From Geothrix sp. (GTDB lineage: Bacteria > Acidobacteriota > Holophagae > Holophagales > Holophagaceae), in the NCBI GenBank assembly GCA_030681515.1, contig JAUXSE010000025.1, positions 1 to 64,000 on the forward strand: 64,000 nt of DNA, read 5' to 3'. The position numbers and the translations under genes are program-made. A model generated the notes under the pieces. The model searched no databases. It was not told the DNA's origin and saw only the letters and a program-made list of their open reading frames with translations. Shown here piece after piece: positions 1 to 64,000 of the stretch. Each line of letters begins with the position of its first letter. Within the stretch, counting starts at the first letter, position 1.

Positions 1-14
1 GGCGCGCTCAATCC

Positions 15-1114
15 CCAAGTGCAACATTCTTCAGAAAGAATGGTTGCATGGGAAAACACTACACACATCTGAGTTGCGAGGAACGAGCAATGATCCAGGC
101 GAAGCTGGAGTTGGGATTCAAGCCTCGGGCGATCGCCCGGGGCTTGAATCGCGCGGCCTCGACCATCAAACGGGAGCTTGATCGGAACGGCTGGCAGGCT
201 CCAACCTGTCCCCGTAGGTTAGGTCGGCCACCCCTCACGGGCGGCTATCGCCTCCAGATTGCCCAGGCAAGGGCCCAGGCGCTTGCCTCCAAGCCCCGGG
301 TCGGGCGAAGGCTGGTCGTGGGGTCTCCGTTGTGGCGGCGCGTCCTTGAGGGGTTGGCCTCTGGCTTGTCCCCCGAGCAGGTGGGGGGCACACTCGCGCG
401 TATGCCAGAACCGGTGCGCATCAGCCACGAAACGATCTACACCGCCATCTATGCGATGCCCAGGGGCGAACTGCGCACCGAGGTCATTGGCCTGCTTCGT
501 AAGTCCCACAAGACCCGCAGGCCCCGGGCTCGCGGGGAGGACCGGCGTGGCCTCATCCCCAACATGACCAGCATTGATGAACGCCCTGTCGAAGTCTCTG
601 AGCGGATGGTCCCTGGCCACTGGGAGGGGGACCTCATCAAAGGCGCTCGAAACCGTTCCCAGGTGGGCACCTTGGTTGAACGCACAACCCTGTTCACCGT
701 CCTCGCGCAAATGGATCACGCCACAGCCGCCTGCGCCGCAGAGAGCTTTGCCCGAGTGCTCGCTCGCATCGATTCCCAGATGCTGCGAAGCCTGACCTAT
801 GACCAAGGGCGGGAGATGGCGGCCCACGAGCTTTTCAGTCGAGACACCGGCATGGCGGTCTACTTCGCCCACCCGCATAGCCCCTGGGAGCGCGGCATCA
901 ACGAAAATACCAATGGCTTGCTTCGTGATTACTTGCCCAAAGGCTCGGACCTAAGCGTCTACACACAAGACGATCTCGATACCATCGCCTGGACCCTGAA
1001 TGTCCGCCCCAGGAAATCCCTCGGGTGGAAATGCCCCGCAGAACTTTTCCTTCCAGAAGGCGCTTTTGACTTCCAGACCTTCTGGTCCAATCCACCCAAG
1101 CCTGTTGCACTTGG
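15..1114. mobile_element. IS30-family insertion sequence
   Basis: The transposase gene is bracketed by terminal inverted repeats. Bases 15-26 are the exact reverse complement of 1103-1114 (12 bp), and the match continues inward with a few mismatches. The right repeat lies inside the 3-prime end of the transposase gene, so the stop codon at 1119-1121 falls just outside the strict repeat; the true end may be a few bases further out. I see no target duplication in the short left flank. The single uninterrupted gene suggests an element that could still be active. Confidence 0.8.
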
Positions 1115-1121
1115 AACTTGA
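48..1121 (+). CDS. IS30-family transposase
   Basis: This is a DDE recombinase that would cut and join the ends of its own insertion sequence. The protein has 357 residues, a usual length for IS30. Residues about 10-50 form the N-terminal helix-turn-helix typical of the family (LSCEERAMIQ, then a STIKREL recognition helix). The catalytic core follows, with acidic residues at about 195 (GHWEGDLIKG), 250 (TYDQG) and 285 (NENTNG), matching the IS30 D-D-E layout. There is no frameshift, unlike IS3-type elements. The ATG at 48 follows shortly after the left inverted repeat, and expression would depend on a weak internal or flanking promoter. Confidence 0.93.
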   Translation: MGKHYTHLSCEERAMIQAKLELGFKPRAIARGLNRAASTIKRELDRNGWQAPTCPRRLGRPPLTGGYRLQIAQARAQALASKPRVGRRLVVGSPLWRRVLEGLASGLSPEQVGGTLARMPEPVRISHETIYTAIYAMPRGELRTEVIGLLRKSHKTRRPRARGEDRRGLIPNMTSIDERPVEVSERMVPGHWEGDLIKGARNRSQVGTLVERTTLFTVLAQMDHATAACAAESFARVLARIDSQMLRSLTYDQGREMAAHELFSRDTGMAVYFAHPHSPWERGINENTNGLLRDYLPKGSDLSVYTQDDLDTIAWTLNVRPRKSLGWKCPAELFLPEGAFDFQTFWSNPPKPVALGT

Positions 1122-1126
1122 AACCG

Positions 1127-1209
1127 CCAGGATTAAAGATTGAAATACCAAATCTTTAAAATCCTGTTAATCGGGCTTTTCCTCCTGTTAATCCTGTCCT
1201 GGTTTTTTC
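1127..1209. repeat. Fold-back repeat with 9-base words
   Basis: A short intergenic element between the insertion sequence and the TPR gene stop. Bases 1128-1141 pair with 1151-1166 with small gaps, and the outer CCAGG (1127-1131) pairs with CCTGG (1198-1202). The right part carries the words CCTGTTAAT and CCTGTCCTGG followed by a T run. The same 25-base ending recurs at about 9594-9619, also beside the stop codon of a minus-strand gene. See the larger element at 9167-9610. Confidence 0.6.
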
Positions 1210-1215
1210 GAACCG

Positions 1216-4050
1216 CTACGCGAGCCTCGCCGCCACGTCGCGGTAGTCGGGATCCATGTCGTGGACGGCCTTGAACTCTTCGGCGGCCATGGCGGTATGG
1301 CCCTGCTGGAGGTAGATCTCGGCCAGGTCATAGCGCAGGCCGACGCTGTCCTCGGGGGGGAAGCCGGGGGCCAGGATGCCCTGCCGCAGCCACGCCACGG
1401 CGGCGTCAAGCTCCCCCCGGGCCTGTTCGCAGATGCTCAGCATCGAGCAGCATTCCAGGGTGCGCTCAGGGTCGCCCATGGCGATCTTGAACTCCTCGAT
1501 GGCAGGTTCGATGAGGATCATCTCCTTGTAGGCGATGCCCAGGTTGTAGTGGGTGTCGTAGTCGTCGCCCTTGACCTGTTTCTCCACGCCTTCGCGGAAG
1601 GCGCTGAACAGCTCGTCCACGCTCTGGATCTTCTCCACCACACGGGTGGCGTCGTGCATCTCCTCGCCTTCGCCCGCGTCCATGAGGGCCGTGCCCAGCA
1701 CGTCCGTGAGGTCGAAGAAGGAATTGGCGAAATCGCTTTCATCGAGGGCGCTGGCCTTGGCCGTGTGCCCCAGCTTCTGGAGCGCAGTCTCCGCCCGGTC
1801 CAGGCGGAGGTCCAGTTCGGGATGTCCCGGGAATTGTTGGAGGGCGGCCTCGATTTCGAGCTTGGCTTCCTCGGGGCTGCCGTAGTCCAGCTGGAAGTCA
1901 ATATCGCCGAGGAGGCTCGCCAGATCCTCGGAGGCGCGCGCGGGCGCCGGAACGGTCTGGGGGAAGCCATGGCCGGGTTCCGGCAACAGGGACAGCGCCT
2001 CGACCATCTCCGGCGGCAGCATCCGGGTGGGCACTGGAGGCAGGGGCACGGTGGGGGCCGAGAACGGTGAAGGAGGTTCGGCGGACACCAGATCCGAAAG
2101 GGTGGCGTCCATCCAGCCGAGGTCGGAGGCGTCCAGGGCGGAGGGCTCCGGCCCGGATGCGGGCTTCGCACGGGGTGCGAATGATTCGCTGCCCAGCGGG
2201 AAGGATGCCTCCGGGAACGGGGGGGGCGCGAAGGGATCCAGGGGCCGGGCGTCCAGATCCGGCAGAAGGGGCAGGCCATCCCCCAGACCGATGGGTGCGC
2301 CGGGCGTGAAGGGGGGCGGCGGCTGGACCTTGGCCGGCGGCGGTGGTTCGAAGCCGGGCATATCGAGCGCGATGAGCATGTCCAGGTCGCTGGGGGGCGG
2401 CAGGGCGATGGGCGCGGTCGGCATGGATGCCGCGGAGATCGGCGCGGGCGGCTGCGGGGACGAGGGAGCCCGGGAGGCCGGCGGCGGCAGCACGCCGGGC
2501 GCGGGCAGGCCGAGGGCGCGCCGGTGGATGCGGGTGGAGCCGGGAAAGAGCTGCTCCGCCATGTCCAGCAGGTGCGCGGCCTCCCGCTTCCGGTTGAGAT
2601 GGACGAGGGCCTGGGCGCTCTGCACGTACTGCATCTGCACCTGGGTGAGCCGCCCGGTGGTGCGGTGCACGGCCACGATGGCCTCGATGATGGTGAGATC
2701 CGCGGGATCCAGCTCCAGGGCCTTCTTGTAGGTCTCGATGGCGCGTTCGTGGCTGCCGCCGCGGATGAGGGCCTCGGCCTCGCGGGCGAACTGGTCAATC
2801 CGCAGGCGCCGGACCGGATCCACCTCGGTCTCGCCGCCGTGGCGGGTGATCTCCTGGGGGGCGAGGGGCTCCAGGCCCGGGAAGGCCCCGGGCGAGGCGA
2901 AGGTCGCGGGGGGCGGGGCCGCGGCGCCGGGCACGACGCCCAGGGCCTGGAGCTGGCCCGAGAGGTGGCCGATGAGGGCCTGGTCGCTGTTCTGGTAGGC
3001 CAGCCCATAGGCGCTCTGGAGCGCATGGACCTGGTCGGCCCGGTTGCCGCTCTGGTGGGCGATCTCGGCGAGCAGGATCCAGGCCTCGGCGCCGAAGTTG
3101 CCCTGGAGGGCGGCCCTCATGCTGCGGCCGACGATATCGCCGGACCCCCGGCGGGCCAGTTCCCGGGCGATGGGCGCGAACAGCCTCAGGCCCTCGTCCG
3201 CCCGGTCGGCGTTGACGAGGTTGCGCAGGGCCTTTTCACAAAGGGGCAACGTCTTTTCGGGGAGTTGCGCCACCTCGGCCAGGGCCTCGAGGGCGCGATC
3301 CGGGTGTCCGCTGCGAAGTTCGATCTCGGCCAGGGCTTCCAGCAGTTCGGTGTTTCTCGGGTTGGTGGCGAGGCCTTCCCGCAGATGCTGGGCGGCGGTG
3401 GTGTAGTCGCCCTGGATCACCCCCAGCCGGCTTTGCGTCAGGTACACCTGAGGGGTGGAGATCATGGACTTGGCGCGTTCGAGAATCTGGTTGGCCTCGC
3501 CGTGCATCTGCTCCATGGCCAGGGATTCGGCCACCTCCAGGTAGATGCCCGCGGCGCGGTCCTTCATCCCTTCCTTGTTGTACAGATCCGCCAGCTTGAC
3601 CTTCATCTTCAGGTTCTTGGGATCGAGGTCCACGACCTTGTTGAACTCCTCCAGCGCCCGCTTGATGAGGCCCTTCTTCTGGAAGTGCTCGGCCACCTGC
3701 AGGTGGACCTTCACCGCATCGCTGGTCTTGTTCATCTGGCGGTAGAGATCCGCCAGGCGCTGGGCCGCGTCAATATCCTCGGGGGCGTTGCGCACCACCT
3801 TCTGGAAGATGGCCGCGGCGCGGGCGTGGAATCCGTCCCGCTCGTAGGCGCCGCCGAGCCGCTTGTGGATCTCCACGCCGTCCCTCACCCGGCCGATCTG
3901 GACGCAGAGATCCCCGATCTGATTCAGGGTGTTGTAGTCCTTGGGATTGTCATCCACGAGCTTCTGGAACTCGTCAATGGCCCGTTCCACCTTGCCCGCC
4001 GTCAAGAGCTTGTCGGCTTCCTTCTTGACTTTGACGCGATCAATGGCCAT
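1216..4050 (-). CDS. Large TPR-repeat protein
   Basis: A cytoplasmic scaffold-type protein of 944 residues with no signal peptide or membrane segment. The first 360 residues are tandem tetratricopeptide repeats, visible as recurrent A..FQK.V...P and ALEEFNKVVDLDPKN patterns. More repeats occur near 415-500 and in the last 150 residues. In between, about residues 510-700 are rich in proline and alanine and look disordered. The exact partner cannot be read from sequence; TPR proteins of this size often organise motility or envelope machines. It follows cdd by 67 bp on the same strand and may share its transcript. The ATG at 4050 is preceded by GAGGCAG. Confidence 0.85.
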   Translation of the reverse strand: MAIDRVKVKKEADKLLTAGKVERAIDEFQKLVDDNPKDYNTLNQIGDLCVQIGRVRDGVEIHKRLGGAYERDGFHARAAAIFQKVVRNAPEDIDAAQRLADLYRQMNKTSDAVKVHLQVAEHFQKKGLIKRALEEFNKVVDLDPKNLKMKVKLADLYNKEGMKDRAAGIYLEVAESLAMEQMHGEANQILERAKSMISTPQVYLTQSRLGVIQGDYTTAAQHLREGLATNPRNTELLEALAEIELRSGHPDRALEALAEVAQLPEKTLPLCEKALRNLVNADRADEGLRLFAPIARELARRGSGDIVGRSMRAALQGNFGAEAWILLAEIAHQSGNRADQVHALQSAYGLAYQNSDQALIGHLSGQLQALGVVPGAAAPPPATFASPGAFPGLEPLAPQEITRHGGETEVDPVRRLRIDQFAREAEALIRGGSHERAIETYKKALELDPADLTIIEAIVAVHRTTGRLTQVQMQYVQSAQALVHLNRKREAAHLLDMAEQLFPGSTRIHRRALGLPAPGVLPPPASRAPSSPQPPAPISAASMPTAPIALPPPSDLDMLIALDMPGFEPPPPAKVQPPPPFTPGAPIGLGDGLPLLPDLDARPLDPFAPPPFPEASFPLGSESFAPRAKPASGPEPSALDASDLGWMDATLSDLVSAEPPSPFSAPTVPLPPVPTRMLPPEMVEALSLLPEPGHGFPQTVPAPARASEDLASLLGDIDFQLDYGSPEEAKLEIEAALQQFPGHPELDLRLDRAETALQKLGHTAKASALDESDFANSFFDLTDVLGTALMDAGEGEEMHDATRVVEKIQSVDELFSAFREGVEKQVKGDDYDTHYNLGIAYKEMILIEPAIEEFKIAMGDPERTLECCSMLSICEQARGELDAAVAWLRQGILAPGFPPEDSVGLRYDLAEIYLQQGHTAMAAEEFKAVHDMDPDYRDVAARLA

Positions 4051-4117
4051 TCAGCTGCCTCGGGGTGCCTGGCGGGGTTCGGAAAGTGTAGGCGGGGGGC
4101 GCCCGCCTTGGATAGGC

Positions 4118-4534
4118 CTAGCGGAGATGGCCGCCGGTGAAGCTGTGAGGCAGCAGATCCTCCAGCCGGTGGAGCTGCCGGGTGTGGCGGTTGGCCAGGA
4201 GCACGGGCAGATGCCCCGCGAATTCGATCAGGGCCTGGCGGCAGGCGCCGCAGGGGGGCGTCAGTTCCGCCACGTCCGTGACCACCACGGCGGCCACCAG
4301 TCCGCCGGGCCGGAGACCGGCCGCCACCGCGGCGCTCAGGGCTCCGCGTTCGGCGCAGAGGGAGACGGGATAGGCGGCGTTCTCCACGTTGCATCCGCCG
4401 ATCACTTCCCCGCCCGCCGTCAGAAGCGCCGCGCCCACCTGGAAGCGGGAATAGGGCGCGTGGGCGCAGTCGCGGGCCTTCCAGGCCGCCTCCAGCAGGG
4501 GGGTCCAGGCCGGGGAATGGGGATCGTCGTACAC
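4118..4534 (-). CDS. cdd: Cytidine deaminase
   Basis: Hydrolytically deaminates cytidine and deoxycytidine to uridine in pyrimidine salvage. The 138-residue protein has the full zinc site of the small homotetrameric class: C60-A-E62 (CAER) and PCGAC with C95 and C98, where E62 is the proton shuttle. It also has the substrate-binding NVENAAY stretch (49-55). The start is GTG at 4534, with GGAGG about 6 bases upstream; no better ATG exists. It lies 24 bp after the DUF58 gene and 67 bp before the TPR gene, all on the minus strand, so a three-gene operon is likely. Confidence 0.93.
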   Translation of the reverse strand: MYDDPHSPAWTPLLEAAWKARDCAHAPYSRFQVGAALLTAGGEVIGGCNVENAAYPVSLCAERGALSAAVAAGLRPGGLVAAVVVTDVAELTPPCGACRQALIEFAGHLPVLLANRHTRQLHRLEDLLPHSFTGGHLR

Positions 4535-4558
4535 CAGAGCCTCCAGAAGGACCAGGGT

Positions 4559-5500
4559 TCAGCTTAACGGAGCTTCCCGCATCCCGCCTTCCCCGGTGCC
4601 GAGGGCCTGCGCCTGGGCGAGGGCCCGCCAGCAGGCCGCATGGCCACGGATCTCCCGGAGCCCGCCGGGGCCGTGCAGATCGAGGCTGATGTCCCGCTTC
4701 TGGAGGCGGGCCTGGAGGATGGTCCCGGACAGCCGTTCCAGTTCACGCTCGAAGGGCCGCCCGGGCGCCCAGTCCGCCGGATCCAGCCGCAGATGGAGGC
4801 CCATGGGACGCTCATCCTCGAAGGTGCGCACCCAGGGCTGGCCACGCTGGGCGGTGCGCTTCCAGTGCACCCTGGCCGGCGGATCCCCCAGCCTCAGGGG
4901 CCGGGTGCCTTCGGGGCTGCTGCTCCCCTCCTGGGTCAGGGAGCGGTGGCCTTCGCCGCGCCAGCTCGCGGGCCGGGCGGGCGGGGTGCGGGGATGGGGC
5001 AGCACGAGCACGGACTGGTCCAGGGCGATGAAGCGGGATTTTTCGAGCAGGCCGAAGGGGAAGCGGGTCCGGAGCTCCAGACTCTGGAGGCGGGTCCGGC
5101 CGCGATGCCCGGCCCGGGCCTGGAGGACCACCAGCGTTTCGCCCGTGCGGCGGGCCGAGGCCAGGAACCCGGGTTCCACCACGCCGTCATCCATGGCCAG
5201 GTGGAGTTCCAGGCCCCGGATGCGGCCCCGCCCGGGATCCTGCAGGCGCAGCCGGATCCCGCCGCGCACCCGGGCAAAAAGGTTGCCTTCCTCCAGTCCG
5301 GCCACCCGGAGCCCCTGCAGGGCCCGGCGGCTGAGGATGCCCGATACCAGGAAGAGGCCGAGCATCAGCGAGAACACCAGGTACAGCAGGTTGTTTCCCG
5401 TGTTGACGGAAAAGACGCCCACCGCCAGCAGGGCCAGCAGGACCTGCGCGCCCAGGCCCGTGAGGGACAGGCGCAGATGGCGGTCGCTCCAGAGCTTCAC
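4559..5500 (-). CDS. DUF58 domain membrane protein
   Basis: A membrane-anchored DUF58 protein of 313 residues. Such proteins usually sit beside MoxR ATPases and von Willebrand A proteins. Two hydrophobic helices span residues 15-55. The DUF58 signature lies at about 206-230 (GDPPARVHWKRTA followed by VRTFEDE), close to the family pattern of a D-P-R-x-I-D-W-K box and an acidic finish. The GTG at 5500 has GGAGG just upstream. The open frame continues further upstream, but that part has no hydrophobic or domain features and looks non-coding. No MoxR or vWA gene is adjacent, so it appears as an orphan with cdd. Its precise role is unknown. Confidence 0.85.
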   Translation of the reverse strand: MKLWSDRHLRLSLTGLGAQVLLALLAVGVFSVNTGNNLLYLVFSLMLGLFLVSGILSRRALQGLRVAGLEEGNLFARVRGGIRLRLQDPGRGRIRGLELHLAMDDGVVEPGFLASARRTGETLVVLQARAGHRGRTRLQSLELRTRFPFGLLEKSRFIALDQSVLVLPHPRTPPARPASWRGEGHRSLTQEGSSSPEGTRPLRLGDPPARVHWKRTAQRGQPWVRTFEDERPMGLHLRLDPADWAPGRPFERELERLSGTILQARLQKRDISLDLHGPGGLREIRGHAACWRALAQAQALGTGEGGMREAPLS

Positions 5501-5699
5501 GCGGCACCTCCGCCTAACGCACGCTGCGCGTGCTCCGGCGCGCTTCGCTTGCCGAGGCGGAGCCTCCCTGTGCCGCGCCCTGCGGGCTTCGGCTTCGCCA
5601 AAGTGGCACTTCGCTCCTGCTTCGTGCTCATGCCTCCAGCCTACCGCCAGGTGCCGCGCGGATGCGCCTGATAGCATGGACCCTCTCCCCAGGACCCCC
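5501..5699. other. Hairpin-rich divergent intergenic region
   Basis: The space between the divergent DUF58 and permease genes. It holds several short inverted repeats, for example GCACGC-TGC-GCGTGC near 5519-5533 and a CTCCG...CGGAG arm pair just after it. Promoters for both genes must lie here, but I cannot pick them with confidence. Confidence 0.4.
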
Positions 5700-7298
5700 A
5701 TGATCCAGCAGCTTTTCCGCACGAAACCCATCGAGCAGATCCGCGCCGGCACCGAAGAGGCCGGACACGGCGGACTCCGGCGCACGCTCACGGCCTGGGA
5801 TCTGGCCCTGCTGGGCGTGGGCGCCATCATCGGCGCCGGCATCCTTTCGGCCCTGGGAACGGGATTGGCGGGCGGGTTTGATTCGACCTTCGGCGTGACG
5901 CGCCCGGCGGCGGGTCCGGCGCTGATCATCAGCTTCCTCATGACGGCCCTGGCCTGCGGCTTCACGGCGCTGTGCTACGCCGAATTCGCCAGCATGATCC
6001 CGGCCTCGGGCAGCGCCTACACCTACACCTACGCCACCCTGGGCGAACTGATGGCCTGGATCATCGGCTGGGATCTGCTGCTGGAATACGCGGTCTCCAA
6101 CGTGGCCGTGGCCATCAGCTGGGGCAGCTACATGGACAATCTGCTCCGGGGCCTGGGCCTGCACATCCCGCGCTGGCTGAGCATGGATCCGCGCACCATG
6201 ATGTTCCCCACCGAGGCCTTCGCCGCCACCCACCAGGGCGCGCTGGCCCTTTCGGACAAGCTGCACTACCTGGCCCAGGCCAAGGGGGGCGTGCTGGATG
6301 GCGCGGCGGTGTTCGCGAACTGGAACGCTCTGAAGACCGCGCCCCTCATCGGGGGCTTCCCCTTCGGCATGAACCTGCTGGCCATGATCATCACCTTCCT
6401 CATCACGGCCCTGTGCGTGTGGGGCGTGAAGGAGAGCGTGCGGGCCAACAACATCATGGTGACGGTGAAGGTGGCCCTGCTGCTGCTGGTCATCGCCATC
6501 GGCTCGTTCTACGTGAAGCCCGAGAACTTCCATCCCTTCGCCCCCAACGGATGGAAGGGCATCCAGGCGGGCGCGGCCATCATCTTCTTCGCCTTCATCG
6601 GCTTCGACGCCGTGAGCACCACCGCGGAGGAGTGCAAGGATCCGGCCCGGGACATGCCCCGGGGCATCATCGGCAGCCTCATCATCTGCACGGTGATCTA
6701 TGTGGGCGTCTGCGCCGTGGTGGCGGGCATCCTGCCCTACAGCGCCTACCACGGCATCGCCGATCCCATCGCCCACGCCTTCACCGCCATCGGCATGAAC
6801 AAGATGTCGGCCATGGTCAGCATCGGCGCCGTGGTGGCCCTGGGCAGCGCCCTGCTGGTCTACCAGATGGCCCAGCCCCGCATCTTCATGGTGATGAGCC
6901 GCGATGGCCTGCTGCCACCCTGGTTCGGCAAGATCAGCCCGCGCTTCCGCACCCCCCTGAACGCCACGCTGCTCACCGGCGCCATCGTCCTGCTGCCGGC
7001 GGGTTTCATGAACATAGACGAGATCATCGAGCTCACGAACATCGGCACCCTCTTCGCGTTCATCCTGGTCTGCGCGGGGATCCTGGTGCTGCGGGTGAAG
7101 CGCCCCCACGCCGAGCGCCGCTTCCGGGCCCCCGCCGTGTGGATCACGGCGCCCCTGGGCATCCTGTTCTGCTTCTGGCTGGCCCTGGGCCTGCCCCGCC
7201 ACACCTGGGAGCGGTTCTGGATCTGGCTGGGCATCGGCCTGCTGGCCTACTTCCTCTACAGCGCCCGGCACAGCCGCCTGCGGGAAACGAAGGCCTGA
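5700..7298 (+). CDS. APC-family amino acid permease
   Basis: An inner-membrane amino acid transporter of the cationic amino acid branch of the APC superfamily (YfnA/CAT type). The 532-residue protein has about 12-14 hydrophobic helices. Helix 1 carries the substrate-binding glycine motif GAIIGAGIL, and IIFFAFIGFDAVST is the family helix 6 signature, followed by TAEECKDPARDMPRGI. A loop of roughly 60 residues after helix 3 (MDPRTMMFPTEAF onward) is longer than usual. The ATG at 5700 has AGGA 6-7 bases upstream. An in-frame ATG at 5676 is possible but lacks a ribosome site. Substrate specificity cannot be read from sequence. Confidence 0.9.
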   Translation: MIQQLFRTKPIEQIRAGTEEAGHGGLRRTLTAWDLALLGVGAIIGAGILSALGTGLAGGFDSTFGVTRPAAGPALIISFLMTALACGFTALCYAEFASMIPASGSAYTYTYATLGELMAWIIGWDLLLEYAVSNVAVAISWGSYMDNLLRGLGLHIPRWLSMDPRTMMFPTEAFAATHQGALALSDKLHYLAQAKGGVLDGAAVFANWNALKTAPLIGGFPFGMNLLAMIITFLITALCVWGVKESVRANNIMVTVKVALLLLVIAIGSFYVKPENFHPFAPNGWKGIQAGAAIIFFAFIGFDAVSTTAEECKDPARDMPRGIIGSLIICTVIYVGVCAVVAGILPYSAYHGIADPIAHAFTAIGMNKMSAMVSIGAVVALGSALLVYQMAQPRIFMVMSRDGLLPPWFGKISPRFRTPLNATLLTGAIVLLPAGFMNIDEIIELTNIGTLFAFILVCAGILVLRVKRPHAERRFRAPAVWITAPLGILFCFWLALGLPRHTWERFWIWLGIGLLAYFLYSARHSRLRETKA

Positions 7299-7338
7299 GA
7301 TCCTTGCCGCCGGGGCTCAAACCGCGCATCCTGACGGC

Positions 7339-7989
7339 ATGTTCACAGGTCTGATCCGGCACTTGGGCACCCTCGAAGCCCGCTCCTCCCGGCCCGGCGG
7401 CGCCCGGCTGCGCATGGCGGCGCCAGCCGGCCTGCTGGCCCGCGCCGAACCGGGCGCCAGCCTCGCCGTGAACGGCGCCTGCCTCACCAGCGTGAGGGTG
7501 GACGCACGCGCCTGGGAGGCGGATCTCAGCGAGGAGACCCTGGCGAAGACCACCCTGGGCCGCCTGCCCCTGGGCGCCGTGCTGCACCTGGAACCGGCCC
7601 TGCGCGTGGGCGATCCTCTGGATGGCCACCTGGTGGCGGGGCATGTGGATGGGATCGGACAACTGGTGTCGCGTCCCCATGGGCACGCGGGCGTGGACGA
7701 AGGCATCTGGCGCTTCACCATGCCGGCCGCGCTCGCGCCCATGACCGCGCCCAAGGGCTCCATCGCCGTGGATGGCATCTCCCTCACCGTGGTGGACTGC
7801 GGCGGCGATTGGTTCACCGTGGCCCTCATCCCCGAGACCGTGAAGCACACGGCCCTGGGCGCCATGCGCCCCGGCGACCCCGTCAACCTCGAAGCCGACC
7901 CCATCGGCCGCTTCGTGGCCCGGGCCCTGGCCCTCCGGGGCAGCGACGAAAAGCTGGCCCGTTTCGCCCAGGGCGGGTGGGCGGGCTGA
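7339..7989 (+). CDS. ribE: Riboflavin synthase, alpha chain
   Basis: Converts two molecules of 6,7-dimethyl-8-ribityllumazine to riboflavin and a pyrimidinedione, the last step of riboflavin synthesis. It begins with the hallmark MFTGLI and has two internally similar lumazine-binding halves (about 1-95 and 96-200); the second contains GHVDGIG. At 216 residues it is the normal length. It starts 40 bp after the permease on the same strand. Other rib genes are not nearby and no FMN riboswitch is visible upstream. Its stop codon abuts the stop of smpB on the opposite strand. Confidence 0.95.
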   Translation: MFTGLIRHLGTLEARSSRPGGARLRMAAPAGLLARAEPGASLAVNGACLTSVRVDARAWEADLSEETLAKTTLGRLPLGAVLHLEPALRVGDPLDGHLVAGHVDGIGQLVSRPHGHAGVDEGIWRFTMPAALAPMTAPKGSIAVDGISLTVVDCGGDWFTVALIPETVKHTALGAMRPGDPVNLEADPIGRFVARALALRGSDEKLARFAQGGWAG

Positions 7990-8445
7990 CTACTCCCGCG
8001 CGCCCTTCCGGATGCGGTCCATTTCGCGTTTCTGCTCGCGCTGCTTCAGGGCCTCGCGCTTGTCGGCGTGGGCCTTGCCTTCGGCCAGGGCGATCTTCAC
8101 CTTGATCTTCCCCTTTTCGTTCAGGTAGATGGCGATGGGGATGATGGTCAGGCCCTTGCGCACGACCTTGGCGGTCATCTTGGTGATCTCGGCCTTGTGC
8201 AGCAGCAGCTTGCGGGGCCGCAGGGGATCGTGGTTGGCGTCCGTGCCGTGCTCGTAGGGCGAGATGTGGGCCTGCTTGAGCCACAGCTCACCGCCCACGG
8301 CGTCCACATAGGCGTCCTGCAACTGGCCCAGGCCCGCCCGCAGGGCCTTCACCTCGGTGCCCTTGAGCGCGACCCCCGCCTCCCAGGTATCGAGGACATG
8401 GTAGTCATGGAAGGCCTTGCGGTTGCGGACGAGATCCTCGGACAT
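7990..8445 (-). CDS. smpB: SsrA-binding protein SmpB
   Basis: Binds tmRNA and delivers it to stalled ribosomes for trans-translation. The 151 residues match the family: an N-terminal RNRKAFHDYHVLDTWEAG stretch, GTEVKALR, and the lysine-rich C-terminal tail (about 115-151) that enters the empty mRNA channel. The purine-rich GGAAGG sits directly against the ATG at 8445 with almost no spacer, so translation may be modest or use another start. The tmRNA gene itself is not in the window. It is convergent with ribE, with no bases between the two stop codons. Confidence 0.96.
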   Translation of the reverse strand: MSEDLVRNRKAFHDYHVLDTWEAGVALKGTEVKALRAGLGQLQDAYVDAVGGELWLKQAHISPYEHGTDANHDPLRPRKLLLHKAEITKMTAKVVRKGLTIIPIAIYLNEKGKIKVKIALAEGKAHADKREALKQREQKREMDRIRKGARE

Positions 8446-8460
8446 CCTTCCACTATCGCA

Positions 8461-9111
8461 TCAGCCCTTTCGCCTGGCCTTGATGAACTCGAACACGGCG
8501 GGCAGGACGGAGAGCACGATGATGGCCACGATCACCACCTCGAAATGCCGCTGGACCCAGGGGATGCCCCCGAACAGCCGTCCGGCGCCCATCATTGACC
8601 CCACCCACAGGAAGGCCCCGGTGACATTGAACAGGGCGAAGCGGGGGTAGTCCATCCTGCCGATGCCCGCCACGAAGGGGGCGAAGGTGCGGACGATGGG
8701 CACGAAGCGGGCCAGGATGATGGTCTTCCCCCCGTACTTTTCGTAGAAGGCGTGGGCCGCTTCCAGGTGCTTCCGGTTCAGCCAGCGGCTGTCTTCCCGG
8801 TGGAAGACGGCGGGGCCCAGGCGCCGGCCGATGGCGTAGTTCAGCCCATCCCCCAGGATGGCGGCCAGGATGAGCAGTCCGGCCATGAGCCACAGGTTCA
8901 GGGGGGTCCCGGGGATGGCGCCCAGGGCCCCGAGGGCGAAGAGCAGGCTGTCCCCGGGCAGGAAGGGCAGGATCACCAGGCCTGTTTCACAGAAGATGAT
9001 GGCGAACATCAGGACATAGACCCACGGGCCCATCTGCCCCGTGAGGACGGCCAGGGCCTGCGGATCCGTCAGCCGCTGGAGGAAGTGCATGATCGTGCGC
9101 AGCATGTCCAT
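8461..9111 (-). CDS. DedA/VTT family membrane protein
   Basis: An inner-membrane DedA (SNARE-associated/VTT) protein of 216 residues. The family includes undecaprenyl-phosphate and phospholipid flippases linked to membrane homeostasis. It shows the hallmark re-entrant segments: FCETGLVILPFLPGDSLLF with the conserved E and PGDS, and later ILARFVPIVRTFAPFVAG with its conserved arginines. A longer frame begins at a TTG at 9129, but the GGGAGGT sequence there is better read as the ribosome site for the ATG at 9111. It lies 15 bp from smpB on the same strand. The transported lipid is not predictable. Confidence 0.9.
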   Translation of the reverse strand: MDMLRTIMHFLQRLTDPQALAVLTGQMGPWVYVLMFAIIFCETGLVILPFLPGDSLLFALGALGAIPGTPLNLWLMAGLLILAAILGDGLNYAIGRRLGPAVFHREDSRWLNRKHLEAAHAFYEKYGGKTIILARFVPIVRTFAPFVAGIGRMDYPRFALFNVTGAFLWVGSMMGAGRLFGGIPWVQRHFEVVIVAIIVLSVLPAVFEFIKARRKG

Positions 9112-9166
9112 CGAGCCGGGACCTCCCAAGATTCATTCAGCAGTGTCCCAGGCCCAAGAAAGCGAA

Positions 9167-9610
9167 GACAGGATTAACAGGATTAGGAAGGATTAACAGG
9201 ATTCGATTATCGGCGAGGCTCCGCCATCACTTTTCAAGATCAAAAGCTGAAACCACAGATGACACAGATTGCACAGATGGGCGCCGACCCAACGTGCATG
9301 GGCCCGCCGAAGGCGGCCTCCGGCTCTGCCGGAGGTCAGTGTGGGCGCCGGTGCCGCGCCCCCAAAAAGCGCGACCCCGGCGCCCACACTAGAGCCCATG
9401 CCTGCGAAGCACCCACCAGAACAGTCCAGTGATTCGTGCATTGAATCTGTGTGAATCGGTGGAATCTGTGGATCCACGGCCCTTTCTGCGACATCTGCGG
9501 TTGAACGCTTTCAAGGCTGAGCGTGGCCGATAATCGGGTAACAGGATTCAAAAGCAGAGCAGCCATGACCTAATCCTGTGAATCCAGCTTTTCATCCTGT
9601 TAATCCTGTC
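9167..9610. repeat. Nested fold-back element, about 440 bp
   Basis: This fills the 500-bp gap between DedA and pip; I see no gene in it. It is built as nested inverted repeats. Bases 9167-9183 pair exactly with 9594-9610 (17 bp). 9204-9214 pair with 9526-9536 (11 bp). 9253-9278 pair imperfectly with 9444-9471. 9296-9303 pair with 9394-9401. 9338-9351 pair exactly with 9377-9390 (14 bp). The outer arms repeat GGATTAACA and the middle arms repeat ACACAGATT-like words, both at about 9-base spacing. The right end overlaps the stop codon of the neighbouring gene. The pairs are seen directly; calling it one element is inference. Confidence 0.7.
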
Positions 9611-9618
9611 CTGGTTTT

Positions 9619-10581
9619 TCAGCCTGCGAACCGGTCCGTGGCCGCCACCAGGGCTCGCGAGATGCCGGGTTCGTAGGCGCTGTGGCCGGCGTCGGGCACG
9701 AGGATGAGGTCGGCTTCTGGCCAGGCCTTGGACAATGCCCAGGCGCTTTCCAGGGGGCAGACCATGTCGTAGCGGCCCTGGACGATGGCGCCAGGGATGC
9801 CCTTCAACCTGGGCGCGTCGCGCAGCAGCTGGGCCTCGTCCATCCAGCCCTTGTTGAGGAAGTAGTGGCACTCGATGCGGGCGAAGGCCAGGGTGGTGGC
9901 CTCGTCGCCATAGGACGCGATGAAATCGGGATCGGGGATGAGCTTGCTGGTGGCGCCCTCCCAGATGCTCCAGGCCTGGGCGGCGGGCAGGTTCACGGCC
10001 GGGTCATCGCTCAGCAGGCGCTGGGCGTAGGCGTGCAGGAAGTCGCCCCGCTCGGCCTCGGGAATGGCGTCGCGGTAGGGTTCCCAGGCATCGGGGAAGA
10101 TGCGGCTGGCGCCTTCTTGATACAACCAGTCCACCTCGCGCTGGCGCAGGAGGAAGATGCCGCGAAGGATCAGGTCCGTCACGCGCTCCGGGTGCTTTTC
10201 CGCGTAGGCCAGTCCGAGGGTCGCGCCCCAGGAGCCGCCGAAGACCATCCAGCGCTCGAGGCCCAGGTGCTCGCGGATGCGCTCGATGTCGGCCACCAGA
10301 TCCCAGGTGCTGTTCTCGCGCACGTCGGCGTAGGGCGTGCTCCGGCCGCAGCCACGCTGGTCGAAGAGGATGATGCGGTACTTGTCGGGATCGAAGTAGC
10401 GCCGGTGCTTGGGGCTGGTGCCCCCGCCGGGGCCGCCGTGCAGGAAGATGACGGGCTTGCCGCTGGGGTTGCCGCTCTCCTCCACATGCAGCTCGTGCAG
10501 GTCCGAGACCTGGAGCCGCTGAACCCTGTACGGTTCGATGGCCGGGTAGAGCCAGCTGACGGGATCCTTGCGAAGGGACAT
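9619..10581 (-). CDS. pip: Proline iminopeptidase
   Basis: A cytoplasmic alpha/beta-hydrolase (peptidase family S33) that removes N-terminal proline from peptides. The 320 residues include the oxyanion-hole HGGPGGG (about 48-54), the nucleophile elbow GGSWG with S117, the later aspartate in GRYDMVCP, and the histidine in DAGHSAYEPG near the C-terminus. FDQRGCGRS is also typical. The ATG at 10581 has AGGAG 5-6 bases upstream; the longer frame beyond it lacks family sequence. It starts 8 bp after the HemW-like gene, so the two are likely co-transcribed although their functions are not linked. The fold-back element ends at its stop codon. Confidence 0.94.
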   Translation of the reverse strand: MSLRKDPVSWLYPAIEPYRVQRLQVSDLHELHVEESGNPSGKPVIFLHGGPGGGTSPKHRRYFDPDKYRIILFDQRGCGRSTPYADVRENSTWDLVADIERIREHLGLERWMVFGGSWGATLGLAYAEKHPERVTDLILRGIFLLRQREVDWLYQEGASRIFPDAWEPYRDAIPEAERGDFLHAYAQRLLSDDPAVNLPAAQAWSIWEGATSKLIPDPDFIASYGDEATTLAFARIECHYFLNKGWMDEAQLLRDAPRLKGIPGAIVQGRYDMVCPLESAWALSKAWPEADLILVPDAGHSAYEPGISRALVAATDRFAG

Positions 10582-10589
10582 GGGGGCTC

Positions 10590-11708
10590 CTAGACGAACA
10601 TCTGCAGAATGCCGTTGCTCATGAGCATGCCCCGGGCGCTGAGGCGCGCGCGATCGCCCTCCCAGAGCACGAGTCCTTCCTTGGCCAGGGCACGCAGCCG
10701 CGATTCCCATCCGTCGCAGAGGGGCCGCAGGTTCAGGCCCGCGGCCTGGTTCCGCAGGGCGCCCCAGTCCACGCCGCGGTGGAGGCGCAGGCCCAGCAGG
10801 GGAATTTCCGCGAGGGCCTCGGCGGCATCCAGCTCCTGGAACTCGACCTCGCCGCGGCCCTCGGCCCAGGCAGAGATGATCCCGCTCTCCGTCCAGCGGA
10901 AATCGCCCAGCTGCGACGCGGCGCTGGGGCCCAGGCCCAGATAGGGCCGGCGCTCCCAGTAGCGCGTGTTGTGGATGGATTCCCCGCCGGGCCGCCCGTA
11001 GTTGCTGATCTCGTACGGCGGAAGGCCCAGGCGGGGCAGCTCCTCCTGGAGCGCCTCGAAGACATCCGCCACCTCGTCCTCGGAGGGAAGGGCCAGGCGG
11101 CCCGCGTCAATCTCGGCGCGCAGGGGGCAGGCCTTGTCCAGGTCCAGCAGGTAGATGCTGAGGTGCTCGATGCCGGTGGCCACCAGGGCGCGGGCATCCT
11201 CGACCACCTTGGACAACGATTGTCCAGGGATGCCCACCATGAGATCGGCGCTGCGGCGGCGGAACCCGGCGCGCTCGGCCAGTTCGAGGGATTCCAGGGC
11301 CTGGGCGGATCCGTGGATGCGGCCCAGGCGGGCCAGAAGGGTGTCATCCAGCGCCTGTACGCCCAGGCTGATGCGGTCCCAGCCGAGATCGCGGGCATGG
11401 CGCAGCCAGGCCAGGTCCACGGTGCCGGGGTTGGCCTCCAGGGTGGCCTCCACCAGGGGCGACAGATCGAAGGCCTCGCGCACGGCGCCCGTGAGGCCCT
11501 CCAGTTCCGCGGGGGACAGCAGCGAGGGCGTTCCGCCACCCAGGTAGAGCGTATCCACGGCCGGGCGGCCCAGGGCCGCGCCCCAGAGGGTGGTCTCCGA
11601 AATCAGCCGGCGGATCGTGTGGGGCTGGAGGCTCCGGTCGCGGGTGGTGGCGAAGGAGCAGTAGGTGCAGCGGTCGAGACAGAAGGGGATGTGGAAGTAG
11701 AGGCCCAT
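10590..11708 (-). CDS. hemW: HemW-like radical SAM protein
   Basis: A radical S-adenosylmethionine protein related to oxygen-independent coproporphyrinogen oxidase. HemW members act as haem-trafficking or haem-insertion factors rather than as the oxidase. The cluster motif C10-x3-C14-x2-C17 (CLDRCTYC) directly follows YFHIPF, and the SAM-binding GGGTPSLL occurs about 50 residues later. The 372-residue length suits HemW better than HemN (about 455). The GNYGRPG-like segment (ISNYGRPG) and the C-terminal winged-helix remnant also match. The ATG at 11708 was chosen because the protein then begins at the conserved strand; an upstream TTG overlaps the neighbouring gene. Confidence 0.88.
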   Translation of the reverse strand: MGLYFHIPFCLDRCTYCSFATTRDRSLQPHTIRRLISETTLWGAALGRPAVDTLYLGGGTPSLLSPAELEGLTGAVREAFDLSPLVEATLEANPGTVDLAWLRHARDLGWDRISLGVQALDDTLLARLGRIHGSAQALESLELAERAGFRRRSADLMVGIPGQSLSKVVEDARALVATGIEHLSIYLLDLDKACPLRAEIDAGRLALPSEDEVADVFEALQEELPRLGLPPYEISNYGRPGGESIHNTRYWERRPYLGLGPSAASQLGDFRWTESGIISAWAEGRGEVEFQELDAAEALAEIPLLGLRLHRGVDWGALRNQAAGLNLRPLCDGWESRLRALAKEGLVLWEGDRARLSARGMLMSNGILQMFV

Positions 11709-11757
11709 GGGCCTTGACTGGGCGGCGCTCCGGATCGAAGGCAGCCGTTGGTGGAGA

Positions 11758-12495
11758 TCAGGGTTCAACCATCACCCGCTTCATGGCTTCGCGCAGGACC
11801 TTCACTTCGAAGGGAAAGCGCCAGGGGGCCTGGAGCGGATCCGCCGTCTTGTCGAGGGCCTGATAGCGGGTCTGCAGGAGGCGGCGGGATTCAGGCCGGA
11901 GGATCCTGCCGGTGCCCATGTGGTGCTCCAGCAGCTCCAGGTTCTGGCGGAGGCGCACGGACTGGGGATGGTAGAGGAAGACATTCAGGAGCAGGTGCCC
12001 GAAGGCGAGCCCCAGCACCAGGAAACCGCCCACCAGCGGGATCTGGGACCCCAGGCGGAGGCCCAGCGCCAGCCACCACCCCATGAGGCCCATGAGCAGC
12101 ACTGAAAGGAACGGCAGCACGGGCATGGCCCAGAGCCCGCTGCCCCACAGGCAGTCGTGGATGAGGGAATCGGTCACCGCCTCCAGGGTGTGGCGGTCTC
12201 CCTGGGACCGGGCCTTGGCCAGATGCTGGTTCAGGGCCTCCCAGGCCTGCTGCTGGGCGGGGGTGAGCACCACCTGGCGCTGCCCGCCCCGGCTGGCGCT
12301 CTGGCGGACGGGTTCGAGGCGGCCCGCCATGCCGGGCTCCACCCCGGGCGGAGGGGGGGATTCGAGGATCTCCGCGCCTGCGGGAGGGGGGGTACTGGTG
12401 ATGTGGGTCTGTCCGGCCGCATCCCGCCAGTAGTAGGCGCGAGGTTGGGCCTGACCCAGGAGGGCCAGGACCAGCAGCCCGGCGGCGCCGGTCAT
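11758..12495 (-). CDS. DUF4124-like two-helix membrane protein
   Basis: An envelope protein of 245 residues with no clear enzymatic domain. A short hydrophobic N-terminus (2-16) may be a signal peptide or anchor. It is followed by a DUF4124-like patch, YYWRDAAGQTHITSTPPP, which in that family lies just after the signal. Residues about 75-110 are polar, with a glutamine-rich helix. Two hydrophobic helices occupy about 120-165, and the C-terminal 70 residues are basic. Function is unknown. It lies 49 bp upstream of the HemW-like start on the same strand. The ATG at 12495 has only a weak ribosome site. Confidence 0.65.
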   Translation of the reverse strand: MTGAAGLLVLALLGQAQPRAYYWRDAAGQTHITSTPPPAGAEILESPPPPGVEPGMAGRLEPVRQSASRGGQRQVVLTPAQQQAWEALNQHLAKARSQGDRHTLEAVTDSLIHDCLWGSGLWAMPVLPFLSVLLMGLMGWWLALGLRLGSQIPLVGGFLVLGLAFGHLLLNVFLYHPQSVRLRQNLELLEHHMGTGRILRPESRRLLQTRYQALDKTADPLQAPWRFPFEVKVLREAMKRVMVEP

Positions 12496-12528
12496 AGGGG
12501 CGCCTGCCCAGGGGATGGCCGTGCGGCC

Positions 12529-13092
12529 TCAGAAGTGGGCATCGAGCGCCTCGCACCAGAAGTGGTAGATCATCTGGTGGACTTCCTGGATGCGCGCCGT
12601 GACGGTGGAGGGCACCACCAGCGCGTCATCTTGCAGCCCGGCGAGTTTGCCGCCGTCCCCCCCCAGGAGGCCCAGGGTGCGGACGCCCAGCTCCTTCGCG
12701 GAGGCCACGGCGCGGATCACGTTGGGGCTGTTGCCGCTGGTGCTGATGCCGATGAGCAGATCCCCGGGCCGGCCCAGGGCCTCCACCTGGCGGGAGAAGA
12801 TCTGGTCGAAGCCGTAGTCGTTGCCGATGGCGGTGAGGGCCGAGGTGTCGGTGGTGAGGGCGATCCCAGCCAGGGCGCGCCGTTCCTTGACGTAGCGTCC
12901 GCTGAGCTCGGCGGCCAGGTGCTGGGCATCGGCGGCGCTGCCCCCATTGCCGCAGATCAGGATCCGGCCGCCCCGGCGGAGGCGCTCGGCCATGTCGTCG
13001 GCCTGGGCGAGGATGCGGTCCATCTCCCGCTCGAAAAAGACCTGCTTCAGCTGGACGGATGTCTGGACGTGCTGGAGAAGGAGCAGCTTCAT
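12529..13092 (-). CDS. gmhA: Phosphoheptose isomerase
   Basis: Isomerises sedoheptulose 7-phosphate to D-glycero-D-manno-heptose 7-phosphate, the first step toward lipopolysaccharide core heptose. The 187-residue protein is a single SIS domain with [12 protein letters not shown] (47-58), [21 protein letters not shown] and the SGNSPN sugar-phosphate loop, all matching GmhA. The family length is about 190. Starting at the ATG at 13092 gives the usual N-terminal helix; the longer frame adds sequence with no family match. Its presence supports a Gram-negative host with heptose-containing LPS. Confidence 0.92.
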
Positions 13093-13180
13093 GGCAGCGA
13101 TTGTGACAGCAATTCCACCCCGGGTTTCCCCGGACGCTGGCAGACTGCGGGGAGTCTTGCCATCAACAGGTGTGGGTCCC

Positions 13181-14152
13181 ATGGAATGGATTGCCCTCAA
13201 ACACGCTCTGCTGTCCCACCTTCCGGTGGCGACCGGTCTGCTGCTGCCCTGGGCCCTGATCGCCGCCCAGCGGCGGGGACGGGGCATCCGGCCATGGTGG
13301 ATGGTGTGCCGCTACCTGGGTTGGGCGGGGCTGCTCGGCCTCCTCGGCGCCTTCGCCAGCGGCTTCTCCTCCGCGCGCCTCCTGGGACTCATCCCGGTCC
13401 ACCGCCTCCTGCCGCCGCCAGCCTCGGGCGCGGGGGCCGACGCCCTGCTGTTCCGCCATGTCCTGCTGGGCGGGGCCGCCCTGCTCCTCGCGGTGGGGGC
13501 CCTGTGGGCCATGAACCGCTCCCGCAGGGATCACGAAAGTCTCGGGCTCCTGGCCCTGGCCCTGGGACTCGCCTGGTCCGTGGCGCTGCTCCTTACGGGA
13601 GAGAGCGGCTACCGTCTGGCCCTCGGCGGCCGGGTTCACGCCGCGACGCGGGCGGCCGCGGCCGCGATGGTCCCGGCGTCGGCCACGGCGCCCCCGGCCG
13701 AACCGGATCCGGAAGCCAAGGCACCGATGCGGGCCCTCGACTATGCCGCCCTGGAAGCCATCCATGCGGAGCCGGTGAAGTCCATGGCCCACGGCGGCCG
13801 CTGGATCCGCGCCTGGGCCAGTCCCGAGGCCGCGGCAGCCTACCGGGCTGGCCAGCCCCTGCCCCTGGGCGCCCTGGTGGTAATCAGTTCCGTGGAGGAT
13901 CGCTGGGGCCGGCCGGGCCCGGATGGCGGACCGCTCTACGCGCTGGAGATGAAGGCCTCGGGGCCCTCGCTCACCTTCTATTGGCCGCGCGTTCCCTTGG
14001 ATCGCCGCCGGGAGTCCGGGGGCGAATCCCGGGCCTACTGGCGCGGTGACGACACCCATCTGAACGCCTGCCGCCGCTGCCACGGCGAGGGCATGGCGGA
14101 TCCCGCCCAGCGCAGCCGCTGGCGCGTGAAGAAGGCCCTGCCGGGCGAGTGA
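13181..14152 (+). CDS. Membrane protein with C-terminal haem motif
   Basis: A 323-residue protein with four or five hydrophobic helices in the first 150 residues, a proline/alanine linker, and a soluble domain from about 185 ending in one haem attachment motif, CRRCH, about 30 residues from the C-terminus. The soluble part ([14 protein letters not shown], then [13 protein letters not shown] and a late CxxCH) resembles the layout of cytochrome P460-like domains, but similarity is limited and this is tentative. The haem domain is probably periplasmic. It is divergent from gmhA and ends at a strong bidirectional terminator. The ATG at 13181 was chosen because the hydrophobic region begins there. 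Confidence 0.7.
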
Positions 14153-14156
14153 CGGA

Positions 14157-14182
14157 AAAGGCCGGCCCGAGGGCCGGCCTTT
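14157..14182. terminator. Bidirectional terminator
   Basis: A perfect 12-bp inverted repeat, AAAGGCCGGCCC and GGGCCGGCCTTT, almost without loop. It lies 5 bp after the haem membrane protein and 16 bp from the stop of the convergent rhodanese gene. The A/T ends let it work for both. Confidence 0.85.
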
Positions 14183-14197
14183 GGTTGGGATGTCGCA

Positions 14198-15577
14198 CTA
14201 GTCGATGGTGAAGTCGCCGGTGTCAATGATGGTGATCTCCGTGGGGAGGAAGCGGACCCCGTAGCCCTTTTCCTTCAGCAGGTGGTAGGCCAGCTCGGCC
14301 CGGATGCCGGTGGAGCAGAGGCAGATGATTTTCTTGTCCTTGGGGATCTCGGAGAGCCGGGACAGGAGCTGGGGCTCAGGGATCACGATGGAGCCCTGGA
14401 TCACGCCGTTCTTGGCCTCGTCGAGGTTGCGCACGTCGAGAATCACCGCGCCGCGCTCGGCGGGGGCCAGCTCGGCAATCTTGGTGAACTCGGCGGGCGA
14501 GATGGAACCAGGCCGGGGCTTGGGCACGTAAACGGCCCTGGCGGCCAGGGTGCCGGTCTCCACGGGAAGGGCCGCGGCCTGCCAGGCCTTGAAGCCGCCG
14601 GAGAGGATGTTCACGCCCACATAGCCGGCCTTCACCAGTTCCATGGCGACGGTCCTGGCGGCGTCGCCGCCGGTTTCATCCACCACCACGACGGGGGGCT
14701 TCAGCTTCGCCACGGGGAAGGTCTTGAGGAGATCGGCCATCTTCGCGGGGTCGGCGGCCACGGCGCCCTTCACGAAGCCCTTGCCGGCCTCGGTGGCGGG
14801 GCGGGCGTCCAGCACCACCAGCGGCGTGCTGGTATCCAGGTAGGCCGCCTTCATGGAAGCGGGGCTGAGCACGCCGTAGTGCTTCTTGGTCCAGGCGGGC
14901 AGGCCATCCACGAACACCTTGACGTTGGCATAGCCGAGTTTCTTGGCCTTGGTCATGGAGCCGGGGCTCATATTGCAGGTCTTCCCGCCGCAGTAGAAGA
15001 TCACCAGCGCGTTCTTGTCCGCCGGCAGCTTGTCCACGTTCTTGTCGAAGGCGGGGAAGGGCAGGTTCACGGCGGTGGGGATGGCGCCTTCCATGAAGCG
15101 GGGCGCGGGCCGGGAATCGTAGAGGAAGTACTTGCCCTTCTCGGGGCCCATGGCTACCAGCTTCAGCACCTCGTCGAGGGTGGCGATCTCATCCGCCGCC
15201 AGCTTGACGGGAGGCTTGACGGCCAGGACCACCGCGGTCTTCACGCCATCCTTTTCGGTGTACTGCACGCGCACTTCGTGACCCTTGGCGATGCTCTTGA
15301 GGGCGGCATCCACATCGGCGGCCGGTTCGGGGGTGATGACCTTCACCGTGGCCTTGTCGAAGCGGAGCACTTCCGTGCGCTCGTCAATCTTCATCTGGAA
15401 GGAAAGGTTCTTCAGGGCCAGGTTGTCGAAGTAGCCGCGGAGGTTGTCGGGGGCGGTCGTGTGGCAGGTGGTGCAGATCTTGGCGGAGGCCGGCTTCGGC
15501 GGCGCGGGATCGGCGGCCATCAAGCCAGTCACGGCGGTCAGGGCGAGCACCGCGTGGAAAAGGGGGGTGGGTGTCAT
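14198..15577 (-). CDS. Secreted multi-rhodanese protein with haem motif
   Basis: A periplasmic protein of 459 residues. A signal peptide (1-21) is followed by a single haem-type motif, C35-T-T-C-H39, then a small beta-rich segment, then three rhodanese-like domains (about 130-235, 240-345 and 365-459). The first keeps a cysteine in FYCGGKTC and the third in CLCSTGIRAE, so both could carry persulfide. The second has VVDETGGDA and no active cysteine. Proteins joining CxxCH with rhodanese domains occur in metal- and sulfur-respiring bacteria near cytochrome genes, but no substrate can be assigned. The ATG at 15577 has AGGAG just upstream. It faces the haem membrane protein across a shared terminator. 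Confidence 0.82.
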   Translation of the reverse strand: MTPTPLFHAVLALTAVTGLMAADPAPPKPASAKICTTCHTTAPDNLRGYFDNLALKNLSFQMKIDERTEVLRFDKATVKVITPEPAADVDAALKSIAKGHEVRVQYTEKDGVKTAVVLAVKPPVKLAADEIATLDEVLKLVAMGPEKGKYFLYDSRPAPRFMEGAIPTAVNLPFPAFDKNVDKLPADKNALVIFYCGGKTCNMSPGSMTKAKKLGYANVKVFVDGLPAWTKKHYGVLSPASMKAAYLDTSTPLVVLDARPATEAGKGFVKGAVAADPAKMADLLKTFPVAKLKPPVVVVDETGGDAARTVAMELVKAGYVGVNILSGGFKAWQAAALPVETGTLAARAVYVPKPRPGSISPAEFTKIAELAPAERGAVILDVRNLDEAKNGVIQGSIVIPEPQLLSRLSEIPKDKKIICLCSTGIRAELAYHLLKEKGYGVRFLPTEITIIDTGDFTID

Positions 15578-15745
15578 GGGACTCCTCGGGGGAATGGGAC
15601 TCCCGAAGTCTGATGATTCCCGATGGGCCGATCAAGAAAGGTGTGATATCGGTCTACTGACAGTCCCGTGGATGGTTCTGCAAGTATTGATGTGATTTAA
15701 TTATAACGATATAGACATAGGAATATTCAGGCAAGAGGAACCAGG

Positions 15746-18319
15746 TCACTCCGCCTCGGCCAGGACTTCCCGGGGTTTGCCAGCCCCCCGATCGGGGCCG
15801 ACGATGCCCTCGTCTTCCATGCGGTCTATCAGGCGGGCGGCCCGGCCATACCCGAGGTTCAACTTCCGCTGGAGGAGGCTCGTGCTGGCCTTCCGTTCGC
15901 GCCGCACCACGGCGAGGGCACGGGTGTAGATATCGTCCACCCCGGCCATTTCCGCATCGTCGAAGAGGGCGGTCTCGTCTTCCGTTTCCATGGCGCTGAT
16001 GAGGGCCTGGTTGTAGTCGGGACGGCCCCGTTCGCGCAGCCAGGTGACGAGGCGCAGGGTCTCCTCCTCGCTGAGGAAGGGCGCGTGGATGCGCTTGGGG
16101 TGGCTGGCGCCGTTGGGCAGGAACAGGGCGTCGCCCGCGCCCAGCAGCTGTTCTCCGCCACCACAATCGAGGACGGTGCGGCTGTCAATCTTGGTGCGCA
16201 CCCGGTAGCTGAGGCGGCTCGGCAGGTTGGCCTTGATGACGCCGGTGACCACGTCCACGCTGGGCCGCTGGGTGGCGAGGATCAGGTGGATGCCCACGGC
16301 GCGGGCCTTCTGCGCGATGCGCGCGATGCTGTCCTCCACCTCGCTGCGGGCCACCATCATCAGGTCGGCCAGCTCATCAATGACCACCAGCACATAGGGC
16401 AGGCGTTCGAGCACGGCGGGGCGATCGGGCCAGCGGGGATTGGGCGTCCGGTCCGTGAGATCCAGGGAGCCACCGGCGGCCGCGATCTTGGCGTTGAAAC
16501 CCTTTAGGTCGCGCACGCTGAGCAGGGCCAGGCGGCGGTAGCGGTCCTCCATCTGGGCCACCACCCACTTGAGGACGCGGCCCGCCTCCTTCATGTCCGT
16601 CACCACCGGGGCCCAGAGGTGGGGGATGTCTTCGTAGACGCCCAGCTCGACCATCTTGGGATCCACCAGGATGAGCTTCACCTCGTCGGGCAGGGCGCGC
16701 ACGAGGCAGGAGCAGATCATGGCGTTCACGCCCACGCTCTTGCCGCTGCCGGTGCTGCCGCCGATGAGCAGGTGCGGCATCTTGTTGAGATCGGCCACCA
16801 CGGGCCGGCCGGCGATGTCCTTGCCGAGGGCCAGCTGCAGCAGGCCCGGCGCATCGCGGAAGGCGGGGCTGTCAATGACCTCGCGGAAGGTGATGATCTC
16901 CCGCTTCGGATTGGGCACCTCGATGCCCACCAGGTTCTTGCCGGGGATGCGGTCCATGCGGACGGCGATGGCCTGGAGGGCCAGGGCCAGGTCCTCCTCC
17001 ATGCCCAGGATGCGGGACAGCGGGATGCCGGCGTCCGGCTGGAACTCGAAGACGGTGACGACGGGGCCCGGTTGCATCCCCGTGATCACCCCTTTGATCT
17101 TGAATTCGGACAATTTCTGTCCAATCCGCTCCTTGATGACCTCCAGCAGGGCCAGGTCGGCCTTGGCATGGAGGCCCGGCGGATCGAAGAGGCGGCGGGG
17201 CGGAAGGGTTTCGCGTTCGGTGATGGAAAGCGGTCGTGGATCCGACGGCAGGGGCGGCAGGGGCTTCGCGGGCGTGGGTTCCGTCATGGGGAGGGGCGGC
17301 TGGACGATCTCCCGCCCGAAGCGGTCCCTGGCCACCTGGGCGCGGGCCACGGTGGGCCTGGGCGTGGGCGCGGGCGGGGCAGCCGCCAGCAGCTTCGTCC
17401 GGAAGGGCGCGGTGGGCTCGGTACCGGCGGCGAGGGGACCGGCCGCGGGGAGGGGTTGGGCCTCGATGAGCGCGGAACCGGCGTCCAGGTTCAGGGAATG
17501 GATCGGCGGCAGCAGCTCCTCGGTGCGGATCCGGGGCTGCTGTTTGCGGGCGGCGGAGGTTTCCATTTCCGCCTTGAGCAGGGATTCCCGCTGGGATTCC
17601 AGGGCCTGCTGGCGCAGGGCCAGGGCCTGGAGTCCCACCGCGTCGCTGGCGTCGAGATCCGGCTGATCCGGATTGCGTCCCCGGAGGAAGGGGCGCTTCA
17701 CCATGGTCAGGAAGCCCTGGAATCCCTTCGCAGGCATGGGCTTCACCCAGGGCCAGGCCTTCTCGCCGAACCAGCGCGTGAGCAGGAGGCCCAGGGCGCG
17801 GGTCAGCGCGGGCGCCAGCACCAGAGCGCAGATGAACGCCACGAGGAGCAGGAGCAGAGGCAGGCCCACGGGGCCCAGGAAGCGCTGTTCCACGGGCCAG
17901 AGCGCGCTGCCCAGCCAGCCGCCCCAGCGGAGCTGGAGGGTGCCGCCTTCGGGAAGCCCGGTCCAGACGCGATTGCCGAAGGCGCCGAGGGCAGTCCAGA
18001 ACGCGAGGGCCAGCCCCAGCCAGGCCAGGCGGCCCGGCCAGCGGTGGCCTTTCCGCGGCCAGGCCTCCCACAGAAGGTAGGGAGGCACGATCCAGGCGCC
18101 GATGCCCATGAGGGTCTGCAGCAATCCCGCCAGCGTCGCGCCCACGGTGCCGCAGATGTTCTGCACCGCGGCGACGGCGGCCCCCTGGGTGAAGGGATGG
18201 GGATCCAGGGGGTGGAAGCTGGCCAGCGCGAGCAGCAGCACCAGGGCCGTGAAACCCAGCACTGCCCGCAGCATCCAGCGACCGATCCCCTTCAACGCGC
18301 CTCCACGGTGGTCTCGCAT
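15746..18319 (-). CDS. ftsK: DNA translocase FtsK/SpoIIIE
   Basis: A septum-located motor that pumps chromosome termini and activates XerCD recombination. The 857 residues contain four or five N-terminal membrane helices (about 15-180), a proline-rich linker (about 230-370), the RecA-like motor with Walker A GSTGSGKS near 520-527 and Walker B VIDELADLMM, and the C-terminal gamma winged helix (STSLLQRKLNLGYGRAARLID) that reads KOPS sites. This is a full-length family member. The ATG at 18319 is used; a TTG at 18295 has GGAGG in front and may be the real start. It follows the deacetylase by 24 bp in a long minus-strand run. Confidence 0.95.
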   Translation of the reverse strand: MRDHRGGALKGIGRWMLRAVLGFTALVLLLALASFHPLDPHPFTQGAAVAAVQNICGTVGATLAGLLQTLMGIGAWIVPPYLLWEAWPRKGHRWPGRLAWLGLALAFWTALGAFGNRVWTGLPEGGTLQLRWGGWLGSALWPVEQRFLGPVGLPLLLLLVAFICALVLAPALTRALGLLLTRWFGEKAWPWVKPMPAKGFQGFLTMVKRPFLRGRNPDQPDLDASDAVGLQALALRQQALESQRESLLKAEMETSAARKQQPRIRTEELLPPIHSLNLDAGSALIEAQPLPAAGPLAAGTEPTAPFRTKLLAAAPPAPTPRPTVARAQVARDRFGREIVQPPLPMTEPTPAKPLPPLPSDPRPLSITERETLPPRRLFDPPGLHAKADLALLEVIKERIGQKLSEFKIKGVITGMQPGPVVTVFEFQPDAGIPLSRILGMEEDLALALQAIAVRMDRIPGKNLVGIEVPNPKREIITFREVIDSPAFRDAPGLLQLALGKDIAGRPVVADLNKMPHLLIGGSTGSGKSVGVNAMICSCLVRALPDEVKLILVDPKMVELGVYEDIPHLWAPVVTDMKEAGRVLKWVVAQMEDRYRRLALLSVRDLKGFNAKIAAAGGSLDLTDRTPNPRWPDRPAVLERLPYVLVVIDELADLMMVARSEVEDSIARIAQKARAVGIHLILATQRPSVDVVTGVIKANLPSRLSYRVRTKIDSRTVLDCGGGEQLLGAGDALFLPNGASHPKRIHAPFLSEEETLRLVTWLRERGRPDYNQALISAMETEDETALFDDAEMAGVDDIYTRALAVVRRERKASTSLLQRKLNLGYGRAARLIDRMEDEGIVGPDRGAGKPREVLAEAE

Positions 18320-18343
18320 CAGTGTAGCCCAGCGGGTGCGGGT

Positions 18344-19738
18344 TCAGCGGTCCAGGTGCGCTCCGTGCAACAGGGCCAGCCGCTGATGGGAATCCCAGGC
18401 CGGTTTGCCGAGGCCGCGCATGAAGGTCCCCGCGGATACGAAGGTCCATCCTTCTGTTCTGGCCCGGTCCATGAAGGCGCCGAGGCCATCGGTGGGGCGG
18501 TCCCCCAGGGCGCGTTCGGAACCGAGGTGCATGAGGACGATGAGGCCGTCGCCATCGCGGCCCAGGCGGCGCTGCAGGCGGGACACGATGGCCTCGCCGC
18601 TGCGGTAGAGGCGGCGGTCCCTGGGGGTGGCCCAGTCGAGGGTATCGGCGCCCTCGCTCCATCCGACATGGCGGTAGCCCAGCTCCTCCGCCCAGCGGCG
18701 GATCTCTGCCGTGTGCTCCCCGTAGGGCGCGCGCCAGAAGGGATCCATGGGCCGCCCGAGCAGGCGCAGGAGCGCCGCGTCGGCGTCGAGCAGTTCGCGC
18801 TGCACGCGCTCCCGGGTCCACCTGGGATCGCGCTTCATGTCCGGCGCGAAATGGGGGTGGTTCATGGTGTGGTTGCCCAGCTCGTGGCCCTCGGCCGCCA
18901 TGCGCTTCACCAGGGCCGGGAAGCGCTGGATGAAGGCGCCCGTGAGGAACAGGGTGGTGCGGATACCGCGGGCCTTCAGCAGATCCAGAACTTCGGCGGC
19001 CACCTCCGCGCTGGACCCGCCGTCGAAGCTGAGCAGGAGCCGCTTGTGCCCGCCCGGGCCGCGGGTGAGGTTCAGCGCCTCGCCCATGCCGGGCCAGGCG
19101 GGGGCGGGACCGGCCGCGGCGGTGGGTGGCAGGGGTTCTGCTGGTCGCGGCAGAACCGGTCCGGGCGGGATCGGGGCCGCGGTGGAGGCGCGACCCGGGG
19201 CCTCATCCGTGCGCGCTGCGGACACGCTCGCCAGCGCCGGGGCCTTCCGGCCGGGGAGGGGTGGGACGGGCCGGTTTCGCGACGGGGTTTCGGCACGGGT
19301 CTTCGGGGCGGATGGTTCCGGAACGGGCGCAGGCGCGGGACGGGCGGCCCGGGGGGGCTCCGGCCGCCGGGCGGGGCGGGGGGACGAAGGCGCCGGCCGG
19401 GGCCGCGCGGGCGGGAGGGAGAACTCGAACCGCGCCAGCTCCCGGCCCTCGGCGGTGCGCAGCACGGCCACCTCACCGGCGGGCGGGCGGAAGAACTCCC
19501 AGCGCACGGGGCCGGGTTCCGCAAAGCGGATCTCGCGGATGGAGCGGCCTTCGAGGATCAGTTCCGTGGGTCCGGTGACCTCGCCTTCCACCACGGCCAG
19601 GCCACCGAGGGGATGCCAGGTCCAGGCGCCCACGGACGGGGCCTGGCTGGGGGCCGGGGATGAGGTGGCCTCGGGCCGGTCATTGCGTCCGCAGGCCGCC
19701 AGCACGAGCAGCAGGGCGCCAGCGAGGCGGGCCTTCAT
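18344..19738 (-). CDS. Polysaccharide deacetylase lipoprotein
   Basis: A predicted lipoprotein (lipobox LVLAAC around residue 15) of 464 residues. A beta-rich segment (about 35-110) and a long proline/alanine linker (about 110-235) precede a NodB-type deacetylase domain (about 245-464). The domain keeps the metal histidines in HELGNHTMNHP and the RAPYGEH region. The first metal/catalytic motif reads SFDGG where TFDDG is usual, so one aspartate is missing. Typical targets are N-acetyl groups of peptidoglycan or exopolysaccharide. The ATG at 19738 overlaps the stop of the upstream PTPS gene (ATGA) and has GGAGG upstream, indicating coupled translation. Confidence 0.85.
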   Translation of the reverse strand: MKARLAGALLLVLAACGRNDRPEATSSPAPSQAPSVGAWTWHPLGGLAVVEGEVTGPTELILEGRSIREIRFAEPGPVRWEFFRPPAGEVAVLRTAEGRELARFEFSLPPARPRPAPSSPRPARRPEPPRAARPAPAPVPEPSAPKTRAETPSRNRPVPPLPGRKAPALASVSAARTDEAPGRASTAAPIPPGPVLPRPAEPLPPTAAAGPAPAWPGMGEALNLTRGPGGHKRLLLSFDGGSSAEVAAEVLDLLKARGIRTTLFLTGAFIQRFPALVKRMAAEGHELGNHTMNHPHFAPDMKRDPRWTRERVQRELLDADAALLRLLGRPMDPFWRAPYGEHTAEIRRWAEELGYRHVGWSEGADTLDWATPRDRRLYRSGEAIVSRLQRRLGRDGDGLIVLMHLGSERALGDRPTDGLGAFMDRARTEGWTFVSAGTFMRGLGKPAWDSHQRLALLHGAHLDR

Positions 19739-20097
19739 CGGCCACCTCCGGCTGGATCGGGGGCGCGGCACAGGGCCCAGTAGTTGGCCTTTTCGCGGAC
19801 CTTCACCCAGCTTGGCTTCAAGGCTGCGCCTTGAAGGAAATAAAAAGCCTGTTCAGCTAGAACCTCAGCCGTGGGATTGCGTCCGGCGAGGGTGGGAAGA
19901 TCGTTCAGCAGGCGGTAATCCACCGCGGCCACCCAGGCGTCGAGGGATCCGGCGAAGGCTGGCTCGTCGGCTTCGCCGTCGAGTTCCACGGCGGCCTCCA
20001 CCTCCCAGTTGTGCCCGTGGCGATCCTCCTGGAAGCCGGGCAGGTCGTGGAAGTGGTCCGCCACAAAGGGACGCCGGAGGGAAAGGGTGAAGGTCAT
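19735..20097 (-). CDS. PTPS-III-like pterin synthase
   Basis: A 120-residue member of the 6-pyruvoyltetrahydropterin synthase/QueD family. The zinc histidines are present as H15, H27 and H29 (DRHGHNW). The catalytic cysteine of QueD and classical PTPS is absent. In its place is glutamate, E24-x2-HGH, the signature described for PTPS-III, a group that makes 6-hydroxymethyl-dihydropterin and replaces FolB in folate synthesis. I therefore prefer a folate role over queuosine. No other queuosine or folate gene lies next to it. Its stop overlaps the deacetylase start by 4 bp. The ATG at 20097 has a weak ribosome site. Confidence 0.78.
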   Translation of the reverse strand: MTFTLSLRRPFVADHFHDLPGFQEDRHGHNWEVEAAVELDGEADEPAFAGSLDAWVAAVDYRLLNDLPTLAGRNPTAEVLAEQAFYFLQGAALKPSWVKVREKANYWALCRAPDPAGGGR

Positions 20098-20172
20098 GAG
20101 GCAGTATGGTTCGTCCGGGATTCCAGGGAAAGCGGGAACCGGGACCCCATGCCCCCGCGGCACGCCTGTGGG

Positions 20173-20703
20173 CTACTCCACCTTCACCGCGAAGGGCTTG
20201 AAGCCGGCCTTCTTCAGTTTCTCGGCAGTCTTGTCCATGGCGGCGCGAGGGGCGGGCCTGGCGAGGCGCACCTTCACCTGGCCCTTCTCCCTCAGGGTGG
20301 TGGTGGCGAAGCCGGCGGCCTTGGCTTTCTCGGCCACGCGCCTGGCTTCGGCGGCATCGGCCGTGGCCACGAGCTGCAGGGTCCAGGCCTCGGCTCCGGC
20401 GGATGTCTCCGCCGGTTTCGCCTCGGCCCTGGGCGCTTCCCTGGGCGCGCTGGCCGGAACCTTCTGCGTGGGAACCAGTTTGTCGGGTCCATCACCCTCG
20501 AAGATCCTGAGCTGATCCACCAGGGGTTCGGGCAGGTTCTTCAGTTCCTCCTCTATGCCCTTCTGCAGGGGGCGCCGCAGGGCTGCGCTCTGCTTCCCCA
20601 CCTGCACGCCCAGGACGAAGGCGAGGGTCAGCAGTCCCACGCCCACGCCCGCCACCCAAAGGATGGACTGGCTGCCGATGCTGATCTGGTCGCGCTGGCT
20701 CAT
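20173..20703 (-). CDS. SPOR domain membrane protein
   Basis: A 176-residue single-pass membrane protein. One N-terminal helix (about 13-36) anchors it, an acidic, alanine- and proline-rich linker follows, and a C-terminal SPOR-type domain (about 105-176, WTLQLVATADAAEARRVAEK) would bind glycan strands lacking stem peptides at the division septum. SPOR repeats are recognised by this alternating hydrophobic, alanine-rich layout, so the call is by pattern. The nearby ftsK supports a cell-division link. The ATG at 20703 overlaps the ketosynthase stop (ATGA), so the two are translationally coupled. Confidence 0.75.
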   Translation of the reverse strand: MSQRDQISIGSQSILWVAGVGVGLLTLAFVLGVQVGKQSAALRRPLQKGIEEELKNLPEPLVDQLRIFEGDGPDKLVPTQKVPASAPREAPRAEAKPAETSAGAEAWTLQLVATADAAEARRVAEKAKAAGFATTTLREKGQVKVRLARPAPRAAMDKTAEKLKKAGFKPFAVKVE

Positions 20704-21785
20704 CGTGGATCCAGCCTAACGCTTTCGAGGAGCGCGGCGAACTGGGCACCGCTGCTGGCGGGGGCGGTGACGAGGGTGCGGCCGGCGGGTTCCAGCAGGG
20801 CGGCCGCGAGGAGCTGGCCCCCCGAGCCGCCGAATTCGCCCCACAGGCGCTTGGGGTGGATTGCGGCGGGCCAGTCGGGATGCGCCCCGCCCAGCCGCGA
20901 CTCCAGGGCGTCGAGGCGGGGCAGGCCGCTTCCGCCACCGATCCGGCGGTCCACGGGGAGGTTGCCCAGGGCGGAAACGGCCTCCGCCAGGGCACGGGAT
21001 CGTTCGTCTTCTCCGGTTCCGGGCGTGGACCGGGAAGCCAGGGCGCGGAGGAAGGCCCGGGGCCCCGCCCCCCGGGCCTCCGCGCGGTCGCGGAGTTCGA
21101 GCACGAAGGCCTGGGCCCCCTCGCCCGGCAGGAAACCCCGGCCGGATCCGACCTGGGGGTTCCCCCGGCGGTCCAGCATCCGCGCGCCCCGGCAGATGTC
21201 TTGCAGCAGCGGGAAGAGGCCATCCGTGCCGAGCACCAGGGCGGCATCGGCGAGACCGGCGCGGAGCCAGCGGGCGGCCTGCTCCAGGGCCGCGAAGGCG
21301 GCGTTCTCCCGGTCCACGAAGGTGGCGCTGGGGCCCTTCAGTCCGAAGGCCAGGGCCAGGTGTCCGCTGGCGGCATTGGCCACGCAGTTGGGGAAGACCA
21401 GGGGCGACGCGCCTTCGGGCCCGCGCTGGAGGTAGGGCCGCATGAAGGCCTCGCTGGCTTCGCTGCCGCCGGTCATGGTCCCCACGGCCACGGCCATGCG
21501 CTCGCCCATGGGCCCCGGATCGAGTCCCGCGTCGCGGAAGGCCTGGTGCGCCGCGGCCCAGGCGAAACGGGAGGGACGATCCAGGCGCCGCAGCTGCATG
21601 GGCGGGATGATGCCCGCGGGGTTGAACGAGGCGCAGGCGGCGCCGCGGCCCTGGCCGAGGGATTCAGGAAGCTCCTCGAAGCAGGGAACACCGGACACGA
21701 GGCTGGCCCGGGCAGCCTCCACGCCGTCCCCGCAGGGCAGCACCAGGCCCAGGCCCGTGATCACGAGATCGCCGGGATGGCTCAT
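20700..21785 (-). CDS. Ketosynthase-like protein lacking both histidines
   Basis: A 361-residue beta-ketoacyl-ACP synthase fold protein, shorter than FabF (about 410). It keeps the nucleophile as C134 (PNCVANAASG). The two active-site histidines are gone: the HGTGT position reads SGLPRLD and the GHTLGASG position reads GEFGGSGG. Classical chain-length factors lose the cysteine instead, so this is an unusual combination. It may be a non-condensing partner of the FabF-like protein upstream, or bind or load acyl chains. The ATG at 21785 begins at the conserved VITGLGLVLP strand. A fold-back repeat lies between it and that FabF-like gene. Confidence 0.75.
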   Translation of the reverse strand: MSHPGDLVITGLGLVLPCGDGVEAARASLVSGVPCFEELPESLGQGRGAACASFNPAGIIPPMQLRRLDRPSRFAWAAAHQAFRDAGLDPGPMGERMAVAVGTMTGGSEASEAFMRPYLQRGPEGASPLVFPNCVANAASGHLALAFGLKGPSATFVDRENAAFAALEQAARWLRAGLADAALVLGTDGLFPLLQDICRGARMLDRRGNPQVGSGRGFLPGEGAQAFVLELRDRAEARGAGPRAFLRALASRSTPGTGEDERSRALAEAVSALGNLPVDRRIGGGSGLPRLDALESRLGGAHPDWPAAIHPKRLWGEFGGSGGQLLAAALLEPAGRTLVTAPASSGAQFAALLESVRLDPR

Positions 21786-21828
21786 GGGGCTTCGCATCTG
21801 ACGGAGGTCAGAGAGAAAAACGCTAGTC

Positions 21829-22149
21829 GCGGAAGACATGGAAGAAAGCCGGAAGGCACGGAAACGAGCGGGGGCGTCCGCTCCGAAAGCACGGGCTGGA
21901 TCCCGGGGGCGCCTGGTCCGCGCTTTGGGAACGCGGCAAGGGCGCCCCCGGGATCACTTCCGGCTACGCCGGAAGCCGCCTTCGGCGGGCCCGTGCGGCG
22001 AGGACCACAACCCCTTCCGTGTCTTCTGTGTGATTCCGTGTCTTCCGTGACCAGCCATGCCTTTGATATTTGGCAGGCCCTGCTGTTGGAACCTCTCCAC
22101 GGCAGTTCTATGTGTCCTCTGCGGTTCTCTGTGTCCTCTGTGTTCCAAC
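21829..22149. repeat. Nested fold-back element between ketosynthase genes
   Basis: This occupies most of the 424-bp gap at 21786-22209, in which I see no gene. Bases 21829-21863 pair with 22015-22049 along about 35 bp with mismatches, using words such as GGAAGACA and TTCCGTGTC. An exact 15-bp pair, 21899-21913 with 21941-21955, forms the core. A second part, 22085-22092 with 22142-22149 (exact 8 bp), encloses TCCTCTGTG-like words at 9-base spacing. It has the same architecture as the element at 9167-9610 but different words. It interrupts an otherwise tightly overlapping operon. Confidence 0.65.
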
Positions 22150-22209
22150 TCCCAGTACCCGAGACCGTGTGGCGCGATGGCTTGAGGGCGTAAGCATGAG
22201 TACGGAGGT

Positions 22210-23394
22210 TCATTTCCCCTCCCATCGTCGAAGCACCAGGCAGACGTTGTTCCCCCCGAACGCGAACGCGTTCACTAACGCGGCGCACACGCGCCGCGCC
22301 TTCGCCTCCCGCGGCGTGCAGTCCAGGTCGCAGGCGGGATCGGGAGCCTCCAGGCGCAGGGTGGGACTCACCACCTGGTCCCGCAGGGCCAGGATGGCGG
22401 CGGCGGCCCCGAAGGCGCCCGCGGCCCCCAGGGTGTGGCCGAACTGGCTCTTGGTGCTGGTGACCGAAACCCCGTGGGCGGCCTGGCCCAGGGCTCGGCG
22501 GATGGCCCGGCATTCGGCGCCGTCGTTGGCGGGGGTGGCGGTGCCGTGGGCGGAGATCAGGTCCACTGCGGAGGCATCCAGGCCTCCCACGCGCAGGGCC
22601 ATGGCCATGGCCCGGGCGGCGCCTTCGCCTTCGGGGTGCGGGGCGGTGGGATGGTGGGCGTCCATGCTGGCGCCGTAGCCCAGCACTTCCGCGAGGATCA
22701 CCGCGCCCCGGGCCTTCGCGCGGTCCAGGGGCTCCAGCAGGATCTGCACGGCGCCCTCGCCCAGGTTCAGGCCCGCGCGGTCGTGGCTGAAGGGGCGGCA
22801 TTTGTGGACATCCACGGCCTTGAGGCAGGAAAAGCCCGCGTAGGTGGTGCGGCAGAGGCTTTCGGCGCCACCGGCCAGGGCCAGGTCCAGTTCGCCCGCG
22901 GCGATGCGCTCCCAGGCCTGGCCCAGGGCCAGCAGACTGGAGGAGCAGGCGTTCATGACGGTGCCCCGGGGCCCCGAGGCGCCCAGGCGCCGGGCCAGGG
23001 CATCGGTGACGGCGCAGGGGCCCTGGTGGGCGGGTTCCGCGGCCCGGCCCCGGCGGCCGGCCAGGCGTTCCTCCAGATAGGCCTCGGTGATGGGGAGGCC
23101 GCTGGTGCCGGCGCCCTGGAACACGCCGATGCGGGCGGGGTCGCCGCCGGGCCGGAAGGCGCCCAGGGCCTCCTCCAGGGCCTTCAAGGCCATGCGTTCG
23201 CACAGGGTCTGGTGCCGGGCGGGGTCCATGGGCACTTGGCCGGCGATCTGGGCGGGTTCCGCCGGGAGATCGAGGCGGGTCAGGGGGCCGAGGCCGTCCT
23301 TCCCGGCGAGCATGGCGGACCAGGTGCCCTCCCGGTCCAGGGCCAGGGAAGACACGATGCCCAGGCCCGTGACGACGACCCGGGTGCCGGTCAT
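22210..23394 (-). CDS. FabF-type beta-ketoacyl-ACP synthase
   Basis: A condensing enzyme that elongates acyl-ACP with malonyl-ACP. The 394-residue protein has the full triad: C150 in NACSSSLLA, histidine in SAHGTATPANDG and histidine in FGHTLGAAG, plus the C-terminal NAFAFGGNN. It is a complete, probably active KAS. It overlaps fabZ by 4 bp (ATGA) and sits with an ACP of the type seen in aryl polyene-like clusters, so it may serve a dedicated acyl chain rather than general fatty acid synthesis. The ATG at 23394 is supported by that overlap. Confidence 0.9.
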   Translation of the reverse strand: MTGTRVVVTGLGIVSSLALDREGTWSAMLAGKDGLGPLTRLDLPAEPAQIAGQVPMDPARHQTLCERMALKALEEALGAFRPGGDPARIGVFQGAGTSGLPITEAYLEERLAGRRGRAAEPAHQGPCAVTDALARRLGASGPRGTVMNACSSSLLALGQAWERIAAGELDLALAGGAESLCRTTYAGFSCLKAVDVHKCRPFSHDRAGLNLGEGAVQILLEPLDRAKARGAVILAEVLGYGASMDAHHPTAPHPEGEGAARAMAMALRVGGLDASAVDLISAHGTATPANDGAECRAIRRALGQAAHGVSVTSTKSQFGHTLGAAGAFGAAAAILALRDQVVSPTLRLEAPDPACDLDCTPREAKARRVCAALVNAFAFGGNNVCLVLRRWEGK

Positions 23395-23795
23395 AACCGC
23401 TTCACCAGCAGGGCCGCGGTGCACAGTTCGCGGCCCTCGCAGCTCACGGTGCCCCTCACCTTCATGAGCCCCGCGAAGGCGCCCTCGGCGCGGACCTCCA
23501 GTCGCAGCCGGTCGCCGGGGAGGGCGGGGGCCTTGAACCGGGCCTCCTGCACCCCGGCCAGGAAGATCGCGGATCCGTGCAGGGACTCCGTCTCCAGGAA
23601 GCCGCCCGCCTGGGCCAGCATTTCCAGCAGCAGCACCCCGGGCACCAGGGGGCGTCCTTCGAAATGGCCCTGGAGGTAGGGCTCGCCGTTCGTCACGAGC
23701 TTCTCGGCCACCACGCGCACGCCGGGCTCCCGCTCCAGGATCCGGTCCACCAGCAGGAACGGGTAGCGGTGGGGCAGGTGGGCCGGAATGTCCAT
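23391..23795 (-). CDS. fabZ: FabZ-like hydroxyacyl-ACP dehydratase
   Basis: A hot-dog fold 3-hydroxyacyl-ACP dehydratase that removes water after keto reduction. The 134 residues include LPHRYPFLLVDRI (7-19) and the catalytic pair H44 (GHFEGRPLVPG) and E58 (LEMLAQAGG), as in FabZ. It starts 11 bp after acpP-like and overlaps the FabF-like gene by 4 bp. No ketoreductase is encoded in this block, so the pathway must borrow FabG from elsewhere. The main-pathway FabZ versus a dedicated paralogue cannot be separated from sequence alone. Confidence 0.9.
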   Translation of the reverse strand: MDIPAHLPHRYPFLLVDRILEREPGVRVVAEKLVTNGEPYLQGHFEGRPLVPGVLLLEMLAQAGGFLETESLHGSAIFLAGVQEARFKAPALPGDRLRLEVRAEGAFAGLMKVRGTVSCEGRELCTAALLVKRL

Positions 23796-23806
23796 GGGTG
23801 GCCGGC

Positions 23807-24064
23807 TCAGGCCTTCTGGTGCTCGGCGATGAAGTCCGTGAGGGCCTGCACGGACTTGAAGGCCTTCAGGCCCGCGGCCTCGTCCTCGATCTTCACGCCG
23901 AAGACCTGCTCGATGCCCAGCACCAGTTCCAGGGCATCAATGGAATCGAGGCCCAGGCCGTCGCCGAACAGGGGGGCGTCGTCGTCAATCTGGCTGGGCG
24001 CCATACCTTCGAGCTTCAGGCGCTCGATGATCATCTCTTTGACGCGCAGTTTCAGTTCGCTCAT
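23807..24064 (-). CDS. Acyl carrier protein
   Basis: An 85-residue acyl carrier protein. The phosphopantetheine site is S41 in GLGLDSIDALEL. The wording LFGDGLGLDSIDALEL differs from housekeeping AcpP (usually ADSLDTVEL) and resembles ACPs of aryl polyene and flexirubin-type clusters. It heads a four-gene acyl block with FabZ, a FabF-like enzyme and an odd ketosynthase. The ATG at 24064 follows GGGGAA. It is divergent from nuoA, with 175 bp between them holding promoters for both; TTGACA at 24170-24175 is a possible nuoA -35. Confidence 0.92.
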   Translation of the reverse strand: MSELKLRVKEMIIERLKLEGMAPSQIDDDAPLFGDGLGLDSIDALELVLGIEQVFGVKIEDEAAGLKAFKSVQALTDFIAEHQKA

Positions 24065-24239
24065 GGGGTTCCCCGCAGAAGGGTGGAAGGGTCACCCTGG
24101 ATCCTCGCCAACGCCTGTGTTGGCTAGGGGATTCTATCCCGAAGCCCGGCTTCCAGGGCGCTTGTGATCTTGACACGGCCCCCGGCTGGTCAAACGGCGC
24201 TAAGCTGGGTCCTCGCGGAAGACTCCGCCCGAGAGCGCC

Positions 24240-24620
24240 ATGGCCCATCCCGCATCGCCCTTCCTGCCGGTCCTGATCCTGCTGCTGGTCGCCGCCGTGA
24301 CGGCCATCGCCATTCTCGTGCTATCGGGCAAGGTGCTCCCCCTGCTGAAGCCGAACAATCCACAGGAAGCCAAACTCCGGCCCTACGAATGCGGTGTGGC
24401 GCCGATCCAGGAGGGCGCCCGGCACAAGTACTCCGTGAAGTTCTACCTGACGGCCATGCTCTTCATCCTCTTCGACGTGGAAGCGGCCTTCCTCCTGCCC
24501 TGGGCCGTGAACTTCAAACATGCCCTGTGGACCTTCGGGGCCATGCTGACCTTCATGGCCACCCTGCTGGTGGGCTTCATCTACGCCTGGGGCAAGGGCG
24601 CCTTCGAGTGGGAGCGTTGA
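24240..24620 (+). CDS. nuoA: NADH-quinone oxidoreductase subunit A
   Basis: A small membrane subunit of complex I at the junction with the peripheral arm. The 126-residue protein has three hydrophobic helices, the conserved YECGV loop cysteine (in the loop that moves near the quinone site), and FYLTAMLFILFDVE with its conserved aspartate and glutamate. It begins the nuoABCD run, followed by nuoB after 1 bp. The start has no strong ribosome site but fits the family N-terminus. Confidence 0.96.
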   Translation: MAHPASPFLPVLILLLVAAVTAIAILVLSGKVLPLLKPNNPQEAKLRPYECGVAPIQEGARHKYSVKFYLTAMLFILFDVEAAFLLPWAVNFKHALWTFGAMLTFMATLLVGFIYAWGKGAFEWER

Positions 24621-24621
24621 G

Positions 24622-25239
24622 ATGGCTGAGGCGGCCGGCATGAACATCAACGACGCGGTGATGACCACCCGCCTCGACGCGGTGGTCAACTGGGGCCGGA
24701 AGAACAGCCTCTGGCCACTGCCCTTTGGCACGGCCTGCTGCGCCATCGAGTTCATGAGCATGATGGCGTCCAAGTACGACCTCAGCCGCTTCGGCGCGGA
24801 GGCCATGCGCTTCAGCCCCCGGCAGAGCGACATGATGCTGATCCTCGGCACCGTCACCAACAAGATGGCCCCGGTGCTGCGCACGATCTACGCCCAGATG
24901 GCCGAGCCCAAGTGGGTGATCAGCGTGGGCGTCTGCGCCAGCTCCGGCGGCATGTACCGGACGTACGCGACGCTCCAGGGCGTGGACCGGGTGATCCCCG
25001 TGGATGTCTACGTCCCCGGCTGTCCGCCCCGGCCCGAGAGCATGATCTACGGCGTGATGAAGCTGCAGGAGAAGATCGAAAAGGAATCGCTCTCCATGCG
25101 CAAGGACCACATCGCGCGGTTCTACGAAAGCCTGGCCCGGCAGGAGGCCATCCAGGCGGAAAAGGGCCTCACGGGCCAGCAGGCCATCCGCGAGATGCTG
25201 ATGGATGCCGCGGAACGCGGCGCGGGCACGATCTTTTAG
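24622..25239 (+). CDS. nuoB: NADH-quinone oxidoreductase subunit B
   Basis: Carries iron-sulfur cluster N2, the last electron carrier before quinone. Its ligands are visible: adjacent C39-C40 in GTACCAIEF, the cysteine in SVGVCASSGG and the cysteine in VPGCPPRPE. The 205 residues include a C-terminal extension of about 40 residues after the core, rich in glutamine and glutamate. It follows nuoA by 1 bp and precedes nuoC by 12 bp. Confidence 0.97.
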   Translation: MAEAAGMNINDAVMTTRLDAVVNWGRKNSLWPLPFGTACCAIEFMSMMASKYDLSRFGAEAMRFSPRQSDMMLILGTVTNKMAPVLRTIYAQMAEPKWVISVGVCASSGGMYRTYATLQGVDRVIPVDVYVPGCPPRPESMIYGVMKLQEKIEKESLSMRKDHIARFYESLARQEAIQAEKGLTGQQAIREMLMDAAERGAGTIF

Positions 25240-25251
25240 GCGGGGGCGACC

Positions 25252-25740
25252 ATGGTCATCGAGCACATTGACGCGCAGCTCCCGGGGGCCATCACCGACC
25301 GTCACGCCTTCCGGGGCGACCAGACCATCGTGGTGGCCAGGGCGAACTTCATGGCCGTGGTGGAGCTGCTCCATCGTGAAGGATTCCAGCTGCTGGTGGA
25401 CATCACGGCGGTGGACTGGCTGGAGCGCCAGCCACGCTTCGACGTGGTCTACCACTGGCTCAACCTCGCCAGCCAGGAGCGCCTGCGGGTGAAGGTGCCG
25501 GTGGCCGACGGAGAGGCCGTGCCCACCCTGGCTGGCCTCTTCAAGACGGCGAACTGGTTCGAGCGCGAGGTCTTCGACCTCTTCGGAATCCCCTTCGAGG
25601 GCCACCCCGACCTGCGGCGCCTGATCACCTGGGATGACTTCCCGGGCCACGCCCTCCGCAAGGACTTCCCCCTCGATGGCGGCGATGCCTTCTGCATGGA
25701 AGGCTGCACCGCCCCCTACAACAATGGCGAACGGGCCTGA
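25252..25740 (+). CDS. nuoC: NADH-quinone oxidoreductase subunit C
   Basis: A peripheral-arm subunit that supports NuoD and NuoB. The 162-residue protein contains the 30-kDa subunit signature WFEREVFDLFGIPFEGHPDLRR and ends soon after the LRKDFPLDG segment. It is a separate gene here rather than the nuoCD fusion of enterobacteria. It sits 12 bp after nuoB and 6 bp before nuoD. Confidence 0.96.
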   Translation: MVIEHIDAQLPGAITDRHAFRGDQTIVVARANFMAVVELLHREGFQLLVDITAVDWLERQPRFDVVYHWLNLASQERLRVKVPVADGEAVPTLAGLFKTANWFEREVFDLFGIPFEGHPDLRRLITWDDFPGHALRKDFPLDGGDAFCMEGCTAPYNNGERA

Positions 25741-25746
25741 GGGACT

Positions 25747-26952
25747 ATGACCATGGATTCCATCGCCCTCTCCCGCCAGCAGCTAGACGGCGACAAGATG
25801 ATCATCAACCTGGGGCCGTCGCACCCCACGACCCATGGCACGCTCCGCATCGTGCTCGAACTCGAAGGCGAAACGATCACCAAGGCCACGCCCGAGATCG
25901 GGTACCTGCACCGGGGCGTCGAAAAACTCGGCGAAAGCCTCAGCTACCAGCAGTTCATCCCGCTGACCGATCGCCTGAACTACTGCAGCGCCATCATGAA
26001 CAACGTGGGCTACGCCGGCGCCGTGGAGAAGCTCCTGGGGATCCAGATCCCCAAGCGCGCGCAGCAGATCCGGGTGCTCATGTCCGAGCTTTCCAGGGTG
26101 GCCGACCACATCGTGTGCGTGGGCGTGAACGCCGTGGACATCGGCGCCTTCACGGCCTTCCTCTACCTGTTCAAGCAGCGCGAAACGGTCTACGACCTCT
26201 TCGAAATGGCCGCGGGCCAGCGGCTGCACACCAGCTTCACCCGCATCGGCGGCGTCTTCAGGGATCTTCCCGAGGGCTTCGTGCCCCTGGCCGAGCGATG
26301 GCTCGTGGAGTGCGAAGCGGCCATTGACGAACTGGAGCGGCTGCTCACGCGGAATCCCATCTGGCATGACCGCACCCGGGGCGTCGGCATCATCAGCGCC
26401 GAGGACGCCGTGAACTGGGGCTACACCGGACCCTGCCTCCGTGCCGCGGGCGTGCCCCAGGATCTGCGCAAGGCCCAGCCCTACCTGGGCTACGAGACCT
26501 ACGACTTCGACATCCCCGTGGGCACCACCGGCGATGTGTTCGACCGCTACCTGGTCCGCGTGGAGGAGATGCGCCAGAGCCTGCGCATCATCCGCCAGGT
26601 GCTGGACCGCCTGGAGCCCGGCCCCGTCATGGTGGACGATCCCAAGGTGGCCCTGCCGCCCAAGGAGAAGGTCTACACCCGGATGGAAAGCCTCATCCAC
26701 CACTTCAAGCTCATCATGCACGGCATGGAGATGCCCGTGGGCGAAGTCTACAGCGCCACCGAGGCGGCCAACGGCGAGCTGGGCTTCTACATCGTGAGCG
26801 ACGGCGGCAAGAACCCCTACCGCATCCGGGTCCGCCCCCCCTGCCTCCCCATCTTCAGCAGCTTCGAGGACCAGGTGAAGGGCGGCCTCCTCGCCGACGC
26901 CGTCGCCGTCCTCGGCGCGATGAATATTATCGCGGGTGAGCTGGATCGCTGA
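25747..26952 (+). CDS. nuoD: NADH-quinone oxidoreductase subunit D
   Basis: The 49-kDa-type subunit that forms the quinone pocket with NuoB. At 401 residues it is normal for the unfused form. It has the conserved LGPSHPTTHGTLR near the N-terminus (quinone histidine), EIGYLHRGVEK, the RPPCLP-type segment near the C-terminus and the usual VDR-like ending (here GELDR). A 9-bp inverted repeat, 26911-26919 with 26953-26961, brackets its last codons. The next nuo gene (nuoE) is 2.6 kb away, after unrelated genes. Confidence 0.96.
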   Translation: MTMDSIALSRQQLDGDKMIINLGPSHPTTHGTLRIVLELEGETITKATPEIGYLHRGVEKLGESLSYQQFIPLTDRLNYCSAIMNNVGYAGAVEKLLGIQIPKRAQQIRVLMSELSRVADHIVCVGVNAVDIGAFTAFLYLFKQRETVYDLFEMAAGQRLHTSFTRIGGVFRDLPEGFVPLAERWLVECEAAIDELERLLTRNPIWHDRTRGVGIISAEDAVNWGYTGPCLRAAGVPQDLRKAQPYLGYETYDFDIPVGTTGDVFDRYLVRVEEMRQSLRIIRQVLDRLEPGPVMVDDPKVALPPKEKVYTRMESLIHHFKLIMHGMEMPVGEVYSATEAANGELGFYIVSDGGKNPYRIRVRPPCLPIFSSFEDQVKGGLLADAVAVLGAMNIIAGELDR

Positions 26953-27219
26953 CGCGCCGAGTGAGGATCATTGCAGGCGAACTCGACCGCGAATTGACCA
27001 CTGCGCTGAACGGCTCCGGCGCGATGAGGCCGAAGCCTCGGCCAGGCTCCAAGAACATGGGCGGCAAATTCGGCCCAAATCTGCCAGCGTTCTCCTTCGG
27101 GAAGACCGGGACCCCCTCCCATTATTTGGGCGAATTGTGCCCTCTTTGACGTGAAATTCATCCGACATCATTCCTTATCACTCCATAATTCAAGCACTTG
27201 AATCCTGGAGCCCCCCGAC
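26953..27219. other. Intergenic region with NuoD-end echo
   Basis: Non-coding space of about 380 bp before flagellin, except for one oddity. Bases 26962-26991 read in frame as VRIIAGELDR, nearly repeating the NuoD ending NIIAGELDR, but with many silent base differences. The open frame continues to 27149 without family features. Further on, 27067-27080 pairs with 27124-27136 with one gap. I see no RNA gene. The last part contains the flagellin promoter. Confidence 0.45.
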
Positions 27220-27234
27220 TGGCACGCTCGCTGC
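27220..27234 (+). promoter_or_regulatory. Sigma-54 promoter of flagellin
   Basis: TGGCAC at 27220-27225 and CTGC at 27231-27234 match the -24/-12 pattern, with GG and GC exactly 12 bases apart. The flagellin ATG is about 100 bp downstream with a strong AAGGAG ribosome site. Late flagellar genes in several phyla use sigma-54. Confidence 0.65.
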
Positions 27235-27335
27235 GCTTCCTGGATCCCCCCCTGGTGGCGGGACACGGAGGTTCACATGCGAATGCAGGGATGCACGCAC
27301 CTCAACCGGTGCCTCAAGGCTGAAAGGAGCGCGTC

Positions 27336-28151
27336 ATGAGCGGTTCCATTCTCAACAACGTATCCGCCCTGAACGCCAGTCGGCAGTTGGGCATCACGGG
27401 CCAGGGCCTGGACAAGGCCATCGAGCGGCTGACCAGCGGCAAGCGGATCAACCGGGCCTCGGATGACGCGGCGGGCCTCGCCATCGCCAACCGCCTGGGC
27501 GCCGATGTCCGCGTCGCCGGACAGGGCCGCCGCAACGCCAACGATGGCATCTCGTACCTGCAGGTGGCCGATGGCGTCACGGAGGAGATCACCAACCTGC
27601 TCACCCGGGCCGCGGAACTGGCGGAACAGGCCGCCAGCGGAACCTCGGGCGCCGACAACGGGACCGGCAAGACGGCCATCAACGCCGAGTACATGAACAT
27701 CATCGCGACCATCAACGATATTGACGCCAAGACCAACTTCAACGGTGGCGCCATCTTCGGAGCCACCCTGAGCGTGGCCGTGGGCGATTACACCGCGGTG
27801 AGCCTGGTGATCGGGCAGGTGGACGCCACCACGCTGATGGCGGGCGCCGCGGGGAACATGCTGACCGCCAGCGGTGCCTCGGCGGAGCTCCTGAAGCTGC
27901 AGACGGCCCTGACCAACCTGTCCGCCGAACGGGGCAAGTTCGGCGCGGCCCAGCAGCAGCTGACCTCGCTTTCCAACTCCCTGGGAATCCAGGTGGAGAA
28001 CTTCACGGCGGCCTACAGTCAGATCAAGGACGCCAACATCGCCGACGAGGTGGTGGCCCTCAACAAGTTCCAGGTGCTCAACCAGTCCGGCATCAACGCG
28101 CTCAGCCAGGCCAACCAGGCCAGCCAGTCCATTCTGCAGCTCCTGCGCTAG
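27336..28151 (+). CDS. fliC: Flagellin
   Basis: The filament subunit, exported by the flagellar type III system. The 271-residue protein has both conserved termini (SILNNVSALNASRQLG with RLTSGKRINRASDDAAGLAIANRL; and the C-terminal DANIADEVVALNKFQVL...QASQSILQLLR). The central variable domain is short (about 130-185), so it is a compact flagellin. AAGGAG lies 7-8 bases before the ATG. It sits alone between nuoD and a MarR gene, with no other flagellar gene in the window. A PseG-like gene at 52.7-53.8 kb could support glycosylation. Confidence 0.96.
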   Translation: MSGSILNNVSALNASRQLGITGQGLDKAIERLTSGKRINRASDDAAGLAIANRLGADVRVAGQGRRNANDGISYLQVADGVTEEITNLLTRAAELAEQAASGTSGADNGTGKTAINAEYMNIIATINDIDAKTNFNGGAIFGATLSVAVGDYTAVSLVIGQVDATTLMAGAAGNMLTASGASAELLKLQTALTNLSAERGKFGAAQQQLTSLSNSLGIQVENFTAAYSQIKDANIADEVVALNKFQVLNQSGINALSQANQASQSILQLLR

Positions 28152-28200
28152 ACAGCCACCCGCCGCCACGAGGCCCGGCCCACGCCGGGCCTTCGGCTGT
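28152..28200. terminator. Flagellin terminator structure
   Basis: An inner stem, GGCCCGGC at 28172-28179 with GCCGGGCC at 28184-28191, sits inside an outer ACAGCC/GGCTGT pair (28152-28157 with 28195-28200). It lies between the flagellin stop and the convergent MarR stop and probably serves both. Confidence 0.65.
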
Positions 28201-28205
28201 ACGGA

Positions 28206-28697
28206 CTACCCGTTCGGGAGGGTTTCGAGCTGGGCGCGGTGATCGTTCCGCAGCCGTTCCAGCAGGCCCAGCAGGGCGTGGCGTTCATCCCCGGTCAGGC
28301 AGCGGTCCACCTGCTGGCAGAGCGAGTCGTGCCGCCCATGCAGCTTCAATTCAAGCGCGAGTCCCTTGGCCGTGATCTGCACGCGGCTGCCGCGGCGGTC
28401 GGCGGGGTTCTCGCAGCGCTTGACCAGCCCCCGGGCCTCCAGGCGGTTCACCAGGCGGGGCACGTCCGCGAAGCGGAAGATCATCCGGCCGCGGATGTCC
28501 TTCACCAGGTAGCCTTCCTTCGGGCCCCCCTTGAGGATGCGTAGCACGTTGAACTGCTGATCGGAGATGCCTTCGGGCCCGTAGAGGCCCTGGTCGAAGA
28601 GGCGGGCCACGTATTCCCGCGTGAGGAGCAGGGCCAGGGCCACCTCGTGGCCCGGTTCGAGGGGCCTGGTGATCTGGAGTTCCTCGCGGATGTGCAT
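28206..28697 (-). CDS. MarR-family regulator
   Basis: A winged-helix transcription factor of 163 residues. The DNA-binding region is clear: QFNVLRILKG, then the recognition helix and wing with PRLVNRLEARGLVKRCENPADRRGSRVQIT, the DxR wing motif of the family. The ATG at 28697 has AGGAG 6 bases upstream; the longer frame is not needed. It is divergent from a YceI gene, with 110 bp between them, and likely represses itself and that gene. The ligand is unknown. Confidence 0.9.
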   Translation of the reverse strand: MHIREELQITRPLEPGHEVALALLLTREYVARLFDQGLYGPEGISDQQFNVLRILKGGPKEGYLVKDIRGRMIFRFADVPRLVNRLEARGLVKRCENPADRRGSRVQITAKGLALELKLHGRHDSLCQQVDRCLTGDERHALLGLLERLRNDHRAQLETLPNG

Positions 28698-28737
28698 GAC
28701 GGCTCCTGCATCCACAGGATGGCAGATTTCCCAAAAA

Positions 28738-28791
28738 AGGTGTTGCAACTCCCGGTTGCCGGCCTAGACTTGCTTGCATGGTTGAACACCT
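28738..28791. promoter_or_regulatory. Candidate MarR operator region
   Basis: AGGTGTTGCAAC at 28738-28749 and GTTGAACACCT at 28781-28791 form an interrupted inverted repeat between the divergent MarR and yceI genes, and GTTGCAAC is itself a palindrome. The position suits a site bound by the MarR protein. This is inference from symmetry only. Confidence 0.4.
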
Positions 28792-28807
28792 ATTTCAAGG
28801 AGGCCCC

Positions 28808-29407
28808 ATGCGCCACCCCTTCCACACTCTCCTGGCCACCCTCGCCCTGGCGGTCCTGCCCGCCGCCCTGCCCGCGTTGGCCCAGGACACCTACAGGATT
28901 GACCCGTCCCACAGCGAGATCAGCTTCAAGATCCGCCACCTGTTGGCCAAGACCAGCGGCCGTTTCACGAAATTCGGCGGCACCATCAAGGTGGACCCGG
29001 CGGACATCGGCAAGTCCAGCGTGGAGGTCAGCATCGAGGCCGCCAGCATCAACACGGATAACGAAGGCCGCGATAAGCACCTGAAGGGGGCGGACTTCTT
29101 TGAGGTGGAGAAGTTTCCCGCCATCACCTTCAAGAGCACCTCGGTGAAGGAAGTGGCCAAGGGCAGGCTGGAAGTCACCGGCGACTTCACGCTGCATGGC
29201 GTCACCCGGAAGATCACCTTCCCCATCACCCACGCGGGCAGCCAGCCCGGCATGCAGCCTGGCACCGTGGTGGCGGGCTTCATTGACGGCGCCCTGACCC
29301 TCAACCGCAACGACTACGGCATCAAGTACGGTCCCGGTGTGCTGGGCGAGGACGTGGCCATCAGTCTCAACATCGAGGCCGGCAAGGCGGAAACCGTCAA
29401 AAAGTAG
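28808..29407 (+). CDS. YceI-family periplasmic protein
   Basis: A lipocalin-like YceI protein that binds isoprenoid-type lipids in a beta-barrel. The 199 residues include a signal peptide with the cleavage region LPALAQD, then DPSHSEISFKIRHLLAKTSGRF, the DKHLKGADFFEVEKFPAITFKS motif and TLHGVTRKITF, all typical. The ATG at 28808 has AAGGAGG 5 bases upstream, which is much better than the upstream in-frame start. Its divergent MarR neighbour suggests stress- or ligand-controlled expression. Confidence 0.93.
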   Translation: MRHPFHTLLATLALAVLPAALPALAQDTYRIDPSHSEISFKIRHLLAKTSGRFTKFGGTIKVDPADIGKSSVEVSIEAASINTDNEGRDKHLKGADFFEVEKFPAITFKSTSVKEVAKGRLEVTGDFTLHGVTRKITFPITHAGSQPGMQPGTVVAGFIDGALTLNRNDYGIKYGPGVLGEDVAISLNIEAGKAETVKK

Positions 29408-29522
29408 GGAGCCACTGCGATCTCTGAGCTTCGGGCCAGGCTGGAGGGGATGGGGGCACCCGGTTAATCCCGGTGGTCCTTCTCCGCTTTGGGCTAAACT
29501 GAGCCCTCATGCGAGCGCGCCC

Positions 29523-30098
29523 ATGAATCATCCCCAGCCCACCGAGACCTCGAAGGAACCCCTGGCCCCGGGCCAGCGGCTTCCTGAATCCGAGTGCAAG
29601 GAACTCAGCCCCGAAGCCATCGCCGAGATCCACGCCATCATGGCGAAGTACCCGGACAAGCTCGCGGCCACGCTGCCCGCCCTCTACATCGCCCAGCGCG
29701 AGTTCGGCTTCGTGAGCCTGTCCGCCATGAAGGCCGTGGCCAGGGCCATCGGCATCCCCGAGGGACATGTCTTCGGCGTGGCCACCTTCTACACGATGTA
29801 TCAGAAGGCGCCCGTCGGTAAGTTCCACTTCTCCGTCTGCACCAACATCAGCTGCGCCCTCCGCGGCGCGGCCCAGCTGCTGGAGAAGGTCTGCGAAAGG
29901 ACCGGCGTGAAACCCGGCGAAGGCCCCAGCCCGGACGGCCTGTGGAGTGTCGAGGAAGTGGAATGCCTGGCTGGCTGCGGCGTGGCGCCCTGCATCCAGG
30001 TGAACCACGATGTCTACGATGAACTGGTGGACGAGGACAAGCTCGTCGAGGTCATGGAAGCCTGCAAGCGCGGCGACTATCGCCCCTGGGCTGAATAA
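29523..30098 (+). CDS. nuoE: NADH-quinone oxidoreductase subunit E
   Basis: The 24-kDa-type subunit of complex I with a thioredoxin-like fold holding a [2Fe-2S] cluster. Ligands are C106 and C111 (SVCTNISC) plus two cysteines in CLAGCGVAPC. At 191 residues it is slightly long because of an N-terminal proline/glutamate extension of about 25 residues. The frame is open further upstream, but the ATG at 29523 begins just before the family domain. nuoF follows after a 102-bp hairpin-bearing spacer. No nuoG-N genes follow in the window. Confidence 0.94.
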   Translation: MNHPQPTETSKEPLAPGQRLPESECKELSPEAIAEIHAIMAKYPDKLAATLPALYIAQREFGFVSLSAMKAVARAIGIPEGHVFGVATFYTMYQKAPVGKFHFSVCTNISCALRGAAQLLEKVCERTGVKPGEGPSPDGLWSVEEVECLAGCGVAPCIQVNHDVYDELVDEDKLVEVMEACKRGDYRPWAE

Positions 30099-30104
30099 TG
30101 CTGT

Positions 30105-30147
30105 CCGGGGGAACTGCCTGCTCGCTACGCTCGCGATGTTCCCCCGG
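30105..30147. other. Hairpin between nuoE and nuoF
   Basis: A 10-bp perfect stem, 30105-30114 with 30138-30147 (CCGGGGGAAC/GTTCCCCCGG), encloses a smaller GCTCGC/GCGAGC-type hairpin. Without a T run it is unlikely to stop transcription fully. It may set the nuoE to nuoF ratio or be an inserted repeat. Confidence 0.5.
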
Positions 30148-30200
30148 GCCCTCGCTGCTCAGTCGGCAAAGCCTCCTTCGCAGCCTATCGAGGTAAGTCC

Positions 30201-31571
30201 ATGGTAGCCATCCGCACCAAACCCGATCTCCACACCTACACCTTCCCCGGCTTCGGATCGGAGCAGTTCCCGAACCTGATGCTCCGGGGCGCGGGCGATC
30301 TGGATAACTGGCACATCAAGGTCTACGAGCAGAAGCACGAAGGCTACGTGGCCATGAAGGCCGCGTTGAAGATGGAGCCCGTGGCCGTGACCGAGGAGGT
30401 CAAGGCCTCCGGCATCCGGGGCCGCGGCGGCGCCGGCTTCCCGGCGGGCCTGAAGTGGTCCTTCATGCCCAAGGACACCGCCGACCGCACGTTCACCCGC
30501 TACCTGGTCTGCAACGGCGACGAAGGCGAACCCGGCACCTTCAAGGATCGCGTCATCCTCGAATACAACCCCCACCAGTTGATCGAAGGCATGATCATCG
30601 CCGGCTGGGCCATGCAGTGCGTCACGGGCTATGTCTACATCCGCGGTGAATTCCTGTGGCTCATCGAAAAGCTCGAAGCGGCCCTCCAGCAGGCCCGCGA
30701 CGCCGGGTATCTCGGCAAGAACATCCTGGGCACCGGCTGGGATTTCGACATCCTGGTCTACCGGGGCGCCGGTGCCTACATCTGCGGCGAGGAAACGGCC
30801 CTGCTCAATTCGCTGGAGGGCCGCCGGGGCGAACCCCGCGTGAAGCCGCCCTTCCCGGCGGCCAAGGGCGCTTTCGGCCAGCCCACCACCGTGAACAATG
30901 TGGAAACCCTGGCCGCCGTGCCGCCGATCCTCCGCATGGGCGGCGCCGAGTACGCCAAGATCGGCACGCCCAAGAACACCGGCACCCGCATCTTCGGCGT
31001 CAGCGGCCACGTGAAGCGGCCCGGCATCTACGAACTGCCCCTGGGCACCCCCATGAACTTCCTCGTGGAGGAATTGGCGGGTGGCTCCAGCACCGGCCGG
31101 AAGATCAAGGCCATCATTCCCGGCGGCGCCAGCGCGCCCATGCTGGACGAAAAGGACTTCGACTGTCCCCTGGATTTCGACACGATGAAGGCCCGCGGTT
31201 CCATGGCCGGTTCCGGCGGTCTCATCGTCATGGACGAGGACACCTGCATCGTCCAGGCGACGCTGCGCCTCATCCGCTTCTACGCCCACGAGAGCTGCGG
31301 CCAGTGCACCCCCTGCCGCGAAGGCTGCAACTGGATGGAGATGATCCTGTACCGCATCGAGCATGGCCAGGGCCGCATGGAGGACCTGGATCTGCTCGCC
31401 AGCCTCACGCCGCGCATCAGCCTGCGCACCCTCTGCCCCCTGGGCGACGCCGCCTGCGGCCCCATGGATTCGGCGCTCCAGAAGTTCCGCCACGAATTCG
31501 AGCATCACATCACCCACAAGACCTGCTACACCACGGGATCCCGCCTATTGTCCAAGGTGGGCGCGCACTAG
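30201..31571 (+). CDS. nuoF: NADH-quinone oxidoreductase subunit F
   Basis: The 51-kDa-type subunit, which binds NADH and FMN and one [4Fe-4S] cluster. Motifs in order: GRGGAGFPAGLKW (NADH-binding), CNGDEGEPGTFKDR (FMN), GAGAYICGEETALLNSLEG, and the cluster ligands ESCGQCTPCREG with a later cysteine in LCPLGD. The 456-residue length is slightly above the E. coli protein. The ATG at 30201 follows GAGG. It pairs with nuoE upstream and is followed by an unrelated transporter. Confidence 0.97.
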   Translation: MVAIRTKPDLHTYTFPGFGSEQFPNLMLRGAGDLDNWHIKVYEQKHEGYVAMKAALKMEPVAVTEEVKASGIRGRGGAGFPAGLKWSFMPKDTADRTFTRYLVCNGDEGEPGTFKDRVILEYNPHQLIEGMIIAGWAMQCVTGYVYIRGEFLWLIEKLEAALQQARDAGYLGKNILGTGWDFDILVYRGAGAYICGEETALLNSLEGRRGEPRVKPPFPAAKGAFGQPTTVNNVETLAAVPPILRMGGAEYAKIGTPKNTGTRIFGVSGHVKRPGIYELPLGTPMNFLVEELAGGSSTGRKIKAIIPGGASAPMLDEKDFDCPLDFDTMKARGSMAGSGGLIVMDEDTCIVQATLRLIRFYAHESCGQCTPCREGCNWMEMILYRIEHGQGRMEDLDLLASLTPRISLRTLCPLGDAACGPMDSALQKFRHEFEHHITHKTCYTTGSRLLSKVGAH

Positions 31572-31585
31572 GGTAGGCGCTGCAC

Positions 31586-32473
31586 ATGCCCATCACTGGA
31601 ATCGGCCTGGCCTTCACCCTCGTGGGGGCCCTGTCCTGGGCGCTGTTCGACGCCCTGCGGAAGCGGCTGGCCCGGGAGGTGTCGCCCATCCACCTCGGCC
31701 TGCTCCTGCCCCTGGCCCAGGCGCCTCTGTTGGCCCTGTGGGCCGCGACCCGCGAACCCTTCGGCCTGCCCGCCGCATGCCTCCCGCCGCTGGCCGCGTC
31801 GGCCGTGCTGAATGGCATCGCCCTGGTTCTCTTCCTGGAGGCCCTGCGCCTTTCGCCCATGAGCCTCACGATCCCGCTGCTGAGTTTCACGCCGGTGATC
31901 TCCACCACCCTGGCCTGGATCTTCCGCGGGCAGGCACCGGGATCCGCGCAGTATGCCGGGGCGGCCCTGGTGGTGCTCGGCGCCGTGGTGCTGGGGCTCG
32001 GGGGTGGGGCGTGGCGGGGGCTGGCGGTCTCGGTCCGGGAACCGGGGGTGCGCCGCATGGCGCTCGTGGCGCTGCTCTGGGGCGGCACCAGCGTCCTGGA
32101 CCAGACGGCCGTGACCCTCGGGGCGGGGGCCTGGTACGCCCCGGTGGTCACGGCGGCCGTGGCCGTGCTCATGCTGCTCTGGGCCGTGCTGCGCGGGCAG
32201 GTCCGGTCTTTCCTGCAAGCCGTGCGCCCGCTGGCCTCGCGCCCTCTGCTGGTGGGCACGGCCGTGGTGATCGGCGCCGCGGCCCTGGCGGTGCAGATCG
32301 AGGCCTTCCGCTGGGCGCCCATCGGTTTCATCGAGGTGGTCAAGCGGGGTGCGGGCATGGCCAGCGCCGTGATCCTGGGCCGGTTCGTTTTCGGTGAGCC
32401 CCTGAATGGGCAGAAGGCCCTGGCCGTGGCGCTGCTCACCCTGGGCGTCGCGCTGGTGGTGGGCCTGCGCTAG
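31586..32473 (+). CDS. EamA/DMT-family transporter
   Basis: A drug/metabolite transporter superfamily protein of 295 residues with ten predicted helices arranged as two EamA repeats (about 5-140 and 155-293). Substrates of this family vary (amino acids, nucleotide sugars, drugs), and none can be assigned here. It starts 14 bp after nuoF and may ride on its transcript. The ribosome site is weak. A perfect 16-bp hairpin follows 35 bp after its stop. Confidence 0.88.
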   Translation: MPITGIGLAFTLVGALSWALFDALRKRLAREVSPIHLGLLLPLAQAPLLALWAATREPFGLPAACLPPLAASAVLNGIALVLFLEALRLSPMSLTIPLLSFTPVISTTLAWIFRGQAPGSAQYAGAALVVLGAVVLGLGGGAWRGLAVSVREPGVRRMALVALLWGGTSVLDQTAVTLGAGAWYAPVVTAAVAVLMLLWAVLRGQVRSFLQAVRPLASRPLLVGTAVVIGAAALAVQIEAFRWAPIGFIEVVKRGAGMASAVILGRFVFGEPLNGQKALAVALLTLGVALVVGLR

Positions 32474-32508
32474 TGGCGCGTCCCCGCATCCAACAAGGCT
32501 TTTGGCTC

Positions 32509-32544
32509 GCTCGGAACTGGGCGCTAGGGCGCCCAGTTCCGAGC
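32509..32544. terminator. Perfect 16-bp hairpin
   Basis: Bases 32509-32524 are the exact reverse complement of 32529-32544, with the loop TAGG. It lies between the transporter stop and the phosphoesterase ATG. There is no T tract, so it is either a weak terminator, an mRNA-stabilising stem or an inserted palindrome. Confidence 0.55.
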
Positions 32545-32560
32545 TGGGATACTGCCTGAC

Positions 32561-33910
32561 ATGCGAACCCTGCTCCTCTGTCTCCTCACCGCGTTCATGC
32601 ACGCCCAGGACGCCTTCCTGGTGAAGCCCTACCTGCAGCTGGGGGATGCGCCGAGGTCCATGCCGAAGGAACGGCTGGATTTGATGTGGCACACGGAGGA
32701 CCGCGATGGCGCCTGGATCGTGGAGGTGCGGGGCGCCCAGGGCTGGACGGCGCTGGCGGGAGCCACCTTCCACCGCCTTGATACGCCGCCGCTGCCGGCG
32801 CACCGGATCCACCGCGTCACGATGAACAACCTGCCGCAGGGCGCGAGCGTGCCCTACCGCGTCAAGCTGGACGGAGCGGTGGTGTTCGAGGCGGAGGCCC
32901 AGACGCGCAAGGCCGGGGCCCACCGGATGATCGTGTTGGGCGACGCGGCGAATGGCTCCGCCACCCAGGCGGCCATCGCCAGGGCCGTGGCGGCCGCCCG
33001 GCCGGACGCCGTCTTCATCGCCGGGGACCTGGTCTATGGCCGGGGCCGCGCCTCGGAGTACCGCGCGCATTTCTTCCCGGTCTACAACAGCGACGAGACC
33101 CCCCTGATGCGCCGGGTGCCCGTTCTCGGCGTGCCCGGCAACCACGATGTTCCCTACGATCTGAAGAAGTGGCCGGATGCTCCGGCCTATTTCGCCTACT
33201 GGTCCCTGCCCCTGAATGGCCCCGCGCTGAAAGCAGGGGAGGCCAACGCCGCGCCCGTGGTGGCGGGCGTCCATGATGCGGTGGTGGCGGCCTCGGGTCC
33301 GGCCTTCCCGCGCATGGCCAGCTTCAGCTTCGACTACGGCAAGGTCCACTGGACCGTGCTGGATTCCAATGTCTACACCGACTGGGAAAGCCCCGCGCTG
33401 AAGGCCTGGCTCGAAGCCGACCTGAAGGCCGCCAAGGGCGCGGCTTGGCGCATCGTGGCCCTGCACCATCCCCTCTTCCAGAGCTCCCGGACCCACGCCG
33501 ATGATCAGTGGATGCGGCCCATCAGCCCCATCCTGGAGAAGTACGGCGTGGATCTGGTGCTGGCGGGCCACGTCCACAACTACCAGCGCACGGTGCCGCT
33601 CCGGTTCCGGCCCACGAAGGTCGGTCCCCGCGGCAAGGCCGTGGCAGGCGAGTTCACCGTGGACCAGGCCTTCGATGGCAAGACCGTCACCCGCGCCAAG
33701 GGCATCATCCACATCGTCACGGGCGCCGGTGGCGCCGAGCTCTACGACTCCTGGCAGACCGACGCCAAGGCCAGCTGGCAGCCCTGGACCCGCGCCTTCA
33801 TCTCCGACAGACACTCCTTCACCGTGCTGGATGTGAAGGCAAAGACGCTGAAACTGCGCCAGCTCGACACCGAAGGGCGGGAGCTGGATGCGATCACGTT
33901 GACGAAGTGA
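32561..33910 (+). CDS. Secreted metallophosphoesterase
   Basis: A periplasmic or secreted calcineurin-like phosphoesterase of 449 residues, resembling purple acid phosphatase-type enzymes. A short signal peptide (about 1-15, ending AFMHAQ) precedes a beta-sandwich domain (about 20-120). The dimetal core then has VLGDAANG, IAGDLVYG, GVPGNHDV, LHHPLF and AGHVHNYQRT, giving all the usual Asp/Asn/His ligands. The substrate is probably a phosphate mono- or diester. It lies alone after a hairpin. Confidence 0.9.
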   Translation: MRTLLLCLLTAFMHAQDAFLVKPYLQLGDAPRSMPKERLDLMWHTEDRDGAWIVEVRGAQGWTALAGATFHRLDTPPLPAHRIHRVTMNNLPQGASVPYRVKLDGAVVFEAEAQTRKAGAHRMIVLGDAANGSATQAAIARAVAAARPDAVFIAGDLVYGRGRASEYRAHFFPVYNSDETPLMRRVPVLGVPGNHDVPYDLKKWPDAPAYFAYWSLPLNGPALKAGEANAAPVVAGVHDAVVAASGPAFPRMASFSFDYGKVHWTVLDSNVYTDWESPALKAWLEADLKAAKGAAWRIVALHHPLFQSSRTHADDQWMRPISPILEKYGVDLVLAGHVHNYQRTVPLRFRPTKVGPRGKAVAGEFTVDQAFDGKTVTRAKGIIHIVTGAGGAELYDSWQTDAKASWQPWTRAFISDRHSFTVLDVKAKTLKLRQLDTEGRELDAITLTK

Positions 33911-34012
33911 TCGGCAACTGACAGAAGAACCCGACCGACCCAGTCAAACGAATGCCAGGGTCAATAAGTCGCTATGTATAGATGGCGGGTCCTCCCATGT
34001 GGGGGCAGGGAG

Positions 34013-34327
34013 TCAGCCTTTGCGCTGTTCGAACTGGGTTACAAACTTCTTGATCAGGATCCCATCGGGACCAAAGACGAAATGGTAGGTTTCGCCTGTC
34101 GCCGTCTGCATGCCGGCCACGATGAAGTGGTACTGGTAGTCCGTGGAATTGTCTGTGCTGTCCTTGAAGATGGTTTTCGGCTGGCCGAGCTTCTCTGACA
34201 CCTGGGCCATGGTCGCCGTGCCCGTCTTGAACTGGTCCAGCTCGGAGGGGTCTATCTTCCTTCCCATGGTGACGCTGCAGGCCGTGAGCAGAGCGAGGAT
34301 AACCGGGATGAGAACGCGAGTGTTCAT
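34013..34327 (-). CDS. Small BamE/SmpA-like lipoprotein
   Basis: A 104-residue predicted lipoprotein. The signal MNTRVLIPVILALLTAC ends in a lipobox with the cysteine at 17. The mature part begins near an F-K-T-G-T-A-T-x-x-Q-V pattern (FKTGTATMAQVSEKLGQP), the start of the SmpA/OmlA/BamE-type repeat, then has a YQYHF strand. It may assist envelope assembly, but the match is to the fold pattern only. The ATG at 34327 has AAGGAGA 5 bases upstream; the longer frame is unsupported. It marks the edge of a low-GC patch. Confidence 0.75.
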   Translation of the reverse strand: MNTRVLIPVILALLTACSVTMGRKIDPSELDQFKTGTATMAQVSEKLGQPKTIFKDSTDNSTDYQYHFIVAGMQTATGETYHFVFGPDGILIKKFVTQFEQRKG

Positions 34328-34436
34328 GTTGTCTCCTTGGAGAGATCCGTTATCGCATTTTGGCACTGAGGGGCAATCAGATATAAATCGATGAAAATGG
34401 ATAGCCAAAGAATAATTTGAAGACGTGTTAACTAGT

Positions 34437-34502
34437 TTATAACGAGATCATCTGACGATCGAAGCTCACTCACGGCTAGTCCGCACCAGCTTAAAGTTAG
34501 GT
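34437..34502 (-). other. Weak attC-like site
   Basis: Read on the minus strand, this 66-bp stretch begins with a perfect R-double-prime box, ACCTAAC (34496-34502), 14 bp past the stop of the small gene at 34517, and ends with GTTATAA (34437-34443), which only partly fits the R-prime box. Internal pairing is weak. It has the same length and placement as the better site at 34745-34810. Confidence 0.3.
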
Positions 34503-34516
34503 TGCACGTCTCACGA

Positions 34517-34732
34517 TTACAAACTTATCCAATTGTAGTTGTCATATTGAATCCCGCCGCATTTCAGGCAGGTCACGAAAAGATCTCGATCTATATTTGG
34601 GCCAGATGACATCCAGGGCTGTTTCGATACCCTCCCGTATCGCATCGTGTGGCAAGAGGATTTACACAAAAATCGCACCAATGAGTATCTAGGCACGTGC
34701 TGGGCATACTGAGGAATCGCCATTCTGTGCAC
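34517..34732 (-). CDS. Small hypothetical protein, doubtful
   Basis: A possible 71-residue protein in low-GC DNA. It has a CLKCGG zinc-knuckle-like pair near the C-terminus and an arginine/serine-rich middle. No family is recognised and there is no clear ribosome site. The case for coding rests on position: it lies between two attC-like sites in the same direction as its neighbours, as a gene cassette would. It could be non-coding. Confidence 0.3.
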   Translation of the reverse strand: MHRMAIPQYAQHVPRYSLVRFLCKSSCHTMRYGRVSKQPWMSSGPNIDRDLFVTCLKCGGIQYDNYNWISL

Positions 34733-34744
34733 CCGATTAAAGTA

Positions 34745-34810
34745 ACCTAATGGGAAGCGTTAACCGGCTCAGGTGCTTGTGCCTGGGCCGGACGGAGCGA
34801 ATGATTAGGT
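34745..34810 (-). other. attC-like recombination site
   Basis: A 66-bp fold-back 7 bp past the stop of the DUF4145 gene, read on the minus strand. Outer boxes ACCTAAT and ATTAGGT (34804-34810 and 34745-34751) are exact complements and differ from the attC core consensus RYYYAAC/GTTRRRY by one compensated base each. The inner arms 34764-34773 and 34782-34791 match 9 of 10, and GGTTAAC sits where attC L-prime boxes often have TTAAC. The architecture fits an integron cassette site; activity is unproven. Confidence 0.5.
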
Positions 34811-34816
34811 GGTGAT

Positions 34817-35464
34817 TCATTGCTTGCGGGGAGGTGTTGTCTTTTTTAATTCATCGGCCGCTGCGGCCAGCACATCGCCCTGGAACAGGTTTTCGATTAT
34901 ATCGATGACGTAGTTTACTTCTTGAGTAGAGGGACAATGTCCACGATGTGCTGCGGCATGTCCGGCGTCCAAGGCGGCTTGCAAGATGGAGTTATCGCTG
35001 GTACTAATCCTCCCCTTTTTCTCTAGCGCGCTTAACTTCGCTTTAAAATTTCCGATATCCCCGACCTGTCTGGTCATGAAGATATCTAAAAGCGCCCTTG
35101 TGCCCATCACCGCAAGTCGCCGACTATCGGCGTGCAGAGCAGTGTAGATTTCCTTTAAAAGAGACTTTTCCTCTTCTGCCAACTGATCATTCCATTTGGG
35201 TAGACGCCGCGAAAGCTCGGGGGGGAATCTAAGTTTTTCGCACTCCCCATACTCCCATTCTGAACACCAAAAGAGGCGCTCGAGGTGGGACGAACCACAA
35301 CCACAACACTCAAGCATGTTGTAGGTAGTTGTCCATGAAACGTCGTATTGCTCGTCGTACGGTTCTGACACCGTGTGGGATCGCGCAGCCACTCGGAAGT
35401 GATTGGTTTCCAATCCACAATTGCTGCAATGTGCCTGTTTGATTTCGAACTCTGGTATGGGCAT
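34817..35464 (-). CDS. DUF4145 domain protein
   Basis: A 215-residue cytoplasmic protein. The N-terminus has paired cysteines (HCSNCG and later CCGCG) likely to bind zinc. The C-terminal half has the DUF4145 signature around AAHRGHCPSTQEVNYVIDIIENLFQG. DUF4145 proteins occur in defence islands, beside restriction enzymes and in mobile gene cassettes, but their activity is not established. The low-GC coding differs from the surrounding genome and indicates transfer. An attC-like site follows it directly. Confidence 0.78.
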   Translation of the reverse strand: MPIPEFEIKQAHCSNCGLETNHFRVAARSHTVSEPYDEQYDVSWTTTYNMLECCGCGSSHLERLFWCSEWEYGECEKLRFPPELSRRLPKWNDQLAEEEKSLLKEIYTALHADSRRLAVMGTRALLDIFMTRQVGDIGNFKAKLSALEKKGRISTSDNSILQAALDAGHAAAHRGHCPSTQEVNYVIDIIENLFQGDVLAAAADELKKTTPPRKQ

Positions 35465-35478
35465 GGATGGCTCTCAAT

Positions 35479-35560
35479 GCCTAAAGAAATGGAGTTTAGC
35501 GGCGAACGAAGCGAGTCCGCTGCGATAACGAGTGCGGCGCCACCTGATCATTGCCGCCAC
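35479..35560 (-). other. Degenerate attC-like fold-back
   Basis: Between two low-GC minus-strand genes. Read on the minus strand it has a stem AGCGG...CCGCT around a CGCTTCG-type turn, then TAAACTCC and finally TTTAGGC (35479-35485), one base away from a consensus R-prime box. I cannot find the matching R-double-prime box, so this is a remnant or a chance hairpin. Confidence 0.3.
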
Positions 35561-35573
35561 AAAAATGTGGGTG

Positions 35574-36140
35574 TCAGTGTGGTGCTTTGGATGTTTGTGA
35601 AGGCGATCGCCGTAGGTTACGAAGATAAACCTGGTTGGAAGCATTCAGAGCTTGAGTAGCGCTGTCCCAAGCATTTTTTACTACCTTGGTTGGAGCGTCC
35701 TTCCATCCCATCCCAAGCTCCATGCCCCACATAACGCCAGCTTTGATGAGAGCGTTAGCCGCGGCCCTGTACACCTCATAGGCCACGTGCTCGTCGGGAC
35801 CTGACACGGCGTCGTCAAGAAGGGCTAGTTCCGTCAATAGCGGCCTAATGACATTGGAGTAATCTCGGTAGCTAATACCAGATTCAAGTGTGACGATTAT
35901 GGCTTTACTGGCTCTGTATACAGGTTCGAACTGTTTGGGGCGAAGACGAATCGTCTGCAAACGTGTGCTGGCTTTCGGGCTGCAACAGGCATCAAGTGCC
36001 ACGGTCGAAGCGTCAACAGTATCGCGTACCGCAGCAATCCGCTCGTCTCGCTGTTCAGCCAAAGACTGAGCGACGATGGGCATAGGCGCCATAATGGTCA
36101 GGAATAATGCTATGTGGGCCAGCGAGGAATTGGTCGTCAC
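35574..36140 (-). CDS. Secreted hypothetical protein
   Basis: A 188-residue protein with a signal peptide (about 1-24, ending PIVAQ). The mature part is largely helical: a CC pair at about 52-53 followed by a basic stretch, then helices rich in alanine and leucine (PLLTELALLDDAV, AAANALIKAGVMWGMELGMGW). I recognise no family. It is transcribed with the DUF4145 gene direction in low-GC DNA. The GTG/ATG choice is not critical, as the signal peptide defines the N-terminus. Possibly a cassette-borne gene. Confidence 0.6.
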   Translation of the reverse strand: MTTNSSLAHIALFLTIMAPMPIVAQSLAEQRDERIAAVRDTVDASTVALDACCSPKASTRLQTIRLRPKQFEPVYRASKAIIVTLESGISYRDYSNVIRPLLTELALLDDAVSGPDEHVAYEVYRAAANALIKAGVMWGMELGMGWKDAPTKVVKNAWDSATQALNASNQVYLRNLRRSPSQTSKAPH

Positions 36141-36433
36141 AAGGTCTCCGTATCTTTACCAAATTTACGGTGAAGGTGACTCAATGAACTGATGGATATA
36201 GCTGATTGAAGACTGCATACAAAGAACTGGGTGTTGCAGACTTGAAGGCTTGTACTGCTTGCCTCGAACCCAGGTTACCTTGGTGGTGGTGATCTGGGCG
36301 TTTCTGGGTAGGTTCGGGCGATTTGTGTTGCATTGGAGCGCAGAGAATTCGGCAGCCGAACAGAAACAAAGCGAGGGTGAGTCTAACTCAGATTTTGACG
36401 AGCCGACTGTGTCTTCCAGTGGCTGCTGTCGGC
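36141..36433. other. Low-GC intergenic region with R-box
   Basis: About 290 bp without a convincing gene; the short open frames here lack ribosome sites and sequence character. On the minus strand a perfect R-prime box GTTAGAC (36381-36387) lies after a GCCGAC/GTCGGC stem (36402-36407 with 36428-36433) that directly abuts the stop of the next gene. This could mark one edge of the cassette-like patch. Confidence 0.4.
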
Positions 36434-36931
36434 CTACCGCCCGAACGTGATGGTGTAAGTCAGCGGCTTGGGCAGCTTGGGGCTCTTGATGGTGGCGTTC
36501 ATGGTGAGCGACTTGCCGTCGGGGCTCAGCTTGAAGATGTTGGTGCGCTCGCCCTCGTCGTTCTTGAAGGTCTGGATCAGCTGATCCTTGCCGACCTGGG
36601 CGGCCACCTGGAACTTGTCGCCGTCCTCGCGGGTCCAGGGGGCGGAGGCGCCGCCGGCCGGCATGTGGATGGGTTCGCGCTCGTCGAACTTCACGAGCAC
36701 TTCCTTGTCCGAAAGGGTGATGGCCACCTTCTTGTAGGCCGGGTTCACCTTGGCGAGGCGGCCGCGGGCGATGGGCCGCTTGATGAAGTTCATGTCCGCC
36801 ACGGTGGCATCAATGGCCGCGGCGATGTCGTCGGCCTTGGTCTGGGTCCAGGCGCCGGCGAGGGAAGGCTCCTGGGCCGCCAGGGAGAGGGCCGCGAGTA
36901 CGGGGACGAGGAAAAGCCGGTTCAGGCGCAT
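36434..36931 (-). CDS. Secreted lipocalin-like hypothetical protein
   Basis: A 165-residue exported protein with a clear signal peptide (about 1-19, ending SLAAQ). The mature domain starts LAGAWTQTKADD, then alternates short strands (KKVAITLSDKEVLVKF, KLSPDGKSLTMNATI, PLTYTITFGR), suggesting a beta-barrel such as the small lipocalin-like or META-type folds; the family is not certain. The ATG at 36931 has GGAGGT 4 bases upstream. GC and codon use are typical of the host, unlike the adjacent patch. It lies 93 bp from argF across a terminator. Confidence 0.72.
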   Translation of the reverse strand: MRLNRLFLVPVLAALSLAAQEPSLAGAWTQTKADDIAAAIDATVADMNFIKRPIARGRLAKVNPAYKKVAITLSDKEVLVKFDEREPIHMPAGGASAPWTREDGDKFQVAAQVGKDQLIQTFKNDEGERTNIFKLSPDGKSLTMNATIKSPKLPKPLTYTITFGR

Positions 36932-36978
36932 GGGACCTCCGTGGGGGGTTGGTGGTCCCAACCATAGCACCTCCTGAC

Positions 36979-37010
36979 GCAGAAATGGCCCCGAACGGGG
37001 CCATTTCTGC
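36979..37010. terminator. Strong hairpin after argF
   Basis: A perfect 14-bp stem, GCAGAAATGGCCCC with GGGGCCATTTCTGC, loop GAAC, begins 14 bp past the argF stop on the minus strand. It lacks a T run but is strong enough to end the argF transcript. Confidence 0.7.
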
Positions 37011-37023
37011 GCGAGGCAACGCC

Positions 37024-38016
37024 TCACCCGATGGTGGCGACCATCACCGCCTTGATGGTGTGCATGCGGTTCTCGGCTTCGTCGAAGACTACGCTGTGCC
37101 TGGAGCGGAAGACCTCGTCCGTGACTTCGCGGATGTCGTAGCCGAGGGCCTTCTGCTCCTTGGCCAGCTTGGTTTCGAAGTCGTGGAAGGCGGGCAGGCA
37201 GTGGAGGAACTTCACATCCGGGTTGCCGGTCTTCTGCACCATCTCCATGGTGACCTTGAAGGGGGTGAGCAGCTTCACGCGGGCGGGGATCTGATCCTCT
37301 TCGCCCATGCTGGCCCATACATCGGTATAGATCACGTCGGCGTCCTTCACGGCCTCGTCCACGTTGTCCGTCACCTCGATGATGGCGCCCGTGAGCTTGG
37401 CGGCTTCCCGGGCGGCGGCCAGCACCTTCGGATCCGGCGCCAGCTCCTTGGGCCCCAGGGCCACCATGTGCATGCCGGTCTTGGCGGCGCCGTACATCAG
37501 GGCGTAGCTCATGTTGTTGCGGATATCGCCGCAGAAGACGAGCTTCACCTTGTGCAGGGGCTTGGCCACATGCTCCTCGATGGTGAGGAAGTCCGCCAGG
37601 ATCTGGGTGGGATGATCGGTGTCGGTGAGGCCGTTCCACACGGGGACGCCGCTGAACTTGGCCAGGGCCTCGACGACCTCCTGCTGGTAGCCCCGGTACT
37701 CGATGCCATCGTAGAAGCGGCCCAGCACCCTGGCGCTGTCCTCGATGGATTCCTTCTTGCCGATCTGGGAGCTGGCGGAATCCAGGAAGGTGACGTGAGC
37801 GCCCTCCTCCAGCGCGCCGGCCTCGAAGGCGCAGCGGGTGCGGGTGCTGGCCTTTTCGAAGAGCAGCACGATGTTCTTGCCCTTCAGAAGGTAGTTGAAC
37901 ACGCCCATGCGCTTCTTGGCCTTCAGGTCCCGGGACAGGTCCAGGAGGTAGCGCACTTCTTCGGGCGAGAAGTCCATCAGCGTGAGAAAACTGCGACCCT
38001 TGAGATTGACGGCCAT
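37024..38016 (-). CDS. argF: Ornithine carbamoyltransferase
   Basis: Transfers carbamoyl phosphate to ornithine to give citrulline in arginine synthesis. The 330 residues have the carbamoyl-phosphate site STRTR, the HPTQILADF segment, the ornithine-binding DVWASMGEE region and the catalytic HCLPAFHD. Because it stands alone, with no arcA or arcC, a biosynthetic role is more likely than catabolic ArcB, though the sequence length suits either. The ATG at 38016 has GGAG 7-8 bases upstream. Confidence 0.94.
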
Positions 38017-38051
38017 GGGATGCTCCGATGCTAACCAGCGCCCAAGGGTAG

Positions 38052-38072
38052 CGCTGAGCCTGCGGCTCAGCG
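38052..38072. other. 9-bp hairpin between argF and methyltransferase
   Basis: CGCTGAGCC-TGC-GGCTCAGCG is a perfect stem about 40 bp past the methyltransferase stop and just upstream of argF. It may end the methyltransferase transcript or lie in the argF leader. Confidence 0.45.
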
Positions 38073-38111
38073 ATCAGGAAAGACCCGGGGCGGGTTGGGG
38101 TTTACAGAATG

Positions 38112-39659
38112 TCAGAGGGCCACATCAAACAGGGCGCGTTGCAGAGGGGTTGGTCTGCCCGGGGAATCCGACGACAACCAATCGGCAAGCCCGGAATCCC
38201 GGATCACGGACATCGGGATCGGTAGCCGAGCCAGGGCCCTGGGTTCAACCTTGATGGCCCCACCTCCATAGGTTTTTCCGACCTGAACCAATCCCTGCAG
38301 GGTGCCGGGATGGTTCAGGGCCTTCCACAGACAGGCGAGAAAGGCTGGCTCGCGCCACCTGGGATACACGCACAAGAAACCCGTGAGAGGGACCACGCCC
38401 GCCTCGTTCCTGATGAAACGGGCATGGCGGCGGCCCAGGTACGAGAAAAGGAATGGGGGAGGCGTGCGGGACTCCATCTTGTACCAGGGGTTGCGCATGG
38501 AGATGAGGGCACGGGATGGCAGCCCCTGGGCCTCTCCATGGCCCAGATAGGCCTGGATGGAAGGTGGGAAGAGATGCTGCTCCCGTCCATCCAGGGCAAG
38601 CAGGCGGGTCGGTTTTCCCGCCCGTTCAAGCTCCTCCAGATCCGCGGGAAGCAGGGTGTCGGAAGTGACATCCCGCGTTTTCCCGATGGCTGGGAGGAGG
38701 TACTCGTCCGCGATCCCCAGTTCCCTTGCCGCGGTGTGCGTCAGAAAAAAGAAATCGTTGGCGCCCGTGGCGATGCCCCGGAGGGTGGTGGCGAATCGGG
38801 AGAGCGGTAGGGCATCCTCCTCATCTGCCCGAGGTGATCTCCCGACGCCTCGCGCAACCGCATCCACCATGGGGATGCGCAGGACGTTGAAGGCCGGATC
38901 TCCGTCTGGAGGCAGCCCCTGTTCCACCCATCGCTCAAAGGCCGGCGTCTCGGGTTCCAGGCAGGTGGCCTGAAGCATGAACTCGCCCGGGGGGAGGTTG
39001 GAGAGAAACAGGACCAGAGGATTCGTATCCACGCCAGGGAACGGCGTGGCCTCTGGCGCGAACCGCACCACGGCATCAATCCGGAAGGAGGCGCTGATCC
39101 AACGCCACAGGGCGGGCGCAAAGACACCTTCTGCGATGTCGGAGGGGACGATGAAGGCCAACCGCTGTCCAGGATGGAGCAGGGTGAGGGCATGGATCAG
39201 GAAGAAGACATGCAACCCCGCTCGCCCATCGATGCGGAGGCCAAGGCGGTCCGCGAGGCACCTCAACCGGCTCTTGTCCGCCTGGGAGATCCTGTGATGG
39301 CGCACATAGGGCGGATTCGAAACGATACCCATGGGCCGGGACAGGCATGGGACGGAAAGAAAATCCACGGAGGCGATGCCCGCGAGCTGGCGTCCGGTCA
39401 GGCCTTGCTCCATCGCTTCGAGAAGGGGCTCGGGATGGGGTTCACACCCCGCGTAGGCCTGCGCGAGATCCAGATCCGGGCGCAGGGATTCGAGGGCCCG
39501 CCCGAAGGCGGCAGCCCCGACTCCCACATCGTAGATCGAGTCTCCCGAATCCAATGCGAAGCGGACCATGGGGCGGGCGACCCACGGCGGGGTCCAGAAC
39601 TGTCCCTTGTCCCGCAGGCGCTCACGGGCGTGCCACCTGGTGCTCTTTTCTTTTTGCAT
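38112..39659 (-). CDS. N6-adenine DNA methyltransferase
   Basis: The modification enzyme of a type II restriction-modification set. The 515 residues have the catalytic NPPY at 115-118 and a glycine-bearing SAM motif at 44-53 (DVGVGAAAFG), in the order of gamma-class methyltransferases. The C-terminal 300 residues would hold the target-recognition domain. The recognition sequence is unknown. It is divergent from a C-like regulator and the nuclease candidate. No ribosome site is visible before the ATG at 39659; leaderless starts are common for genes of C-controlled systems. Confidence 0.88.
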   Translation of the reverse strand: MQKEKSTRWHARERLRDKGQFWTPPWVARPMVRFALDSGDSIYDVGVGAAAFGRALESLRPDLDLAQAYAGCEPHPEPLLEAMEQGLTGRQLAGIASVDFLSVPCLSRPMGIVSNPPYVRHHRISQADKSRLRCLADRLGLRIDGRAGLHVFFLIHALTLLHPGQRLAFIVPSDIAEGVFAPALWRWISASFRIDAVVRFAPEATPFPGVDTNPLVLFLSNLPPGEFMLQATCLEPETPAFERWVEQGLPPDGDPAFNVLRIPMVDAVARGVGRSPRADEEDALPLSRFATTLRGIATGANDFFFLTHTAARELGIADEYLLPAIGKTRDVTSDTLLPADLEELERAGKPTRLLALDGREQHLFPPSIQAYLGHGEAQGLPSRALISMRNPWYKMESRTPPPFLFSYLGRRHARFIRNEAGVVPLTGFLCVYPRWREPAFLACLWKALNHPGTLQGLVQVGKTYGGGAIKVEPRALARLPIPMSVIRDSGLADWLSSDSPGRPTPLQRALFDVAL

Positions 39660-39692
39660 GGCGTGGGCCCCGTCGTGATCTTTGCCTATCGT

Positions 39693-39721
39693 CTATGGGC
39701 ATCTGGACTGCTTGGCCATAG
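39693..39721. promoter_or_regulatory. Candidate C-protein operator
   Basis: CTATGG (39693-39698) and CCATAG (39716-39721) form an exact inverted repeat in the 97-bp space between the divergent methyltransferase and C-like regulator genes. This is where controller proteins of restriction systems bind. The assignment rests on symmetry and position. Confidence 0.45.
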
Positions 39722-39756
39722 TTTCATCTATCCGCCCCCAGCGACCAGGGTGATTT

Positions 39757-39975
39757 TTGACCAAATCAGACTTGAAGAAATCATTGGGCATCCGCATCAG
39801 GTCACTTCGTTCCGGGAAAGGGATGACCCAAGAGGATCTGGCCCACGCCGCAGGGTTGCATGTCACCTATTTATCGATGATCGAGCACGGGAAGCGCAAC
39901 CCGTCATTTCAAATCCTCCTGGGCATTGCAAGGGCTTTGAAGATCCCCCTTTCTGTGATGTTTGAGGGGATGTAG
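39757..39975 (+). CDS. C-protein-like XRE regulator
   Basis: A 72-residue helix-turn-helix protein of the XRE/Cro class (about 12-66, TQEDLAHAAGLHVTYLSMIEHGKRNPS). Size, position and divergence from a methyltransferase match controller (C) proteins, which delay nuclease expression until the host DNA is methylated. The start is TTG at 39757, preceded by AGGGTGA; there is no ATG before the domain. The nuclease ATG lies 1 bp after its stop, so the two are co-transcribed. Confidence 0.85.
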   Translation: MTKSDLKKSLGIRIRSLRSGKGMTQEDLAHAAGLHVTYLSMIEHGKRNPSFQILLGIARALKIPLSVMFEGM

Positions 39976-39976
39976 C

Positions 39977-40858
39977 ATGGCGGCCCGCAGAGGAAGAGGT
40001 ATTGATTTTGAACATCGCTTCCGCACGAGCCGGTGGGCGGAGGATCTTCTACAAGCTGCCCTCAACAGGTCAACCAGGTTCCTCTGTGTCAAGGTTGGGC
40101 TGTCTCAGATCGCCGAGGACAATCGGCCAGATGCTGGAGACACACGGTTCAAGGTTCCAGACCTTCTCTTGTTTCCTCCCAAGGCGCTTACTCCGGGTGA
40201 ACGTGAATGGCTAGAAAGAAGCGACCTGACTCAGATGGCCCCTGGGGTGATGCTGGCGGATGGATTCATCCGGTCTTTGCTATCCAAGGCATGTTGCGCC
40301 ATCGAGGTGGAATTCTCTCCGTACTGCGCCGCGGAAATGAAGGATCGCCACTGGGAATGCAAGCTCCCGGAAGACCTCGACCGTCGCAGGCCCCGGAAAC
40401 ACGCCAAGCCCCCCACGGCACCGAACATCTGGGTAAAGCTGGAGGATCTGCCCAGGCTTGAGGCCTGGGAGCAGGCCTTTGGCGTCTCCATCGTCGTCGC
40501 GCATCTATTCGACCAGGAGGGTTTCGCGGTTCCCTTGGCGACGCTCTCAGCTCTGGAGGCCCAATGGCCGAATCAGGGGGACGAGGCTATTCGTCTGCAG
40601 CTGACCCAAGGCATCTTCCGGAAGATTCAGTCCTATGACCGTGTAGATGCGCAGGGGGCCGGAGAGACCAAGACGGTCTATGTCATCAGCCCTGCTGCCG
40701 CGCAGCATGTGGGTACTGTGGCTGACGTGAAGGTGACGGCTCAGATCGGCCTGAGCTCTTCGAAGAAATATGTGGCCCATGTCCTGTTTGAGGGGGGGAC
40801 GCTCACCCTCTCTGGCCCATTTCTGGATTTTTTGTCAGCGCTGGGCCAGCGCTCCTAG
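39977..40858 (+). CDS. Probable restriction endonuclease
   Basis: The likely cutting partner of the methyltransferase, from its place directly after the C-like gene. The 293 residues show a possible PD-(D/E)xK core: VPDLLLF (about 58-64) with aspartate, then AIEVEFSPY and an ECKLPEDL segment with glutamate-x-lysine. The general layout reminds me of AccI-type nucleases, but I cannot confirm this. The ATG at 39977 has GAGGGG upstream, overlapping the regulator end; an upstream TTG is less likely. Confidence 0.7.
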   Translation: MAARRGRGIDFEHRFRTSRWAEDLLQAALNRSTRFLCVKVGLSQIAEDNRPDAGDTRFKVPDLLLFPPKALTPGEREWLERSDLTQMAPGVMLADGFIRSLLSKACCAIEVEFSPYCAAEMKDRHWECKLPEDLDRRRPRKHAKPPTAPNIWVKLEDLPRLEAWEQAFGVSIVVAHLFDQEGFAVPLATLSALEAQWPNQGDEAIRLQLTQGIFRKIQSYDRVDAQGAGETKTVYVISPAAAQHVGTVADVKVTAQIGLSSSKKYVAHVLFEGGTLTLSGPFLDFLSALGQRS

Positions 40859-40938
40859 AACTCCAATCCGCCTCCAGCGTATAGTCAGGTCCACGAATCC
40901 AACCCACCCCATGGGCCTGAAGGATAGAGGAGGCACTG

Positions 40939-41367
40939 ATGCGGCCACTGAAGCAACTGATCGAAGCCAAGCCGCCTCTGGTGTCGGTGGGGCCGGATGA
41001 CACGGTCTTCACGGCCCTGACCCTGCTGACGCAGTTTGACATCGGGGCCCTGCTGGTCATGGAGCGGGGCCGCATGGTGGGGATCTTTTCGGAGCGGGAC
41101 TACGCCCGCAAGGTCGTGCTCAAGGGCAAGGCCTCCAAGGACACCCTGGTCCGGGAGGTCATGAGCGACAAGGTCAGCTGCGTGACCCTCGACGAGAGCG
41201 TCGAGGAGTGCATGGCGCTCATGACGGACAAGCACGTGCGCCACCTGCCGGTGCTCGGCGCGGGTGGCGAGGTGCTGGGCATCGTCTCCATCGGCGATCT
41301 GGTGAAGGAAACCATCTCCGAGCAGAAGTTCACCATCGAGCAGCTGGTGCACTACATCCAGAACTGA
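40939..41367 (+). CDS. Tandem CBS domain protein
   Basis: A 142-residue protein made only of two CBS domains (about 10-65 and 75-135), which together bind adenine nucleotides as an energy sensor. Typical turns are ERGRMVGIFSERDYARKV and GEVLGIVSIGDLVKE. Stand-alone CBS pairs regulate partner enzymes or channels; no partner is encoded next to it. GAGGAGG lies 5-6 bases before the ATG. Confidence 0.92.
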   Translation: MRPLKQLIEAKPPLVSVGPDDTVFTALTLLTQFDIGALLVMERGRMVGIFSERDYARKVVLKGKASKDTLVREVMSDKVSCVTLDESVEECMALMTDKHVRHLPVLGAGGEVLGIVSIGDLVKETISEQKFTIEQLVHYIQN

Positions 41368-41379
41368 AGGCCCGGCTGA

Positions 41380-42507
41380 TCAGCCCTTGGGTTTGGAGGC
41401 CTCCCGCCAGGCGGCGAGGAGCTTGGTTTCCTGGTCGGCGCTGGGGCCGGCGAGCTTGGTCCGGCCTTTCTCAGCCTTCTCCTGGGTCTTGAACCAGGCG
41501 AGGGTGTCCTTCACGGTCTGCTCGGCGGGGCGGAACTTCAGGCCGGCCTTCACGGCGCGGTCATTGCGCCAGGTGTGGAAGCCCTTGGTCTCGCCCCCAT
41601 AGGGGGCCCAGATGGGGAACTCGAGACCCCCCTGCTTGGCCAGGAACTCGGCGGGGATCCACACGGGCTTGGCATCGGGGTTCCCGGCTTTCTGGCAGGC
41701 CTCGACGAGGCTGCCCCAGGCCAGGCGCTTGTCCGGGCCGCAGGCGTTGAAGACGCCCGTGGTGCCCTGCTCGACGAGGTGCACCAGCCAGGCCGCCAGG
41801 TCGCGCACGTCCATGATCTCGACGGGATCGGTGGGCGCGCCGGGCACGGCGATCTCGCCGCCCTTGTCGAAGCGCACGGGCCAGTAGGTGAAGCGGCCCG
41901 AGGGATCGTCGGGGCCCACGATGTAGCCGGGCCGGATGATCGTCGTGCGCCCGGGCATGGCCGTCTGTGCGGCCTGTTCGCACAGGGCCTTCAAGGCGCC
42001 GTAGTTGGCGTACTCCTTCCCCATGTCTTCCACCGTGGGATCGGCCAGAGTGGCCAGCGCCGCGTCCTCGGTGCCGTTCTCGGGATTCGGCTCCTTGTAG
42101 GCGCTGATGCTGGAGATGTAGAGGTACTGCTTGGCGCGGGGCGCCACCAGGGCGGCGGAGGCCCCCACCATGCGCGGGAAGTAGCCGCTGTTGTCTATGA
42201 CCGCGTCCCACCTCCCGCCTTCCAGGGCCTTCAGGCCTTCGCCCTTTTTGGGATCGCGGTCGCCGTGCAGCTTCGTCACGCCGGGGAACAGATCGGGCCG
42301 CGTCTTGCCGCGGTTGAACATCGTCACCTGGTGCCCTCGGGCCTGGGCGATCTCGATGGTGGCAGGGCCGAGGAAGCCCGTGCCGCCGAGGATGAGGATT
42401 TTCTTCGGGGCGGCCGGGGCGGGCGCGGCAGACAGGTCGAGGCCCGTGGCGGCCAGCGCCGTGGCGGCGGCGGACCCCTGGATGAATTCGCGGCGGGAGA
42501 CGGTCAT
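41380..42507 (-). CDS. Tat-exported NAD-dependent epimerase-like protein
   Basis: A short-chain dehydrogenase/epimerase of the extended class with 375 residues. The N-terminus is a twin-arginine signal (SRREFIQGSAAATALAATG), so the folded, cofactor-loaded enzyme goes to the periplasm. The NAD-binding GGTGFLG is at 41-47, and the catalytic tyrosine region is near YANYGALKALCE. Periplasmic NAD-epimerase-like proteins are uncommon; the substrate is unknown. The ATG at 42507 has GGAGG 5 bases upstream. It is convergent with the CBS gene. Confidence 0.85.
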   Translation of the reverse strand: MTVSRREFIQGSAAATALAATGLDLSAAPAPAAPKKILILGGTGFLGPATIEIAQARGHQVTMFNRGKTRPDLFPGVTKLHGDRDPKKGEGLKALEGGRWDAVIDNSGYFPRMVGASAALVAPRAKQYLYISSISAYKEPNPENGTEDAALATLADPTVEDMGKEYANYGALKALCEQAAQTAMPGRTTIIRPGYIVGPDDPSGRFTYWPVRFDKGGEIAVPGAPTDPVEIMDVRDLAAWLVHLVEQGTTGVFNACGPDKRLAWGSLVEACQKAGNPDAKPVWIPAEFLAKQGGLEFPIWAPYGGETKGFHTWRNDRAVKAGLKFRPAEQTVKDTLAWFKTQEKAEKGRTKLAGPSADQETKLLAAWREASKPKG

Positions 42508-42848
42508 GGGAACCTCCGGTGGGATGGGTTGATGCATCGTGAGATGATATATTCTCCTTCCACGTCCTTCCGCAAGATTCTTTCCTGCTTTCCGGTGAGA
42601 TCCATGTCAGCGGCGAACCACCAAATGAGCCGGTGGCGGGGGGACGATGGAGGCAACAGGATCCGCGAGGAAAGCAAAAATTCAGTAGCCACAAAACACA
42701 AAAACGGACCGGTGGAAAAGATCAGGGTTCTTTTCACGGAGGGCTTCATGGCAGACGCCACACTTCAGGAAGGGCCCTGCGCATCCCCTCGCGGTTCCAG
42801 GCATTCAGGCTTTGATCATCAGCCAGGCGTCCTTTCTTTGGACCTCCC
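42508..42848. other. Divergent intergenic region with promoter
   Basis: A 341-bp gap between the epimerase and the transporter. On the minus strand TTGCGG (complement of 42570-42575) and ATATAT (complement of 42547-42552), 17 bases apart, make a good sigma-70 promoter about 40 bp before the epimerase ATG. The rest has short open frames on both strands without ribosome sites; I see no gene or strong hairpin. Confidence 0.5.
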
Positions 42849-44141
42849 ATGACCCCCGCCCGCCTCCTTCGCCGCCTGGTGCTGCTCGACGAGGGCGAGG
42901 CGCCGGCGCTGCTCTGGTCCGCGCTGTACTTCTTCCTGCTGCTCTTCGGCTTCTACCTCCTGCGGCCCGTGCGCGAGGCCATCGGCATCGCCCGGGGGGC
43001 GGACAAGCTGCCCTGGCTGATGACGGGCACCCTGCTGGCCATGCTGCTGGCGAACCCGGCCTTCGCCACCCTGGTGTCGCGGTTGCCCCGCCGGCGGTTC
43101 ATTCCGCGGGTCTACCGCTTCTTCGCGCTCAACATGCTGGCCTTCTTCCTGGCATTCCGGTTCCTGCCGCACCGGGGCGGCGCCGCCCTGGGCTACGCCT
43201 TCTACATCTGGCTCAGTGTCTTCAACCTCTTCGTGGTGTCGGTGTTCTGGGGCCTCATGTCGGACCTGTGGACGGAGGTCCAGGCCAAGCGGCTCTTCGG
43301 GTTCATCGCCACGGGGGGCACCCTGGGCGCCATCGCGGGCGCGGCGCTCACGGGCCTGCTCACCAAGGGGTTCGTCCTGGGCGGCCTGCGCGTCAAGGTG
43401 GATCCCCTGTCCCTGTTGCTGCTGTCCATGCTCACTCTGGAACTGGCGGTGGGATGCGTGAAGCGCCTGGCGGCGATCTTCCAGCTGGGCGACACGGCCC
43501 ATGGCCCGCGGGAACCGGGACCGGGCCTCCTGGAGGGTCTGCGCCTCATCGCGACGTCCCGGTACCTGCAACTCATCTGCGCCTACATCCTGCTCTTCAC
43601 CATCACCAGCACCTTTCTCTACCTGCAGCAGGGCGCCATCGTCGAGCGCGCCTTCAGCGGCACCGCCGCCCGCACGGCGGCCTTCGCCCGCCTGGACCTC
43701 TGGGTGAACGCGCTGACGCTGCTGACGCAGGTCTTCCTCACGGGCCGCATCCTCACGGGGCTGGGCATCCCGGTGGTGCTATCCATCCTCCCCGTGCTGA
43801 CCATGGCGGGTTTTGGCGCCCTGTGGATCTGGCCCACCTTCGGTGTGATGGCGTTGTTCCAGGTGCTGCGCCGGGGCCTGCACTACGCCGTGGACCGGCC
43901 CGCCCGCGAGATCCTCTACATTCCGCTGGGGGCCGAGGAACGCTACAAGTCGAAGCCCTTCATTGACACCTTCATCTACCGGGGCGGCGACCTGCTGGGC
44001 GTGTGGGCGCCAGCCCTCTTCGCGGCCTTCGCCATCCCCCTGGGCGCCGCCGCCGTGACGACCTCGGCCCTGTGGGGCGGGGCGGCCCTGGCCCTGGGCC
44101 GTCGGCGGAAGGCGTTGAGCCCTAGAGCCCATCCACGATGA
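42849..44141 (+). CDS. NTT/MFS-like membrane transporter
   Basis: A 430-residue inner-membrane protein with about 11-12 helices. The start (LLWSALYFFLLLFGFYLLRPVREAIG) and the segment FWGLMSDLWTEVQAKRLFGFIATGGTLGAIAG match the ATP/ADP-translocase-related MFS proteins found in free-living bacteria. Those in parasites exchange nucleotides, but here the substrate is unknown. Its last 20 bases overlap the stop end of the convergent phosphodiesterase gene. The frame chosen starts at an ATG after GGACCTCCC. Confidence 0.85.
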   Translation: MTPARLLRRLVLLDEGEAPALLWSALYFFLLLFGFYLLRPVREAIGIARGADKLPWLMTGTLLAMLLANPAFATLVSRLPRRRFIPRVYRFFALNMLAFFLAFRFLPHRGGAALGYAFYIWLSVFNLFVVSVFWGLMSDLWTEVQAKRLFGFIATGGTLGAIAGAALTGLLTKGFVLGGLRVKVDPLSLLLLSMLTLELAVGCVKRLAAIFQLGDTAHGPREPGPGLLEGLRLIATSRYLQLICAYILLFTITSTFLYLQQGAIVERAFSGTAARTAAFARLDLWVNALTLLTQVFLTGRILTGLGIPVVLSILPVLTMAGFGALWIWPTFGVMALFQVLRRGLHYAVDRPAREILYIPLGAEERYKSKPFIDTFIYRGGDLLGVWAPALFAAFAIPLGAAAVTTSALWGGAALALGRRRKALSPRAHPR

Positions 44142-44778
44142 GGACCGCAGGCAGGAAGGGCAGATCCCCGGCCTCCGCGGGGGTCTTCATGCCCCAGAGG
44201 GCGAGGCGGTCCGCGTAGGGCGCCCAGAGCCCGGGCCGGGCCTTCACGGCCTTCAGGGGCGGGTGGAACCAGAGGGCTTCCGGCAGGTCGGCCAGTTCAT
44301 CCGCCGTGAGGTCCAGGGCCTCGCCGGTGTCCCACAGGAAGCCGCAGCGGGCGGTTTCGCAGGCGGCCCAGAGCTGCAGCACCTCGCTGGGCTCGAAGCT
44401 GCTGAACAGCACGCGGTCCAGGGCCTCGGCGGCCTCCACGGTGGCCAGGGCCTGCCGCCAGCCGGGCTCACCCTTCAATTCCACATTGATGAGTTGCGCG
44501 GGGAGATCCAGGGCGTCCGCCAGGCGGGGCACGGGCTCCCCGTTTTTGAGCGCAGGCACCTCGGCCGCCTTCAACTGGCGCAGAATGCCTGAACCGTTGG
44601 CCGTGCGGCCCAGATCCTCGTCGTGCAGGACCAGGCAGACGCCATCGCGGGTGGGCTGCACGTCCAGTTCGAAACCGTCCATGCCCGCGGCCAGGGCCGC
44701 CCGGAAGGCCTCCATGCTGTTCTCCAGATGCTTCGAGGACAGGCCGCGGTGGCCGAGGATGAGGGGGCGACTGGACAT
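44122..44778 (-). CDS. ugpQ: Glycerophosphodiester phosphodiesterase
   Basis: Hydrolyses glycerophosphodiesters to glycerol 3-phosphate and an alcohol. The 218 residues form a compact TIM-barrel with the GDPD pattern: H10-R11 (GHRG), EN at 19-20, FELDVQPTRDG and the second histidine in LHDEDLGRTANG, then NVELKG. No signal peptide, so it is cytoplasmic like UgpQ. It overlaps the convergent transporter by 20 bp and starts 11 bp from the FAD oxidase stop. Confidence 0.92.
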   Translation of the reverse strand: MSSRPLILGHRGLSSKHLENSMEAFRAALAAGMDGFELDVQPTRDGVCLVLHDEDLGRTANGSGILRQLKAAEVPALKNGEPVPRLADALDLPAQLINVELKGEPGWRQALATVEAAEALDRVLFSSFEPSEVLQLWAACETARCGFLWDTGEALDLTADELADLPEALWFHPPLKAVKARPGLWAPYADRLALWGMKTPAEAGDLPFLPAVLIVDGL

Positions 44779-44789
44779 GGGAACTCCGT

Positions 44790-46127
44790 TCAGATGACCT
44801 TGCCAGGGTTGAAGATGTTCTGCGGATCCAGGGCCTGCTTGAGGGCCCGCAGGGCGTGGAGGTGGCCTGGATCTGAAAGCGCCAGGAAGGCGTCGCGCTT
44901 GGCGAGGCCGATGCCGTGCTCGCCGCTGAGGGTGCCGCCCAGGCGGATGGCGAGGCGGAAGAGATCCATGAGCTGCCCGTCGAGGATGGCGGGATCGGTT
45001 TCGCCCGCGGCCAGCAGGTTCACGTGCAGGTTGCCATCGCCCAGGTGGCCGTAGCTGACGCTGGGGAAGCCCAGGCGGCCGAGGCCCTCGAAGAAGTCGC
45101 GCAGGCGGCTGCGGGGCACGACGATGTCCTCGCTGACCTTGCCCGGGTGGCGCTCCTTGAGGAAGGCGCTGGTCAGGCGGCGCACGGCCCAGATGCCCTG
45201 GCGCTGGCGTTCGTCCGAGGCGATCTCCAGGCCATCGGCCACGGGGCCCAGCAGGTCCTGGAGGCCCTCCAGGAAGGCTTCCGACGTGCAGCCGCGCTCA
45301 TCGAATTCGAGGATGGCCAGGGCCTCGCCGGGCAGGCGCCGGGCCTCCTCCGGGCCATGGGCGCGCAGTTCCGCCAGCACGGCGGGGTCGAAGAACTCGA
45401 AGGCGCTGGGGAGGAAACCCGCGCCGGAGAGGCGGCCGGGCAGGTCCAGCAGATCCTCCCAGCGCTTCACGGGCAGCAGCAGGGTGGCGTATTCGCGGGG
45501 CAGGGGCGCGAGGCGCAGGGTGGCCCCCAGGATGAAGCCGAAGATGCCTTCGCTGCCGATGAGGAGCTGGCCCAGGGCGGGACCGGCATTGGCCTTCACG
45601 CTGCTGATGCCGAAGGTGTGGAGCTCGCCATCGTCCAGCAGGGCGTCCACGGACAGCACCCAGTGGCGGGTCATGCCGTACTTGCAGGCGTTGGGGCCGC
45701 CGGCGTTCGTGGCCAGGGTGCCGCCCAGGGCGCAGCTTTCCCAGGAGTTGGGGTCGGGGGGATAGAACAGCCCATGGGCTTCCGCGGCGGCCTTCACTTC
45801 GCGCAGGGGCGCGCTGGCGGGGGCGCTGAGGCAGAGATCGCGCGGCGACACGCGGATGTCGCCAGGCCAGGCGGAGAAGTCCACCACCACCGTGCCTTCC
45901 GTGGGCACGCAGCCCCCGGCCTTGCCGGTGCCCGCGCCCCGCGGCACGAGGCCGAAGCCTTCGGCTTTGGCGCGCCGGACCAGTTCGCGCAAGGCCCCGG
46001 CGCCGCGGGGTTGCACCACGGCCAGGGGGGGGACGCCGCGCAGGTGGGATTCATCCCGGAGGAAGGGTTCCATGGATTCCCGATCCCGGATGATGGTGGC
46101 TTCGGGAAGGCCAGTGAGCGCGTCCAT
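44790..46127 (-). CDS. FAD-linked oxidase, GlcD/D-lactate type
   Basis: A flavin 2-hydroxyacid dehydrogenase of the GlcD/DLD family, 445 residues. The FAD-binding PCMH domain is at about 35-215, with PRGAGTGKAGG and TLATNAGGPNACKYGM. The C-terminal cap has YGHLGDGNLHVN and ends LSGEHGIGLAKRDAFLAL...DPQNIFNPGKVI, the family signature. The likely substrate is D-lactate or glycolate; partner iron-sulfur GlcF is absent, favouring D-lactate or a related acid. Start ATG at 46127 by homology of length. Confidence 0.9.
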   Translation of the reverse strand: MDALTGLPEATIIRDRESMEPFLRDESHLRGVPPLAVVQPRGAGALRELVRRAKAEGFGLVPRGAGTGKAGGCVPTEGTVVVDFSAWPGDIRVSPRDLCLSAPASAPLREVKAAAEAHGLFYPPDPNSWESCALGGTLATNAGGPNACKYGMTRHWVLSVDALLDDGELHTFGISSVKANAGPALGQLLIGSEGIFGFILGATLRLAPLPREYATLLLPVKRWEDLLDLPGRLSGAGFLPSAFEFFDPAVLAELRAHGPEEARRLPGEALAILEFDERGCTSEAFLEGLQDLLGPVADGLEIASDERQRQGIWAVRRLTSAFLKERHPGKVSEDIVVPRSRLRDFFEGLGRLGFPSVSYGHLGDGNLHVNLLAAGETDPAILDGQLMDLFRLAIRLGGTLSGEHGIGLAKRDAFLALSDPGHLHALRALKQALDPQNIFNPGKVI

Positions 46128-46146
46128 GCGTCCAGTCTGACGGACT

Positions 46147-48693
46147 ATGCCGTCCCCGGGTAAGCTGGCCTTCATGTCTCCGATCCTGCCGCCGTCCTCC
46201 CGGGCCCGCCGGGGACAGTTGTTCCAGATCCTGGGCCATGCGACCCCCTGGCTGGTGCTCCTGCTGGGGCTGGCGGGGACGGGCTGGGCCTGGCGGGCCC
46301 TCACGCAACAGGAACGGGCCTTTCAGGCGGGGCGCCTGGAGGGGGCCATGGCCCAGACCCGGGAGGCCGTGGAGCATCGCATCGAGGAGCAGGCCAAGGC
46401 GCTGCTGGGTGCCAAGGGCCTGGTGACGGGCCGCCCCCGCCTCGGGGCGGAGGACTGGCGGGCCTTCGTGGCCAGCCTCGATCTGAAGCGGTTCTCGCCG
46501 GGGACGCGCCTTCTGGGCTACATCTCCCGGGAGGCGCTGGAAGGCCGCCGGGCCGGACCCCTCTTCCTGGAGCCCGAATCCGCCGCGGCCGGACTGGGCC
46601 CCCGGGGGACCGGGTTGCTGGGGCAGGCGGGCTTCCTGGAGGCGGCCGCCCGGGCCCGTGACACCGGAGAGCTGGCCGTGACGGGGCGCCTGGTCCTGCC
46701 GGGGGAGGAAGCGCCCTCCGTCGCCTTCCTGCTGCCGGTGTACAGGGGTTTCGCGACGCCCGGCGATGCCACGGCCCGGCAGTCTGGTTTCCAGGGCCTG
46801 GTGGTCAATCTGGCGGATGCGGCCGAGGTGTTCAGGCCCATGTACGGCGCCAGTCCCATCGCCCGCCTGGATGTGGAGATCTACGACAATCCCGAATGCC
46901 GGGAGGACGGCCTGCTGTACGACCGGGATCTCTGCCTGGCCCTGTATGGCACGCCCATGGCCCTGCGGCCCTGGTCGAGGCGGGTGGCCCTTCCCGTGGG
47001 GGGGCGGCGGTGGACTCTGGTGGTGGGATTCGTGGCGGAGACGCCGGTTCCCGCCCAAGAGGACCGCCCCTGGCTGGTGGCGGTCGGGGGCGGCAGCTTG
47101 ACGATGCTCGCCTTCGGTCTGACGCTCTTCCTGGCCCACGGCCGCGCCAGGCTGGAGGCCCTCGCCCACCGGCTGCGGGAGAGCGAGGCGCGGTTCCGTT
47201 CCGTGGCCGAGACGGCCTCCTGCGCCATCTTCATCTACTCGGACCGCGTCGAGTACATGAATGACGCGGGATGCCAGATCTCCGGGTACGAGCTGAACGA
47301 GATCGTGGGCGGACCGCTCTGGAAACTGGTCCACCCCCTGGATCGGGAACTCGTCCGGAACCGCGCGGAATCGCGCCTCCGCGGCGGCTCGGTCCCGCTC
47401 CGCTACGAGTTCCGCCTGCTGACCAAGCAGGGGGATACGCGGTGGATTGACTTCGCGGCGGGCACGGTGGACCTGGGAGGCCGGGTGCTCGGCCTGGGCA
47501 CCGCCTTTGATGTCACCGAGCGGGTGAGGGCCAACGAGGCGAGGCTGAAGGTCGAGCGGAAGCTTTTCGAGGCGCAGAAGCTCGAAAGCCTGGGCCTGCT
47601 GGCGGGCGGCGTGGCCCACGACTTCAACAACCTGCTGACCGTCATCCAGGGCAACGCTGGCATGTTGAGGGATACCTGGGAGGAGCCGGCCCTGGCCCAG
47701 GACTGCCTGCGGAACATCGAGGACACCTGCCGCCGGGCCTCGGACCTGGTGCGGCAGATGCTCGCCTATTCGGGCCATGGACGGGTCCATGTCCAGCCCC
47801 TCGACCTGAACCGCCTCATCCAGGAGATCGCCCAGCTGCTGAGCATCTCCCTCCCCAAATCCGTGTCGCTCTGCTTCGATCTGGCGGATGGCCTGCCCCC
47901 CGTCGAGGCCGATGCCGCGCAGATCCAGCAGGTGGTGATGAACCTGGTCACCAATGCCGCCGAGGCCATCGGCGATGCGGAAGGGCGCGTGACGCTCCGG
48001 TCCGGCCTGCGGGATCTGGGCGAGACCGATGTCACGGGACTGCGGGTGGCGGAGGCCCTGAGCCCCGGTCCCTTCGTCTATCTGGAGGTGGTGGACACGG
48101 GCCCGGGCATGGACGGAAAAACCCAGGCGCGCATCTTCGATCCCTTCTTCACCACCAAGTTCACGGGCCGCGGCCTGGGCCTGGCCGCCATGCAGGGCAT
48201 CGTCCGGAGCCATGGCGGCGGGGTGGAGATCCAGAGCAGCCCGGGGACAGGCACGCTCTTCCGCGTCTACCTGCCGGCCCGGATGGGGGCGGCCCTGGCG
48301 GCGGAGGCCCCGCCTGACCGGTCCCCGGCGGGTTGGCGCGGCGCCGGCCTGGTCCTGGTGGCCGACGACGAGCCCGGCATCCGCGATTTCGCGAAGCGGG
48401 CGCTGGAACGCGCGGGATTCGAGGTGATCCTCGCGCGGGACGGGCAGGAGGCCGTCGAGCATGTGAGGGCCCATCAGTCCGAACTCCGGCTCGCGCTGCT
48501 GGATCTGACCATGCCGCGGCTCGGGGGCGATGAAGCCCTGGCGGACATGCGGGCCATGGGCTTCAGGGGGCCGGTCATCCGGTGGAGCGGCTACGCCGGG
48601 AACGAGGCGTCCGTGGATCTCCGCGCGGTCTTCCTCCAGAAGCCCTTCAGCGGCGAGGAGCTGCTGATGGCAGTGCAGAAGCTGGTGGGTTAA
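46147..48693 (+). CDS. Hybrid sensor histidine kinase
   Basis: A membrane sensor kinase of 848 residues. Order: a membrane helix (about 33-50), a periplasmic CHASE-like domain (about 60-285), a second helix (about 320-340), a PAS domain (about 345-460), a HisKA segment with the phospho-histidine in GGVAHDFNNLL (near 490), an ATPase domain with NLVTNAAEAI, DTGPGMD and GRGLGLAAMQGI, and a C-terminal receiver (ADDEPG, phospho-aspartate in LLDLTMP, lysine in LQKPF). The signal and output are unknown. It is divergent from the FAD oxidase with very little space, so an ATG at 46174 may be the real start. Confidence 0.9.
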   Translation: MPSPGKLAFMSPILPPSSRARRGQLFQILGHATPWLVLLLGLAGTGWAWRALTQQERAFQAGRLEGAMAQTREAVEHRIEEQAKALLGAKGLVTGRPRLGAEDWRAFVASLDLKRFSPGTRLLGYISREALEGRRAGPLFLEPESAAAGLGPRGTGLLGQAGFLEAAARARDTGELAVTGRLVLPGEEAPSVAFLLPVYRGFATPGDATARQSGFQGLVVNLADAAEVFRPMYGASPIARLDVEIYDNPECREDGLLYDRDLCLALYGTPMALRPWSRRVALPVGGRRWTLVVGFVAETPVPAQEDRPWLVAVGGGSLTMLAFGLTLFLAHGRARLEALAHRLRESEARFRSVAETASCAIFIYSDRVEYMNDAGCQISGYELNEIVGGPLWKLVHPLDRELVRNRAESRLRGGSVPLRYEFRLLTKQGDTRWIDFAAGTVDLGGRVLGLGTAFDVTERVRANEARLKVERKLFEAQKLESLGLLAGGVAHDFNNLLTVIQGNAGMLRDTWEEPALAQDCLRNIEDTCRRASDLVRQMLAYSGHGRVHVQPLDLNRLIQEIAQLLSISLPKSVSLCFDLADGLPPVEADAAQIQQVVMNLVTNAAEAIGDAEGRVTLRSGLRDLGETDVTGLRVAEALSPGPFVYLEVVDTGPGMDGKTQARIFDPFFTTKFTGRGLGLAAMQGIVRSHGGGVEIQSSPGTGTLFRVYLPARMGAALAAEAPPDRSPAGWRGAGLVLVADDEPGIRDFAKRALERAGFEVILARDGQEAVEHVRAHQSELRLALLDLTMPRLGGDEALADMRAMGFRGPVIRWSGYAGNEASVDLRAVFLQKPFSGEELLMAVQKLVG

Positions 48694-48699
48694 CGACGT

Positions 48700-49332
48700 T
48701 CAACGCTCGGCCAGCAGCCGGTTGACCCGCGCATAGAGAATGCCGTCGACGTGTCCGGACCAGGTGGCTGCAATGCCACCTTCCTTGTCGATCAGGAAGA
48801 TGGTGGGCAGGGCATCCAGCACATCGACCAGCTGGCTGAGTCCGTGTTCGCCATTCCCGATATGTTTGACCTCGACCCCTTCGAAAAAGGCCTTCTTGCC
48901 TCGCAGGAAACCCAGAACCTCGGGCCAGGGTTCAAAATGCACGGGCCAGAACACCAGGTTCATCTTCTTCTCCGCGGCCTGTTTCTGGAAATGGCGAAAC
49001 TCCTGCAACATTTTCTGCGAAGGTCCGCACCGGGTGCTCCAGAAGCCGATGATCACGATGCGCCCCTTCTGCTCACCCACCAACTGGAGGCTACCATCCA
49101 GGTTGATGACCCCAAAGGCTGCGGCCAGCTTCCGGGCCCCCTTGGCCACGACCTCATCGCTCAGGACATTCTGCATGGGCCTCGTATCGGGCTGCCGGTG
49201 GGCACCCCCCGAGGTGTCATTCGTCCGTGGGCAGCCGAGGGCTCCAAGGGACAGTTCCTTGAAGGATCGGGCATCCTGGGCCGAAAGGCCCAGGCAGGCG
49301 GACAGCGCCAGGAAAAGGAATTGATGGGTCAC
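48700..49332 (-). CDS. TlpA-like protein with one active-site cysteine
   Basis: An exported thioredoxin-fold protein of 210 residues. Signal-like N-terminus (about 1-19). The thioredoxin core begins near 70, and the active-site loop reads FWSTRCGPSQ: the first cysteine of the usual WCGPC is kept, the second is serine. Such a one-cysteine form cannot run a normal dithiol cycle and may act by mixed disulfide or peroxiredoxin-like chemistry. The cis-proline region ALPTIFLID is intact. The start is GTG at 49332 with a weak ribosome site. Confidence 0.8.
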   Translation of the reverse strand: MTHQFLFLALSACLGLSAQDARSFKELSLGALGCPRTNDTSGGAHRQPDTRPMQNVLSDEVVAKGARKLAAAFGVINLDGSLQLVGEQKGRIVIIGFWSTRCGPSQKMLQEFRHFQKQAAEKKMNLVFWPVHFEPWPEVLGFLRGKKAFFEGVEVKHIGNGEHGLSQLVDVLDALPTIFLIDKEGGIAATWSGHVDGILYARVNRLLAER

Positions 49333-49390
49333 ATATCACCGGAAGAGAGGGCCCCATTGCATCATCCCCTTGGCCAGGGTGCAAGCCGGT

Positions 49391-50095
49391 TCAATAGACC
49401 AGCGTCCCCACGGCCTCGCCCATCACCGCGGCCACGAGGTTGCCGGGCTTGTTCATGTCGAAGACGAGGATGGGCAGCCGGTTCTCCATGCACAGGGCGA
49501 TGGCGGAGGCATCCATGACCCTCAGTCCCTTTTCGAGCACGTCCTGGAAGCTGATGCGGTCGAAGCGGGTGGCGGAAGGATCCTTCTTGGGATCGGCGGA
49601 GTAGACGCCATCCACGTTGGTGGCCTTCATCACCACCTCGGCGCAGATCTCGTTTCCGCGCAGCGCCGCGGCCGTGTCGGTGCTGAAGTAGGGGTTGCCG
49701 GTGCCCGCGCCGAAGATCACCACGCGGCCCTTCTCCAGATGGCGGGTGGCGCGGCGGCGGATGTAGGTCTCGGTCACCTTGGGCATCTCCAGCCCCGACA
49801 GCGTCCGGGTCTGCACGCCCTTGTGCTCCAGGGCGTCCTGAAGCGCCAGGGCGTTGATCATGGTCGCCAGCATCCCCATGTGATCGGCGGTGGTGCGGTC
49901 CATGCCCTTGGTGGCGCCGGCCACTCCCCGGAAGATGTTGCCGCCACCGATGACGAGGCCCACTTCCACGCCCATCTCGCGGATCAGCTTCACCTGGTCG
50001 GCGATCATGCCGACGACGGTGGGGTCAATGCCGTAGCCCTGCTCGCCCATGAGGGCTTCACCGGAGAGCTTGAGGAGGATGCGCTTGAATTTCAT
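49391..50095 (-). CDS. pyrH: UMP kinase
   Basis: Phosphorylates UMP to UDP in pyrimidine nucleotide synthesis. The 234 residues are typical of the bacterial hexameric enzyme: KLSGEALMG near the start, the GGGNIFRG loop, [21 protein letters not shown] and the [12 protein letters not shown] segment. It follows tsf across a strong terminator, the usual rpsB-tsf-pyrH order. GGAG precedes the ATG at 50095. Confidence 0.97.
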
Positions 50096-50126
50096 GGGAT
50101 CTCCGTGCCGGAAGTTGGTCCTGGCT

Positions 50127-50160
50127 ACAAAAAGGGCGGCCCCTGGGCCGCCCTTTTTGT
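50127..50160. terminator. Terminator between tsf and pyrH
   Basis: A perfect 15-bp stem, 50127-50141 with 50146-50160, A5 on one side and T5 on the other. It ends the rpsB-tsf transcript on the minus strand, so pyrH needs read-through or its own promoter. Confidence 0.88.
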
Positions 50161-50173
50161 AGCAGAGAAAAGC

Positions 50174-50824
50174 CTACTTGGCGGCGGCGACTTCGGCGGC
50201 GAAGTCTTCGCTCCGTTTCGCGAGGCCCTCGCCCATGATGTACTTCGTGAAGCGGCGGATGCTGAGCTTTTCGCCGATCTCCGCGGTCCTCTGGGAAAGG
50301 TACTGCTGGATGGTGAGGTCGGGGTTCATGATGAAGGGCTGTTCGAGGAGGCAGACCTCCTTGAAGATGCTGTTCATCTTGCCCTCGACGATCCTCTCGA
50401 CGATGTTCGCGGGCTTGCCGGTGGCCAGGGCCTGTTCGGTGGCGATGCGCTTCTCGGTATCGAGGAAGTCCTGAGTGATCTCTTCCTTGGAAACGAAGCG
50501 GGGCGCGGGATCGGCGGCCGCGATGTGCATCGCGATCTCCTTCACCAGGCGCTGGAAGGCCTCGTTGCGGGCCACGAAGTCGGTCTCGGAGTTGACCTCG
50601 ACCAGCACGCCCACCCGGCCGCCGGGGTGGATGTAGGCCTCCACGATGCCTTCGCCGGCGATGCGGTCGGCCTTCTTGGCGGAGGCGGCCATGCCCTTCT
50701 TGCGAAGCCATTCGTTGGCCAGCTCCATGTCGCCATCGTTCTCTTCCAGGGCCTTCTTGCAATCCATCATGCCGAGGCCGGTCTTCTCGCGCAGGGACTT
50801 CACATCTTGGGCGGTGAATGCCAT
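50174..50824 (-). CDS. tsf: Elongation factor Ts
   Basis: Nucleotide-exchange factor for EF-Tu. Residues 1-50 form the N-domain ([19 protein letters not shown]); the [11 protein letters not shown] motif lies at about 80-90. At 216 residues it is the shorter type lacking one core repeat, as in many non-proteobacteria. It starts 9 bp after rpsB. TAGGAG precedes the ATG. Confidence 0.97.
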
Positions 50825-50833
50825 CGCTATCTC

Positions 50834-51586
50834 CTAACCTTCCACTTCCATTTTTTCCGCCATCATCTTCTTCATGTCGTCGCTATCGCCCTTGTCGCGG
50901 AAGGACTGGCGGCCTTCGAGGATGGAGTCGGCCACGCGCTCGGAGAAGAGCAGGATGGAGCGGATCGCGTCGTCATTGGCGGGGATCACGTAGTCCACCA
51001 TGTCCGGATCGCAGTTGGTGTCCACGATGCCCACGACCTTGATGCCGATCTTCTTGGCCTCGGTCACGGCGATGTCTTCGCGGTGCGGATCAATGACGAA
51101 GATGACGTCGGGCAGCGAACGCATGTCGCGGATGCCGTGGAAGGATTTCTCCAGCTTCAGGCGGGTGCGGTTGAGGGTGAGCAGTTCCTTCTTGGAAAGC
51201 AGGGCCGTGCGGGCGGGATCCGCCAGGGTGGCTTCGATCTCGCGGAACTTCTCGAGGCTCTTCTTGATGGTGGAGAAATTGGTCAACATGCCGCCCAGCC
51301 AGCGGTTGTTGACATAGAAGGCGCCGCAGCGGCCGGCCTGTTCGGCGATGAGCTCCTGGGCCTGGGGCTTGGTGGCCACGAAGAGGAAGTTCTTCCCCTC
51401 GGTGGCGGAGCGGGTGAGGAAGTTGGCCGCGGTGTTCCAGAGGCGCAGGGTCTTCTGGAGATCAATGATGTAGATGCTGTTGCGGGCCCCGAAGATGTAC
51501 TTCTTCATCTTGGGGTTCCAGCGCTTGGTCTGGTGCCCGAAGTGGGCACCGGCTTCGAGAAGTTCCTTCATCTGGATGGCAGCCAT
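50834..51586 (-). CDS. rpsB: Ribosomal protein S2
   Basis: Small-subunit protein uS2, 250 residues. Typical segments are [19 protein letters not shown], the [14 protein letters not shown] block and [16 protein letters not shown], and C-terminal NDDAIRSI. The ATG at 51586 begins at [13 protein letters not shown]; the frame upstream is not family sequence. It heads the rpsB-tsf transcript, 180 bp after rpsI across two hairpins. Confidence 0.97.
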
Positions 51587-51704
51587 GACGGCCTCCCTGG
51601 TCAAGCGGCGAGATTTGAAGGACGCCGCGGGTGGGATGAAAGGCGGGATTTTCGCCTCGAATCGGCCGCCTTGCCTGCACATGCCGGGGGCGGCCCGGTA
51701 AAGC

Positions 51705-51766
51705 CCAGGGGGCCGCAGCCCCCTGGTAAGTCTTTTCCTGTATCTTTTTCGGCGCAGCCGAAAAAG
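51705..51766. terminator. Two hairpins after rpsI
   Basis: 51705-51713 pairs with 51718-51726 (9 bp, loop CGCA) and 51744-51753 pairs with 51757-51766 (10 bp, loop GCA). On the minus strand they follow the rpsI stop; the first one read that way ends in a short T run, fitting a terminator. Confidence 0.6.
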
Positions 51767-51767
51767 C

Positions 51768-52160
51768 TTAGCGCTTGCTGAACTGGAAGCGGCGACGGGC
51801 GCCCTTGCGGCCGGGTTTCTTGCGCTCCTTCATGCGGGGGTCGCGGGTCAGGAGGCCAGCGCCACGCAGGAGGGACTTGAGCTGCTCGTTGTAGCTCAGC
51901 AGCGCGCGGGAGATGCCCATGCGGATGGCCGAGGCCTGGCCAGCGGGGCCGCCGCCGGTGACGCTGATGATCATGTCGAACTTGCCGTCGAGGTCGGCCA
52001 GCACCAGGGGCTGGTGGACCATCATGCGAAGCACGGCGTTCGGGAAGTAGTGCTCCAGGGTGCGGCCGTTGACGCTGATCTTGCCGGTGCCGGGGCGGAG
52101 GAAGGCGCGAGCCGCCGCGCTCTTGCGGCGACCGGTTCCGTAGTTCTGGGGAATGGCCAT
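51768..52160 (-). CDS. rpsI: Ribosomal protein S9
   Basis: Small-subunit protein uS9, 130 residues. It has the N-terminal [15 protein letters not shown], the [20 protein letters not shown] block and the basic tail that ends in KR and reaches the P-site tRNA. It follows rplM by 13 bp, the conserved gene pair. GAGGA precedes the ATG. Confidence 0.97.
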
Positions 52161-52173
52161 GGGGTCCTCGCCT

Positions 52174-52608
52174 CTACTTCTGGATGGTCAGGATCTGGGG
52201 CTGCTGGGCGGACTGCTCGTGGTCGGGACCTGCATAGACCTTGAGCTTGCGGTACATCGCCCGGCCGAGAGGGCCCTTGGGCAGCATGCCCTTGACCGCG
52301 CTCTCGATGATGCGCTCGGGGAAGGTGGCCTTCATCACCTCGGCGCGGACTTCCTTCATGGAGCCGGGCTGGGTGGTGGTGCGGCGGTAGATCTTCTGCA
52401 CGCCCTTCTTGCCGGTCAGCACTGCCTTTTCGGCGTTGATGACGATGACGTGGTCGCCGGTGTCGAGGAAGGGAGTCCAGGTCGGCTTGTTCTTGCCGGA
52501 CAGGACATCCGCCACGGCGGTGCTCAGGCGGCCCACGGCGATCCCGCTGGCATCCACCAGGAACCACTGGCGCTTGAGATCATTGGCTTTCGGGAAGTAC
52601 GTGCTCAT
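52174..52608 (-). CDS. rplM: Ribosomal protein L13
   Basis: Large-subunit protein uL13, 144 residues. Family segments [34 protein letters not shown] and [12 protein letters not shown] are present. The ATG at 52608 starts [10 protein letters not shown]; the frame upstream is not part of the protein. About 100 bp of leader separates it from the PseG-like gene and should hold the promoter, with a CCCC/GGGG-rich hairpin. No clear L13 leader element could be confirmed. Confidence 0.96.
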
Positions 52609-52715
52609 GGCCTGCTCCGGAATCACGGTCGCGCCGCGAAGACACCACCCCAGGGGTGACGAGTCCACAGAAGGGAAAGCGTATCGTTGACGGGCTGGAG
52701 GGTCAAGCCAGGATT

Positions 52716-53795
52716 TCAGGACGCGCCCTGGGCCAGCTGCCAGAGTTCCTCGGCGACGCGCGAGGCGGCCGAGCCGTCCACCAGCGCCATGCCATCGCGG
52801 ACCTGCTCCTGGCGATTGTCCTGGCCCTCGGGCCCCAGCCACTGGGCCAGGGCCTCCCGGGCGATGGCCAGATCCGCCCCCGGGCCCACGCCCAGATCAA
52901 AGCAGCCGTTGGCGATGGCGAGGTCCGCGAGGATGGCGTGCTGCCGCTCGTTCTGGCCCCACACGGCTGCGGGGATGCCCATGCACAGCGATTCGGCGAG
53001 GGTGACGCCGGCCGAGCACCAGATGGCGTCGAAATCCGGGATGCGGCGGGTAAGGGCCGGGATGCCGCTGACCACGGTGCAACCCGGGAAGGGATCACCC
53101 TGGATGCCGTTGGGGGCGAGCAGGGTGCAGGCACCGCGCCAGCGATCCTCGGCGGCGAGCCGGGCGAGGGTGTCGAAGGCCTTCTGGGCCAGATTGGGCC
53201 CATCGCTGCCGCCGAAAGTGACCAGCAGCTTGTGGACGGCCAGGGGCTGGAGGGGCATCCGCCGGGGCCTGAGATCCAGGGCCGCCTTGTCCACCACGAT
53301 GAAGCTGGATCCGCGCACCACGCGGCAGGCGCCGGAGGCCGTTTCGAAGGGACGCACCTTGCGGCCATTCACCACCTTCACGGGGTGGTCCGGCCAGCGC
53401 ACGCCCTCCAGGAAAGGCTGGAAGAGCAGATCCGCGGATTCGTGGGCGTCCGTGTCGTCCTCCATCACGGCCACCTTCAGGGGCCGGAGGGACTGGAGGA
53501 AGGCGGTCGTGGTATCCCACTGGTCCACCAGCACGGCCGCCGCGCGGGCCTTCAGATCCGCGGGCAGCGGCGTGTGGAGATCGGCCCCGAGATACCGCGC
53601 TTCGCAGGGCAGCGGTTGATCCAGGAAGGGATGGGTGCCGCCCCCCACCCGGCGGGCGCGGTCGTCCCCGGAGACGGCGAGGCAGGCCTGGCCGCCCAGG
53701 GCGCGCCAGGATTCCTGAAGGGCGATGGCCCGGGCCACATGGCCCAGCCCGAGGCGCAGATCGGCGTGGACGCGGAGGATCAGCAAGGGGGACAT
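52716..53795 (-). CDS. pseG: PseG-like UDP-sugar hydrolase
   Basis: Resembles PseG, which removes UDP from the trideoxy-altropyranose precursor in pseudaminic acid synthesis, a sugar used on flagellin and surface glycans. The 359 residues form a GT-B-like pair of domains. The N-terminus RVHADLRLGLGHVARAIAL matches the family pattern R.D...G.GH..R; FGGSDGPN and CSAGVTLAESLCMGIPAAVWGQNERQ follow the later GGS and GG-T..E motifs. No other pse or leg gene is nearby, so the exact sugar is uncertain. The start has a weak ribosome site. Confidence 0.75.
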   Translation of the reverse strand: MSPLLILRVHADLRLGLGHVARAIALQESWRALGGQACLAVSGDDRARRVGGGTHPFLDQPLPCEARYLGADLHTPLPADLKARAAAVLVDQWDTTTAFLQSLRPLKVAVMEDDTDAHESADLLFQPFLEGVRWPDHPVKVVNGRKVRPFETASGACRVVRGSSFIVVDKAALDLRPRRMPLQPLAVHKLLVTFGGSDGPNLAQKAFDTLARLAAEDRWRGACTLLAPNGIQGDPFPGCTVVSGIPALTRRIPDFDAIWCSAGVTLAESLCMGIPAAVWGQNERQHAILADLAIANGCFDLGVGPGADLAIAREALAQWLGPEGQDNRQEQVRDGMALVDGSAASRVAEELWQLAQGAS

Positions 53796-53904
53796 GATGG
53801 GATGAGTCTACAGGTGGATGGAAGCGGGGGCCAAGGTGGAATCTTGGCGCATGGGTCAGAGTTCTGGGATGCTGATACCAGTCTGCGTTCAATAGAAAAG
53901 AACA

Positions 53905-53928
53905 CCGCCAAGTCGCCAAGACGCCAAG
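53905..53928. repeat. Short 9-base-word repeat
   Basis: Three tandem words of the type CGCCAAG(A/T)C at 8-9 base spacing, 34 bp before the start of the DUF4190-like gene. It is one-sided here, with no partner arm found. The same kind of periodic words form the arms of the larger fold-back elements in this window. Confidence 0.45.
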
Positions 53929-53961
53929 CACTGCAAAAGCCGTTGTCTGTCGGAGATGTCC

Positions 53962-54687
53962 ATGTCCGCTGCCTTGCTGATACCCGCCCCCGGCGCCAAG
54001 ACCGCCAAGGTCTGCGGCATCCTGGCCATCGTCTTCGCCCTCACCTGCGTGGGCTTTCCCATCGCCATCATCCTGGGCATCATCGCGCTGGTTCAACAGG
54101 GGAAGGCCAAGCGCCTGGCCAAGGCCGAACCCGATGTCTATGAGCCGGTGCCCGCCACGGGTCTGGTCACCGGCATCATCGGCCTGGTGTTGCCGGTCCT
54201 GATGCTTCCGGTGGTGGGCATCGTCAGCGCCATCGCCATCCCGGCCCTGCTGGTCCAGCGCGAACGGGCCCGGGAAGTGGTTGTGCAGTCGAACCTGGAC
54301 ACGGCCCGGGCGCAGGCGGAGACGGCCCTGCAGGCCACCCATGCCAGGGCGCCCGGCCAGGTCCCCTCCCAGGACGCGATCATCCAGGCGCTCTCCGTGG
54401 ACCCGGTCATGCAGGCCCTCAAGAACCCCATCACACCCTCCGCTCCGGCCTTCCAGCGCGGCACCGAGGGCCCCCTGGGCACCGTGATGGTCTCCACCGG
54501 CCAGGAGGAGGAGCGTGGCGTCACCACCTGGTCCATCAAGTTCCGGGCGGTGGCCAGACGTGGCGGCCAGGACCGGATCCTCGAAGCGGATGTGATCACC
54601 CACACCCAGGAGCAGGTGCAGGGCCGCACCGAGGACGGCTGGGAATTGGTGCAGCCGCCCACGGAAGCGCCCACTCCGCATCAGTGA
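53962..54687 (+). CDS. DUF4190/pilin-like membrane protein
   Basis: A 241-residue membrane protein. Residues about 15-45 and 65-100 each hold hydrophobic helices separated by a charged loop, as in DUF4190 proteins. The second helix runs into GIVSAIAIPALLVQRERAR, very like the N-terminal helix end of type IV pilins, then a soluble domain. Function is unknown. The ATG at 53962 has GGAG 6 bases upstream; the ATG at 53956 is too close to that site. It is bracketed by periodic repeats. Confidence 0.7.
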   Translation: MSAALLIPAPGAKTAKVCGILAIVFALTCVGFPIAIILGIIALVQQGKAKRLAKAEPDVYEPVPATGLVTGIIGLVLPVLMLPVVGIVSAIAIPALLVQRERAREVVVQSNLDTARAQAETALQATHARAPGQVPSQDAIIQALSVDPVMQALKNPITPSAPAFQRGTEGPLGTVMVSTGQEEERGVTTWSIKFRAVARRGGQDRILEADVITHTQEQVQGRTEDGWELVQPPTEAPTPHQ

Positions 54688-54695
54688 TAAAAACA

Positions 54696-54946
54696 CTCCA
54701 CGAAGGACACCAAGACGCCCTGCGGGCGCGCGAATGGTGAATGGCCAGCCGCGCAAGCGTTGCTGGGGGCCATAGGCCCAGGCGGCCCACCCCCGCTGCA
54801 TTCGCGTCCATTCGCGTCATTCGTGGTTTCGGTTTTGATCATGTAAAAGGTTGGTTGAGGCAGGCCGACAATCGGGAAAAGGCAATCGGGTAGTGATGGT
54901 GTGCCCTTCTTAGTGCCCTTGGTTATTCTTCGTGTCCTTCGTGGAG
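54696..54946. repeat. Nested fold-back element near 54.8 kb
   Basis: Fills the 277-bp gap between the DUF4190-like gene and the gamma carbonic anhydrase-like gene. 54696-54714 pairs with 54928-54946 at 18 of 19 bases (CCACGAAGGACAC/GTGTCCTTCGTGG words). Inside, 54726-54744 pairs imperfectly with 54800-54826 (CGCGAATGG/CCATTCGCG words repeating every 9 bases). A direct repeat CAATCGGG follows. Same architecture as 9167-9610. No gene seen. Confidence 0.65.
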
Positions 54947-54964
54947 GCTTTGGAGGCCCTTGTA

Positions 54965-55546
54965 TCAGGGGTAAGGATGCCCCTCGGAGAAGCCCGGTCG
55001 AGGGGCAGCGATTTTTGGGGCTTCGGCCAGGGGCCATCCATCGGTGAAGTAGGCCTCCTTGTAGCGCACGTAGCGGGTCCAGACGCTGGCCACCAGTTGG
55101 CGCTGCTTCTCGCTGAGGGACCCCTTCACGGTCGCGGGCCAGCCAGCTATCAGGCTGTGGGGCGGGGCCTTGAAGCCCTCGCGCACCAGGCTCCCCGCGG
55201 CCACGAGACAGCCTTCCCCGATCTCCGCGCCGTCCATGATCGTGGTGCTCATGCCGACGAGGGCGCCCTTCCGGATGGTGCAGCCGTGCAGCATCACGTT
55301 ATGGGCGATGCTCACTTCAGCCTCGATCAGCAGCGGCCACGTCTCGTTGGTGACGTGGAGGCAGCAGGCGTCCTGGATATTGGCGCGGGCGCCGATGCGG
55401 ATCCAGTTCACATCGCCGCGGAGGACGCAGTTGAACCAGATGCTGGCGTCGTCGCCGATGGTCACGTCGCCCAGGATCAGCGCGCTGTCGGGAACGAAGA
55501 CGCGGGCACCGATGCGGGGAACCATGCCTTGGAAGGGGCGGATCAT
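54965..55546 (-). CDS. Gamma carbonic anhydrase-like protein
   Basis: A left-handed beta-helix protein of 193 residues, with hexapeptide turns from about 20 to 140 (GDVTIGDDASIWFNCVLRGDVNWIRIGARANIQD). The metal histidines fit HVTNE, HNVMLHGC and neighbours, as in YrdA/PaaY-type gamma carbonic anhydrase-like proteins. Activity as anhydrase is not assured. The C-terminus has an extra 45-residue tail. The ATG at 55546 follows GAGGTG; divergent from the aminotransferase. Confidence 0.9.
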   Translation of the reverse strand: MIRPFQGMVPRIGARVFVPDSALILGDVTIGDDASIWFNCVLRGDVNWIRIGARANIQDACCLHVTNETWPLLIEAEVSIAHNVMLHGCTIRKGALVGMSTTIMDGAEIGEGCLVAAGSLVREGFKAPPHSLIAGWPATVKGSLSEKQRQLVASVWTRYVRYKEAYFTDGWPLAEAPKIAAPRPGFSEGHPYP

Positions 55547-55663
55547 GAACACCTCGGGATGCCGAACCTGCATTATCGGGCTTGGCTGAGTGGAGGCCGA
55601 CTCCACGGCGGCGATGGGCCGGGAAGGCACGGGAGTTCCATGCTTCAGGGTACTCTGACCGGC

Positions 55664-56878
55664 ATGACTGATCAGCTCATCCCCACCCGGCGCGCCTTTC
55701 CGGCGGACGATCCCATCTTTGCCCTCAACGCCGAGGCCGTGGCCCGGAAGGCTGCGGGCGAATCCATCCTCAACGCCACGGTGGGGGCCCTGTTGGATGA
55801 TTCGGGCCAGCTGGTGGTGCTGGATTCCGTGATGGATCTCTGGCGGGATCTGACGGCCCTGGAGATCGCCCCCTACGCGCCCATCGCCGGGGATCCCGCC
55901 TTCCTGAAGGCGCTGGTGAAGCGGCACTGGCCCCAGCTGGACAGCGCGGGGGCCGCCTGCGCCACACCCGGCGGCAGCGGCGCCCTGGCGCTGTCGCTGC
56001 GCAACTTCCTGGAGCCGGGCCAGACCCTGCTCAGCACCGCGCCCTTCTGGGGGCCCTACGCCACCCTGGCCACCGAGAACGGGATGCATCTGGCCACGGC
56101 GCCCTGGCCCGCGGTGGGGCAGGCGCTGGATGGGGCGGCCTGGGACGCGGCGCTGCGGAACTTGATGAAGACCCAGGGCCGCGTGCTGCTGTGGCTCAAC
56201 GATCCCTGCCACAACCCCACGGGCCGGAGCCTCTCCACGGCGGATCGCGCCGTGTTGTCGGGCTTGTTGCGCGAGGTGTCCGCCCTCGGCCCGGTCACGC
56301 TCCTCCTGGATTTTGCCTATCTGGACTACACCCGGGAGCCCGGGGCCGTCGCCGCTGCCCTGGAGGACTACGCGGCTCTGGGCGCCGAAGGCCGGGTGCT
56401 GGTGGGCGCCTCCCTGTCGCTGTCGAAGTCCATGACGCTCTACGGTGCGCGGTGCGGCGCCCTGGCCTTTCCCTGGTGCGGGGATCCGGCCCTGCAGGCG
56501 GCCCTCACCCAGTCCTGCCGGGGCACCTGGTCCAATTGCGCCAAAGCGCCCCAGTCCCTGCTGCTGCGCCTGGCGAAGGATGGCAAGGCCCAGGCCCGGC
56601 TGGCGGCGGAACACCGCCACTGGTCCGAGGTGCTGGCGGCCCGGGCCTCGGCACTGGACGCGGCCCTGGAAGCCGAAGGCATGGACGCGCTCCACTGGCA
56701 GGGCGGGTTCTTCGTCACAGTACCGGCGGCCGATCCCGGGGCCGCCTCCGGGCGCCTCAAGGCCGAGGGTGTCTACACGGTGCCGCTGCCGGAGGGCCTG
56801 CGGGTGGGCCTCTGCGCCCTGCGCCCGATCGAGGCCCCGCGGTTCGCGCAGGCCCTGAGGCGGGCGGCCGCCCGTTGA
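55664..56878 (+). CDS. Class I/II aminotransferase
   Basis: A pyridoxal-phosphate enzyme of fold type I, 404 residues, of the aspartate/aromatic aminotransferase group. GGSGALALSLRNF binds the cofactor phosphate region, NDPCHNPTGRSLS carries the conserved asparagine and NPTG, DFAYLDYT the aspartate and tyrosine, and SLSKSMTLYGARCG the Schiff-base lysine. Substrate is probably an aromatic or acidic amino acid. The ATG at 55664 gives the family length. It is divergent from the carbonic anhydrase-like gene. Confidence 0.9.
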   Translation: MTDQLIPTRRAFPADDPIFALNAEAVARKAAGESILNATVGALLDDSGQLVVLDSVMDLWRDLTALEIAPYAPIAGDPAFLKALVKRHWPQLDSAGAACATPGGSGALALSLRNFLEPGQTLLSTAPFWGPYATLATENGMHLATAPWPAVGQALDGAAWDAALRNLMKTQGRVLLWLNDPCHNPTGRSLSTADRAVLSGLLREVSALGPVTLLLDFAYLDYTREPGAVAAALEDYAALGAEGRVLVGASLSLSKSMTLYGARCGALAFPWCGDPALQAALTQSCRGTWSNCAKAPQSLLLRLAKDGKAQARLAAEHRHWSEVLAARASALDAALEAEGMDALHWQGGFFVTVPAADPGAASGRLKAEGVYTVPLPEGLRVGLCALRPIEAPRFAQALRRAAAR

Positions 56879-56924
56879 TTCAGGCTTGGAACCGGGCCCA
56901 TCCCGCGGTATTCTGACCGACCGC

Positions 56925-56999
56925 GGGCGTATAACTCAGCGGTAGAGTGCTACCTTCACACGGTAGAAGTCCCAGGTTCGAATCCTGGTACGCCCACCA
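56925..56999 (+). tRNA. tRNA-Val(CAC)
   Basis: A complete cloverleaf of 75 bases: acceptor GGGCGTA with TACGCCC, anticodon stem CTACC/GGTAG around loop TTCACAC with anticodon CAC (reads GTG), T-arm CCAGG TTCGAAT CCTGG, and encoded CCA at the end. Confidence 0.93.
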
Positions 57000-57070
57000 A
57001 AACCCCCCGCCGGGTGGCGAAAAAGGCTCCTCCGGGAGCCTTTGCAGCCGGGACCCGGCGAGGGGGTTTT
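57000..57070 (+). terminator. Nested terminator after tRNA-Val
   Basis: An inner stem AAAGGCTCC/GGAGCCTTT (57022-57030 with 57035-57043) lies inside a larger pair of C-run and G-run arms (AAAACCCCC to GGGGGTTTT). The outer 3-prime T run fits a terminator for the tRNA; efp starts 67 bp further on. Confidence 0.75.
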
Positions 57071-57136
57071 AAACGGAGCCATCGTCGGGGCCCATCCCAC
57101 TGTCCTGTCCTGCTGAGTCCAATCCCGGAGTCCCCC

Positions 57137-57703
57137 ATGCCTCTGATCCTCGCCACCCAGGTCCGCGCCGGGATGATCGTCAACTTCGAGAACGAGCTCT
57201 GTCGCATCATCAGCACCGAGCACCAGACCCCCGGCAACCTGCCGGCCCGGGTCCAGGTGAAGATGAAGCGCCTCAAGGACGGCATCAACCGGGAGAACCG
57301 CTTCGGCAGCTCCGACAAGGTGGACAAGGCCAGCCTGGAGCAGCACATGCTCGAATACCTCTACGAGGACGGCAACAGCCTCGTGTTCATGAACAACGAG
57401 ACCTACGAGCAGCTCGAAGTCAGCAAGGACATCCTCGGCGAGGACATGGTCTTCCTCGAACCCAATATGCAGGTGGAGATCGAGTTCTACGAAGGCCAGC
57501 CCATGGGCGCCACCCTGCCGCCCAGCGTGGTGCTGGAGATCGTGGAAACCGATCCGGTCATGAGGAACGCCAATGCCACCGGCTCCTACAAGCCCGCCAA
57601 GCTGGACAACGGCATCACCGTGGGCGTGCCCCCCTACATGGAGGCGGGCCAAAAGATTCGCGTGAACACGGTGGATCGCACGTTCATGGAGCGGGTCAAA
57701 TAG
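57137..57703 (+). CDS. efp: Elongation factor P
   Basis: Rescues ribosomes stalled at polyproline. The 188 residues have the three-domain EF-P fold with N-terminal LATQVRAGMIVN and C-terminal VGVPPYMEAGQKIRVNT. The domain I tip, where E. coli has modified lysine in PGKGQ, reads PGNLP here, placing asparagine at the tip position; similar unmodifiable tips are known in some EF-P groups. The ATG at 57137 is used by homology. The last 48 bases up to the first two bases of the stop codon recur exactly 104 bp downstream. Confidence 0.93.
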   Translation: MPLILATQVRAGMIVNFENELCRIISTEHQTPGNLPARVQVKMKRLKDGINRENRFGSSDKVDKASLEQHMLEYLYEDGNSLVFMNNETYEQLEVSKDILGEDMVFLEPNMQVEIEFYEGQPMGATLPPSVVLEIVETDPVMRNANATGSYKPAKLDNGITVGVPPYMEAGQKIRVNTVDRTFMERVK

Positions 57704-57806
57704 CCGCCAGACCCTCCGGCAGGGAGGCCTTGCGTATCGCCGGAGGCGATACCAAGAGGATTCGCGTGAACACGGTGGATCGCACGTTCATGGAGCGGGT
57801 CAAATA
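57655..57806 (+). repeat. Duplicated efp 3-prime end with hairpin insert
   Basis: Bases 57655-57702 (end of efp through the first two bases of its stop) equal 57759-57806 exactly (48 bp). The spacer 57703-57758 holds a perfect hairpin (57734-57741 with 57745-57752) and a weaker CCCT/AGGG one. The second copy is untranslated. This looks like insertion of a small element that regenerated the gene end. Confidence 0.85.
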
Positions 57807-57938
57807 ACCTCGTCATCCGCTGAAATTCCCAAGGATCACCCTGATCGGCCAAAGCTGCCGGGGTCTTGTTCGGCGCGAATTTCATCGGAAGAAATTCCAA
57901 CCTCGCGGTAAAGTACAGGTCGCCTGGTTCCCGGATGC

Positions 57939-57952
57939 GTGACCAGAATCAC
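57939..57952. promoter_or_regulatory. Crp/Fnr-type operator upstream of crp
   Basis: GTGA-N6-TCAC is a perfect half-site palindrome of the Crp class about 50 bp before the regulator start; GATAAC at 57971-57976 is a likely -10. The centre lies near -38 of that promoter, close to a class II activator or repressor position. Suggests self-regulation. Confidence 0.65.
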
Positions 57953-58001
57953 AATTCGATGGAAATGTGCGATAACTGTTCTAGAGCCCTGGTGGAGCCC
58001 C

Positions 58002-58676
58002 ATGCCTCAAGCAGTCCTCAACCTGAGACGGATCGAGTTCCTGGCGGGGCTGCCGATGAACGCGGCCGAGGAACTGGCCAGCATCGCCGAACTGCGCCGC
58101 TTCCCTGATGGCGCGCGGGTCTACACCCAGGGTGATCAGGTGCCGGGCGTGTACGTGGTGGTCAAGGGCGGGCTGAAGGTTTTTCGCACCGATGGACGGG
58201 GCCGGGTGCAGGTGCTCCAGTTCCTGAAGGTCGGCGATTGCGTGGGCGAGGTGCCGGTCTTCGACGGCGCCCCCATCGCCTCCAGCGCCGAATCCCACGG
58301 GGAAACGGAATGCTGGCTCATTCCCTCCGCGCCCCTGCGCCAGATCGTCCACCGCCACCCCGAAGTGGCCGAGATGCTCATCCAGCACTTCACCGCCAAG
58401 GTGCGCCACCTGGTGACCCTGGTGGAAACCCTCAGCCTGCACAGCGTGCCCGAGCGCGTCGCCCAGCTGCTGCTGGAGGCCCATGAATCCAATCCCGTGC
58501 GGTCCCTGGTGGAATTCCAGGAGACCCAGGAGGATCTGGCCCAGTGCATCGGCGCCAGCCGCGAAGCCTTCAGCCGCGCCCTGCGCCTGCTGACGGACCT
58601 CGGCCTCATCCAGAGCACCTTCCCCGTGGTGCGCATCCTGGACCTTGGGAAGTTGCAGCGGTACGCGAAGGGTTAA
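58002..58676 (+). CDS. Crp/Fnr-family regulator
   Basis: A 224-residue transcription factor with an N-terminal cyclic-nucleotide-type beta-barrel (about 15-125, GDQVPGVYVVVKGGLKVF, FDGAPIASSAES), a dimer helix and a C-terminal winged helix (about 150-220, ETQEDLAQCIGASREAFSRALRLL). No Fnr-like N-terminal cysteine cluster, so it does not sense oxygen through iron-sulfur; the ligand is unknown. GGAG precedes the ATG at 58002. A matching palindrome lies upstream of it and of the next cytochrome gene. Confidence 0.9.
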   Translation: MPQAVLNLRRIEFLAGLPMNAAEELASIAELRRFPDGARVYTQGDQVPGVYVVVKGGLKVFRTDGRGRVQVLQFLKVGDCVGEVPVFDGAPIASSAESHGETECWLIPSAPLRQIVHRHPEVAEMLIQHFTAKVRHLVTLVETLSLHSVPERVAQLLLEAHESNPVRSLVEFQETQEDLAQCIGASREAFSRALRLLTDLGLIQSTFPVVRILDLGKLQRYAKG

Positions 58677-58680
58677 CCTC

Positions 58681-58760
58681 TGCTCCAAAAACGCTGCGCG
58701 TTTTTGGAGATAGGAAAAGATCTTTTTCTATCTCCGAATCGCCGAAGGCGATTTGGAGCA
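58681..58760. repeat. 80-bp three-hairpin repeat, copy 1
   Basis: Outer TGCTCCA/TGGAGCA enclose three stems: AAAAACG-CT-GCGCGTTTTT type, GGAGATAG...CTATCTCC, and AATCGCC-GAA-GGCGATT. A cloverleaf-like shape. It starts 4 bp after the Crp-like stop. Copy 2 at 59666-59745 is the same length, same orientation and mostly identical. Confidence 0.8.
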
Positions 58761-58777
58761 GGGACCGGCTCCCAGAA

Positions 58778-58793
58778 TGTGCCGCTCATCACA
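58778..58793. promoter_or_regulatory. Crp-type operator upstream of cytochrome
   Basis: TGTGC-N6-TCACA differs from the Crp consensus TGTGA-N6-TCACA by one base and shares the half-sites of the operator at 57939-57952. It lies 52 bp before the cytochrome ATG. Confidence 0.6.
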
Positions 58794-58844
58794 GACCTTC
58801 CGGTCCGGGTGCCGCGGACCCGGGTGTATCGTCCTGCTGTGCCC

Positions 58845-59657
58845 ATGAAGCGTCCACAACGCCACTCCGCCGAGGATTTTAACTGCCTGTTGGTGGCCGG
58901 GTTGAACCCGCAGGCGCGGCCTGGCCGGAGCTGGATCCACTGGGCATCGCGCATCCACCCTCACGGCCTGTTCCGCCATGGAAGCCTCCTCGCCGGCCTG
59001 CTGGCCCTGCTGGGGACGGCAGGCCTGCTCCGTGGGGGCGGCATCGGTGGCTCCAAGCACGATCTATCCACCATGACTTCGCCCGCGGCCAGCCAGGTCT
59101 GCATGTACTGCCACACGCCCCACCATGCGAACAACACCCTTTCGGATATCCACGCTCCGCTCTGGAACCGCGTCGTGAACCGGACCAAGGTGTTCACGGT
59201 CTACAACAGCCCGAGCCTGACGGGCGCACCCGGTGATCCCAACCGGACCGTGTCCGTGCTTTGCCTGGGCTGCCACGATGGAACGCTGACCTCGGGCACC
59301 GTCTACGGGCTCACGCGAACCGATAAGCACGATCTGATCAATGGCCCCGGACTGGGGCAGACGAACTACTCTCCGAACTGCCAGCGATGCCATCAGAGCC
59401 TTTTCGGCGGCGTCGAGCGGTGGAAGCTGGGGCAGGATCTCAGCAACGACCATCCCATCGCGATCAGCTTTCCGGCCAATCTCTCGGGACGCTTCCGCAC
59501 CCCCCCGGATCCCGTGAATGGCTGGCCGGATGCCCGGCTCTATGCGGGGAAGGTGGAATGCCCCACCTGCCACACCGTGCATGACCCAGCGATCCCGCCC
59601 TTCCTTCGAAAGAGCAATGCGGGCAGCGCCCTCTGCCTGACCTGCCACCTGAAGTAG
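58845..59657 (+). CDS. Five-haem c-type cytochrome
   Basis: A 270-residue exported electron carrier with five CxxCH motifs: CMYCH, CLGCH, CQRCH, CPTCH and CLTCH, the last three in the second half. A long N-terminal region (about 1-45) precedes a hydrophobic signal-like stretch (HGSLLAGLLALLGTAGLLRGG). The spacing does not match a family I can name; the haems are probably in the periplasm. ATG at 58845 chosen as the nearest before the signal. It is bracketed by the 80-bp repeats and preceded by a Crp-type site, suggesting regulated respiratory use. Confidence 0.85.
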   Translation: MKRPQRHSAEDFNCLLVAGLNPQARPGRSWIHWASRIHPHGLFRHGSLLAGLLALLGTAGLLRGGGIGGSKHDLSTMTSPAASQVCMYCHTPHHANNTLSDIHAPLWNRVVNRTKVFTVYNSPSLTGAPGDPNRTVSVLCLGCHDGTLTSGTVYGLTRTDKHDLINGPGLGQTNYSPNCQRCHQSLFGGVERWKLGQDLSNDHPIAISFPANLSGRFRTPPDPVNGWPDARLYAGKVECPTCHTVHDPAIPPFLRKSNAGSALCLTCHLK

Positions 59658-59665
59658 CGGGTGGC

Positions 59666-59745
59666 TGCTCCAAAAACGCTGCGCGTTTTTGGAGATGGGA
59701 AAAGACCTCTTTCTATCTCCAAATCGCTTTTGGCGATTTGGAGCC
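59666..59745. repeat. 80-bp three-hairpin repeat, copy 2
   Basis: The second copy, 8 bp after the cytochrome stop and 3 bp before the convergent moeA stop. It keeps all stems with paired changes, for example AAATCGC-TTTT-GGCGATTT in place of the third stem and GATGGG...CTATCTCC in the second, which supports selection or inheritance as folded RNA or DNA. Confidence 0.8.
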
Positions 59746-59748
59746 AGG

Positions 59749-60888
59749 CTACACGATCGTCAGGTAGCGGACCTTGGCCCCGGCCTCTTGGCCGGGGCTT
59801 TCGATCCAGGCGCAGGCGTCAGCACGGGCCAGGGTAATGAGGTCGGCGGAGCCCTTGCCGGGCAGGGGTTCGAGGCGGCCCTCCACCAGGCGGCAGGGGT
59901 GCAGCAGGGGGCGATCGCCCTTGTTCTTCACGGCGGCGGCCAGGCGGGCCCGGCGCCATGGATCCGGCGCGGCGCGGCCCTCCAGCCGGGCCAGGGCCAC
60001 GGGGAGGAAGAGCAGGGCGTTGAGGTGGGCGGACACGGGATTCCCCGGCAGGCCCAGCACCAGCAGATCGCCCAGCCGGGCCGCCAGCATGGGCTTGCCG
60101 GGCTTGAGGCGGATCTTGTGGAAGAGGATGGTGGCGCCCAAATCCTTCAGCACGGCGGGTAGGTGATCGTGATCGCCCATGCTCACGCCCCCGGACGTCA
60201 TGAGGATGCGGATATCGCCAGGGTTCCGCAGGGCGGCGGCCAGGGCCGGGGGATCATCAGGCAGGGTGGGGCGCAGCGTCACATCGGCGCCGAGGCGATG
60301 GGCCAGGGCCGCCAGCATGGGGCCGTTGGAATCGCGGATCTGATGGGGCGCCGGATGGGGAACCAGTTCGTCGCCGGTGGAGGCCACGCCCACTCGGATG
60401 CGCAGGCGCCCCGGCAGGGGCAGGCCCTCCTGGGCCCGCAGACCCACGCGGGCGGCATTGAGGGGCGTCCCCGCGGGCAGCAGCAGATCCCCGGCCCGGG
60501 CCTGGTCGCCGCAGCGGCGCACGTGGTCGCCGGGACGGGGATCCGTCGTGGGATGGAGGGAGTCCCCGTCCGCCTCCAGTTGCTCCACGGGCACGATGGC
60601 ATCGGCCCCGGGGGGCAGCGCCGCGCCGGTCATGATGCGCACGGCGGTGCCCGGCGTCACCGTGAAGGCCGCGGGATCATCCCCGGCGAAGAGGGTGCCC
60701 AGGATCCGGCGCGGGGCGCGGCCTTCGACGGCCCGCAGGGCCACGCCATCCATGGCGGCCCGGTCCGTGGCGGGATCGTCCCGCTCGGCCCTGACTTCAG
60801 CCAGAGCCGGGGCGGGCAAGGCCTCCCATAGGCGGCGCAGGGCCTCGTCGAGGGGCAGCAGATCGGGGTGGTCGCAGCTCATGGCCAT
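59749..60888 (-). CDS. moeA: Molybdopterin molybdenumtransferase
   Basis: Inserts molybdenum into adenylated molybdopterin. The 379 residues contain DRAAMDGVAL near the start, MTGAALPPGADAIVP, the TGDEL and RDSNG loops, the TSGGVSMGDHDH motif and the GLPGNPVSA motif, all typical. Length is a bit shorter than E. coli MoeA (411). ATG at 60888, or an ATG at 60882. It follows narK by 37 bp on the same strand, consistent with molybdenum-dependent nitrate reductase expression. Confidence 0.94.
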   Translation of the reverse strand: MAMSCDHPDLLPLDEALRRLWEALPAPALAEVRAERDDPATDRAAMDGVALRAVEGRAPRRILGTLFAGDDPAAFTVTPGTAVRIMTGAALPPGADAIVPVEQLEADGDSLHPTTDPRPGDHVRRCGDQARAGDLLLPAGTPLNAARVGLRAQEGLPLPGRLRIRVGVASTGDELVPHPAPHQIRDSNGPMLAALAHRLGADVTLRPTLPDDPPALAAALRNPGDIRILMTSGGVSMGDHDHLPAVLKDLGATILFHKIRLKPGKPMLAARLGDLLVLGLPGNPVSAHLNALLFLPVALARLEGRAAPDPWRRARLAAAVKNKGDRPLLHPCRLVEGRLEPLPGKGSADLITLARADACAWIESPGQEAGAKVRYLTIV

Positions 60889-60925
60889 GGCCGAATGGTA
60901 ATCCCTGTGAGCCCCCAGCGGGCTG

Positions 60926-62428
60926 TCAGCACTTCACCTCGGCGTTCTTCCGGGCGTAGTACCACCAGTTCAGGACCAGGCAGACCAGGTAGAAGAGGGC
61001 GAAGCCGTAGAGGGCGTTCTCCACGGTGACGGCGCCCGGCTTGATCTGGCTCTTGAAGACCGTGGGGATGATGAAGCTCCCATAGGCCGCGGCGGCTCCG
61101 GTCCAGCCGAGCACGGGGCCGGCGAACTGGGGTTCGAAGATGAAGGGCACCATCTGGAAGGTGCTGCCGTTGCCGATGCCGCTGCCCAGGAAGAGCAGCA
61201 TGAAGCTCATCATGAAGGCGGCGAAGTAGGCTCCCGGGTCGGGCGCGGCGACGGCGGCCTTCACGTAGTGCGCCACCAGCAGGGCGCCCACGATCTGGAT
61301 CACCGTGGACCACTGGGTCACGACGCTGCCGCGCAGCTTGTCGGACAGCCAGCCGCCCACGGGACGGATGAGGCTGCCCAGCAGGGGTCCCAGGAACGCA
61401 TAGGCGCTGGGGTCCTTCTTGAACACGATCTTGATGAGCAGGGGGAAAGAGGCGCTGTATCCGATGAAGCTGCCGAAGGTCATGATGTAGAGCAGCGTCA
61501 TCACCCAGTTGTGCTTCATGCGGAAGATGGCGAACTGCTTGTCGAGGCTTCCCTTGACCTTGCCTGGGAAGAGCTTCATCACCCCGAGGCAGAGGAACAC
61601 CACCAGCAGCACGAGGCCCAGCTGGAGGCCCAGCGGCAGCTTGGGATGCTTCACCAGGATCCAGGCGCCAAGAGCGCTCACCGCAAGGCCCACGGCCTGC
61701 ATGGCGAGGATGCGTCCCAGGGCGGCGGAAGTGGGTTCGCTATCGTGGGCGGGCAGGTTGTTCATGCCGAACCAGGAACCGACGGTGAACACCAGGAGCA
61801 GGGGCACCCACACCAGGGCGCCGTTCTGGATGTAGAGGGCCTGTCCGGCGGCGCTGAGGTGGGGCGCCCCGGCCAGGCTCCCGAACAGGGCGCCGGCCAT
61901 GACGGCGGGCACCAGGAACTGCATGACGGAGACACCCAGGTTGCCGATGCCCGCGTTGAGGCCCAGGGCCAGTCCCGACAGCCGCCTGGGGAAGAAGCCG
62001 TTGATGTTGGACATGGAGGAGGAGAAGTTGCCGCCCCCGATGCCCGACAGCACCGCCAGGGCCGCGAAGGTGGCGAAGGGGGTGGTCCTGTCCTGCAGGG
62101 CGATGCCCGCGCCCAGGGCGGGGGCGATGAGCAGGGCGGTCGTGATGCCCACCACGTTGCGTCCACCCGCCAGGGCCACCAGGAAAGAGCTGGGGATGCG
62201 CAGGGTCGCCCCCGCCAGGCCCGCGATGCTCACGAGGGTGAAGAGCTGCGTGTCGTCGAAGGGGAAGATGCCCTTCATCTTGGCGGTGAGGATGCTCCAG
62301 AACATCCACACGCTGAAGGCGCAGAGCAGGCTCGGCACCGAGAAGGCGAGGTTGCGCCAGGCGGTACGGCTGCCGCCGGTGGCCCAGGCCTGCGGGTCTT
62401 CAGGGTTCCATCCGGTGAGTTTGATCAT
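60926..62428 (-). CDS. narK: NarK-type nitrate/nitrite transporter
   Basis: A major-facilitator protein of 500 residues with about 12-14 helices and NarK features: glycine-rich nitrate signatures GGGNFSSSMSNINGFFP (helix 5) and FLGSGIGNGSTFQMVPFIFEP (helix 11). An extra hydrophobic stretch occurs at the N-terminus. It starts 12 bp after the other narK gene, GGAGACAG before ATG at 62428. The pair probably combines nitrate/proton symport with nitrate/nitrite exchange. Confidence 0.92.
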   Translation of the reverse strand: MIKLTGWNPEDPQAWATGGSRTAWRNLAFSVPSLLCAFSVWMFWSILTAKMKGIFPFDDTQLFTLVSIAGLAGATLRIPSSFLVALAGGRNVVGITTALLIAPALGAGIALQDRTTPFATFAALAVLSGIGGGNFSSSMSNINGFFPRRLSGLALGLNAGIGNLGVSVMQFLVPAVMAGALFGSLAGAPHLSAAGQALYIQNGALVWVPLLLVFTVGSWFGMNNLPAHDSEPTSAALGRILAMQAVGLAVSALGAWILVKHPKLPLGLQLGLVLLVVFLCLGVMKLFPGKVKGSLDKQFAIFRMKHNWVMTLLYIMTFGSFIGYSASFPLLIKIVFKKDPSAYAFLGPLLGSLIRPVGGWLSDKLRGSVVTQWSTVIQIVGALLVAHYVKAAVAAPDPGAYFAAFMMSFMLLFLGSGIGNGSTFQMVPFIFEPQFAGPVLGWTGAAAAYGSFIIPTVFKSQIKPGAVTVENALYGFALFYLVCLVLNWWYYARKNAEVKC

Positions 62429-62440
62429 GGCTGTCTCCGT

Positions 62441-63706
62441 TCAATCGAGGTCGGGGGCGAAGGTGTGGCGGCGGTCCTCGCCATAGGTGTCGAGGGCCTT
62501 GCCGTGGGCGCCGACCCAGGAGCTGGTCCAGCGGCGGTCCACGAGGGCAAGTGCGCCCAGCGCGAGGGCGGAAAGCGCCACCCCTGACAGGAATCCGGGG
62601 CTGAAGGAGCCCAGGTGCTCCCTGCCGAGCCCCATGAAATAGGGAAGGAAGCCGCCCGCCAGGGCACCCACTTCGCCGATGAGGCTGGAGGCCACGGCCG
62701 TGTCGCCGCGGAACCGGAGCGGCACCAGCTGGAAGACGGCCCCATTGCCCGCGCCCATGGCGGCGAAGGTCACCACGAGGATGGCCACGGTGACCAGGGG
62801 ATTGGCCGGCAGGGTGGCCGCCAGTCCCACGGTGACGAGGATGATGCCGCAGAGCCAGTAGAGGAGGCGGATGCCGCCGAGGTGGTCGGACAGCCACCCC
62901 CCGGCCACCCGGAGGACCGAGGCCACGATGACGATCACGGCGCTGTACTTGCCGACCGCGCTCTTGGGGATGCCGTACTGATCGCCGAAGAAGATGGGGA
63001 GGAAGCTGGAGAGGCCGATGAAGCCGCCGAAGGTCACGGAGTAGATGAGGTTGAAGATCCAGGCATCGCGGTTCCAGAGGATCTTGAGGTAATCTCCGAG
63101 CTTCTTCTTGTCTTCCCGATCCGCGGGCTCCCTGGCGAAGAGCAGCAGCAGCAGGAAGGCCAGGCCCATGGGGATCATGGCGAAGCCGTAGACCGTCTTC
63201 CAGCCGTAGACCAGGGCCATCGGTGGGGCCGCCAGGAGCGCCAGCACGGTGCCGCTGTTGCCGGCGCCGGCGATGCCCATGGCCAGGCCTTTGTATTTGG
63301 CCGGAAAGGAACCCGAGCCCAGGGAGAGGGCCACGCCGAAGGAGGCCCCGGCCACGCCCAAGGCGACGCCCATGCCCAGCACGTGGTTGTAGCTGGAAAC
63401 GAATTGCCAGCCGAAGAAGAGGCAGCACAGGATGACGCCCATCTCGAGCAGGGCGGCGTTCTTCCGCCCGATGTACTGGGAGAGGATGCCCAGGGGGAAG
63501 CGCATCAACGCCCCGGCCCACACGGGTACGGCGACCATGAACCCCTTCTGGGCGGGGGTCAGCTGGAACTGTTCCGCGATGAAGAGGGCCATGGCCCCGT
63601 TCAGCACCCAGATGGCGAAGCAGAAGTCGAAATAGAGAAAGGACGTCAACAGCGTGGGCATGTGGCCGGAGCGGGTGAAGGCCTTGGCCTCCTGGAGGAG
63701 GGACAT
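62441..63706 (-). CDS. narK: NarK-type nitrate/nitrite transporter
   Basis: A second NarK family member of 421 residues. Signatures GAGNSGTVLALLAAPP and GAGNGAVFQLVPLRF are the nitrate signature glycine helices, and the N-terminal half matches the NarK1-type subgroup. Two NarK genes in tandem are common in denitrifiers and nitrate ammonifiers. The ATG at 63706 has GGAG upstream. No nitrate reductase genes fall inside the window; they may lie beyond its right edge. Confidence 0.92.
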   Translation of the reverse strand: MSLLQEAKAFTRSGHMPTLLTSFLYFDFCFAIWVLNGAMALFIAEQFQLTPAQKGFMVAVPVWAGALMRFPLGILSQYIGRKNAALLEMGVILCCLFFGWQFVSSYNHVLGMGVALGVAGASFGVALSLGSGSFPAKYKGLAMGIAGAGNSGTVLALLAAPPMALVYGWKTVYGFAMIPMGLAFLLLLLFAREPADREDKKKLGDYLKILWNRDAWIFNLIYSVTFGGFIGLSSFLPIFFGDQYGIPKSAVGKYSAVIVIVASVLRVAGGWLSDHLGGIRLLYWLCGIILVTVGLAATLPANPLVTVAILVVTFAAMGAGNGAVFQLVPLRFRGDTAVASSLIGEVGALAGGFLPYFMGLGREHLGSFSPGFLSGVALSALALGALALVDRRWTSSWVGAHGKALDTYGEDRRHTFAPDLD

Positions 63707-63781
63707 GCTGGGACTCCGTAGAAAGGACTGGTGCACCCGGGGATTGGGCGTGGATCGGGCCAAAGTGGCTCCGATGGAGCC

Positions 63782-63997
63782 CTACTCCTTGGATCCCCGC
63801 GTCAGGGTGCTCCGGAACGCCAGGAACAGGGCGATGGCCGTGAGGGCGAGGGAGATGCCGAAGGCTCCCGGCAGCACGCTGCGCTGGCCGTCGAGGACAG
63901 CACCCAGGATTGTCTCAAAGAGGTAGATCTGGATCACCAGCAGCACCAGGATGACGCCCAGGGCGGCGGGGGAGATGCGGACGCGGGGGATGTTCAT
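63782..63997 (-). CDS. Small two-helix membrane protein
   Basis: A 71-residue protein with two hydrophobic helices (about 11-32 and 43-61) and a charged C-terminus. I do not recognise the family. Its ATG at 63997 is right at the window edge so the ribosome site cannot be seen. It lies 75 bp upstream of the first narK on the same strand and may belong to the same respiratory operon. Confidence 0.65.
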   Translation of the reverse strand: MNIPRVRISPAALGVILVLLVIQIYLFETILGAVLDGQRSVLPGAFGISLALTAIALFLAFRSTLTRGSKE

Positions 63998-64000
63998 GCC

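Follow-up and report, generated by a model that had tools for sequence, protein, structure and literature searches.

What is the 440-bp nested palindrome found in this Geothrix genome between the pip gene and a DedA-like one? A first-pass annotation of the 64,000-nucleotide stretch analysed here (the window) had offered three answers: a structured RNA, a family of non-autonomous elements inserting into one another, or a product of template switching. We found that the palindrome itself is real and beyond chance. The exact 17-bp outer pair (GACAGGATTAACAGGAT at 9167-9183 with ATCCTGTTAATCCTGTC at 9594-9610) was recovered, and a repeat search extended these arms to 9159-9183/9594-9618 and returned further inverted pairs at 9204-9225/9515-9536, 9171-9187/9569-9585, 9189-9202/9594-9607 and 9338-9359/9369-9390. 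Word arms at 9252-9279/9442-9472 form another nested pair. Arrays of about 9-nt spacing were found in ACAGGATTA (9168-9203), CACAGATGA (9254-9279) and GAATCTGTG (9443-9472), and with as many as 3 mismatches allowed the window has 6 occurrences of AGGATTAACAGGATT where 0.27 would be expected. The proposed folding check gave z = -11.4 for the DNA and z = -11.3 for the minus-strand RNA, with 0 of 100 shuffles equally good in either case. As described previously, the right end adjoins the stop codon of pip (9619-10710, minus strand). The closest relatives of this pip come from Geothrix species, in line with a Geothrix genome.

All five nested pairs of the earlier description are present, but they do not form one structure: they are divided between two elements, one inside the other (Table 1). 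The inner element is flanked by an 8-bp target duplication, TAACAGGA. In G. fermentans (L142) a 298-bp relative with the same 8-bp repeats sits in a hairpin at a different locus, and in another genome (G039) eight sampled copies of the inner family (L317-L320 and L322-L325) occupy exactly this position of the GGATTAACA hairpin, with at least four more copies found outside it. Given the target duplication, the G. fermentans relative and the eight copies at the same position, the inner element is a separate terminal-inverted-repeat element with a preference for the GGATTAACA hairpin. Its word arms and GC-rich core vary from copy to copy within the family.

Table 1. Coordinates of the word-armed features in the window.
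Feature	Position	Strand	Supporting observation
Left arm of the outer element: two pairs of GGATTAACA words with the spacer AGGAA	9159..9203	+	33/40 and 40/47 positions match when aligned with the arm pair of the coding element at G000:C60
Target duplication, left copy TAACAGGA	9194..9201	+	Not duplicated at this point in insert-free hairpins
Inner element of 337 bp with terminal inverted repeats at 9202-9225 and 9515-9538 (consensus of the family: CCTGATTATCGGCGAGCCTCAGCC)	9202..9538	+	
Left word arm within inner element (CACAGAT words)	9252..9279	+	
GC-rich hairpins, inner element core	9306..9390	+	Repeats and folding; like cores in other Geothrix copies
Right word arm within inner element (GAATCTGTG words)	9442..9472	+	
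Target duplication, right copy TAACAGGA	9539..9546	+	
Right arm of the outer element (words 9569-9585, 9594-9610) with the rest of the loop; its end lies at the stop codon of pip	9547..9618	+	36/40 and 43/50 positions of the arm match the coding element; 6 species have an orthologous hairpin, L135 is cleanly empty
Second GGATTAACA hairpin of the window, between two stop codons	1128..1210	+	Orthologous site filled in L132, L139, L142, L145; empty in L136
Palindrome of the same class built on a different word, CACGGAAG; ends GCTAGTCGCGGAAG / CTTCCGTGACCAGC	21826..22055	+	
Palindrome of the same class built on different words, CACGAAGG outside and CGAATG inside	54697..54970	+	

Several smaller features of the window were seen beside the palindromes in Table 1. 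The 21826-22055 palindrome is followed by what appears to be a solo arm of TGTGTCCTC words (22110-22147), and a solo arm of CGCCAAGA words, with no partner found nearby, lies between genes at 53902-53930. At about 54867, within the 54697-54970 palindrome, GGCCGACAATCGGG resembles the terminal repeat of the inner element. A 36-bp inverted repeat (TTTGGAGATAGGAAAAGATC...) at 58703-58738 and 59688-59723 spans 1021 bp and is also internally palindromic.

With the insertion set aside, the outer element is a hairpin of about 110 bp made of GGATTAACA words, and the further copies in related genomes that had been named as a check were found: a simple hairpin of this kind stands at the 3' end of pip in six Geothrix species (L132, L136, L139, L140, L142 and L145). 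The site is empty in G. oryzisoli (L135), where the pip stop adjoins the next gene; L133 also has no hairpin there, but the pip end itself differs, and L134 has a palindrome made of another word. The two arms have dissimilar spacers, which gives the hairpin an orientation: it runs one way in the window, L132, L136 and L145, and the opposite way in L139 and L142. The 25-base ending noted again at 1184-1208 belongs to the second hairpin of the same family. In the window's genome CAGGATTAACAGGATT has 28 matches at up to 1 mismatch, and its reversed control has 0. Insert-free orthologous hairpins, the 8-bp target duplication and recurrent insertion at the same hairpin site support the suggestion that non-autonomous elements have inserted into one another.

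Could the hairpin instead be kept as a functional RNA or bidirectional terminator, its structure ending or protecting transcripts between adjacent genes? Both strands fold very stably, several copies lie directly after stop codons, hairpins are kept at orthologous sites of several species, and at the cdsA/dxr junction described below the right arm of an element places GGAG ahead of the ATG of dxr. Against this, the palindrome has no match in Rfam, and the terminator pattern (GC-rich stem plus T run) gave 0 sites in 9000-9800; many species have no hairpin at the same site, and one junction can carry different, unrelated words in different species. No promoter was found in the palindrome. Aligned copies were also compared for paired changes between arms, which had been named as a check, and none were seen: the two arms of one copy are no more alike than arms taken from different copies, either at cdsA/dxr (p = 0.26) or among orthologous GGATTAACA hairpins (p = 0.95). 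This lack of paired changes among resident copies argues against a conserved RNA structure, and we consider such a role very unlikely. A secondary effect of the hairpins on transcripts is possible. Because the arms of resident copies match no better within than between copies, the comparison points to arms that may matter as ends in movement and not as a structure under selection after insertion.

A longer relative of the outer hairpin was found in the same genome. A facing pair of GGATTAACA arms (C60:14647 and 15156) flanks a GxxExxY gene (G000:C60:14748-15086), whose neighbours read as pilB and pilT. GxxExxY corresponds to PF13366 (Pfam PDDEXK_3), a PD-(D/E)XK nuclease family, and the nuclease motif D..ExK is conserved in our alignment; no solved structure close to it was found. 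Since the arms of the hairpin align with those of the coding element, spacers included (33-45 of 40-50 positions), the outer hairpins look like MITE-like, internally deleted relatives of a GxxExxY-carrying element, as MITEs are of transposons. The same arm architecture is common to coding and non-coding copies.

We examined 60 GxxExxY loci from the Geothrix family and from other phyla. In 43 of them the gene was enclosed by inverted arms of 8-10-nt words; at our threshold the other 17 were without arms. The same measure was positive for 1 of 60 mismatched flank pairs (upstream and downstream flanks taken from different loci), 1 of 1850 random segments and 1 of 46 pip genes. The best repeat lag was 8-10 nt in 40 of the 43 armed loci. 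The words themselves were diverse (CACGGAGGA, CACAGATTA, CGCCAAGAC and GGATTAACA among them), and the two arms of an element matched each other with a score of 55.9, compared with 14.6 between elements. These tests were anchored on genes because steps of 8 and 10 nt occur in the arms, which made a scan of 1.4 Mb for perfect periodic arrays too strict.

A second gene family, S23/23S_rRNA_IVP (PF05635, a four-helix-bundle protein), was enclosed in the same manner by 7-nt words in 42 of 69 loci. The first set gave arms in 22 of 42 loci (mismatched pairs 0/42), and a second set from the Lysobacter order, for which a slightly lower score cut was used, in 20 of 27 (mismatched pairs 3/27). Among the 44 tabulated arms the best lag was 7 in 39 (19/22 in the first set, 20/22 in the Lysobacter order). 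The words were again diverse (AGCTATC, GGGAATC, GTCCTTA), and arm match was 55.1 within and 11.4 between elements. Word length is thus specific to the gene. In the Lysobacter order S23 genes lie between GGGATTC/GGGAATC arms (L404, L409, L410 and L415), and those of cyanobacterial plasmids lie between GGGTGTA, GGGAACA and GGGAAAA arrays, which resemble the known heptamer repeats of that group. S23 matches 2gsc, the crystallised Xanthomonas protein XCC0516, with five chains in the entry, and weakly matches the bAvd family. At one locus (L412) the S23 gene sits between long inverted arrays in which CTGGGGAACG units alternate with short GC hairpins of varying sequence.

These observations bear on whether the arms could have been built in place, by quasi-palindrome correction or by template switching combined with slippage. 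Such processes do yield tandem words and near-identical arms, and they could help to keep the words alike within one element. They give no account of discrete multi-copy elements with common ends at many loci, of empty orthologous sites and an 8-bp target duplication, or of a nuclease gene sitting between arms whose word length is fixed, and we regard a local origin as extremely improbable. Simple template switching, as first proposed, likewise does not account for the empty sites and the target duplication, nor for there being multiple copies or for the association with a nuclease gene. The first-pass annotation is partly supported: of its three options, mutually inserting non-autonomous elements have support and a structured RNA does not. 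The gene association and the wider class were out of its view.

On the GxxExxY tree the word classes cluster, requiring 26 changes compared with 36.1 for shuffled labels (0 of 200 shuffles as low), and one supported clade unites the GGATTAACA-type words of L304, from the same family, with those of L227, whose locus came by way of a Terriglobia genome. We initially counted about 50 GxxExxY copies in G005 and 7 in G023 as candidate recent bursts, and rejected them as such: with their arms, they are passengers in high-copy insertion sequences that look IS5-like or IS630-like (L059-L078 in G005, L079-L085 in G023). Being carried in this way, these copies are uninformative on autonomous movement; riding in insertion sequences is an apparent route of GxxExxY spread. 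The appearance of GxxExxY in a reverse-transcriptase paper was also followed as a lead and dropped, the gene being merely a CRISPR neighbour there.

Filled and empty versions of the same sites were then compared at operon junctions. The rpoB/rpoC junction measures 52 bp in most Geothrix species (e.g. G097). In G039 it is a 518-bp interval with a GxxExxY gene between CCACGGAGG arms, and a queried stretch of 541 bp is 98% identical to the empty G097. The same junction is filled in the distant species G102 and holds an arm-like remnant in G106. An element of the G039 rpoB/rpoC lineage is found in the window's genome between ftsA and ftsZ; the two elements are identical at 411 of 500 positions, and the similarity stops at the arms. 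At cdsA/dxr, 21 of 30 sampled species have a stop/start junction of 5-8 bp, and 8 of 30 have a GxxExxY element at the identical nucleotide, directly after the cdsA stop. In one of the 30 (G084, L363) a 209-bp insert of another kind was seen. Filled copies start dxr with ATG, with the arm-derived GGAG upstream, and empty copies use other codons, mostly GTG. At the level of genome comparison, these alignments show that word-armed elements insert at operon junctions (rpoB/rpoC and cdsA/dxr). No target duplication was evident for word-armed elements in the pip 3', cdsA/dxr or rpoB/rpoC comparisons.

Such recurrence at one nucleotide would be expected of a homing-like element, in which GxxExxY cuts specific empty junctions, repair copies the element in and the same site is hit repeatedly. 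The scattered presence at cdsA/dxr requires 7 changes on the tree of 29 usable species, 6 of them forced by supported branches; the filling of rpoB/rpoC in two distant species and the remnant in a third, the missing target duplication and the D..ExK motif are all consistent with homing. However, the same lineage has used a different locus, ftsA/ftsZ, the GxxExxY genes at cdsA/dxr have diverged more than their flanks, and G032 and G098 pair in both trees, as under vertical descent. The cdsA/dxr pattern may reflect either repeated insertion or vertical descent with repeated precise loss, and we hold homing to be unlikely.

Taken together, the palindrome is probably a nest of two non-coding mobile elements: an outer GGATTAACA hairpin related to the GxxExxY element, and a 337-bp element inserted later. 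In this mechanism the tandem arms of about 9-nt words would serve as the terminal inverted repeats of the outer element, and the different, terminal-inverted-repeat element, which has word arms of its own and a core of GC hairpins, entered the hairpin later with the 8-bp target duplication. GxxExxY is a candidate mover of word-armed elements. The protein would recognise its own word array, perhaps with one word per subunit, might cut DNA at the word array or at the target, and might move coding copies and, in trans, non-coding ones. The fixed word length suggests, speculatively, one word per protein subunit.

We lean slightly towards a still more general class, with ends made of short words in inverted arrays, the word being free and its length set by the protein: 9 nt for GxxExxY and 7 nt for the S23/Avd-like ring protein. 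A ring or filament protein would read one word per subunit, and intergenic heptamers, including those of cyanobacteria and Xanthomonas, would be arms or decayed remnants of S23 elements. The 9-nt-word class with GxxExxY genes is widespread and apparently undescribed, and its 7-nt-word sister class with S23 genes may account for the common heptamer repeats of bacterial genomes. The arms are a likely substrate for two poorly understood protein families, GxxExxY and S23, and this would place nuclease-gene elements inside essential operons (rpoB-rpoC, ftsA-ftsZ, cdsA-dxr). In the one open-access library searched, no paper linking word arms to GxxExxY or S23 genes was found.

Of the known systems, MITEs are close to the outer hairpin in that it is short, non-coding and multi-copy (28 arm matches), has empty orthologous sites and shares its inverted ends with a coding relative that is larger; a target duplication flanks the inner element as well. 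Unlike MITEs, the outer family shows no kinship to a known DDE transposon, its coding relative carrying a PD-(D/E)XK protein (PF13366) and no known transposase, and its ends are 9-nt-word arrays that differ between families, with no target duplication found. REP/REPIN-RAYT systems are similarly dispersed intergenic palindromes with proposed movement in trans by a single-domain protein, but here a nuclease-fold PF13366 protein, not a Y1 transposase, lies between cognate arms, the sequence signature is different and the arms are tandem words. Intervening sequences of 23S rRNA that come with the S23 (IVP) protein PF05635 are also small elements with complementary ends and one small gene, and genes of this family lie between inverted 7-nt words in our data. 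They differ in location, as the elements described here lie in intergenic DNA and the palindrome is not inside a 23S rRNA gene; neither the word structure nor the GxxExxY/9-nt branch was found in their published descriptions.

The words themselves can be compared with published heptamer repeats. As of 2015 the function of the Xanthomonas GGGAATC and Nostoc GGGGA(C/T)T heptamers was unknown, and X. campestris has 70 convergent inverted heptamer pairs (PMC4692102). TAACTGA heptamer repeats have also been published (PMC4679880), and in a 2018 survey of 7006 prokaryotic genomes tandem heptamers ranked first in abundance among intergenic tandem repeats, with 'no clear clue' as to what they do (PMC6344855). 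These papers report no associated gene, whereas the arms of S23 genes, compared in the Lysobacter order and in cyanobacteria, are likewise tandem 7-nt words of the GGGAATC and GGGAACA types. With heptamers tied to S23 genes, and 9-nt words to GxxExxY genes, heptamer function becomes a directly testable question.
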